Shown: one piece after another, positions 1 to 39,554 of the stretch
How positions within the stretch are numbered: position 1 is the first letter of the stretch
Layout of the letters: each line of letters begins with the position of its first letter
Source of the DNA: Segetibacter sp.
Lineage (GTDB): Bacteria; Bacteroidota; Bacteroidia; Chitinophagales; Chitinophagaceae
Length of the DNA: 39,554 nucleotides
Direction: 5' to 3'
NCBI GenBank assembly: GCA_025963675.1
Contig: JAOQAJ010000143.1
Span: 1 to 39,554, forward strand
Notes under the pieces: generated by a model
The model's input: the letters and a program-made list of their open reading frames with translations, nothing else
What the model was told of the DNA's origin: nothing
Databases searched by the model: none
Translations under genes and position numbers: made by a program

Positions 1-499
1 TTTCAGTAATGAAAGGGGAAGAGTGGTTACCTGCGCTATTTGGTATTTCCAGTATTTCTGCAGTGCGAAAAGTTTTTAAATCAATACGCGCAAGACGAGG
101 CGTGTTGTTGCCATTTGCAAAAGTCCAGCGTCCATCTATTTCGCCGTTTGTCTGCGATGCTTCAATATGGTGCAAATCGTCCCATGGTATAAAACCATGT
201 GAAGTGTTTAGCATTCCTTTTGTTTCTTCGCTGTATCCATATCCTTCCTGGGGGTCTTGCGAAAACACAGGTATAACTCTTAGCAAGCGGCCAGAAGGCA
301 AGCCATACACGCTCATTTGCCCACTAAATCCCCCTGATACAAAGTTGTAGAACTCGTCATACTTGCCTGGAGCTACATAAGATTTTTGAGCAGCATCGGA
401 GCTAACTATATTTCCTGCATTTTTTGGTTTACAGGCGGTCATGCTCCCGGCAATGCAAAGCGCTGCCAGGGCCAATAAATTGACTTTTAAATTTTTCAT
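1..499 (-). CDS. nosZ: Nitrous-oxide reductase, N-terminal part (runs off window start); clade II / Sec-type leader
   Basis: Reverse-strand frame from ATG at 499 is open to base 1: MKNLKVNLLALAALCIAGSMTACKPKNAGN...YVAPGKYDEFYNFVSGGFSGQMSVYGLPSGRLLRVIPVFSQDPQEGYGYSEETKGMLNTSHGFIPWDDLHHIEASQTNGEIDGRWTFANGNNTPRLARIDLKTFRTAEILEIPNSAGNHSSPF, matching the NosZ N-terminal propeller pattern. No twin-arginine leader. Absent from the supplied ORF list because it is truncated. Confidence 0.93.
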   Translation of the reverse strand, partial: MKNLKVNLLALAALCIAGSMTACKPKNAGNIVSSDAAQKSYVAPGKYDEFYNFVSGGFSGQMSVYGLPSGRLLRVIPVFSQDPQEGYGYSEETKGMLNTSHGFIPWDDLHHIEASQTNGEIDGRWTFANGNNTPRLARIDLKTFRTAEILEIPNSAGNHSSPFITE

Positions 500-521
500 T
501 ATAATGTGTTTATGGGTAGTT

Positions 522-1010
522 TTATTTTACTCCGTCATTCTTGCGCATGTATTCGTATATACCTCTTGCGGCTTCATCACTGATGTTTTGATTAGGCATA
601 CGCACCATACAAAGCTCTAACATTGCCTGCGCTTTAGGGTCTTTATCAATCATCTCATCAGTATTGGTAGAAAAGTTCATGATCCATTCCGGCCTGTGTC
701 TTTTGGTTACGTCTTTCCAACCAGGCCCAACTAATTTCTCATCAGTCAATTTGTGACATCCCGAGCATTTTATGTTGTACACCTTTTCACCTGACGTGGC
801 CATAGCTGGATCAAGCTTATCGGCAATTTTAACATCTGTAAATTTCCCTTTACCTCTCTCTGCGTCATAAGCAGGATTTTCTTTGGAAGCATCTGAAGTC
901 TGTGCAGTTGCCGCTTCATCTTTGGCCGAGGCTGGTTTTTGTTCACCTCCTCCGCAGGAATAAATAGAGAAAGTACCTGCCAGGGCAAATAATACAATTA
1001 GTTTTTTCAT
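522..1010 (-). CDS. c-type cytochrome lipoprotein, probable nos-associated electron donor
   Basis: CSGCH haem motif, lipobox-like leader (FSIYSCGGG), distal Met (VRMPNQNISDEAARGIYEYMR); 22 bp upstream of nosZ on the same strand. Confidence 0.9.
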   Translation of the reverse strand: MKKLIVLFALAGTFSIYSCGGGEQKPASAKDEAATAQTSDASKENPAYDAERGKGKFTDVKIADKLDPAMATSGEKVYNIKCSGCHKLTDEKLVGPGWKDVTKRHRPEWIMNFSTNTDEMIDKDPKAQAMLELCMVRMPNQNISDEAARGIYEYMRKNDGVK

Positions 1011-1074
1011 TAGTCTTATGTTTTATCAGTTTAACGGCTTATGCAACGTTAGTCCCAAAGCAGCACGAATTATA

Positions 1075-1086
1075 TGATATAAATCA
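1075..1086. promoter_or_regulatory. FNR/CRP-like dyad upstream of nos cytochrome gene
   Basis: TGATATAAATCA, centred about 70 nt upstream of the start at 1010. Confidence 0.6.
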
Positions 1087-1378
1087 TACTTTCAGCTCTT
1101 TCCCGTCATACTTCTCTATATTCCCAGGCGGACCGGTCTGCCAATCAGAAAGCCGGCATAGAAGTTTCAGTAAAAGTTGAGGTAGAAATGTGGCTCTTTA
1201 GTTACTTTACCCTTATTAATCAAGAAGGAAAGCCAGTAGTTGATGCACCTTGGTTTTTGCGGCTTAGGTTAATAATGATATTGACGAAAACTGCTGAAGC
1301 GAAACTAGTCATGCGCTAATGGTCGAGGATGCGAAACAGGATAGTGCGGATAACTAAGCGGAGGATAAAACATTAACA

Positions 1379-2434
1379 TCAATAAGGCAAGTTCCTTAAT
1401 TTATTTTCATCTAAAATAATGACTTTGCCTGTTTGAATGTCAATCAGCTTTTCATCTTTAAAGTCGCCTAACGTTCTTATAAGCGACTCTGTGGCAATAC
1501 CAATCGACTGTGCCATATTCTCACGCGATAAGTTCAGAGCAGGGTTCGACTCATCTTTTAATTTATACTTATCGCATAGCTGAATGAGGCCATAGGCAAC
1601 TTTTTTACGCAAAGAACTATAAGCAAGACTGAGCAGGCTCTCTTCTTTTTCGACGATATTTCTTGTTATTATCCTTATGAAGCTTTGTGCTATTTGCATA
1701 TCGTTTGATACCAGTTGCATAAAATCTTCCCTCGGTATCAACATCAATTCTGTTTCTTCTAATACCTGCGCTTCTTCTTTATAATTTACATCTTCTAAAA
1801 TAGAAGTGTAGCCAAAAAAATCGCCAGGGCCGGAAATGTTTGTAATAAATTCTTTCCCATCGTCATTCGTCTTCGACACTTTTACTTTACCTCTTATTAC
1901 ATGATAAACTACTCTTGGTCGCTGACCTTCTTTGTAAAGAATGTGCTTTTTATTATACGTATAGCTGTCCCTTTCGGGTGACGTGAGCTGCACTTTCCCT
2001 GTCTTTTGTGCAGTTGTCAGAAACTCTGTAATTGCTCCGGGTCCCTCATATTGTTGTTTTAGTAACTCAGTTTTTTTCAGTCTTACTTCAATTGCATTTA
2101 ATAGCTCAATACCGTCGAACGGCTTTGTTACATAATCATCTGCCCCCATCTCCATTCCCCTTCTAAAGTCCGCTTTTTCTGATTTGGCAGTCAAAAATAT
2201 AAACGGGATTGAAGCAGTTTCTTTATGCTTGCTTAATGAATGGTAAACGCCATATCCATCTAATACAGGCATCATAATATCACAAACAATTAAATCAGGC
2301 AACTCTTTCAACGCAAGTTCTACCCCTGCTTTCCCGTTTTCTGCTGTAATGGCTCTATAATTTGATAATTCAATTATCTCTGCTGTATTCTCTCTTACCT
2401 CTGAGTTATCTTCTATTATTAATATCTTTTTCAT
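1379..2434 (-). CDS. Receiver domain - CRP/FNR-type (cNMP-binding + HTH) fusion regulator
   Basis: N-term MKKILIIEDNSEVRENTAEIIELS...LIVCDIMMPVLDGYG...KPFDGIELL receiver; C-term YKEGQRPRVVYHVIRGKVKVSKTNDDGKEFITNISGPGDFFGYTSIL cNMP fold and SRENMAQSIGIATESLIRTLGDFKDEKLIDIQTGKVIILD HTH. Confidence 0.92.
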   Translation of the reverse strand: MKKILIIEDNSEVRENTAEIIELSNYRAITAENGKAGVELALKELPDLIVCDIMMPVLDGYGVYHSLSKHKETASIPFIFLTAKSEKADFRRGMEMGADDYVTKPFDGIELLNAIEVRLKKTELLKQQYEGPGAITEFLTTAQKTGKVQLTSPERDSYTYNKKHILYKEGQRPRVVYHVIRGKVKVSKTNDDGKEFITNISGPGDFFGYTSILEDVNYKEEAQVLEETELMLIPREDFMQLVSNDMQIAQSFIRIITRNIVEKEESLLSLAYSSLRKKVAYGLIQLCDKYKLKDESNPALNLSRENMAQSIGIATESLIRTLGDFKDEKLIDIQTGKVIILDENKLRNLPY

Positions 2435-3708
2435 ATGTCTGTTTGTTCAGCACGGGTGGGCTGGGGAATGTAAATCGTGATTGTAGAACCCTCATTAAGT
2501 TTACTTTTCATCTCTATTCTTCCATTCATCAGTTCGAGGTATTTGCTTACAATGTGCAGTCCAAGTCCGGTGCCCTGTATGTTGATTGCGTTCTTTGCGC
2601 GAAAGAAGCGCTCGAACAAATGTTGCTGGTCCTCTTCAGAAATGCCGATCCCGTTGTCTTCAACAGTGATAATAAAGTTGTTGTCCTCTACAAAGGAAGC
2701 CACCTTGATAATACCGTTTTCAGGCGAAAATTTTATGGCATTTGATACGAGGTTTATCAGAATATTGGTCACCAAATTAGTATCCATACAAACGATTGTA
2801 ACAACCGAATTTGTATAAACGATTTGTTGCCCATTTTTCAATAAGGCATCCAGCTCCTGCATTAAATTTTTAAACATACCATCAATAAATGCACGTGTAA
2901 CCATCTTAATGTTTGTTTGCACGTGCCCCTCTTCCAGTCTGCCAAGCGATAGAAAATCCTCAAGTATACCTTTCATTCCACCAACCGCTCCCTTGATCCT
3001 CTTGACATGTTTGTCAATCTTGGCGTCGGGGCTTAGCTCGTTGTACTTATCCAAAAGGTAAGCCGATGTAAGAATAGTACTTAAAGGTGTTCTGAATTCA
3101 TGGGACGCCATTGTAACAAACCTCGATTTCAATTCGCTTAATTCTTTTTCAGCTTCAAAAGCTTCATTTAACTCTTCCTTCGACTTTTCAAGTTCCGCTA
3201 AAGCCTCCCGAAGCATTTTTGTACGGTCGCTGATTTTTTGTTCCAACTCACTGTTCATGCTTTTAATTTCAATCGTGCCCCTTTCCAACTCCTGCTTTTG
3301 TTGCAGCACTGTTTCTTCCTGTTTCTTTCTAACAGTTATATCAATAACAAACGCAATGACAAAAGTGTGATCGCCAATAGTATAATGGCTAAGGCTTACT
3401 TCAACCGGAAAAGTACTGCCGTCTTTTTTCCTCGCAAACAAATCTCTTCCATGACCCATCACCCTTACTTCAGGTTTATGATAATAATCTTCCCTGTATT
3501 TATGGTGCTTGGCATGCACAGACGGGGGAATCAGCAATTCAACAGTTTCTCCCACCACTTCCTCCCTGCTAAATTCAAATTGCTTCTCAGCAAATTTGTT
3601 GAAATTAATGATCCGTCCCTCATCGTTTGTTACGACTATACCAATGGTAGCATAGTTGAAAAGAGCTTCGAACTGCTCAATATTACTTATCTGCTTTCCG
3701 CTATCCAT
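2431..3708 (-). CDS. PAS-domain sensor histidine kinase
   Basis: PAS (FNYATIGIVVTNDEGRIINFNKFAEKQFEFSREEVVGE), HisKA (FVTMASHEFRTPLSTILTSAYLL), HATPase (DNGIGISEEDQQHLFERFF...GTGLGLHIVSKYLELMNGRI). Stop overlaps the next start by 4 nt (ATGA, 2431-2434). Confidence 0.95.
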   Translation of the reverse strand: MDSGKQISNIEQFEALFNYATIGIVVTNDEGRIINFNKFAEKQFEFSREEVVGETVELLIPPSVHAKHHKYREDYYHKPEVRVMGHGRDLFARKKDGSTFPVEVSLSHYTIGDHTFVIAFVIDITVRKKQEETVLQQKQELERGTIEIKSMNSELEQKISDRTKMLREALAELEKSKEELNEAFEAEKELSELKSRFVTMASHEFRTPLSTILTSAYLLDKYNELSPDAKIDKHVKRIKGAVGGMKGILEDFLSLGRLEEGHVQTNIKMVTRAFIDGMFKNLMQELDALLKNGQQIVYTNSVVTIVCMDTNLVTNILINLVSNAIKFSPENGIIKVASFVEDNNFIITVEDNGIGISEEDQQHLFERFFRAKNAINIQGTGLGLHIVSKYLELMNGRIEMKSKLNEGSTITIYIPQPTRAEQTDI

Positions 3709-4099
3709 GTTTATTTTTTACAGAGTTACTCAGCACTTCCTGCTGTTTTATTATACAAAGGAAGTTTATAAAACCAAGTAAGCCTTTTTAAATAGTGCAA
3801 AGAGGAACACCGATTACACAGATTGAATAGATTTTCACACAATTTACTCCACGAAAACATGAACAAAACATTACATCATCAAAAGCAGAATTAGCATAGA
3901 TCATCTTTTTAAGAACACAATTAAGAAATCCGCTCTTACCTGTCTAATCCGTATCGTCCGTGTTCCATAAATCTTAGTAAGAATTGCCGATTCCCTGGTA
4001 GTCGCCGCAATAACAATGTGCATCAGCCATTGACGCCCGGTTCAAATGTAATTTTCCATGGCAGCACTAATAATCGCCAGGGTATTATCTCTGCACTGT

Positions 4100-4264
4100 A
4101 ACCAGACCGCCTTTTCTGGCATGGGCTATCATACAAGGGAGGTCGCAGCTGGTAAGCGGTAACCAAAATTACCTTTGCCAGCATTTGCCGTACAAGTTCA
4201 AGCCATCAATTGTTGCATTGCCGGCCGCAGTAGAAACGTCGGTGGTTATAAGAATAGTTTTCAT
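4100..4264 (-). pseudogene. Universal stress protein remnant (frameshifted)
   Basis: ATG at 4264 reads MKTILITTDVSTAAGNATIDGLNL, then after a frame change QMLAKVILVTAYQLRPP, then in another frame PMPEKAV: a UspA N-terminus split over frames. Confidence 0.7.
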
Positions 4265-4328
4265 GAGGTTTTTTACAAAAGTAGATAATCGCTGCTGTTG
4301 GTTCTATGTCCTACAGCCGATGGAAACA

Positions 4329-4340
4329 TGATTGTAGTCA
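4329..4340. promoter_or_regulatory. FNR/CRP-like dyad upstream of USP pseudogene
   Basis: TGATTGTAGTCA (minus: TGACTACAATCA), centred about 70 nt from the pseudogene ATG at 4264. Confidence 0.45.
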
Positions 4341-4779
4341 GGTTTTTGTGATGCATAACAGTATTACGGGAACAAAGATGTACAGAAAGAAAAAAGTTGG
4401 TATAAGCTATGACCAAAGCTTAAAGCGCACGATGTAAAGTTGTTTTAGTAAAATTGACCAATGGAACAACAACGTATTTTGGCACTTCAGTTTTTTACTG
4501 GCTTTTCGACTCTAATACAAGCCGAAAACAACATTAGTTTTTGAAAGAGTCGAGTTAAGACAAATAAGATGTGGTTATGGTAACCTAATTACAAACTGAA
4601 TTAACCCATGTACCGGGAAAAGAGGAGAAATTTTTTCAAAATCTAAAAGTGAGTTTAAGGAAAAATTATTCGTAGCACCAGTTGCTTCATAAACCTGACA
4701 ATACAAAATCAACGTCAAATATCTCATGATCGTAGGGCGTCAAGCCGAAAGAGCAAGAGCATATAAGTAATCTAGCATA

Positions 4780-4825
4780 TAAAAAAAAGTACAGGAGACA
4801 AGCATATAATGCCTGGTCCTGTACT
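4780..4825 (-). terminator. Rho-independent terminator of the OmpA-family gene
   Basis: Stem AGTACAGGA (4788-4796) / TCCTGTACT (4817-4825); minus strand continues into T8 (4780-4787), just past the stop of the minus-strand gene at 4847. Confidence 0.8.
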
Positions 4826-4846
4826 CAGTTGGGGTTTTAAAGATTC

Positions 4847-6820
4847 TTATTTAGAAGGAACTATATCAATAATTACCGTTCTGTTATAGAAACGTTCTTC
4901 AGGTAGATTGTTTTCGAAAGGTGCATTGCCTGCATCCTCACCAAAACCAAGGGTTTGAAAATTTACTCCTTTCTTACCAGCTTTTGACAAAGCACCTTCA
5001 ATGATTTTTTGTGCACTGTTGGCTCTTTCAAAAGATAATGCATTGTTGTATTTCTCGTCGCCAATGATATCGGTATGACCGTGAATAACAACCGTTCCGT
5101 TTTCAGGGATAAGAGGTGTTACAATATCAGTAAGAAACTTCTCATAAGAAGCAATCGTCTTTGATTTATCGAAATCAAACAGGATGCTGTAACGTAAACC
5201 TTCTTGTTTAGGATCATCCATTTTCATCAGGCTAACTGAGCTTTCTTTCTTTATTGACTGCCCGCTTTTAGTTTCTCCAACCATAACAATTTTATAGTTG
5301 CCGTGCGTGCTGTTTCCTAAAATCGTTTTTCCTGAAACAGATCCCTGGTCTTTTGTGTATGGTCCGTAATGCTGCACATTTCCCTGCTCGTCGGTAACTA
5401 CCACATTCCATGACTTCAGTAATTCATCAGCTCCTGTTGCATTGAAAAGCACATAGCTATCTAAGGGGTCTTGCTGTACTGCTATTATTTCAACTGGCTT
5501 TAAAAATGGTGAAGCAACACCGCCAACCTGTAGTAATAATTCAGGAGAACTGCTTACAATATCTACCCTGCGATCTCCCTCACGTAATAAGGCCAGTTCT
5601 TTTGTCGCGCCTGGTTGTTCGGATGGAATAAGGGGTTTGTCTCTACCTTCGGTGCTTATTCTTGTTGGGTTGATACCAAAAGCAGTTACCAGGTATTGTT
5701 TAACATTTTCTGCCATTAATTTACCTTCTGCAGGATTATTATCTGAGGCTCCGCTTAAACTTATCGTACTCTTTGGATTTGCCCTCAAACGATCACCTAG
5801 TATGTTTAGAATGTTATGGTATACTTCTAACTGTCTTGAAGAACGACCATTATTTAAATTGTTAGGCTGATCTTGCTGTAGTTGTCCTTCTTTGAATGCA
5901 ATTGCCTGTGTGTTGCTTAAATGCACATAACGATTTGGTATTTCAGTCGAACCCTGGTTAAAAAATACTGAATTACGTAAAGCAAAAGTTTCTTTCACTT
6001 TGCGATTTAACGGAACAACTTTCGGCGCTCTTACCGAAAACTGTATTTCTTTTTCAGAAGCCACTAAAGGAGTGATAACCGGTTCTGCTGTAGTTTTTAC
6101 AGGAGCTACCTTTTTGGCTGTTCCAAATTTAAGTGCTATACCGGTACGAAGCGTGTACAAAGACCATGATCCTACAGAACGTGGAGCTCCGAAAAGATTT
6201 GTTTGAAAAGATGCAAATGGCGATAGGGTCCACTGCGTTGCACTTGCTCTGGCTGAAATGGGAATATCAATGCCTGCACCTGCCTGGGCAGAAAAGACAG
6301 TTTTATTTATATCGCTCAAATCGCCTCTTTTATCAGTTTGTTTGTCTTGCAGATAAGTAAAAGCCTTAGTAATGTTAAAGGCTATAGTTGGCCCTGCAAA
6401 TAGATAAAGTGCAGATGAAAATGGGGCTATACGAATGCTTGGTTCAATCGTAATGTAACTAAGGTTGGTTGATAAGTTAGCCGGGCAGTTACAAGGCGCC
6501 ATAACACTGTCGAAACTTCCCCCGCGGTTATCATACGCTACGTTTAGCATACCTCCCAATACTTTATTTGGACGGTATTCAGTTAGTAGAGATGCGTAAG
6601 GTTTAATGCCGTCTCCCTTGTGAAATGCGGCAGGAACTGTTAAGTTACTGTTTAGCTTTTGCGTGGTACCACGGTAAGTATTGAAGTTTGCGGCGGCTGA
6701 TTCTCCAAACCACCATTTAGGTTGTGCCCGCTTCACTTTTTGCGCATTGCCCGCAACGCCGGCAATTATTAAAGAGAGGAATAAGAAAGCAAATTTTTTA
6801 TTTGCCGTATAATGTAACAT
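4847..6820 (-). CDS. OmpA-family outer-membrane protein with two OmpA/MotB-like C-terminal regions
   Basis: Signal peptide; final region YSILFDFDKSKTIASYEKFLTDIVTPLIPENGTVVIHGHTDIIGDEKYNNALSFERANSAQKIIEGAL; a second OmpA-like stretch (ISLSGASDNNPAEGKLMAENVKQYLVTAFGINPTRISTEGRDKPLIPSEQPGATKELALLREGDRRVDI). Confidence 0.85.
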   Translation of the reverse strand: MLHYTANKKFAFLFLSLIIAGVAGNAQKVKRAQPKWWFGESAAANFNTYRGTTQKLNSNLTVPAAFHKGDGIKPYASLLTEYRPNKVLGGMLNVAYDNRGGSFDSVMAPCNCPANLSTNLSYITIEPSIRIAPFSSALYLFAGPTIAFNITKAFTYLQDKQTDKRGDLSDINKTVFSAQAGAGIDIPISARASATQWTLSPFASFQTNLFGAPRSVGSWSLYTLRTGIALKFGTAKKVAPVKTTAEPVITPLVASEKEIQFSVRAPKVVPLNRKVKETFALRNSVFFNQGSTEIPNRYVHLSNTQAIAFKEGQLQQDQPNNLNNGRSSRQLEVYHNILNILGDRLRANPKSTISLSGASDNNPAEGKLMAENVKQYLVTAFGINPTRISTEGRDKPLIPSEQPGATKELALLREGDRRVDIVSSSPELLLQVGGVASPFLKPVEIIAVQQDPLDSYVLFNATGADELLKSWNVVVTDEQGNVQHYGPYTKDQGSVSGKTILGNSTHGNYKIVMVGETKSGQSIKKESSVSLMKMDDPKQEGLRYSILFDFDKSKTIASYEKFLTDIVTPLIPENGTVVIHGHTDIIGDEKYNNALSFERANSAQKIIEGALSKAGKKGVNFQTLGFGEDAGNAPFENNLPEERFYNRTVIIDIVPSK

Positions 6821-6890
6821 AGTGTGCTTTTTTATAAATTATTTTATTTTTTGTTGGGATAACATTCCGTTTCCTGCCAGTACTTTTAAA

Positions 6891-7013
6891 TGTTGTTTGC
6901 TTAAGATCTTGCTTTGGTTGCTGCCCTCACTACTACTTGTACAAGTGAGTGACACAACAATGCTTAATTGAAAAACCAACGTTTGCATCCAAGCTTTTCT
7001 TAAGCAAACAACA
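6891..7013. repeat. 123-bp intergenic element with perfect 16-bp terminal inverted repeats; holds a copy of a dispersed core repeat
   Basis: TGTTGTTTGCTTAAGA (6891-6906) vs TCTTAAGCAAACAACA (6998-7013), exact reverse complements; core GTACAAGTGAGTGACACAACAATG at 6939-6962. Confidence 0.75.
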
Positions 7014-7025
7014 TAGAATTTTTTA

Positions 7026-9206
7026 TTATTGAGGAACGTTTATAGTTGTGTTTACCATCGTAACCGAAGCGTTCAGAGATAGGGCTCTGCCATTCAATAC
7101 TGTTTGAACAGCATTGCCTGCGGTAGAGAAAGTGACGCCTGCAGAAGCAATGATAGTTCCTGTCATGATACCACCACCGGCTCCGTTAATAACAGCTGCG
7201 CTTCCTACATACCAAAATACATTTTTAGGTAAGCCTCCGTTGATCATATTTACACTTTTGGCACCTTGTGGTCCCGCAATACCAACTGTCAAGCCTGCAG
7301 CCGTCTGGAAAATCCAAACTGCGTTGGGATCACCTTTAGCATCGAGTGTAAGATTTCCGTTTGTTATTTTAAATGTGCCGCTGGCTGATTTGTAGGTGCC
7401 AGGAGCTAAGGTTAATCCACCTAGTTCGCCAGCGCCAGGATCAGTGCCGCCGGGCTTAGATGCAGGCGAAATGCTGTTGTAAGCAATCGTTGCGTCAGAC
7501 AAACCTTTTGTTGCTGCTGCAAAAGAGGTAGCGTTGCCTGGAGTTGGAGGAGCTGTATAAATTCTACCTGTTACGTTTCCTACATTTAATGGTGTCTCAG
7601 TGTAGATGTCGCCCGTAGTTCCATCGTGAAAGCCGGTAATTAAAGTAGATGCACCGGTTGTTCCAATACTACCATTGTTAATGATTGTATTTAATCCCTG
7701 GTTTGTGATTCCTGCACTGCCTCCGAAGGCTCCATAAAGAGCGGCACTTCCCAATGAAGGAGGTGCTATGACCGGAGGTTGTGTTGTAAAGCTCCACACA
7801 TAGTTATTGGCCAGGGTATTTCCTGCAAGGTCTTTAGCACCAGTAGTTATGGTTGCGGTATAAGTAGTATTTGGGCTTAAATTAGCGACAGGTGAAAAAG
7901 TTGCTTTTATACCTGAATAACTAACTGTTCCAGCAACAACTGCTGCTCCATTCTTTAATGAGAAAGTTGCTGTTGAAATACTTAACGGATCCATGGCCTC
8001 GCTGAAATTTGCAGCGATTTTTTTATCAAGCACCACATTAGTGGCATTATTAACCGGGTCGGTAGAAATGACGGTTGGCCTTACTATATCAGCGGCAGCG
8101 CCGGTTGTAAAGCTCCAGATATAATCACTTACCAATCCATTACCTGCAAGGTCTTTTGCGCCTGTAGTGATTGTAGCTGTATACACTGAATTGGGTGACA
8201 GATTCGCTGCCGGTGAAAAAGTTGCAGTTGTACCTACATATGTTACGAGGCCAGTAATCACTGTTGTTCCCTGTTTTAATGTAAAGGTTGCGTTAGCTAT
8301 TGTAGTGGGGTCCATTACCTCGCTAAACGTGGCAGAAACTTTTGTATTGAAGGCTACGCCGGTCGCTCCATTTGCAGGGACTGTTGAAATTACAGTAGGT
8401 GCGAGAACGTCTGCTGAAGCGCCTGTTGTAAAGCTCCAAACATAACTGCTTGCCAGGCTATTGCCGGTAATGTCTTTAGCACCTGTAGTAATTGTAGCTG
8501 TGTAGGTGGTGTTAGCCAAAAGGTTACCTAAAGGAGAAAAAACCGCTGTTGTTCCTATATAAGTAACACCGCCATTTACCGATGTGCCACCGTCTGTTGT
8601 ATTTGTAAGGGTAAAGCCTGACGTAACAGAAGAAGAGTCCATCACCTCACTGAAAGTAGCTGAAATGTTTTTGTTAAGTGCAACCCCTGTTGCCGCGTTG
8701 ATAGGGTCAGTAGCAGTAACAGTAGGTGCTGTAATATCAGGACCTGCACCTGTTGTAAAGCTCCATACATAATTACTTATCATCGCATTTCCTGCAACAT
8801 CTTCTACACCGGCCAATACGGTGCCCGTGTAAGTGGTATTTGGTTTGAAATTAGTTGTTGGTGAAAAAGTTACAGTTGCATCTGTATAGGAAATTACACC
8901 TGCGATTGGCGTAGTGCCTTGTGTTAACGTAAATGTTTTAGCGTTGAGCGTTGACGGATTCATTCCCTTGTTAAACGTTGCACTTACCTTACTATTAAGA
9001 CTTACGGCCTCAGCAGTATCTTTAGGGTTTGTAGAAATGACGATAGGGCAGACGCTAGTTAGTCCTACTTCCTCCATAACCTTTTTACATCCGGCTCCGA
9101 TAAGCACCAGAAGTAGTAGAAAATACCATTTGTTGTTGAAAATTTTAGAATAACCTTTACCTCTGCGTAACCGGTTACTCTCTGTAATGAAAGACATCTG
9201 CTTCAT
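7026..9206 (-). CDS. Lipoprotein with four Big_5 Ig-like repeats and a C-terminal DUF3494 (ice-binding-like) domain
   Basis: Four repeats of the type APTVISTVPANGATGVAFNTKVSATFSEVMDP...YVWSFTTGA; C-terminus LGSAALYGAFGGSAGITNQG...VWIFQTAAGLTVG...NVFWYVGSAAVINGAGGGIMTGTIIASAGVTFSTAGNAVQTVLNGRALSLNASVTMVNTTI; lipobox LIGAGCKK. Confidence 0.9.
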   Translation of the reverse strand: MKQMSFITESNRLRRGKGYSKIFNNKWYFLLLLVLIGAGCKKVMEEVGLTSVCPIVISTNPKDTAEAVSLNSKVSATFNKGMNPSTLNAKTFTLTQGTTPIAGVISYTDATVTFSPTTNFKPNTTYTGTVLAGVEDVAGNAMISNYVWSFTTGAGPDITAPTVTATDPINAATGVALNKNISATFSEVMDSSSVTSGFTLTNTTDGGTSVNGGVTYIGTTAVFSPLGNLLANTTYTATITTGAKDITGNSLASSYVWSFTTGASADVLAPTVISTVPANGATGVAFNTKVSATFSEVMDPTTIANATFTLKQGTTVITGLVTYVGTTATFSPAANLSPNSVYTATITTGAKDLAGNGLVSDYIWSFTTGAAADIVRPTVISTDPVNNATNVVLDKKIAANFSEAMDPLSISTATFSLKNGAAVVAGTVSYSGIKATFSPVANLSPNTTYTATITTGAKDLAGNTLANNYVWSFTTQPPVIAPPSLGSAALYGAFGGSAGITNQGLNTIINNGSIGTTGASTLITGFHDGTTGDIYTETPLNVGNVTGRIYTAPPTPGNATSFAAATKGLSDATIAYNSISPASKPGGTDPGAGELGGLTLAPGTYKSASGTFKITNGNLTLDAKGDPNAVWIFQTAAGLTVGIAGPQGAKSVNMINGGLPKNVFWYVGSAAVINGAGGGIMTGTIIASAGVTFSTAGNAVQTVLNGRALSLNASVTMVNTTINVPQ

Positions 9207-9346
9207 AAATTAGGATTGTGAAATGAAATATTGTGCATTAAATTTTTTTACACAATCCTAAAACGAAGAATGATACTCGATAGTGCTTAGAGGTGTTACA
9301 TGATTATAGTTAAAAGATTACATCATTCACACATTTTGAAGGCAAT

Positions 9347-10981
9347 TTAATTACTATTGAGCTTGAATTCAGTGGGGGTTAAACCTGTAAACTTCTTAAA
9401 CTGGTTTGACAAATGAGCTACACTACTGTACTGAAGTTTGCGGGCAATCTGGGTGAGAGTCAGCTCATTCGTTTCTATTAATTCTTTTACGCGTTCAATT
9501 TTTTGGGTGATAATGTATTGCTGTATCGATACGCCTTCGACTTCTGAAAATAAATTAGCCAGGTAAGTATAGTCGTACTGAAGTACAGTGCTGAGGTAGT
9601 CTGAAAAGTTAGTTTGAAGCTTTTCGTGAGAATGATAAATTAATTCTAAAACAACATCTTTTATTTTTTTTGTCAACTTTCTTTTCTTGTCTTCAATCAA
9701 TCTTACAGCGTCGCTCTTATTCTCCTTTTGTGGAGTGATGTCCTGCATTATGCCAACGAGGCGGTAGGCTTTTTCATTGTCGTCTCTAAAGATATTTGCC
9801 CGGTTAAATACTCTTGCGATAGAACCGTCAGCCTTTTTAAGACGGTGAGCATGTTGCCAGTTAACATCAGGCGATTTAATCGCATGCTCCAACCCTTTTT
9901 CAGTAGCTACTTTATCGTCAGGATGCACGTAATTGCGCCAATCCTTAATATTGTCATTATCAGTCTGGTTGGTATACCCCAGCAAATCTTCAAAGCCTTC
10001 ACCTACGCATACTTCATTTGTCAATAAGTTCCAGTCCCATAATACATCCAGCGAATCTTTGGGCACGTGACCAATATCTTTTTGCTCTTCTAATTTATTT
10101 TCGAGTTCCTGCAGCTTGCTTATGTCCTGTAAAGCACCGATCATACGTATAGCTTTACGATTCTCATCTCTTACTATGCTTGCCCTGCAGTTAGTAAAAG
10201 CTACAGAACCATCCTGCCGGGTGAAGGCAAAGGAGTCTTTCCAGCTTTTACTTTCAGAGGCAAGAATCTCGTGTAATTTTTTCTCAACAATATCTTTTTC
10301 TTCCGGCAGAAGGCAACGTCTTAAATCTCTAAAGTTCACCGTATTGTTTTCCACTTTGTATCCAAACACTTCTACAACACTATCTCCAACATAAATTTCA
10401 CCTGTAGATATATCCCAGTCCCACATAACATCATACGATGTTCTTGCTATATATTTTATCCATTCGTTATTTTCTGCCAGTCTAACGTCTGATTTAGTTT
10501 GAGCTATAACAATATTATTAGCAATAATTTTGTCTTTTTTAGTATCAATATTTTTTTGCTTCAGCATGCTTTCGCTTAAATCAACAATCGTTGTAATTGC
10601 TTTTTCAGCTCCATTTTCGATAAAAACAGCGGAAGTGATCTGACAGGGAAGGATGCGACCATCTTTGTTTACAGCTGTTACCAAAGCGGTAGATTGACCT
10701 TCCGCCGTTCTTTGCTTCAGCATCTTTTTAAAGCTGCTTTCCTTAGTCGAAAAAATAGCGGTCCTGCTCTTATTTACCAGTTCCATTTTTGAGTAGCCCA
10801 ACAATTTGCACGCTGCGGCATTCGCTGTTATTATTTTTCCGCTACTTACTGAAGAAATGATATTTGGCTGTAAAGAATGGTCGAAAGCCAGGTGATGAAG
10901 TGTATCTTTTGCTGCCCTTGTTCGTTTTTTTGCAATACCCGATTGTTTGTTACTGGTACCCTCAGGTATTTTATTAGTCAT
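9347..10981 (-). CDS. Multi-PAS sensor with AraC-family DNA-binding C-terminus
   Basis: Three PAS-like segments (two with MWDWDISTGEIYVGDSVVEVFGY / LWDWNLLTNEVCVGEGFEDLLGY) and C-terminal ELTLTQIARKLQYSSVAHLSNQFKKFTGLTPTEFK. Confidence 0.88.
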   Translation of the reverse strand: MTNKIPEGTSNKQSGIAKKRTRAAKDTLHHLAFDHSLQPNIISSVSSGKIITANAAACKLLGYSKMELVNKSRTAIFSTKESSFKKMLKQRTAEGQSTALVTAVNKDGRILPCQITSAVFIENGAEKAITTIVDLSESMLKQKNIDTKKDKIIANNIVIAQTKSDVRLAENNEWIKYIARTSYDVMWDWDISTGEIYVGDSVVEVFGYKVENNTVNFRDLRRCLLPEEKDIVEKKLHEILASESKSWKDSFAFTRQDGSVAFTNCRASIVRDENRKAIRMIGALQDISKLQELENKLEEQKDIGHVPKDSLDVLWDWNLLTNEVCVGEGFEDLLGYTNQTDNDNIKDWRNYVHPDDKVATEKGLEHAIKSPDVNWQHAHRLKKADGSIARVFNRANIFRDDNEKAYRLVGIMQDITPQKENKSDAVRLIEDKKRKLTKKIKDVVLELIYHSHEKLQTNFSDYLSTVLQYDYTYLANLFSEVEGVSIQQYIITQKIERVKELIETNELTLTQIARKLQYSSVAHLSNQFKKFTGLTPTEFKLNSN

Positions 10982-11616
10982 TCGTTGGAAGATAGTCTTT
11001 TGTTGGGGGATGAGAATATAAACTTTTTGGTGACATGGATAGTCACAGTCAAAAATCTATCAACCGGTTCGGAAGCACTGGAGGAATTTGGGTCGGGATC
11101 GAAAACGTTCAATGGTCCGGATGTTATGTTGTAGCCCTTAATATCAATTGAAAACTAACTCTAAGCTGGTCCTTTATCCGTTCTTGAAGTTTTTATTTTA
11201 AATGGCATTAACAGCCTTTTATTTACTGAGCAAAACTATCCCTGGCAAAAATTAATTCCTATGATGGGGGGGGTAAAGTGAAATGATGATTGTTGTCATG
11301 TTCTTTGTGACGGACGTTTTTTAATTTCGTAATAGATTCAACGATCATGGGTTTCGCACCTCTTTTCAAAGCGATGTTATAACATTTCCTACTGGTTATT
11401 AAATGTTACATTACACAATTAGGGACGCCTGCAATTGTCCCTTTTCAAATAAATTACCAGCCTTGAAGGAACGGCTAAAATTTAGAGTGCTATAAAAGCA
11501 TACTCCTATATCTGATCAACAACCCTATAACTGGCATTAGCAAGTTACCAACCGCGGCTCATCGCTTGCACCCCTGATAAGTTTAACATAAAGTGCGAGT
11601 ATAAAAAATTTTAATT

Positions 11617-12054
11617 ATGAATAGCAATGTCGATAATAACGGACCGGTAATAATAATAGAAGATGATATTGACGACCAGGAAATATTCGCAGAAATATTT
11701 AAACATTTAGCGTTTACAAATGAATTGATCTTTTTCGGAGACGGGCAAGAAGCACTTGACTACCTAACCACCACTGAAAAAATTCCTTTTATCATAATTT
11801 CTGATATTAACCTTCCTACGATGGACGGGTTTGAATTAAGAAAGAAAATTAGGGAAGACGCCAAATTAGAAGTTAAATGTATCCCTTACTTGTTTTTTTC
11901 CACGGCTATGAATCAAAAGTCTGTAATTGATGCTTATAGTGCATCTTCTCAGGGATTTTTTGTAAAAGAAAACTCTATGGCTGAATTAGAAAAAACCATA
12001 AAGGTGATAATGGAATATTGGAAAAGATGCGCTTCGCCTAACAGTTTTTCTTAA
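11617..12054 (+). CDS. Single-domain response regulator (CheY-like)
   Basis: VIIIEDDIDDQEIFAEIF...IIISDINLPTMDGFELRKKIR...FFSTAMNQKSVIDAYSASSQGFFVKENS. Confidence 0.9.
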   Translation: MNSNVDNNGPVIIIEDDIDDQEIFAEIFKHLAFTNELIFFGDGQEALDYLTTTEKIPFIIISDINLPTMDGFELRKKIREDAKLEVKCIPYLFFSTAMNQKSVIDAYSASSQGFFVKENSMAELEKTIKVIMEYWKRCASPNSFS

Positions 12055-12309
12055 CGTGTTCTGTCTCGTTTAACCTCAGTTATTAGCCATTTTTTTTCTT
12101 CATAGTAATTTAAGAGTGAACTACAGATATCTTGCGTGGAAGGAAGTTTTCTTAGATATCCTGATAGTATTGTCTCTTCTGCATTTGCTAAAATCTCACA
12201 TACCGCTTTGTTGTATTTGCATCAACCTTTACTCCTTCAGGTCTTACTGTAACCATTAGCTCGACAGAAATCTTGGTAACAAGAAATAGGCATTCCACAT
12301 AAATGGGTT

Positions 12310-12355
12310 ATTTTGATTACAATATTTAACATAGTTGAAATATTGTAATCAAAAT
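12310..12355. repeat. Perfect 18-bp inverted repeat with 10-nt spacer
   Basis: ATTTTGATTACAATATTT (12310-12327) / AAATATTGTAATCAAAAT (12338-12355). Confidence 0.85.
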
Positions 12356-12377
12356 TATTATTAACTCCCCGTAAACC

Positions 12378-12389
12378 TGACTTAAATCA
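12378..12389. promoter_or_regulatory. FNR/CRP-like dyad upstream of PPDK_N-like gene
   Basis: TGACTTAAATCA; about 235 nt upstream of the annotated start. Confidence 0.4.
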
Positions 12390-12525
12390 TGTTTATTTAC
12401 TTCTGCTGTCATAAGAAAAGCAGAGGCTAACTGATAGCTTTGATAATTCAGCTGGGTCTTTCCACATTATTTATTTAAGCCTTCATTGTTTTTTGAGCCA
12501 GACTGTAGAGTACCATGAGGCTTTT

Positions 12526-12545
12526 GTTGCGTCGCACTCTTGTAC
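12526..12545 (-). repeat. Core copy of dispersed intergenic repeat
   Basis: Reverse complement GTACAAGAGTGCGACGCAAC, identical over 20 nt to 34295-34314. Confidence 0.7.
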
Positions 12546-12618
12546 TAAGAATTCTTTATGCAACATTATAAAATAGCAAAAATTAGAAATTGAAATAATA
12601 AATCGCTTAACCCAAAAA

Positions 12619-13308
12619 ATGCTTTTTATGTTACCCGTAATAAAAATGTTTCCTCAAATCAACATGAACGATATACCCTTCGTAGACAGCCATATTGCAG
12701 CTCCTGAAATGAATAGCAATCTTACTGTTCAAAGCATTAATATGCCCCAGGCCTTTCTTGTTACTGCTGAGGCATTCAGCATTTTTCTCCGGGAAAATAG
12801 CCTCCAACTTCCCCTATCAAAAATTTTGGAAGAACTGGACACCCAAAAGTTTTCGAACATTGGTAAAATAGGACAGGCTGCAAGGCAACTGGTACTTAAC
12901 AATGAACTACCCCATTGCCTGGAAGTAGAAATTAAAAATGCACACTACAAGCTATGCGGGGAAGAGACAAATATTTCGGTCACAGTGCAAGGCAGTTCAA
13001 TTATCAAAAAATCTCCTTCAACTGTTTTTACATACCAATCCGGAAGCTTTTCAAATATTCGTGGTGAAGATGCACTTACAAATGCTGTTCATAAATGCTT
13101 TGTTTCATTATTTAGTGAAGCGCTGATAAGAGACTTACAATCCAATACGATTAATCCTGCTGATATTGCCATTACCATAAGTGTTCAAAAAATGACCGAT
13201 GCTAATCTTTCTTCAAATTCAGTCAACCAGGCATTTACATTTGACCATCTTAAGAGTTTTAATAAAATAATGTCTTTTAAAACAGTAGAACAAGGTTCGT
13301 CTTTATAA
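12619..13308 (+). CDS. Truncated/degenerate PEP synthase (PPDK_N, pyruvate-phosphate dikinase ATP-binding domain) homologue
   Basis: INMPQAFLVTAEAFSIFLRENSLQLPLSKILEELD, GQAARQLVLNNELPHCLEVEIKNAHYKL, ISVTVQGSSIIKKSP...YQSGSFSNIRGEDALTNAVHKCFVSLFSEALI, IAITISVQKMTDANLSSNS follow the order of PpsA N-terminal motifs, but the ATP-site residues are altered. Confidence 0.65.
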   Translation: MLFMLPVIKMFPQINMNDIPFVDSHIAAPEMNSNLTVQSINMPQAFLVTAEAFSIFLRENSLQLPLSKILEELDTQKFSNIGKIGQAARQLVLNNELPHCLEVEIKNAHYKLCGEETNISVTVQGSSIIKKSPSTVFTYQSGSFSNIRGEDALTNAVHKCFVSLFSEALIRDLQSNTINPADIAITISVQKMTDANLSSNSVNQAFTFDHLKSFNKIMSFKTVEQGSSL

Positions 13309-13412
13309 CGAAGTAGAATACAGCTATGTTTTTCTACATACCATCGCTCTAGCTGGCTACAAAGATATTTACAATCCCTGGCTGCCGAAGCGTATAACGG
13401 CTTTAATAACTA

Positions 13413-15032
13413 ATGAAATTCCAGCAGATGAAGCAAGGTTATATTCTTCTATTAACGATTGCCTTTTTATTACAATCCTGCAAAAGCCAGCCAACACGAA
13501 TAACCGGTGCAAAAAGAGACACTTCGATTACTCAGTCAAACGCTTTCTCCGAACTATTTGTTGATAGTACAAAACTTGAAGGCTTTATAACCGAACAAAG
13601 AGTCCATGCAAGTGCTGCAAACAGAATAAGGAAGTTTTATATCAACCGAAATTACCAGTTTGCCTGGTTTACAAAAGAAGGCCTGGCAGAACATACCGGT
13701 GCCTTTTTGAACCTTCACAATAGCTACATTCAACTCTCTCACGATAGCATGCAGACAGATCAACGGTTTCATCAGCAAATGGAATTCTTGGCTAATGAAG
13801 ACACAACAATTAATGCTGCAAATGATGAAATAACTAAAACAGAACTTCGATTAACAGAACATTTTTTTAAATACGCGCAATATGCTTACGGGGGTAAAGT
13901 GGATCCCGAAGAATTGCAGTGGCACATTAGAAGAAAGAAAGTAAATGTAGCCAGTTTATTAGATTCCTTAATTGCCAACAAAGGTGAAAATTCAGAGCGA
14001 TGGGAACCTGTTAACGAGCAATATAAGCTGATGAAGAAGGAGCTGAAACATTATTCGGATATGCAAAAAAGGGGAGGATGGAAAGAAATTTATCCCGGAA
14101 GCAAAAAGGCCTACAAGCAGGGCGACACTTCAGTCGTAATTAAGCAGCTAAAACAAAGGCTTGTAGAAGTTGCTCAATATACAGCAAATGATACATCCAA
14201 TAGTTTTACAACTCAATTGTTGCAGGCGGTAAAGCAAGCCCAAAAGCGATATGGATTTAAACAGGATGGAATTATAACAGATGCTTTTATAGCCGATCTG
14301 AATGTACCGGTTAAAGACCGGATTCAACAATTGCAGGTTAATATGGAGCGAATGCGGTGGATGCCGGAAGAGCCGGAAGGAAATAGGATAATTGCTAACA
14401 TTCCTGATTTCAAGTTGCATGTATTTGAAAATGCAAAAAAGGTGTTTGATATGGATATCGTGGTAGGTACTGCTGCAAACAAAACTGTTGTTTTTAATGA
14501 TCTTTTGCAGTACATAGTTTTTAGTCCTTACTGGAATATACCTCCAAGCATTGTAAGAAAAGAGATACTTCCCGGCATGAGAAGGAGCGCACATTATCTT
14601 GCAGATAAGAACATGGAGCGAACAGGCAGCAGCAATGGATTGCCGAATATCCGGCAAAAACCGGGAGGCAGTAATTCATTAGGAAGAGTCAAATTTCTTT
14701 TTCCGAATAACTACAGTATTTACTTTCACGATACTCCATCAAAATCCTTGTTTGAAAACGAAAAACGTGCATTTAGTCATGGATGTATCCGATTGGCAGA
14801 GCCAAAAAAGATGGCGACGTACCTCCTGAGAAATCAACCGGGTTGGACACCGGAAAGAATAGATGCAGCTATGAATGCGTCTAAAGAAAGTTGGGTAACA
14901 CTTAAAGAACCAATGCCGGTACTGATAACTTATTTTACCGCATGGGTAGATAGGGATGGATTCCTGAATTTTAGAAAAGACGTTTATGGCAATGACAAAA
15001 AAATGGCACAGCATCTGTTTGAGCAGCATTGA
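13413..15032 (+). CDS. L,D-transpeptidase, YcbB-like, with peptidoglycan-binding domain (lipoprotein)
   Basis: Lipobox LLQSCKS; PG-binding region TTQLLQAVKQAQKRYGFKQDGIITDAFIADLN; catalytic RAFSHGCIRLAEP. Confidence 0.92.
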   Translation: MKFQQMKQGYILLLTIAFLLQSCKSQPTRITGAKRDTSITQSNAFSELFVDSTKLEGFITEQRVHASAANRIRKFYINRNYQFAWFTKEGLAEHTGAFLNLHNSYIQLSHDSMQTDQRFHQQMEFLANEDTTINAANDEITKTELRLTEHFFKYAQYAYGGKVDPEELQWHIRRKKVNVASLLDSLIANKGENSERWEPVNEQYKLMKKELKHYSDMQKRGGWKEIYPGSKKAYKQGDTSVVIKQLKQRLVEVAQYTANDTSNSFTTQLLQAVKQAQKRYGFKQDGIITDAFIADLNVPVKDRIQQLQVNMERMRWMPEEPEGNRIIANIPDFKLHVFENAKKVFDMDIVVGTAANKTVVFNDLLQYIVFSPYWNIPPSIVRKEILPGMRRSAHYLADKNMERTGSSNGLPNIRQKPGGSNSLGRVKFLFPNNYSIYFHDTPSKSLFENEKRAFSHGCIRLAEPKKMATYLLRNQPGWTPERIDAAMNASKESWVTLKEPMPVLITYFTAWVDRDGFLNFRKDVYGNDKKMAQHLFEQH

Positions 15033-15311
15033 TAACAAGTAAGACGGACTTTCATGTTAAAAAAGTAGATTCTAAAATCCAGAGCAGTTGTCGTTCACGC
15101 TCTCCAAATAAGTTGGTGCCGTGCGTAAAAGAAGGCTGCATAAAGCTGAGGCCTGTGAGCAAATGAATGCAGTGAAACGAAATGAAGTAGCGAGGTAGTG
15201 CGAGCTTGCGCGATGGGTTTCACCAATAGAGCTTAAGTATTGGGCCATAAAGCATAAGCAAAATGTACAAGGTCGTTTAGCAAGGTAATGTCTTATAGGT
15301 ACTAGGAATCG

Positions 15312-15548
15312 CTAAGCATTTAAAATATCATAAGGATTATTTTCGTGGTTGTCGCAATTGTCTTCAGCTTCTTTTTCTTCAATCTCTCTATTTAGTTCCT
15401 TATTATCTTCTGCATTGTTCCCCACCTTCAGGTTCCTCATTTCATTTTCGGTAATTATATGATTTGGATTAGAGTTGTGCTTTTTAATTAATTCAGCGGG
15501 AGTTAAAGCCTCATTAGCTGTTGTTGTAATTAATTTCTTATTCTCCAT
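15312..15548 (-). CDS. Small acidic hypothetical protein
   Basis: 78-aa ORF, Glu/Asn-rich, in a region with no competing frame. Confidence 0.45.
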   Translation of the reverse strand: MENKKLITTTANEALTPAELIKKHNSNPNHIITENEMRNLKVGNNAEDNKELNREIEEKEAEDNCDNHENNPYDILNA

Positions 15549-15578
15549 AAAGTATTTATCAATTGTTACAAATCCGGT

Positions 15579-15971
15579 TTATCGAAAAGTCACTAAAGGT
15601 CGGCTAATTTTATTTGGTGCAATGTTATCTTTAGGATACATGAAGGTATGTGAGGTTTTCAGTACGACGGTGTAGCCCAAAGGGCGTGTTAATGAGCAGC
15701 TATATGCTTTGAAGAGGATATAGTCATTCTTACCTAAAGAACTGACGAATACCTCTACACACCAATTAGGCAACAATGCTTTATCAATACGTTTTTGCAG
15801 ATACAACCGATCATTCTTAATAGTCATATACATTGGAGCAGGCGGCATATAATAGTGTGCGGTAAAATCAAAAAAAGACAACATAGGTTCAAGACCACCT
15901 GCTGAAGAGCCAATTGCTACTACAAATTTATTTTTCACACCGAAAGGTATAGCAATGGGAAAATATTTCAC
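15579..15971 (-). pseudogene. CheB methylesterase remnant (internally deleted / truncated)
   Basis: FVVAIGSSAGGLEPMLSFFD (CheB catalytic Ser motif) jumps directly to HYYMPPAPMYMTIKNDRLYLQKR...LPNWCVEVFVSSLGKND (late CheB motifs), then unrelated sequence. Confidence 0.7.
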
Positions 15972-16003
15972 TGAAAAAGCAATAAGTTCTTAGATTTGAA
16001 AGA

Positions 16004-16441
16004 ATGACACCTACAACGAGCAATCCAAATACTATAATTATCATTGATGATGATATTGACGACGTTGAACTTTTCCAGGAAGGTTTTAAGCAATTAGGAG
16101 TTGAAAATGAAATAATGGTCTTTACTGATGGCAATAAATTCTACGATTACATTTCTACCACTAGCAATAAATCCTTTTTTATTTTCTGCGATATTAATAT
16201 GAATGGGCTTAATGGTTTTGAACTTAAAAAGAAGATTTTTGATAACGAAGAAATACGATTGAAGTGTATTCCATTCCTGATGTTGTCAACCAGTGGTGCT
16301 CCTAAGAGTGTACTGGAAGCGTATAGTCTTAACGTGCAAGGTTATTTTATAAAACCAAACAGTGTTAGTGGAATAAAAGACATGTTTGAAATAGTGGTAA
16401 AATACTGGTCTATATCCCAACGCCCTGCATCACAACAATAA
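16004..16441 (+). CDS. Single-domain response regulator (CheY-like)
   Basis: IIIIDDDIDDVELFQEGFKQLG...FIFCDINMNGLNGFELKKKIF...MLSTSGAPKSVLEAYSLNVQGYFIKPNS. Confidence 0.9.
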   Translation: MTPTTSNPNTIIIIDDDIDDVELFQEGFKQLGVENEIMVFTDGNKFYDYISTTSNKSFFIFCDINMNGLNGFELKKKIFDNEEIRLKCIPFLMLSTSGAPKSVLEAYSLNVQGYFIKPNSVSGIKDMFEIVVKYWSISQRPASQQ

Positions 16442-16480
16442 TTCAGGAAGCAATTATAGGAACGCTTTTGCATTCATAAA

Positions 16481-16504
16481 AAAGCCCCCTATAAAGGGAG
16501 CTTT
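16481..16504. terminator. Intergenic hairpin between convergent genes, probable bidirectional terminator
   Basis: AAAGCCCCCT (16481-16490) / AGGGAGCTTT (16495-16504), one mismatch, A-rich before and T/A-rich after. Confidence 0.65.
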
Positions 16505-16523
16505 AAAGTCTATTGCTATTTGC

Positions 16524-17660
16524 TTATTTATTGAAAGCACTTTTTAATGCATCAACTGCATAGCCTTGTGCATCTTTTGCTTCGGGTACAACTGCTGCCA
16601 TTCCAAAGAACTCATGTGTAGTTCCGTTATATAATTTACGCTTTGTATCTACGCCAGCCTTTTTAAAATTATCTTCAAGCATTTCCCCTTCACTTCTTAA
16701 TGGGTCATATTGTGCAGCAATAATTGTGGTTGGTGGTAAGCCTTTTAGATTTGCTGTTACCAAGGAAATCATTGGGTTTTTACCATCAGCAGGACTGTTT
16801 AAATACTTCTCAAAGAACCACTTCATCAATCCTGAACTTAAGGGTTTTGTACTGTCGCTTTCCTGGTACGAAGGTGTGTTGAAATCATACGCAGCAATTG
16901 GGTAAACTAATACTTCATGTATTGGTAATTGCATTCCCTTATCTCTTGCCATCATGCTCACTGCTGCGGCAAGATTACCACCGGCACTCTCACCCACAAG
17001 TGCTATATGCTTCGGGTCGCCTTTAATTGATGCTGCATTTTTAACTGTCCACTCATAAGCTGCATAGCTATCGTTATGTGCTGTTGGAAACTTGTGTTCA
17101 GGTGCTTGTCTGTAAGCTACCGAAACAACTACTGCCTCTGCCTGGTTAGCCAGGCCCTGTGCTGAAGCATCGTAAGTGTTTAGATCTGCAATTACCCATC
17201 CCCCGCCGTGATAATACACAATGACCGGGTAAGCGCTTTTGCCTGTTTTGGGTGTATATATGCGCAGGTGTATTTGACCACCTTGTACTGGTATGTCTTT
17301 ACCCATTGTATCTACATTGTTAGGTGGCGTTTGTATATTATGCTCCTGCATTACAGCCATTGCTGCATCTGTCGGTGAAGGTTGTTTACGTGCTTCCTGT
17401 GCTGATAAGGAAGTTAAGGGTGGCGACTTAAAGCTTTTCAACTTTTCAATTACTACAGCCATTGGATCCGTCATGTCTTTACCCCAATCGGGTTTAGCGG
17501 CTGCCGGTTTTAAGTCTGATGGCTTTTCGGTATTATCTGTCTGTGCTACAGTTGAGGTATCAACAGTATTTGTGGAGTCGCTGTTGCTACCACCGCAAGA
17601 TGAGAGTGCAAAAAACAGCATGATAAGTGAAAAAGAAGAGATGTTGTTTAATAATTTCAT
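16524..17660 (-). CDS. Alpha/beta hydrolase (HSL-type esterase/lipase), lipoprotein
   Basis: VIVYYHGGGWVIADLNTYD (HGGG), LVGESAGGNLAAAVS (GxSxG), late PTTIIAAQYDPLRSEGE and GTTHEFFGM; lipobox ALSSCGG. Confidence 0.92.
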   Translation of the reverse strand: MKLLNNISSFSLIMLFFALSSCGGSNSDSTNTVDTSTVAQTDNTEKPSDLKPAAAKPDWGKDMTDPMAVVIEKLKSFKSPPLTSLSAQEARKQPSPTDAAMAVMQEHNIQTPPNNVDTMGKDIPVQGGQIHLRIYTPKTGKSAYPVIVYYHGGGWVIADLNTYDASAQGLANQAEAVVVSVAYRQAPEHKFPTAHNDSYAAYEWTVKNAASIKGDPKHIALVGESAGGNLAAAVSMMARDKGMQLPIHEVLVYPIAAYDFNTPSYQESDSTKPLSSGLMKWFFEKYLNSPADGKNPMISLVTANLKGLPPTTIIAAQYDPLRSEGEMLEDNFKKAGVDTKRKLYNGTTHEFFGMAAVVPEAKDAQGYAVDALKSAFNK

Positions 17661-18054
17661 TTTTGATGTTTTTAATTTAAAAATTGCAAAAGTTCAAAAG
17701 CCATCCCTTTAGACACATTTAAGTAAGCAACCTAAATAGAAGACTGTACTAACTAAGATTGCATCAGCAGTATTTACGTTAAACAGGTTAATAAAGATTT
17801 GTAGTGACTGAGTAAAAAGTTCCTCTGGTATTCCATATGTAAAAAGTCGCCTAAAAAGGAGCTGCGAAAACCGGCCTGTAGGTTGACGACCTACATGATG
17901 TAGACAGATGTTTAATGCAGGCACGCGCTAAGCACGAACTGGTGTATGCCTGTGCTGCCGCTGAGAAGGCATATTGAGCACTGAACCGGTAACTGTAAGA
18001 GCTGGAGCATAACGGGTTAAACGAGGAACTTTTAACATCACACAAGTTTTAATA

Positions 18055-18180
18055 ATGAAAAACAAAACGGTATGCCTGTTTTATTTTCTGTTCTCTACTA
18101 GTTTCTGCCAGGGTTACACAAGCTCGACAACAAAGCCTCTTGAACATTTGCAGATGCTTAGTACTGTTTTTAATATATAA
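18055..18180 (+). other. Short ORF with signal-peptide-like start (possible truncated gene)
   Basis: MKNKTVCLFYFLFSTSFCQGYTSSTTKPLEHLQMLSTVFNI*; 41 aa, not in the ORF track. Confidence 0.25.
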
Positions 18181-18218
18181 TAGCTGGCTTAATTAAAATA
18201 AGGACAATAGTACATATG

Positions 18219-18230
18219 TGACGAAAATCA
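18219..18230. promoter_or_regulatory. FNR/CRP-like dyad upstream of HMBD gene
   Basis: TGACGAAAATCA (in context TGTGACGAAAATCATT), about 86 nt upstream of the start at 18311. Confidence 0.5.
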
Positions 18231-18310
18231 TTCTTTCAAATGCTTATAGTCATACATAACAGCTTTCAATCAGTTTACTTTCGAAGATTGACAGTACAAA
18301 AAATATAAAA

Positions 18311-18766
18311 ATGAGAACACTAATAATCGTTTTAATAGCATCATTCACGACGCTTACAACTTTCGCACAAAAAGCCAAAGGCAACATAAAAACAGCAGGG
18401 GCAACCCTGACGATACAGTCAAACTACAGATGCCCAATGCATCCGGAAGTCGTAAGTAACGAGCCGGGGAAGTGCAGTAAATGCAATATGCATTTGACCC
18501 TTTCAAAGAAGGAGCAAATGAAAAAGGTAGTAATGAGAGATTATACTTGTCCCATGCATAACGAAGTAGTAAGTAACATTCCAGGTACATGCGCTAAATG
18601 TGGAACAGCGCTGGTAGCTGTTAACAGAAAAGGCAGCAAACAAGGCAGTGTATCCTATGTATGTTCTATGCACCCCAAAGTTGTCGCTAATAAGGCAGGA
18701 AAATGTCCCGTCTGCGGTATGGATCTAACTAAAGCAAATACTGAAGTTGCACCTAAGAAAGGCTAA
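18311..18766 (+). CDS. Secreted protein with three heavy-metal-binding (HMBD) domains
   Basis: Signal peptide MRTLIIVLIASFTTLTTFAQ and three repeats: YRCPMHPEVVSNEPGKCSKCNMHL, YTCPMHNEVVSNIPGTCAKCGTAL, YVCSMHPKVVANKAGKCPVCGMDL. Confidence 0.93.
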   Translation: MRTLIIVLIASFTTLTTFAQKAKGNIKTAGATLTIQSNYRCPMHPEVVSNEPGKCSKCNMHLTLSKKEQMKKVVMRDYTCPMHNEVVSNIPGTCAKCGTALVAVNRKGSKQGSVSYVCSMHPKVVANKAGKCPVCGMDLTKANTEVAPKKG

Positions 18767-18844
18767 TAAGCTGGTTAAAAATTAAAGCATTAAAAACCAG
18801 GTTAAGTTCTTTGTGTAAAAACGACGATCTAAAAAAAAATAAAA

Positions 18845-19087
18845 ATGTCACATATTAACAGAACACTACTTCTTAATACACTTATCAGGCACGAAACGCT
18901 GACTATTGTAGATATTGCGAAAAAGGAAAATTTGGGGATAATACCGGATAGACATCACCTTAATTTTCTGTTGGAAGAATTAATCGAAAGTGGTGATATC
19001 GATACCCTCGATGGTGTTACACCCTGTACTTACACCATAACTGATCAGGGCATTAAAGAAGGTGCAAGGTTAAACGAAAATCAATAA
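18845..19087 (+). CDS. Small winged-helix-like hypothetical protein
   Basis: 80 aa: LLNTLIRHETLTIVDIAKKENLGIIPDRHHLNFLLEELIESGDIDTLDGVTPCTYTITDQGIKEG resembles a wHTH layout. Confidence 0.5.
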   Translation: MSHINRTLLLNTLIRHETLTIVDIAKKENLGIIPDRHHLNFLLEELIESGDIDTLDGVTPCTYTITDQGIKEGARLNENQ

Positions 19088-19149
19088 GCATTATTGCGAT
19101 TCCCCATTACACGTAAATACTAAAAGGTCACAATTTAGAAGGTGTCCAG

Positions 19150-19285
19150 GTTGCTTAGAGTCTTTGCATGTAAGGCAAAAGTCGCCCGATGTGATGCCGA
19201 CCAAGTGATTGCGACGCAACGATGACGGTATAGAAAACCAACGTTGGTACCCTCAAATAAAAAACCTCAAAGATTCTTAAGAATT
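19150..19285. repeat. Degenerate second copy of the 123-bp intergenic element
   Basis: TTGCTTAGAGTCTTTGC, CAAGTGATTGCGACGCAACGATG (ending 19224), GAAAACCAACGTT and a terminal TTCTTAAG occur in the same order as in 6891-7013. Confidence 0.5.
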
Positions 19286-19321
19286 AAAAAAATCTAGAAT
19301 AAGCTTAATAAAAACATATAT

Positions 19322-20428
19322 ATGAAAACGACAATGGACGAACCTGTAATCAACTTGAAAGAAATTTTGCAAACATCTATTGCAAAAGCGACAATGAAAG
19401 GACTTGTATATGGCGGACCCGGTATAATTGAATTGAAAGAAATACCAATGCCTACTATTTTGAAACCAACTGATGCAGTGGTTAAAGTATTAAAGACGAC
19501 CATCTGTGGAACTGATCTGGGAATCTTAAAAGGAAAGACCCCTTCAGTTAAGCCTGGAACTACTTTGGGACACGAAGGCGTGGGTGTAATTGAAGAAGTA
19601 GGAACAGCAGTCAGAAGTTTTAAAAAGGGCGATCAGGTAATCATCTCGTGTATTACTTCTGATGGCACTTGTGAATACTGTAAAAAACAGATGTACGCCC
19701 ACTGCGAAGACGGAGGTTGGATACTGGGCAATACCATTAATGGTACGCAGGCTGAATATGTTCGTATTCCCCATGCTGATAACAGCCTTCATCATACTCC
19801 CGCAGGTGCTGACGAAGAGGCTTTGGTAATGTTAAGTGATATACTACCAACCGGTTTTGAAATTGGTGTAATCAACGGATGCGTTAAGCCCGGAGATACC
19901 ATTGCAATAGTAGGAGCCGGACCGGTAGGCATGTCTGCTTTACTGACTTCGCAGTTTTATTCTCCTGCAAAAATCTATATGATTGACCTGGATGAAAACC
20001 GGTTAGAGCTGGCGAAAGAATTCGGGGCTACCGATACGATTAATTCAGGTACAGAGGATGCCGTAAAACGGATCATGGCTGAAACGAAAGATGGTGTTGA
20101 TGTATGTATTGAAGCAGTTGGTGTACCCGCAAGTTTTGATATTTGCCAGAATATTGTTCGTCCGGGCGGGCACATTGCCAACGTTGGTGTCCATGGCCAC
20201 AGCGTGGATTTTCAAATTCAGAATTTGTGGATCCAGAACATTACACTCACTACCGGTTTGGTAAGTACTAATACAACTCCAATGTTGTTAAAAACCGTTT
20301 CTTCAGGAAAAATAAATCCCGCTAAATTAATAACGCATCATTTTAAGTTGGATAATATACTGCAAGCCTATGAGGTATTTGGTAATGCTGCAACAGAAAA
20401 AGCAATGAAGGTTATAATTGAGCCGTAG
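19322..20428 (+). CDS. Zinc-dependent alcohol dehydrogenase (MDR family)
   Basis: KTTICGTDLGILKG, GHEGVGVIEEVG, CEYCKKQMYAHCEDGGW (structural-Zn-like), IAIVGAGPVGMSALL Rossmann motif. Confidence 0.93.
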   Translation: MKTTMDEPVINLKEILQTSIAKATMKGLVYGGPGIIELKEIPMPTILKPTDAVVKVLKTTICGTDLGILKGKTPSVKPGTTLGHEGVGVIEEVGTAVRSFKKGDQVIISCITSDGTCEYCKKQMYAHCEDGGWILGNTINGTQAEYVRIPHADNSLHHTPAGADEEALVMLSDILPTGFEIGVINGCVKPGDTIAIVGAGPVGMSALLTSQFYSPAKIYMIDLDENRLELAKEFGATDTINSGTEDAVKRIMAETKDGVDVCIEAVGVPASFDICQNIVRPGGHIANVGVHGHSVDFQIQNLWIQNITLTTGLVSTNTTPMLLKTVSSGKINPAKLITHHFKLDNILQAYEVFGNAATEKAMKVIIEP

Positions 20429-20449
20429 TTTAGATAGGAAAAGATAATT

Positions 20450-20532
20450 TGACCAAAGCAAATAATGAAGTTGCCTAGAGGAAAGGCTAAGAATCGGGTT
20501 AACGTTAAAGCACTAATCGTGTAATTCAAGTC
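20450..20532 (+). pseudogene. Remnant of the 3' end and downstream flank of an HMBD-protein gene
   Basis: GACCAAAGCAAATAATGAAGTTGC..GAGGAAAGGCTAAGAATCGGGTTAACGTTAAAGCACTAA aligns with 18726-18795 (AACTAAAGCAAATACTGAAGTTGCACCTAAGAAAGGCTAATAAGCTGGTTAAAAATTAAAGCATTAA). Confidence 0.65.
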
Positions 20533-20561
20533 CTTCGGTTTTTACACCGAAGGACTTTTTT
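20528..20561 (+). terminator. Strong Rho-independent terminator
   Basis: 12-bp perfect stem AAGTCCTTCGGT / ACCGAAGGACTT, 6-nt loop, followed by T-tract. Confidence 0.9.
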
Positions 20562-20587
20562 GTTCTCAGCACAAGTGCTCTATTATA

Positions 20588-20611
20588 CATCGTTGTGTCA
20601 CTCCCTTGTAC
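20588..20611 (-). repeat. Core copy of dispersed intergenic repeat
   Basis: Reverse complement GTACAAGGGAGTGACACAACGATG, close to 6939-6962 (GTACAAGTGAGTGACACAACAATG). Confidence 0.7.
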
Positions 20612-21291
20612 GGCAAATCTTTGTTCACCATTTCCTGCTCATTCGGATTTTTTAAAAAGCATCTTTATAGGATAGCTATGAGAATATCAAAAAAACTATA
20701 CCCAAGGCTTAGTTGAGACAGGTTTATTAACCAAGGGTGTGCATGTAATTGACCTTATTGTTTTTCTTCCGACTGTTTTTGCACCCGGTTTCTCTAAAAA
20801 ATAAAATCGTTAGGCTTTATTCTCACCCCGGTAAAACTCACCTTGTTTGTACTAATGAATCTTACAATAAATATGCTTGCATTAGTAATGAAAATGAAAA
20901 GAGTTGAAAGTCATTTAAGGCTTACGCTATGAACGTTGTTCGCCCCTTTTTTCCTGACACTATTGATATCCTTTTAAAAAGCATTAAACTAATATCTAAA
21001 CGATGATGAGGTTTACTATAGCCGGGCAGGGATAGTTCTGTGATTTTGCATTAGGCACGAATGCAACTGCGAAAGGGATTAAGAATGCTATCGAAACAAG
21101 GTTTGATACAAGGTATGTTACAAGAATTTGGGTACTGGTCATTCTAATTGTTTTAAGTGCTATGAATAACGGGATGTCTCATTTTGATATTGACATATCA
21201 GCATGCTTTGGTAAATCCCTCAAAGCTTTTCTTAAAGTAGGCAAAGTTATTTTAGAACTGTTGCCTTTTTTATGATGCGATTGAATAAGCA

Positions 21292-21303
21292 TGATTTAAA
21301 TCA
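21292..21303. promoter_or_regulatory. FNR/CRP-like palindrome, distal, upstream of USP operon
   Basis: TGATTTAAATCA, perfect 12-bp palindrome. Confidence 0.45.
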
Positions 21304-21557
21304 GCTATTATATTGACTATACTTCGCAAACAAAAAGGTCACACTCATATTTTTGCATACGGCGAATCTTATAATTATTACATCTGGTATGCCGAGGAGA
21401 AAATGTCTATGGACAGGATAAAATCACGACCAATTTACTTAAGTAATAGTTGCAGTTTATCCTAAAGTTAAAAACTCTCAATTAGAGTCCGCTTGTTGAA
21501 AACACCGAAAAACAAGGTTTTCAGGTAAGAAAATGAAATGAGAATTATTATTATTAA

Positions 21558-21569
21558 TGATTCCCATCA
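21558..21569. promoter_or_regulatory. FNR/CRP-like dyad, proximal, upstream of USP operon
   Basis: TGATTCCCATCA, about 61 nt upstream of the start at 21625. Confidence 0.55.
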
Positions 21570-21624
21570 GGTTTTTCCCGGGAATAAAAACGTTATTTCA
21601 TAATAGAATTGATAAATTAATATT

Positions 21625-22470
21625 ATGAAAAAAATACTTGTACCTACCGACTTTTCCGAAAATGCGACCAATGCTCTTGACTACGCTGTTAACTTAGGAG
21701 TAAAAACAAATGCAGAAATTGTTATCCTGAATGTTTTTACAAATATTGATACTACTTTCTCGAGTAGAAAAAAGCTAATTAATGAATATAATGCTATGCT
21801 TTGCAGGAATATCGAGGAGCAATTGAATGAGCTTCAGCAAAGGCTGCTTTTAAAAAATGCAACAGCAAGGCTAACTGTTAAAATATATAACGGAGAGGTG
21901 CATGGTTCAATATTACAATGTGCGGCAGATGAAAATGCCGACCTCATAGTAATGGGCACTCGTGGAGCTAGCGGCCTTAAAAGAATATTTATTGGCAGCA
22001 CAACAGCCAACATTATTGGCAATACTACTTTACCTGTTTTAGCTATACCCCAAGAAGTTGAATGGCACGGGCTTGAAAATATTTTGTTTGCTTCCCGGCA
22101 CCTTGAAGTGGATGATAACGTATTAATACCCCTTTTTGAATTAGCAAGTCTGAATGCTTCACAAGTGCATGTAGGGGTGTTTACTGACACTGACGACTCC
22201 GATGCAGCTGATTATATTGAACACGGCGAATTGTTAAATCTTTATCATCAGCAATTGCCGGCAAGAAATAAAGGGATACAATTTAAAACAGTACATTTAG
22301 AAGGCAATGAATTTGATACTACCGTTCAGAATTATATTAAAGACAGCAAAATCGATATGCTGGTAATGACAACACATAAAAGAAATTTTTGGGAAAGTAT
22401 TTTTAACGGTAGTATGACTAAAGAGATGGCCTGTCACATAAACATACCGCTGCTGGCTATTCCGGTATAA
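21625..22470 (+). CDS. Universal stress protein, tandem UspA domains
   Basis: MKKILVPTDFSENATNALDYAVNLG; VMGTRGASGLKRIFIGSTTANIIGNTTLPVLAIP (ATP-binding-type motif); second, degenerate domain ending MTTHKRNFWESIFNGSMTKEMACHINIPLLAIPV. Confidence 0.95.
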   Translation: MKKILVPTDFSENATNALDYAVNLGVKTNAEIVILNVFTNIDTTFSSRKKLINEYNAMLCRNIEEQLNELQQRLLLKNATARLTVKIYNGEVHGSILQCAADENADLIVMGTRGASGLKRIFIGSTTANIIGNTTLPVLAIPQEVEWHGLENILFASRHLEVDDNVLIPLFELASLNASQVHVGVFTDTDDSDAADYIEHGELLNLYHQQLPARNKGIQFKTVHLEGNEFDTTVQNYIKDSKIDMLVMTTHKRNFWESIFNGSMTKEMACHINIPLLAIPV

Positions 22471-22579
22471 GTAGTCATCTGTACTGCTTTCAAAGTGTCA
22501 CCTACGTTTGATAAACGATTTCTCATACAAAAAAAAGTACTCATTCCTCTTTTTACCACTCGTCTTAAAACTATTGCAC

Positions 22580-23419
22580 ATGAAAAAGTTCTTAGCCGTC
22601 TTTGATGGATACAAAATCTCAAAAAGCACAATGGCTTATGCTGAAGAACTTGCAGCTACTGCAGATGCTCATTTGGTAGGTGTGTTTCTGGATGATTTTC
22701 TTTATCGTACCTATAGTGTTGGAGAAATTTATAAAAAATATGAAAAACCGCAGGAGGTGATAAAACAGCTAGACGAAAATGACAAAATGAAAAGGGATGA
22801 CGCTGTGCTGCTATTTCAAAAAAGCTGCGAAAAAGCAAAAATAAGCTTCTCCATTCACCGCGATAAAAGTATTGCGCTGCAGGAACTGAAGCTTGAAAGC
22901 ATGTTTGCTGACCTTATTATAATAAATGAACATGAAGATTTTATGCAGCTTAAAGAAAAAATGCCTTCCCGCTTTATGAAAGATTTATTAGCTGACGTGC
23001 AATGTCCGGTATTAGTAGTGCCGGAAAATTATAAACCAATAGAAAAAATTGTGTTGTTATATGACGGTGAACCTTCATCTGTTTATGCAGTAAAAATGTT
23101 CAGCTATCTCTTGAATCGATTTAAAGAGGTGCCTGTAGAAGTCTTCACAGTCAACAATTGGAAAACAGATCTACATCTTCCTGACAACAAATTGATGAGG
23201 GAATTTATAAAAAGGCATTTTCCAAATGCTACCTATTCAGTAACAAAGGGAGATGCAGAAGAACAGATAATCGGTTATTTAAATAACCACAAAGAGAATG
23301 AGTTAGTTGTATTAGGCGCTTACCGCCGAAGCGAAATATCGCGCTGGTTTAAAACCAGTATGGCCGATATATTAATAAAAGAATTAAATACGCCTCTTTT
23401 TATAGCTCATAATAATTAA
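22580..23419 (+). CDS. Universal stress protein (start preferred at 22580, not 22508)
   Basis: MKKFLAVFDGYKISKSTMAYAEELAATADAHLVGVFL...CPVLVVPENYKPIEKIVLLYDGEPSSVYAVKMF...LGAYRRSEISRWFKTSMADILIKELNTPLFIAHN. Confidence 0.92.
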   Translation: MKKFLAVFDGYKISKSTMAYAEELAATADAHLVGVFLDDFLYRTYSVGEIYKKYEKPQEVIKQLDENDKMKRDDAVLLFQKSCEKAKISFSIHRDKSIALQELKLESMFADLIIINEHEDFMQLKEKMPSRFMKDLLADVQCPVLVVPENYKPIEKIVLLYDGEPSSVYAVKMFSYLLNRFKEVPVEVFTVNNWKTDLHLPDNKLMREFIKRHFPNATYSVTKGDAEEQIIGYLNNHKENELVVLGAYRRSEISRWFKTSMADILIKELNTPLFIAHNN

Positions 23420-23473
23420 AGGGACTGAAACGCACAGGTCCCAATTTAGAATTAAGTTATGACCATCATTAAT

Positions 23474-23609
23474 GAGCCATTTCTCAGGAAAAACAAATGC
23501 GGGTAGACTAATCACGCATCAACTTTAATCCAATCGATGACTCCAGGCTTAGTTAGGTATTTGTAAACGCCGCACAGTATAAGCAATGAAAGTAACAATC
23601 GAGCGTGGT
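23474..23609 (+). pseudogene. Remnant of the C-terminal end of a Zn-alcohol dehydrogenase gene
   Basis: CAGGAAAAACAAATGCGGGTAGACTAATCACGCATCA...AGGTATTTG...AAGCAATGAAAGTAACAATCGAG aligns with the 3' end of 19322-20428; translated piece SGKTNAGRLITHQL vs SGKINPAKLITHHF and AMKVTIE vs AMKVIIE, with stops and frame shifts. Confidence 0.75.
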
Positions 23610-23631
23610 CCTATAGGTAGTTTAAACTTAA

Positions 23632-23680
23632 AAAATCAATAAACAAGGAAACTAAGACAGTCTTCATGTTTATTGATTTT
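23632..23680. terminator. Long inverted repeat between convergent genes (probable bidirectional terminator)
   Basis: AAAATCAATAAACA (23632-23645) / TGTTTATTGATTTT (23667-23680), perfect 14 bp, with inner AAGA/TCTT pairing. Confidence 0.6.
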
Positions 23681-23748
23681 CTATATCTCCAACTTAAGCT
23701 TTTGTAATTCTAATTACTCTGCCTTTAAATCTTGCCGGCTATATTTCT

Positions 23749-24078
23749 CTAACCTTCCTCATTACTTTCAACCATATTCTTAATATCCTTTACGTCGGCA
23801 TTCTTAAGCGTTTCAATCTTTAGAGGTTTTCCTATTAATCCGTGGTGACCGTAGAAAGCCAGGAAACAGGAATCTTTAGGCATGGTGTTACCATACAAAT
23901 CACTTTCCATTATAAAAACCTTCTCTAAATGAGGATATTCAAATATTCTTGCAGTAGGTGCAATCTGGGCGTTAATATGTTCATTAGAAAGTCGTAAGCC
24001 TATTTTGCTTATCGTCTCTTCATCTATATTGTAGTCGTCGGTGATTGTCATTGCTTGAAGTTTAAAAATGTGTGACAA
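23749..24078 (-). CDS. Hypothetical protein (probable start at internal MTITDDYN)
   Basis: 109-aa ORF with coding-like composition, convergent with USP genes. Confidence 0.6.
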   Translation of the reverse strand: MSHIFKLQAMTITDDYNIDEETISKIGLRLSNEHINAQIAPTARIFEYPHLEKVFIMESDLYGNTMPKDSCFLAFYGHHGLIGKPLKIETLKNADVKDIKNMVESNEEG

Positions 24079-24413
24079 ATAAGGTTCTGGTGAGAGGTCG
24101 TTTATTTACTCTTAAAGGTCGTTCTTTAAATTGGCATTTTACTAAGATTGCCCATTAATTACTTGTTATAAAAACATTTGTAAGACTAATACAAGGGCGA
24201 TTATTGCGTGATAGCACCTCTTATCCTTTCACTAAAGCTCCCCTAAAAACGGCACCAGCAAGAGCAAAGGCTCTCTATCCATCATTTTAGTGGGTAGCTA
24301 CCGGCCGCAAGGATTACATCACCTTGCTAACTTACCTGCGTCTATCTTCAACCGCAGTTTTGTTCTTTTTTCAGGGATTCAATTCCTTTCTTAATCACCA
24401 CTATATAGCGGGT

Positions 24414-24788
24414 TTAAGAAAGGAAAGTTCGACCTTCCAATTCCCCCAATTTATTTAAAGCGGCAAGGGTACGGGCATCTGAATACGGGACCTGCTTCCA
24501 TCGGCCATTTGTACGGAAAAAAATGTGTACCCGCAATCCATAAAGCTCTCTGAATTCCTGCTCAACTTTACTTATTCCATACCAGGATTTTATTTCGAGA
24601 AAACCCTTGTTATGTTCTTTTCTTATTTCTCCTATTTGTTGATCTGGAGTTATGTGTGGGTTGTTAAAAGGTGAGTCCGTGGCCGCGTATACTGTATCGT
24701 AAAACTCAATTTTTAAAAACTGGAAACACAAGTTAAACTTGTCCTGTACGTCTGCTATTGTTCTAATATCGTTGATAAATAAAATCAT
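24414..24788 (-). CDS. Hypothetical protein
   Basis: 124-aa ORF: MILFINDIRTIADVQDKFNLCFQFLKIEFYDTVYAATDSPFNNPHITPDQQIGEIRKEHNKGFLEIKSWYGISKVEQEFRELYGLRVHIFFR. Confidence 0.65.
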   Translation of the reverse strand: MILFINDIRTIADVQDKFNLCFQFLKIEFYDTVYAATDSPFNNPHITPDQQIGEIRKEHNKGFLEIKSWYGISKVEQEFRELYGLRVHIFFRTNGRWKQVPYSDARTLAALNKLGELEGRTFLS

Positions 24789-25303
24789 TGCGCTTAGTTA
24801 TGAAATATAGAAAATATAATAATTATCAAATCTGCTAACTATTGTGACGTATAACTTGCGAGGAAAATTACACTGACTGACAGCTAATAACTTAGAATAT
24901 AACCGCAATATGATTGTAAGGGCTCAATAAGCCTCTTTTTACAAGCTACTTTGTCAAGCAATAGTTTTATTTTCTGCTCGAGCTAAGTTTTAGAGGTAGT
25001 TGTTAGATCAGTTTGAAGAGCGATGTTAATAAATGGAAGGGCGAGATGACTTTTAAACTTTATGCTTTTAGGAAGGAGTAAGGGTACCATATGAATTGAA
25101 ATTTTATGATGGATGTATCACTACCAAATGCCAAACAACGACACTGCTTTAATAGTGATCCCATTTCTAATTAAACTTTAAGAACGATCGATTATAGATA
25201 GCTGGCCTGGCTAAAAAATTTTTCTTGAAAGCGAAAGAGCTATTAAGTAACAAAGTAAGTCTGTTTTCACTCATACTTTAGTGAGTAGGAGAAGACTTCT
25301 TTA

Positions 25304-25315
25304 TGATTATAATCA
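25304..25315. promoter_or_regulatory. FNR/CRP-like palindrome upstream of USP gene
   Basis: TGATTATAATCA, perfect 12-bp palindrome, about 124 nt upstream of the start at 25434. Confidence 0.6.
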
Positions 25316-25433
25316 TAAAGATGCATGGTGCAGGTCACAAGAACTCTCCTAACTAAAAATGAACTTTAATTAATAAAAACTTTCAATTAAGTAGAGCAAA
25401 TTTTACCACCCATAATTGCTAAAACTCATTTTT

Positions 25434-26273
25434 ATGAACAAGGTAATTGCTGTCTTTGATGACCGAAAAATTTCAGAAAGTACGTTGGATTATGCTATTT
25501 ACTTAGCTAAGAATTTCAATGCTCATATTGCAGCGACTTTTATTAATGACATAACTTCCCATTCAACAGCAGCCGGCGGTGAAAATGGGTATATTGTTAC
25601 TGACAGACGCGCGATAAATACAATTGTAAAAAGAAAGGATCAGGTAGGCGTCACTTTTAATAAGAGGCTTCAAACCACGTTTGATGCAAAAGGGGTACGT
25701 TATAACATTAACGCAAACAAATCATTTGCCCTTGAATCTTTAATAAACGAAAGCTATTACGCGGATATGATAGTAATAGATGGAAATGAGCAATTTATTC
25801 ACCTTGACTTCTCAAAGCCAGCTCGCTTCCTCAAACATGTTTTATCCGGTGCGCGATGCCCGGTAATGGTTGTTCAGGCAGGATTTAAGCCTATCGAGAA
25901 GTTTGTTTTTGCTTATGACGGCACTCCTTCATCAGTGTATGCGATCAAACAATTCAGTTATCTCTTTCCTTCAATAAGAGAGCAGGAGGTAGAAATACTT
26001 TCGATAAAAGATGATAAGCATACTAACAATTTTCCTGATCAGCATTTTGTGAAGGAGTTGCTTAACCGAAAATACACTTCAGTTATTGAATCAGTCATTA
26101 TAAACAATAATGCAGATGAGGCTTTTGTTGATCGGATGCAGGCAGAAAAGAAGAATTGTATGCTTGTACTTGGAGCATACGAGCGAAGTACTTTTTCAAG
26201 ATGGCTTTATCAAAGTATCGCTGATACTTTGATATCAAAATTAGACATCCCATTATTCATAGCGCATAAATAA
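25434..26273 (+). CDS. Universal stress protein, paralogue of the 22580 gene (start preferred at 25434)
   Basis: MNKVIAVFDDRKISESTLDYAIYLAKNFNAHIAATFI...CPVMVVQAGFKPIEKFVFAYDGTPSSVYAIKQFSYLF...LGAYERSTFSRWLYQSIADTLISKLDIPLFIAHK. Confidence 0.92.
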   Translation: MNKVIAVFDDRKISESTLDYAIYLAKNFNAHIAATFINDITSHSTAAGGENGYIVTDRRAINTIVKRKDQVGVTFNKRLQTTFDAKGVRYNINANKSFALESLINESYYADMIVIDGNEQFIHLDFSKPARFLKHVLSGARCPVMVVQAGFKPIEKFVFAYDGTPSSVYAIKQFSYLFPSIREQEVEILSIKDDKHTNNFPDQHFVKELLNRKYTSVIESVIINNNADEAFVDRMQAEKKNCMLVLGAYERSTFSRWLYQSIADTLISKLDIPLFIAHK

Positions 26274-26698
26274 AAGTCATAACACCAGCTCAAATTATAA
26301 TAACATATTTTATTTCAAACCTGATTGCAATTTTCTTTTTTTCATCAGCCTGAAATGGAAAAAAGCGGGTTATGTGTTATACGCTGCTTTATCTTTGGCT
26401 TCCTATTCTACACATCTGCACCCTACACTTTTAATTATTATTCTTCCCTGCTTTTTTGGCTATTCCGGAATTAGAGTTTGTTGATAATACAAAGGATCTA
26501 CTTCTGGTCATTATTGTTTTTATTTGAATTAATATATCGCGAACTATTGATTGCTATTGCTTTTTTTTAGATGTAACACCTCCGATGCTTTTTTCAGATA
26601 TGAGCTTGCAGTTTTGTCGTTAGTAATATAAGGAATTTTATATAGATCATTAAAGGTTTTCATTTGATTTGTGTATATTCAATACTTAATCACATCCG

Positions 26699-28399
26699 TT
26701 GAAAACGATACTCGCCGGAAAAGAACTTGCATTTTCATTTCTACCAGGCGGAGGTGAAATGGGCGAACGCATTAGAAACTTCGATTGGAACTATACCTCA
26801 GTTGGAAGCCCTGAACATTGGCCACAAAGCCTGCGCACTACCCTTAGTATTATTTTGAACACCAGGTCTCCCATGTTTCTGTGGTGGGGCAAAGACTTGA
26901 TTCAATTCTACAACGATGCTTATCGTCCAAGCCTTGGCAATAACGGAAAACATCCGTACGCATTAGGACAAAGCGGAGAAGATTGTTGGCCTGAAATATG
27001 GACTATTATCAAACCACTTATCGACCAGGTATTGGCCGGTGGAGAAGCGACATGGAGCGAAGACCAGCTCATTCCTATTTACCGCAACGGAAAGATGGAA
27101 GATGTTTACTGGACTTTTGGTTACAGTGCCGTTATTGACGAAAACGGGAAAGTAGGCGGCGTGCTGGTAGTATGTAGTGAGACAACGGCAAAGGTTAAAA
27201 ATTTTCAGGCTTTGCAATCTAAAGAAGAAACCCTTCAAAATATATTTAGCCAGGCACCTGTAGCAATTGCTATTTTCCGCGGACCATCATTTATAATTGA
27301 CTTCGCGAATGAAAAAGTGCTTGAATATTGGGCCCGCACTTATGAAGAGGTTATTAATAAACCACTTTTTGAAGCTCTACCGGAAGCGGCAGGTCAAGGT
27401 TTTGAAGAACTGCTGACACATGTTATGGCTACCGGTGAAAAATATATTGCTAAAGAACACTCTATAAATCTTAACCGAAACGGAAAACTCGAAAAAACCT
27501 ATATCAACTTTTTATACGAACCTTATTATAATTTACATGGCACAGTAAGGGGAGTACTTGTTGTAGCAAATGAGATTACAGATACTGTATCGTCAAGAAA
27601 AGCGCTCGAAGAAAATGCAGACCAGTTGGAAAGAAGTGTACGGGAAAGAACAACGGAATTGAGAAAAGCGAATGTAGAACTGGAAAAAACAAACAACCAG
27701 CTAAAAGAATTTGCTTATGCTGCTTCACACGATTTGCAGGAGCCGCTTAGAAAGATTACGACATTTATCAACATGATTACCGAGGTTGAGAAAGGTGATT
27801 TAACTGATAAAAGTAAGATCATTTTTAAAAAGGTTATCAGTGCGTCAGAAAGAATGAACCTTTTAATCGGCGATTTATTCGTTCTTTCGCAAATCTCGAA
27901 TTATGATCACTCAATCGAAGAAATAGATTTGAATGTTGTTCTCGAAAGAGTTACTGAAGAATTAAGTATGGAAATTGAGCAGTCGGGGGCTATTATTCAT
28001 AAAGATAATTTTTCAGCTATCCGGGGCATAACAAGACAAATGCAACAGCTATTTCAAAACTTAATCAGCAACGCAATAAAATACTCCAAAAAAGAAGAAG
28101 CACCTGTAATTTATATAAAACAGGGCTCTGTTAAAACCAATGATCAGCCTTTCGATGATCTCGAGCCATTCACGACTTATAATAAAATATCTTTTTTAGA
28201 CAATGGTATTGGTTTTAGCCAGGAATATTCGCAAAAGATCTTTCAAATGTTTTATCGATTGCATGGAAAATCAGAGTATTCAGGGACGGGTATTGGTTTG
28301 GCTATTTGTAAAAGAATTGCAGAAAATCACAAGGGAATAATAAAAGTAGAAAGTGAGGAAGGAATAGGATCCCGGTTCGATGTTTATTTAAAATACTAA
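26699..28399 (+). CDS. PAS-PAS sensor histidine kinase (TTG start, or ATG at 26759)
   Basis: GGGEMGERIRNFDWNYTSVGSPEHWPQSLRTTLSIIL N-terminal PAS type; HisKA EFAYAASHDLQEPLRKITTF; HATPase FLDNGIGFSQEYSQKIFQMFYRLHGKSEYSGTGIGLAICKRIAENHKG. Confidence 0.94.
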   Translation: MKTILAGKELAFSFLPGGGEMGERIRNFDWNYTSVGSPEHWPQSLRTTLSIILNTRSPMFLWWGKDLIQFYNDAYRPSLGNNGKHPYALGQSGEDCWPEIWTIIKPLIDQVLAGGEATWSEDQLIPIYRNGKMEDVYWTFGYSAVIDENGKVGGVLVVCSETTAKVKNFQALQSKEETLQNIFSQAPVAIAIFRGPSFIIDFANEKVLEYWARTYEEVINKPLFEALPEAAGQGFEELLTHVMATGEKYIAKEHSINLNRNGKLEKTYINFLYEPYYNLHGTVRGVLVVANEITDTVSSRKALEENADQLERSVRERTTELRKANVELEKTNNQLKEFAYAASHDLQEPLRKITTFINMITEVEKGDLTDKSKIIFKKVISASERMNLLIGDLFVLSQISNYDHSIEEIDLNVVLERVTEELSMEIEQSGAIIHKDNFSAIRGITRQMQQLFQNLISNAIKYSKKEEAPVIYIKQGSVKTNDQPFDDLEPFTTYNKISFLDNGIGFSQEYSQKIFQMFYRLHGKSEYSGTGIGLAICKRIAENHKGIIKVESEEGIGSRFDVYLKY

Positions 28400-28652
28400 G
28401 AAGCTGTCTGGTTTTTTTTGTTACCAGCGGAAGTAATTCTATTGAGCTTGCTTGCGATGAATCGGAATGTTTATCTTCAAATCTTCAGGCAACTTCTAAA
28501 CCGTGATCCAAATACTTTTCTAAAAAAAGAGACAACTTCTAAAAGAAGGGTTCTTTTTTCTTTGATCACCTTTACTATTACTATTTTCAGCCTTACCCTA
28601 AACAGCATGCATCAATTAAAGCCGCAGTAAGGAATGCCTAATTATAATTTTA

Positions 28653-29057
28653 CTACTCTTTAATGTTTAGCTGGCCATTGCAAAGTTTTTGCACAATAAT
28701 CTTCAACTCCTTAAACGACTTTGGTTTTACAAAGTAGTAGTTTGCTCCGTTACCTAAACAATAATCAATATCAGCTTTATTACCGGAAGTAGATAATATT
28801 ACAATCGGTACTCCGTTGTATTTATTCTCCTTTCTAATTTCGTTTAAACATTCTTTGCCCGTTTTACGTGGCATATTTAAATCAAGAAAGATAGCATCTG
28901 CTGTAGAAATTTTATTTAAGAGACTTATCAATTTCACTCCATCGGTAGCGACGGTTATTTTAATATCCGGACAAATTTCATCGACGGCAGATTGAAACAT
29001 TTCTACATCATCCGCATCATCGTCCGCCAGGAGAATATGTTTAATAGGGAAGGGCAT
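28653..29057 (-). CDS. Single-domain response regulator (Rcp1-like)
   Basis: HILLADDDADDVEMFQSAV...AIFLDLNMPRKTGKECLNEIR...VILSTSGNKADIDYCLGNGANYYFVKPKSF. Confidence 0.93.
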   Translation of the reverse strand: MPFPIKHILLADDDADDVEMFQSAVDEICPDIKITVATDGVKLISLLNKISTADAIFLDLNMPRKTGKECLNEIRKENKYNGVPIVILSTSGNKADIDYCLGNGANYYFVKPKSFKELKIIVQKLCNGQLNIKE

Positions 29058-29175
29058 AAAAACTATTAATGCTGTCCAATAAAAGACAACCGCCCTATAA
29101 TATTACAGCTTATAAAATGAAATATGAGACTTATTTATATTACCACGATACGCGTTTAAACATATTCGAAGAGAT

Positions 29176-29484
29176 GTGAATATTAAAAGGTACCTTAAGT
29201 TGATGAAAGAATATTTTGTCGCAACAATAAAAGGGAGATTGTTCGAAATTAAGAGGATTTCAACTTCAAATTTCGGTACGTGGTATAGTATATCAGTTAT
29301 CCTGGATGAAGAGGTAGTACAATATAATATGAGTAACACTTCCGGAGGCTTATGGAAAATTATAACACAGCGACTTCCGTCAGTAATCTATATTTTCGAA
29401 CGTGAGTTGTGTGATTTAATAGAAAAGAATGAGAAGAATGAAAAGCACACAGGCTACCATCCGAGGTTTGGATTGGCGATATAA
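29176..29484 (+). CDS. Hypothetical protein
   Basis: 102-aa ORF MNIKRYLKLMKEYFVATIKGRLFEIKRISTSNFGTWYSISVILDEEVVQYNMSNTSGGLWKII. Confidence 0.5.
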   Translation: MNIKRYLKLMKEYFVATIKGRLFEIKRISTSNFGTWYSISVILDEEVVQYNMSNTSGGLWKIITQRLPSVIYIFERELCDLIEKNEKNEKHTGYHPRFGLAI

Positions 29485-29740
29485 GTGGATGAGAGGAGGA
29501 TAGAGTCGAATAAAACCAGGTTACATAACTAAAATGTTTTTAGTAATATTTAGGTAAAGTATAGAAGTCTCTACTCTATGTGCATTTTAAAATCCCCCCT
29601 TCTTTTGTACAAATTTCCTGGTTGGCCTATCGTTAACCTTACCCCCACTACTCTTCATGCTCCCGAATGACGATGAAGGCCGAATAGGTTTCCTGAAGTC
29701 CTCTCTATTTCGAAATCTTGCCATTTACCGGCTTTGGTTC

Positions 29741-29759
29741 ATTGGTACTCGATACCAAT
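29741..29759. promoter_or_regulatory. Operator-like inverted repeat upstream of GH130 gene
   Basis: ATTGGTA-CTCGA-TACCAAT perfect dyad about 92 bp before the start at 29851. Confidence 0.4.
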
Positions 29760-29850
29760 CATTCTATTTAAATTCATAAAAAACCGGCATTCATTTTATT
29801 AAAAAGTGTTACAGATGTTATTAACCTACCTTTAATAATTATCTATACAA

Positions 29851-31311
29851 ATGTCTTTATCGGTTACCCGTCTCAACGTTAGGCTCAATCCAGACTATAA
29901 AAAAGTTATTCCCAGGTTTTTTAATACCGGTGATGCTCGTTCCCAAATTCTTATTAACCGGATATTGGAGATGCAGGAGAATGAGGCAACTACTTTATTA
30001 CACCAGGTTTTTTACGAGTTCTCAATAAGCTATAAGAATATTGACGAAATATTTATAAAGCATTTTAAACAAATAAGACACCTGTTAAAAGAGGAAGAGC
30101 AGCTCACCTTATCTGAAGATAAAAAACTGCTTATTGGTGCCTATTTTACAATGGAGTATTCTATCGAAGCAGCCGCTTTGTTTAATCCTTCCATAGTAGA
30201 AGATCCGGACCAGCGTGGTGCAGGTATCGGGCAAAAAAAAGTGATTGTAAGTTTCAGGGCAACTGGTGAAAGTCATATTTCCTCTATTGTTTTTAGACAA
30301 GGGTTATTGGATGAAGATGCCGTAATTCATTTTGAAACATCAGGAAAGTTTATCAGGGAGGGGCTTGTAACACAACAAAAAAAAGACAACAAAGCAGACT
30401 TCAAAGATCTGTTAGGACAAATGGTATTGCCGAAGGGTTTATATGCAATTATCGTAGATCAGTTAAAAGAGGAGTTTTCTTATAAAGAAATCGAGTCGGT
30501 TTTAAAAAATGCATTGCTTAGCGTGGAGTCACCAACTGAGAAAAAGAAGATCAAGATCGACATTCTCCGTATGGCGAATACAAATTACGAGTTGCACTTC
30601 CCCGTTGACTCGCTTTTATCAGAGCGGGTTATTTTTCCGGTAACGAGAGCTGAGAAAAATGGAATAGAGGATGCGAGATTTGTACAATTTGCAGAAGACG
30701 ATGGTTCGCTCACCTATTACGCAACATATACCGCTTATGATGGTTCTTTTATTTTACCTCAATTAATAACAACCACCGATTTTCTCCACTTTAAAATTGC
30801 TCCCCTTCACGGCAAAGCTGCTGTCAATAAAAACCTTGCTTTATTCCCCCGCAAGATCAATGGGCAATATGCAATGCTCTCACGCATAGACAACATCAAT
30901 AACTATATCATGTTTTCTGATGATATTTTTGTATGGGAAGAAGCCACATTGTTGCAACGGCCAAAATATCCGTGGGAATTTATACAAATAGGCAATGCAG
31001 GTTCACCGATTGAAACAAGCAAGGGGTGGCTGGTTATAACTCATGGAGTAGGTGCGATGCGTAAATATTGTTTAGGTGCAAGTTTGTTTGACCTAAACAA
31101 TCCTACTATAGAATTGGGACGTTTGAAAGAACCATTATTGGTACCTAATGAAGATGAGAGAGATGGTTATGTGCCCAATGTGGTTTATTCCTGTGGTTCA
31201 ATTATTCATGCGGATAGGTTATTCATCCCTTATGCAGTTTCTGATCATGCTTCATCCTTTGCAACTGTTCCGCTTCAGGAATTGTTGGATGAGATAATGA
31301 GGAAAAGTTAA
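29851..31311 (+). CDS. Glycoside hydrolase/phosphorylase family 130 with N-terminal extension
   Basis: AALFNPSIVEDPD, VTRAEKNGIEDARFVQFAEDDG (GH130 G-x-E-D catalytic Asp motif), NKNLALFPRKINGQYAMLSRID, IQIGNAGSPIETSKGWLVITHGVG, GYVPNVVYSCGSIIHADRLFIPYAVSDHAS. Confidence 0.88.
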   Translation: MSLSVTRLNVRLNPDYKKVIPRFFNTGDARSQILINRILEMQENEATTLLHQVFYEFSISYKNIDEIFIKHFKQIRHLLKEEEQLTLSEDKKLLIGAYFTMEYSIEAAALFNPSIVEDPDQRGAGIGQKKVIVSFRATGESHISSIVFRQGLLDEDAVIHFETSGKFIREGLVTQQKKDNKADFKDLLGQMVLPKGLYAIIVDQLKEEFSYKEIESVLKNALLSVESPTEKKKIKIDILRMANTNYELHFPVDSLLSERVIFPVTRAEKNGIEDARFVQFAEDDGSLTYYATYTAYDGSFILPQLITTTDFLHFKIAPLHGKAAVNKNLALFPRKINGQYAMLSRIDNINNYIMFSDDIFVWEEATLLQRPKYPWEFIQIGNAGSPIETSKGWLVITHGVGAMRKYCLGASLFDLNNPTIELGRLKEPLLVPNEDERDGYVPNVVYSCGSIIHADRLFIPYAVSDHASSFATVPLQELLDEIMRKS

Positions 31312-31348
31312 AGCAGGCAGAGGTCTTGTTCTGGTAGATCCAGGGAGA

Positions 31349-31774
31349 TTATTCATATTCACTTGGCGCTATACATTCCTGCCAATACTCAATTATTTTT
31401 TTAATTGTGCGTTCTAAATGGTCTGTTGTGTTAGGCTTAATAAAAAACCCTTGTACAGACATAGCATAAGCATCTATAACCGATTTTTTATTAGCGCCAG
31501 TTGTAAAAAACAGGTAAGGGATACACTTTGTTTGTAATAGTTCATTGGTAAATACTTTGCTCCTTAGTTCAAATCCATTCATCTTTGGCATATTGATATC
31601 GGAGAGAATAAGAAAAGGTTTTACATCTGTTCTATTTATAAATTCAAGCGCTTCATTGCCGTCGATAAAATAGACCACTTCATTTTCGTAACGCAGCTTT
31701 TTAAATATTTCTACTAACATTTCCTGGTCATCTAAATCATCTTCTATCACTATAATTGGTCCTGACTTATTCAT
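31349..31774 (-). CDS. Single-domain response regulator (CheY-like)
   Basis: IIVIEDDLDDQEMLVEIFKKLRYENEVVYF...LILSDINMPKMNGFELRSKVF...FFTTGANKKSVIDAYAMSVQGFFIKPNT. Confidence 0.92.
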   Translation of the reverse strand: MNKSGPIIVIEDDLDDQEMLVEIFKKLRYENEVVYFIDGNEALEFINRTDVKPFLILSDINMPKMNGFELRSKVFTNELLQTKCIPYLFFTTGANKKSVIDAYAMSVQGFFIKPNTTDHLERTIKKIIEYWQECIAPSEYE

Positions 31775-31936
31775 AAAATAATTAATTAATAATCTTCTTT
31801 ATCATATTCACAACGAGCACTTTTATGTTGTTGAATTTGATAACAATAGTTGTCGAAATTCCTTAGAAGCTCCTTTAGCTTATAAGTTATCTAATAGTCG
31901 GCTAAGTGTATTACCTGGTTGAAAAAAACAGTTCAA

Positions 31937-32956
31937 TTAAATACTGTTCGATTTCCTAACTACCTGCTCATACAATTTAAGATAGTTTAACGCCATCACC
32001 TCACTGCTAAATTTTTCCATAGCATGCGCACGGCATTCACACCTTTTTATAGAAGCTATCTTTTCAACTGCAAGAATTGCTTCTTCAATAGTATTCACTA
32101 AAAACCCGGTTTTGCCATCAACAATCAATTCTTTCATCGAGCCCCTGTTGAAGGCGATTACAGGTGTTCCACACATCATCGCTTCTGCTACGCTTAGCCC
32201 GAATGGTTCTTCAAAACTAATGGGATGTAGTAGTGCAATTGCATCTCCCAGTAATTGGCTGCGTTGTTCAGGTCCTGCATTACCCATATAGATGACAGAG
32301 GATTCGTTTAGATAAGGAGCAACTTTTTCATCGAAGTAGGATTGCTCTTGTATAAGACCGCAAAGGATAAGTTTTCTATTTGATTGAATCGCTATCTGAA
32401 TAGCTTCATAAGCTCCTTTATGTGGATGAATTCTGCCAAAATATAACAGGTAATCACCCTTTCCCTGCCCGAATTCAAACTGTTGCTCGTCTAAGCCATT
32501 GTAAACAGTATCAAGGTATTTTAGATCAGGATGCCTGTCGCTATTGCTGATAGAAACATACGAAGTGTGTGGGTTATATTTTTTATAAACGGGAACAATT
32601 TGTGGTGATGAAAAACCATGTATCGTTGTTATGACGGGAGTACGGATTAAACCTGAATAAGTAAGGGGAAGAAAATCGAAGTGATTGTGAATGATATCAA
32701 ACTTTTGAGCCTGTTCCATTATATTGGAGATATGCAGGCATTCAATAACTTTCGCATCCCCCGGAAATTCTCCTAGTGGCTTTTCCCTTATAGATTTCAG
32801 TTTAGCCGTAGTGATAGAATCTCCTGTTGCAAACAACGTTACATCTAACCCTTGCTTTACCAATCCTTCTGTTAATACAGAAGCTACCTGTTCCCACGGA
32901 CCATAATTGCGCGGCGGAGTGCGCCAGGTAACAGGAGCTAAAATGGCTACTCTCAT
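31937..32956 (-). CDS. Glycosyltransferase family 4 (start preferred at 32956)
   Basis: MRVAILAPVTWRTPPRNYGPWEQVASVLTEGL; LLYFGRIHPHKGAYEAIQIA; HPISFEEPFGLSVAEAMMCGTPVIAFNRGSMKELIVDGKTGFLV. ATGA overlap (32953-32956) with the upstream gene's stop. Confidence 0.93.
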   Translation of the reverse strand: MRVAILAPVTWRTPPRNYGPWEQVASVLTEGLVKQGLDVTLFATGDSITTAKLKSIREKPLGEFPGDAKVIECLHISNIMEQAQKFDIIHNHFDFLPLTYSGLIRTPVITTIHGFSSPQIVPVYKKYNPHTSYVSISNSDRHPDLKYLDTVYNGLDEQQFEFGQGKGDYLLYFGRIHPHKGAYEAIQIAIQSNRKLILCGLIQEQSYFDEKVAPYLNESSVIYMGNAGPEQRSQLLGDAIALLHPISFEEPFGLSVAEAMMCGTPVIAFNRGSMKELIVDGKTGFLVNTIEEAILAVEKIASIKRCECRAHAMEKFSSEVMALNYLKLYEQVVRKSNSI

Positions 32957-34038
32957 TCTGCAATTGCCGCTGCTACTACCATATGTGAAATCCAATATGC
33001 CAAAGTGCTTTCTGCGCCCTGGTTTAGGTTAATGCCTTCGCTATGTAATCCATCCGCACATCCACCCGTGCTTGCATCGTACAAAGGCAGCCCCAGATCG
33101 TTAGTACCAAGAAACCATTGATAACTCTGGTACATACGGCTTAAGTATTTCTTGTTGCGGGTAACTCTAAAAGCTTGTTGATAAAAAAGAACCATTGCCA
33201 TTGCATCAATACCCTGTTGATCAAATCGTGCTGCGGCGCTTCCACGCCTAAGCCAGCCCTCGTTTCCGATAGGGCTTAAAATACCATAGTGAAACACCTT
33301 CGACTCCAGAAAACGCATAGCCTCTAAAGCGATAGTCAAATAGTTTTCATCACTTGAAACCTCATAGGCATTTAATAAAGCGAGGGGTAATATTGCGTTG
33401 TCATAGGTAAGAACCGGTTCGAACCAGTGCCACTTATTTTCTTTATTTTCTTCATACATCCCCACCATTTTATTGGCAAGTTTTATCACAAGATCTCTTT
33501 TCACATCGTCGGGATAATTGTATTTAATATATTGGCACAGGCCGACAATAGAATTAGCAATGCCGCGTACAGAAACAAGCTGGTCTATATGCCTGTATGC
33601 TTTGGAAAATATTTCCGCACCTGTTTTACTAAGCAGGTGGGAAGGAGCTTCATTAACGAGAAATCCAAGGGCCAAAATTGTGCGGCCAAAGGAGTCTTCA
33701 GACCCCCGTTCTTCATGCGCAACTTTAGTATAGCTCATAAAATTCTTAAACTCGCCATTCTCCGTCTGCATGTAGTGAATAAAGCTTAAGTATACCTGCA
33801 GAAGTGGTAATACAGTCGGATTTTGTTTATCCTTGCACGCCCATACAGCTAATAATAAGGCCCTTGCATTATCATCTATACAATATCCTTCTTTGCGATT
33901 TGGTATGTTGAATATGGCATGTTGTATAATACCGGTATCATCTGTCAGGCTTTTGATGTGAGAGAAATTAAATTCCGGCAAGTCTTTATTCTTTAGAACA
34001 CGCGGGTTTGAATAAAGTAATACCTCTGCTGTTTCCAT
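32953..34038 (-). CDS. (alpha/alpha)6-barrel (six-hairpin glycosidase-like) protein
   Basis: IPNRKEGYCIDDNARALLLAVWACKD...ERGSEDSFGRTILALGFLVNE...WHWFEPVLTYDNAILPLALLNAYEVS...GWLRRGSAAARFDQQGIDAMAMVLFY; Trp/acidic helix-pair pattern of such folds. Confidence 0.75.
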   Translation of the reverse strand: METAEVLLYSNPRVLKNKDLPEFNFSHIKSLTDDTGIIQHAIFNIPNRKEGYCIDDNARALLLAVWACKDKQNPTVLPLLQVYLSFIHYMQTENGEFKNFMSYTKVAHEERGSEDSFGRTILALGFLVNEAPSHLLSKTGAEIFSKAYRHIDQLVSVRGIANSIVGLCQYIKYNYPDDVKRDLVIKLANKMVGMYEENKENKWHWFEPVLTYDNAILPLALLNAYEVSSDENYLTIALEAMRFLESKVFHYGILSPIGNEGWLRRGSAAARFDQQGIDAMAMVLFYQQAFRVTRNKKYLSRMYQSYQWFLGTNDLGLPLYDASTGGCADGLHSEGINLNQGAESTLAYWISHMVVAAAIAE

Positions 34039-34294
34039 AAATTTTGTTTTAATACTTATTGCAATATTGTAATTGTCTTAAGAGTCGCCTCTTAACCCAA
34101 GTTTTTATTTGGCAACCTTCATCAACTCTTTGTGTATCTCAGGTTGTGTCAACTCGAACATCCCGACAGTTGTTTCCGGACACTTGTACAGTTATTTTAT
34201 ATTCGTCATTGATAAGAAAAAAAGACAGCTTACCTGTTTATGACTGCTTGTCAATTGGTAAGTAAGATTGCTCGCGCTCCCTTTTTGCAATCAC

Positions 34295-34318
34295 GTACAA
34301 GAGTGCGACGCAACGATG
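34295..34318 (+). repeat. Core copy of dispersed intergenic repeat
   Basis: GTACAAGAGTGCGACGCAACGATG; matches 12526-12545 (minus) and 20588-20611 (minus). Confidence 0.7.
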
Positions 34319-34364
34319 TTTATAGTAGCACATCCGCCCGGCTCATAAAAGCAATTAATGTTTT

Positions 34365-35567
34365 CTAGTTAACGTATTGATTGGTTAACCCAGGTGTAAA
34401 TAAGGGAACTTCCAAAATGTTTAGAAATAAATTGGTATGCTTTTGACCTACTTTTTCCCACGTTGTATTCCTCGTTTTAAGGAAAGCGTTATTACTCATT
34501 TCTTTTTTCAGTTCAGGGTTTTTAAGAATCCTGATTGCATGTTCCGCAAGTTCATGATCCTTACCCTGGGTTAGAATGACGCCTGTTCTTTCATCCAGCA
34601 TTTCCTTTGCTAAAACAAATGAATTTGAAATGATCGGGCACCCGGCACTCATTGCATATAAGAACGTACCACTAACTGCCTGGTTGGGATCTTTTGAAGT
34701 AAAGAGGTATATATCCGTCAGGGTTAAATATTCCATCAGTTTTTTTGTAGGAACATATTCATTAATTAGTCTTACGTTTTCTTCAAGTCCATTATCAACT
34801 ATTAGTTGCTGTAAATAGTTGCGGTATTTTTCTCCTTCCTCCTCTAATAAATTAGGATGCGTTTGACCCAGAACAATATAAACGGCATCAGGAAAACTTT
34901 CACTAATTTCTTTCATAGCTAAGATGCCCTTTTCGATTCCTTTGTTAGGGCTCAACAGGCCAAATGTGGTAAGCACATGTTTATTGTTGAGATTGTATTT
35001 AAGTTTTAACTCGTCACTATGTCTTGTGCTGTTTGCGTGCGTCCCGTGCGGTATTATGATTACTTTATCGGAACCTAACTGGTAGTCTTCCTTCAGTATC
35101 CTCGCAGAGTTTTTAGTCATCACAATAACTCTATCAGCAAGCAATCCTATTGCCTGAACGATGTGTAACATTTTTACCGCAGGAGCAGGAAGCACCGTAT
35201 GAAAACGAATGATGAAAGGCTTTTCAATCAATGATAAAAAGCCAAGTAAATATTCACCCAGTTCCCCACCGAATAAACCAAACTCGTGTTCTATACAAAG
35301 AAGTTTAATAGTAGGATCTTTGTTAATGTTCTTGGCGGTTTCAAGACACGAATCCAGTAGGTGCCCGTCCATTACCATAGTAACCGGTGATTCATATAGC
35401 TTGAAATTCCTTTTTTTATCGAGAGCGCAAATATTAATAACCATTTCTTTCGCTATTTCGTTGTCAATGGCATTTACGAGATCCTGGGTAAAGCTGGCAA
35501 TTCCACATTTGCGTGGTGGGAAAGTACTTATAAAGAGAATCTTAGATTGCAGACCGGATGTAGCCAT
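34365..35567 (-). CDS. Glycosyltransferase family 4
   Basis: ILFISTFPPRKCGIASFTQDLVNAI; HVLTTFGLLSPNKGIEKGILAM; DIYLFTSKDPNQAVSGTFLYAMSAGCPIISNSFVLAKEML. Confidence 0.92.
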   Translation of the reverse strand: MATSGLQSKILFISTFPPRKCGIASFTQDLVNAIDNEIAKEMVINICALDKKRNFKLYESPVTMVMDGHLLDSCLETAKNINKDPTIKLLCIEHEFGLFGGELGEYLLGFLSLIEKPFIIRFHTVLPAPAVKMLHIVQAIGLLADRVIVMTKNSARILKEDYQLGSDKVIIIPHGTHANSTRHSDELKLKYNLNNKHVLTTFGLLSPNKGIEKGILAMKEISESFPDAVYIVLGQTHPNLLEEEGEKYRNYLQQLIVDNGLEENVRLINEYVPTKKLMEYLTLTDIYLFTSKDPNQAVSGTFLYAMSAGCPIISNSFVLAKEMLDERTGVILTQGKDHELAEHAIRILKNPELKKEMSNNAFLKTRNTTWEKVGQKHTNLFLNILEVPLFTPGLTNQYVN

Positions 35568-36153
35568 GGTTGTAATTTATTAATGTGTTAAAAAGAGTAA
35601 AAGCATAGGTAGATGACCTACAACCTGTACATTTTAAAATTTACAGTCTGTGTGCAAAACAGAATTATAGAGAAAGTGAGAATTGTTTATAAGCAGATAT
35701 AAACAGGACTATTTGATATGGCAAAACAACCTTAAAAGCAATTAAAGATAGGTCATTTAAGCGGTGGTGATGGTTAAAGTTTAGAGCGGCTTATTCTTTA
35801 CGTGTAATAAAATCTTCTTTACAGATGTATGTTGACGCCACTGGTTGTAGTACGGTCGCTTATATCTTAGTGATGACGACAAGGCAGGTGAACCGGGTCT
35901 AGCCTTCCGGTTTGTGTTACAGGTAAAAAGATTGAACGTGTTGCAAGCCCAGGACAATGACTGGTAACCCGATTATTTGCTGATGCACCATGCCATTTTA
36001 TTTTTTGCGGACGGAACACGAACAAATGGGAAACGTGATTTGCCCCAAATATTAAATTCATTCCTGCTACGTTCAAGTAAATTGCCAAAGAAATAATTTA
36101 GATTGATCATAGGAACGGATAAAGCGATCCGCTGAATTTTAATCATCAAAAAA

Positions 36154-37515
36154 ATGAAACATCATATAGGGTTATTTATTGCCGTTTTAGTTTTAATGGG
36201 AACGGTAGCCACTTCATTGGCTCAAACGTCTACTGCCCTACCCTACCCGCCACAATACGGCAAACCATTTAAGTACGTTCCTGATCGTCGCGACGTTACT
36301 ATGTACCAGGTCAACATGCGTTCATTTAGCGCAAAAGGAGATTTCAAGGCGGTTATTGACCGTTTGGATTCAATCAAAGCCTTAGGTGTAAATGTTATTT
36401 ACCTGATGCCGGTTTTTCCTGTCGGCGTGCTTAAGTCTGTCAATTCACCGTATGCTACAAAGGATTATGACGAGGTGGGGAGTGAATTTGGAACCCTGGA
36501 GGATTTGCGTACCCTTGTAGATAAAGCTCATAAGCTGAAAATTGCAGTCTTGATGGACATCGTTGCTAATCATACTTCATGGGACCATCCCTGGATTGCT
36601 AACAAAAATTGGTACCTACAGGACTCTGCAGGTAATATAAAATACCCTAGAAATTGGAGAGACGTAGCTCAATTAAATTTTAATAACGATGACTTACGTT
36701 TAGCCCTAATAAAGTCGATGAAATCGTGGGTATATAAAGCTAATATTGATGGCTTTCGTTGTGACTATGCCGATGGCCCCCCGGTGGATTTTTGGAAACA
36801 GGCAATTGATACACTAAAAAACATTTCGACACATAAACTTTTATTGCTTGCTGAGGGAAGCCGGCCTGAACATTTTGAAGTTGGCTTCGACTATAATTTT
36901 GGTTTTAGCTTTTTTGGCAATTTAAAAAGTATTTATAAAAATAACAGGTCAGTCAGGTCGATTGATACTGTAAACCTGAGGGACTATAAAGGGACGATTT
37001 CTGAGGGACAGGGGATGGTTAGATATCTCACTAATCATGACGTAAATAGTTCAGACGGCACGCCATTAGATCTGTTTGGAGGCAAAAAAGGGTCTATGGC
37101 AGCTTTTGTAGTTGTTGCATATATGAAAGGCGTTCCAATGATTTATAACGGGCAGGAAATAGGAACGCCATTTCGATTGGTCTTTCCCTTTAAGAGCACC
37201 CCGGTAAATTGGACTCTTGATAATCCGGATGTAACAGCTGAATATAAAAAGATAATCGCTTTTAGGAACAAAAGTAAAGCTATCAGAAGAGGACGATTAA
37301 ATTCCTATAGCAGTGATGACGTGTGCGTCTTTACCAAGGAAATTGGATCAGAGAAGGTCCTGGTAATTTCAAACCTAAGGGATAAATCAGTTACCTATAA
37401 TATTCCTTCCGCCTTTGTCAATACTACATGGAAAGATGTTTTTACAGGTACGAAAACCACGTTAAATACCGAAATCAAACTGGAGCCTTATCAATATTTG
37501 GTTTTTAAAAAATAA
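36154..37515 (+). CDS. Secreted alpha-amylase family protein (GH13)
   Basis: Signal peptide; conserved regions VLMDIVANHTSWDHPW, GFRCDYADGPPVDFWK, LLLLAEGSRPE, VRYLTNHDVNSSDG. Confidence 0.94.
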   Translation: MKHHIGLFIAVLVLMGTVATSLAQTSTALPYPPQYGKPFKYVPDRRDVTMYQVNMRSFSAKGDFKAVIDRLDSIKALGVNVIYLMPVFPVGVLKSVNSPYATKDYDEVGSEFGTLEDLRTLVDKAHKLKIAVLMDIVANHTSWDHPWIANKNWYLQDSAGNIKYPRNWRDVAQLNFNNDDLRLALIKSMKSWVYKANIDGFRCDYADGPPVDFWKQAIDTLKNISTHKLLLLAEGSRPEHFEVGFDYNFGFSFFGNLKSIYKNNRSVRSIDTVNLRDYKGTISEGQGMVRYLTNHDVNSSDGTPLDLFGGKKGSMAAFVVVAYMKGVPMIYNGQEIGTPFRLVFPFKSTPVNWTLDNPDVTAEYKKIIAFRNKSKAIRRGRLNSYSSDDVCVFTKEIGSEKVLVISNLRDKSVTYNIPSAFVNTTWKDVFTGTKTTLNTEIKLEPYQYLVFKK

Positions 37516-37583
37516 CGACCTGCATTGGAAACAAATAAATTGCCAGAAAAATGGCTAGAACAATTTTTTCACTGGCGAACATT

Positions 37584-39242
37584 TTATAGAGGGTTTACAA
37601 ACATTTTTTTCAAAACATTTACGTCATGCTTATAAATATCATCCCTAAAATTTAATACACCTGCCTCGTCTACCCAGGCTGTGTAGTAGGTAATTAAAAC
37701 CGGTATAGGATTCTTGACCTTTACGTATTGTTCTTGTCCACTGTTCATAGCTTCATCAATCCTTTCCGGCGTCCATTCCTTTTGATCCTGCAAAACGTAG
37801 GCGGCCATTTTAGATGGATCACTTAACCTGATGCAACCATGGCTGTAAGCTCTTCTATCGCTGTTAAACAGGTTTTTGGACGGGGTATCGTGAAAATAAA
37901 TATCGAAGCTATTAGGGAACAGGAACTTCACTTTTCCGAGAGAATTTTGAGGACCAGGCAATTGCCTGATTGTCGGCAAGCCATTAGAGATACCTACCTG
38001 TTCCATGTTATTTCTAGACAGGTAGTTCGGATCTTTTTTCATCGCCGGTAATATTTCATTTTTTACGATGTTGGCCGTGACGTTCCAATAGGGACTGAAT
38101 ACGACCTGGTTTAGGTTTCCAGTGAAAATGGTTGTGTTGTGCCCCTCTTTACCCACTACTACATTCATGTCAAATACCTTGTTTTTACCTTCAAACACGT
38201 GAAGTACAAACTCCGGAATGTTAACCATAATTAATTTGCCCTCAGTGTTGTTGAGCATCCAACGCATACGTCCCATATTAAGCAGAAGTTGCTGCACTCT
38301 CCTTACCGGCGCTACATTCATTTCTTTAATTAACGCAGGCGTAACAACCCCGTCTGCCCTCAGGCCAAGACTTCTTTGAAAAGTTTTTACCGCAGTTACC
38401 AATTGATCATTAAAAACCGATGTCGTGTCTCCAGCGAACATTTCACCAGTCACCTGCAGTCTTCTTTTAATCGCCATCACCGCCGGCGAAGACATGCCTC
38501 TTGTGAGTTTTTTATCTGCAGTGGTTATACTTTGCCAGCCACCTTTTTTAGCGATCTCGAAATATTTTTGCAACTGTTCCACCAATGCTTTGTAGGCGGG
38601 GTTAACATCAGCATAATACTTGTTGTCTTTATGTTTTTTGGTTAGAATCGAGTCGGCGATGTACAAGGCGTCGACCTTTTTATACGGAACAAAACGTTCC
38701 ATCTCTTTTCTCTTAATCTCACCGCCTTTATAATTATTGACGAGGTATTGTACAAAATGTTGGGTAAGGGTAAGTTCATTGTTGACGGAGGATCTGTCGG
38801 ACGGACTTACTTTTAGTGTTTCCTGGCTAACCAGGTAATTCATCCTTTTTTTCAGATTTTTATCATCTAAAGAATTGTCGCCGCTATAAGTTGTGTAATA
38901 CTCGTGCAGGTTCCAAAAGCTCCGCCCTTGTTCGGTTATGCCATCGCCTGAAAACCATGCGAACTGGTAGTTCCTGGTGTTGTAAAAGCTTCGCATTCTT
39001 CTGCTGATAGTGTCGTAGAACTTATTAGCCACAATAAAGCTTTCTAAGGCCGAGCTATCGAGAAACAAGTCAGAATAGGAGTTTGACCGGTTAATACTGT
39101 AATCACGTTTACTTATCTTTTTTTCATTCTCGACTGCTTCAGACTGCGTTGTATCTACCTGTTTATCCTGTTGTTGATTGTTGTTTTGAGCTGTTGCGGT
39201 AAAAGAAAAAAAAAGCCCGAAGATTAGTAGTGTTTTCATCAT
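37584..39242 (-). CDS. L,D-transpeptidase, YcbB-like (start preferred at 39242, not 39356)
   Basis: MMKTLLIFGLFFSFTATAQ signal peptide begins at 39242; PG-binding VTAVKTFQRSLGLRADGVVTPALIKEMNV; catalytic RAYSHGCIRLSDP; paralogue of 13413-15032. Confidence 0.92.
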   Translation of the reverse strand: MMKTLLIFGLFFSFTATAQNNNQQQDKQVDTTQSEAVENEKKISKRDYSINRSNSYSDLFLDSSALESFIVANKFYDTISRRMRSFYNTRNYQFAWFSGDGITEQGRSFWNLHEYYTTYSGDNSLDDKNLKKRMNYLVSQETLKVSPSDRSSVNNELTLTQHFVQYLVNNYKGGEIKRKEMERFVPYKKVDALYIADSILTKKHKDNKYYADVNPAYKALVEQLQKYFEIAKKGGWQSITTADKKLTRGMSSPAVMAIKRRLQVTGEMFAGDTTSVFNDQLVTAVKTFQRSLGLRADGVVTPALIKEMNVAPVRRVQQLLLNMGRMRWMLNNTEGKLIMVNIPEFVLHVFEGKNKVFDMNVVVGKEGHNTTIFTGNLNQVVFSPYWNVTANIVKNEILPAMKKDPNYLSRNNMEQVGISNGLPTIRQLPGPQNSLGKVKFLFPNSFDIYFHDTPSKNLFNSDRRAYSHGCIRLSDPSKMAAYVLQDQKEWTPERIDEAMNSGQEQYVKVKNPIPVLITYYTAWVDEAGVLNFRDDIYKHDVNVLKKMFVNPL

Positions 39243-39554
39243 GTAGCTTCCTTTAGCAAAAGATATGCCCATACAAGCGGCGCAGTTGGCACCTTTTTTT
39301 GGGGGACGTAATATCAGGCATCCGCGGAAAAATGCAATAAAGTGCCCTATTGCCAATCGCCCTGTAGAATTAGAAAAGCTAAAAATGAACAGGGATAAAA
39401 AAAACTACTAAAACCACAGTAGCACCAACGCTTAATTCAGGCGAATGAAAGGAACAACTGTTGCCGTTCCTTTCCTGGTTTTTCCGCGCTGCAAGGTTGG
39501 ATAACAAGCGTTATTTTCTTTGTTTCAAGAAAAAAAGAATGTGACAAAAAGTTA

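Follow-up and report, generated by a model that had tools for sequence, protein, structure and literature searches.

What do the genes at positions 29851-35567 of this Segetibacter stretch make or break down? In the window (the whole stretch of DNA that was analysed, 39,554 nucleotides), the original prediction had placed a possible mannoside-type glycan pathway, consisting of a GH130 enzyme, two family 4 glycosyltransferases (here GT4a and GT4b), and a six-hairpin protein (SixH). Sequence and Pfam analysis returned the ORFs, families, arrangement, and gene overlap as described.

29851-31311, plus strand: GH130 protein, 486 aa (PF04041, E 3e-32, residues 257-480)
31349-31774, minus strand: receiver-only response regulator (PF00072, E 3e-14)
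31937-32956, minus strand: GT4b, a canonical EX7E GT4 of the TeGSS-like (glucosylsucrose synthase) family (phmmer to 7fg9, E 4e-70)
32953-32956, minus strand: ATGA stop/start overlap of SixH and GT4b (sequence)
32953-34038, minus strand: SixH, an (alpha/alpha)6-barrel protein of 361 aa (AF2 model, pLDDT 91.5)
34365-35567, minus strand: GT4a, a GT-B glycosyltransferase of 400 aa (PF00534, E 2e-19)
34653-34682, minus strand: GT4a motif Q296-x2-SGT-x2-YA, replacing the EX7E glutamates (alignment)

GH130 is convergent with the minus-strand GT4a, SixH, and GT4b, and the response regulator lies in between. SixH and GT4b are likely to be translationally coupled, judging from their ATGA overlap, and a gap of 326 bp separates GT4a from SixH in the window. 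The response regulator had been noted between these genes; it is present, but outside the conserved set, as a stand-alone regulator is not conserved next to GH130 in related loci. Because five other loci encode GH130 with a fused receiver domain, sequence suggests phosphorelay control of the enzyme in some lineages.

GH130 is the only member of the set with beta-mannoside family chemistry, and the following features bear on its reaction.

29932-30144, plus strand: N-terminal helical region, residues 28-98 (AF2 model)
30391-30573, plus strand: helical insert in the propeller, residues 181-241 (AF2 model)
30667-30672, plus strand: Glu273-Asp274, equivalent to BT3780 Glu141-Asp142, candidate catalytic acid (alignment and residue mapping; PMC4599007)
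30829-30831, plus strand: Lys327, equivalent to BT3780 Lys199 (alignment and residue mapping; PMC4599007)

Family membership is clear from the profile score (112 bits to PF04041 against a cut-off of 26), and the best PDB match by profile is the 1,2-beta-oligomannan phosphorylase Teth514_1788 (E 8e-45). The AF2 model (pLDDT 90.6) is a five-bladed propeller whose first 35 Foldseek matches are all GH130 structures, with Teth514_1788 at the top (TM by target 0.76). The long N-terminal extension noted earlier is real in this model, and its helical region is a subfamily trait, conserved in the long-type family. In the GH130 alignment, E273-D274-A-R276 of the ED(P/A)R motif is invariant, as is K327, whose BT3780 counterpart Lys199 is a reported determinant of beta-1,2-mannoside specificity (PMC4599007). 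R345 is kept, whereas Gln379 is almost invariant at a position where the solved phosphorylases among the matches listed have Lys or Arg, so phosphorolysis is not certain. No signal peptide was seen on GH130. Together, motifs and model point to a probable beta-mannoside phosphorylase or reversible synthase, the direction of its reaction being putative. We rejected assignment to GT108, since no GT108 chain occurs among the sequence matches and MPT-4 (6q50) appears only at Foldseek rank 42 (E 1.9e-5).

The original prediction took both GT4 proteins as synthases of a mannoside glycan. Both genes are present, and the view of both proteins needs correcting. GT4b is about 39% identical to TeGSS (7fg9; Tll1591 of Thermosynechococcus, PMC9909042) along its length, over 332 aligned residues, and the UDP-contact residues are common to both: Tyr18, Arg179, and Lys184 are kept in all 70 GT4b sequences and Glu256 in 69 of 70 (one gap). 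In contrast, the acceptor-edge residues of TeGSS (Trp10, Tyr97, Arg117, Asn122, and Trp254) are all replaced in the aligned GT4b sequences, and the sucrose-contacting positions are changed and fixed. GT4b thus resembles alpha-glucosyltransferases of the UDP-glucose type rather than mannosyltransferases; by its residues it is a TeGSS relative with a different predicted acceptor, not a sucrose enzyme. In GT4a, Q296, S299, G300, and A305 are conserved across 116 sequences, and the best PDB match is a weak one to the GDP-Man-dependent PimB' (E 2e-5). Both the donor of GT4a and any activity at all are only putative, as the usual EX7E glutamates are absent.

SixH matches 7tem (E 4e-14), followed by AGE epimerases and GH76. 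Its conserved residues are D55, D56, D115, E207, D329, and E343, with no invariant His among 76 sequences, making it a candidate inverting glycoside hydrolase by sequence and model, with an activity that is presumed. We rejected AGE epimerase activity because the catalytic His is not conserved (no His reaches at least 95% in the 76 SixH sequences); the likeness is one of fold only. A search for a phage or viral origin of SixH gave no match.

We then asked how far this gene set recurs. Among related loci, 78 have 5 kb of sequence on either side, and 67 of these include GH130. GT4a and SixH, treated as separate members in the original prediction, are normally a single polypeptide (fused in 105/121 loci), with GT4a usually the N-terminal half. 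SixH occurs in 76 of the 396 genomes sampled from the phylum (about one fifth), and 48 of the 57 genomes with this GH130 type also have SixH (odds ratio 59; Fisher P 1e-32, uncorrected for phylogeny). Eighteen of these 48 pairs were not seen less than 12 kb apart. Most related loci have the set again, and its two main families co-occur across genomes, so the cluster goes beyond chance; the refuting outcome named in the original prediction, a lack of clustering in relatives, did not arise for GH130, SixH, and the GT4s. The set extends to archaea and, within bacteria, to about ten phyla; GT4b is missing from the alphaproteobacterial cassette, where GH130 is retained. Usp, histidine kinase, amylase, and YkuD were considered as members and rejected as not conserved. 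Literature searches for the cluster, and for GH130 in connection with heat shock or compatible solutes, returned nothing relevant and no description of the set, as did a search on the product name 'pesticidal protein Cry7Aa'. The gene set is widespread in bacteria and apparently undescribed.

Neighbouring genes speak for mannose on alphaproteobacterial plasmids, in a Bacillota MAG, and in Gelidibacter. In 9 of 15 annotated plasmid regions, mannose-6-phosphate isomerase, phosphomannomutase (PMM), and/or mannose-1-phosphate guanylyltransferase lie beside the cassette. Sphingobium has the order ManC-ManA-[GT4a::SixH]-GH130-PMM; ManC adjoins the cassette in Sphingomonas, and ManA in Devosia, Sinorhizobium, and Neorhizobium. 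S. paeninsulae and Gelidibacter have PMI plus a HAD-type PMM, and a Bacillota MAG has a ManC-PMM (guanylyltransferase-phosphomannomutase) fusion. Most Bacteroidota loci, and the window itself, have no mannose gene adjoining the cassette; ManC in the window genome is on another contig. As predicted, no SusC/SusD pair or transporter is in view among the other window ORFs scanned with Pfam, and neither such a pair nor any other importer accompanied by secreted hydrolases occurs among the recurrent neighbour families of related loci; the cassette thus does not have the importer and secreted hydrolases of a polysaccharide utilisation locus. The set itself includes no transporter and no signal peptide. 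An endogenous rather than external glycan, as first proposed, fits both the absent transporters and the GDP-mannose genes.

Conserved clustering and mannose-activation neighbours support the mannoside reading overall. On balance, and with moderate confidence, we favour synthesis and turnover of a mannose-containing oligosaccharide in the cytosol by a conserved pathway. This glycan would be linked to GDP-Man and Man-1-P and resemble mannogen, its exact identity being putative. Fructose-6-P would be converted to Man-1-P and GDP-Man, a step suggested by neighbouring genes in other lineages only. GT4a, usually fused to SixH, would attach a sugar in alpha linkage to a primer or acceptor; this sugar would probably be mannose, with GDP-Man as its donor. 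Where present, GT4b may use a UDP-sugar to attach a glucosyl-type residue in alpha linkage, as its donor-site conservation suggests. GH130 would add or remove beta-mannosyl residues, the linkage being probably beta-1,2 and alpha-Man-1-P serving as donor or arising as product; as the only member with this chemistry, it may make any beta bond, by analogy with Uhgb_MS and the Leishmania mannogen enzymes. SixH might trim or recycle an alpha-linked part of the chain, like mycobacterial MmpH. The product could serve as a carbon reserve and/or a protective solute.

Since GT4b looks UDP-glucose-like, the glycan may be mixed. The strongest rival, which we consider unlikely, is a mainly glucose-based compatible solute of the TeGSS kind. 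The role of GH130 would then be limited to trimming it or capping it with mannose, or the enzyme would act on a non-mannoside. The full-length relationship of GT4b to glucosylsucrose synthase and its conserved UDP contacts (PMC9909042) agree with such a solute, whereas the altered, fixed sucrose-contacting positions do not, and it is the ManA/ManC/PMM version of the cassette, in Alphaproteobacteria, that is without GT4b while GH130 stays. Somewhat less probable still is a surface polysaccharide, glycolipid, or protein glycan with GH130 and SixH as editing enzymes. Such pathways commonly use GT4 enzymes and often include GDP-Man genes, but no initiating lipid-linked transferase, flippase, polymerase, or export gene occurs among the annotated neighbours examined or the recurrent neighbour families, and a GH130 phosphorylase domain together with PMM points towards central sugar phosphates.

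The Thermoanaerobacter sp. X-514 cluster (Teth514_1785-1796, PMC4264767) gives a published precedent for a third reading, a catabolic cassette in which GH130 releases Man-1-P for GDP-Man from imported beta-mannosides. This cluster, for which a salvage role was proposed, combines two GH130 beta-1,2-oligomannan phosphorylases, among them the nearest solved relative of the window protein (Teth514_1788), with ManC and a GT4. However, it has its own ABC importer and GH5, neither part of our cassette, and no SixH. The window genome also has separate GH130s of the Thermoanaerobacter-cluster type outside the cassette: one is secreted and closest to BT3780-like hydrolases, and the other adjoins one ORF for an AGE-like epimerase and one that is permease-like. 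We regard the catabolic reading as very improbable. Loosely related glyco-genes with no common pathway, held together by drift or by mobile islands, would fit the copies on plasmids and in islands, but hardly the repeated adjacency in many phyla, the GT4a::SixH fusion, and the co-occurrence of unlinked copies, and the genome co-occurrence makes this reading highly unlikely.

Two known systems resemble the cytosolic mannose pathway that we favour. Leishmania mannogen is a cytosolic mannose polymer linked to GDP-Man and Man-1-P, whose five-bladed propeller enzymes make and degrade beta-1,2-mannan (PMC8950772, PMC3290622); these dual transferase-phosphorylases are GT108, whereas the window protein is GH130, and mannogen as described has no counterpart of the two GT4s and the (alpha/alpha)6 protein. 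The mycobacterial methylmannose polysaccharide cluster (ManT, MmpH, and MeT1) is likewise conserved and pairs a GDP-Man-dependent mannosyltransferase with an (alpha/alpha)6 hydrolase that recycles intracellular mannan (PMC9883506). Unlike the cassette, it has no GH130, and no methyltransferase family, whether MeT1 or a 3-O-methyltransferase, is recurrent beside the cassette. Among the matches listed, SixH matches no MmpH-named PDB chain by sequence or fold.

A more specific version, which we put forward tentatively and think rather doubtful, is that bacteria and archaea have their own counterpart of mannogen: GT4a would supply an alpha-mannosyl primer, the long GH130 would extend and consume beta-1,2-mannan with Man-1-P or GDP-Man, receiver domains would exert control in some lineages, and the stress or reserve polymer would have spread on plasmids with chaperone genes. 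If the pathway is real, a type of mannose-based intracellular glycan known from Leishmania (mannogen) and mycobacteria (methylmannose polysaccharide) would be widespread in bacteria and present in archaea, a large protein group named only 'GH130' and 'glycosyltransferase family 4' would gain a function, and such a glycan would be linked to heat-shock islands on alphaproteobacterial plasmids. A general stress association is not supported in Bacteroidota, where only three loci have Usp and three have Hsp20. The stress-gene link is not general but holds for part of the plasmid copies, several of which have GroEL, DnaK, Hsp20, or RpoH genes nearby.

Examination of the window's open reading frames, together with a family search, confirmed the coordinates, strands and families that the original prediction gave for the GH130-GT4-SixH cluster. 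Here SixH is an (alpha/alpha)6-barrel (six-hairpin) protein, and GT4a and GT4b are two GT4-family proteins. The GH130 gene converges on GT4b, SixH and GT4a, and SixH and GT4b do share the ATGA overlap at 32953-32956:

29851-31311, plus strand, GH130
31349-31774, minus strand, receiver-only response regulator, placed between GH130 and GT4b
31937-32956, minus strand, GT4b
32953-34038, minus strand, SixH
34365-35567, minus strand, GT4a

The long N-terminus claimed for GH130 is helical over residues 28-98 in the AF2 model (pLDDT 90.6), which also places a second helical stretch, an insert at residues 181-241, inside the propeller.

The cluster is real. Searching with SixH, we found it in 51 of 200 same-family genomes, and the same gene set occurs in the neighbourhoods of 40 of the SixH places found and of 80 named loci. 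The four families do cluster in related genomes: among the 78 loci that have flanks of 5 kb or more on both sides, GH130 is present in 67 and GT4b in 49. The long GH130 (the window type, with the helical N-terminal extension) runs opposite to the cassette in 56 of these loci and shares its strand in 3. Across a phylum sample of 396 genomes, 76 carry SixH, 57 the long GH130 and 48 both (odds ratio 59, P 1e-32, uncorrected for shared ancestry). In 18 of the 48 co-carrying genomes no pair of the two genes closer than 12 kb was found, so their co-retention rests on more than linkage. A scan of genome contigs gave at least 584 confirmed matches, from which 80 loci were retained. By record title, these extend beyond Bacteroidota to Ignavibacteria, Acidobacteriota, Aminicenantes, WOR-1, Desulfuromonadaceae, Bacillota, Planctomycetota, Lentisphaeria, Nanoarchaeota and Bathyarchaeota, although single assignments may be wrong because many loci are MAGs. 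Among plasmid records, matches also come from Alphaproteobacteria, Fusobacteriota and Deinococcota; the phages and viral contigs searched gave no match.

GT4a and SixH form a single protein (GT4a::SixH, GT4a N-terminal) in 105 of 121 loci. The window's split arrangement is found again in a handful of close relatives, in two Chitinophaga loci and in one from Bathyarchaeota. Within the same family, a second cassette type (loci L061-L073) has a shorter GH130 (~350 aa) directly upstream of GT4a::SixH. The position of the response regulator adjoining the window GH130 is not conserved in related loci; a receiver domain is fused to the GH130 C-terminus in five others (L057-L060, L144), which lends possible meaning to the window regulator. 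We know of no description of a GH130 with such a C-terminal domain. In one flavobacterium and two archaeal MAGs (L116, L146, L147), a PIG-L-type deacetylase and a further GT4 adjoin GT4a::SixH, with a GH100/GDE_C-like protein also in L116 and L147; this arrangement may represent a pathway variant that uses an N-acetylated sugar.

The strongest new evidence on substrate is the presence of mannose genes beside the cassette. The Sphingobium gene order runs groES-groEL, ManC (mannose-1-phosphate guanylyltransferase), ManA (mannose-6-phosphate isomerase, PMI), GT4a::SixH, GH130 and phosphomannomutase (PMM), with genes overlapping or nearly so. On Sphingomonas plasmids, ManC is upstream, grpE-dnaK-dnaJ and two Hsp20 genes are nearby and, in one case, so is a universal stress protein. 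ManA lies upstream in Devosia, Sinorhizobium and Neorhizobium, and PMI and a HAD-IIB protein accompany the S. paeninsulae cassette. In Rhizobium, by contrast, the neighbour is an AGE-family epimerase gene on the downstream side. Of 15 annotated plasmid regions, 9 contain ManA, PMM or ManC, singly or together; because several of the 9 are near-duplicates, the number of distinct arrangements is put at four or more. A Bacillota MAG encodes a 1044-aa ManC-PMM fusion directly downstream of GT4a::SixH (L149:10290-13421), and in Gelidibacter GH130, PMM and PMI follow one another a few kb upstream of the cassette. Most Bacteroidota loci have no mannose genes next door; the window genome carries ManC on another contig. 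Alphaproteobacterial plasmid islands (L189, L192, L193, L185, L197, L200) combine the cassette with GroEL, DnaK, GrpE, Hsp20 or RpoH genes.

By sequence profile, the nearest solved protein to GH130 is the 1,2-beta-oligomannan phosphorylase Teth514_1788 (E 8e-45), with beta-1,2-mannobiose phosphorylase 7fip, Uhgb_MS and Lin0857 also near; beta-1,4 enzymes and hydrolases rank after these four. Foldseek agrees (best target-normalised TM 0.76; query-normalised ~0.5, because the model carries extra helical parts). The candidate catalytic Asp274, the adjacent Glu273 and Lys327 are invariant, and Lys327 maps to BT3780 Lys199, a reported determinant of beta-1,2 specificity. Gln379 is almost invariant where the solved phosphorylases compared have Lys or Arg; a different nucleophile or donor may therefore be used. 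Two more GH130s are encoded in the window genome (L001, L003): one is closest to BT3780-like secreted hydrolases, and the other adjoins AGE-like epimerase and permease-like ORFs, both of these ORFs named by eye. The window GH130 thus represents a third, distinct kind. A short second GH130 adjoins GT4a::SixH in L090, L103, L108, L112, L114, L123, L136, L148 and L186, with Arg at the long-type beta-1,2 Lys position among sequences inspected.

GT4b is closest to 7fg9 (E 4e-70), which is TeGSS, a UDP-glucose:sucrose alpha-1,2-glucosyltransferase (PMC9909042). Across 70 GT4b sequences, the four residues holding the UDP diphosphate are kept and acceptor-side residues are replaced, several uniformly, suggesting that GT4b takes a UDP-sugar as donor and transfers to something other than sucrose. 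GT4a has a weak best PDB match, the GDP-Man enzyme PimB', and a conserved Q-x2-SGT motif replaces the EX7E glutamates in 116 sequences. SixH (AF2 model pLDDT 91.5) is nearest, among solved proteins, to YPO2471 (7tem, function unknown), then to AGE epimerases and GH76 mannanases. Six acidic positions but no His are conserved at >=95% among 76 sequences, a pattern more in keeping with a hydrolase than with an AGE epimerase.

Most likely, the cassette builds a soluble oligosaccharide and then degrades it: the cell's own Man-1-P/GDP-Man would feed synthesis, and the same set would break the product down. Observed are the conservation of the set, its mannose-gene neighbours in other lineages and the family and active-site assignments; from these we infer mannose use by the window copy, the linkage types, the GH130 direction and the SixH role. 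With NDP-alpha-sugars as donors, retaining GT4 enzymes make alpha linkages, so a beta-mannosyl bond in this pathway would need GH130 or an enzyme outside the set, which argues for a synthetic role for GH130. The known systems that come nearest are mannogen (PMC3290622, PMC8950772), mycobacterial methylmannose polysaccharide (PMC9883506) and a Thermoanaerobacter GH130/GDP-mannose cluster (PMC4264767), all without this gene combination; we found no published account of it in the open-access literature, and one may exist elsewhere.

The window also holds three universal stress protein genes (21625-22470, 22508-23419, 25416-26273) 3.6-9 kb from GH130, four stand-alone receiver-domain proteins (11617-12054, 16004-16441, 28653-29057, 31349-31774), PAS-type histidine kinases and a receiver-Crp regulator (1379-2434). 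A 726-aa protein at 7026-9206 has bacterial Ig-like repeats and an ice-binding-like domain (PF11999).
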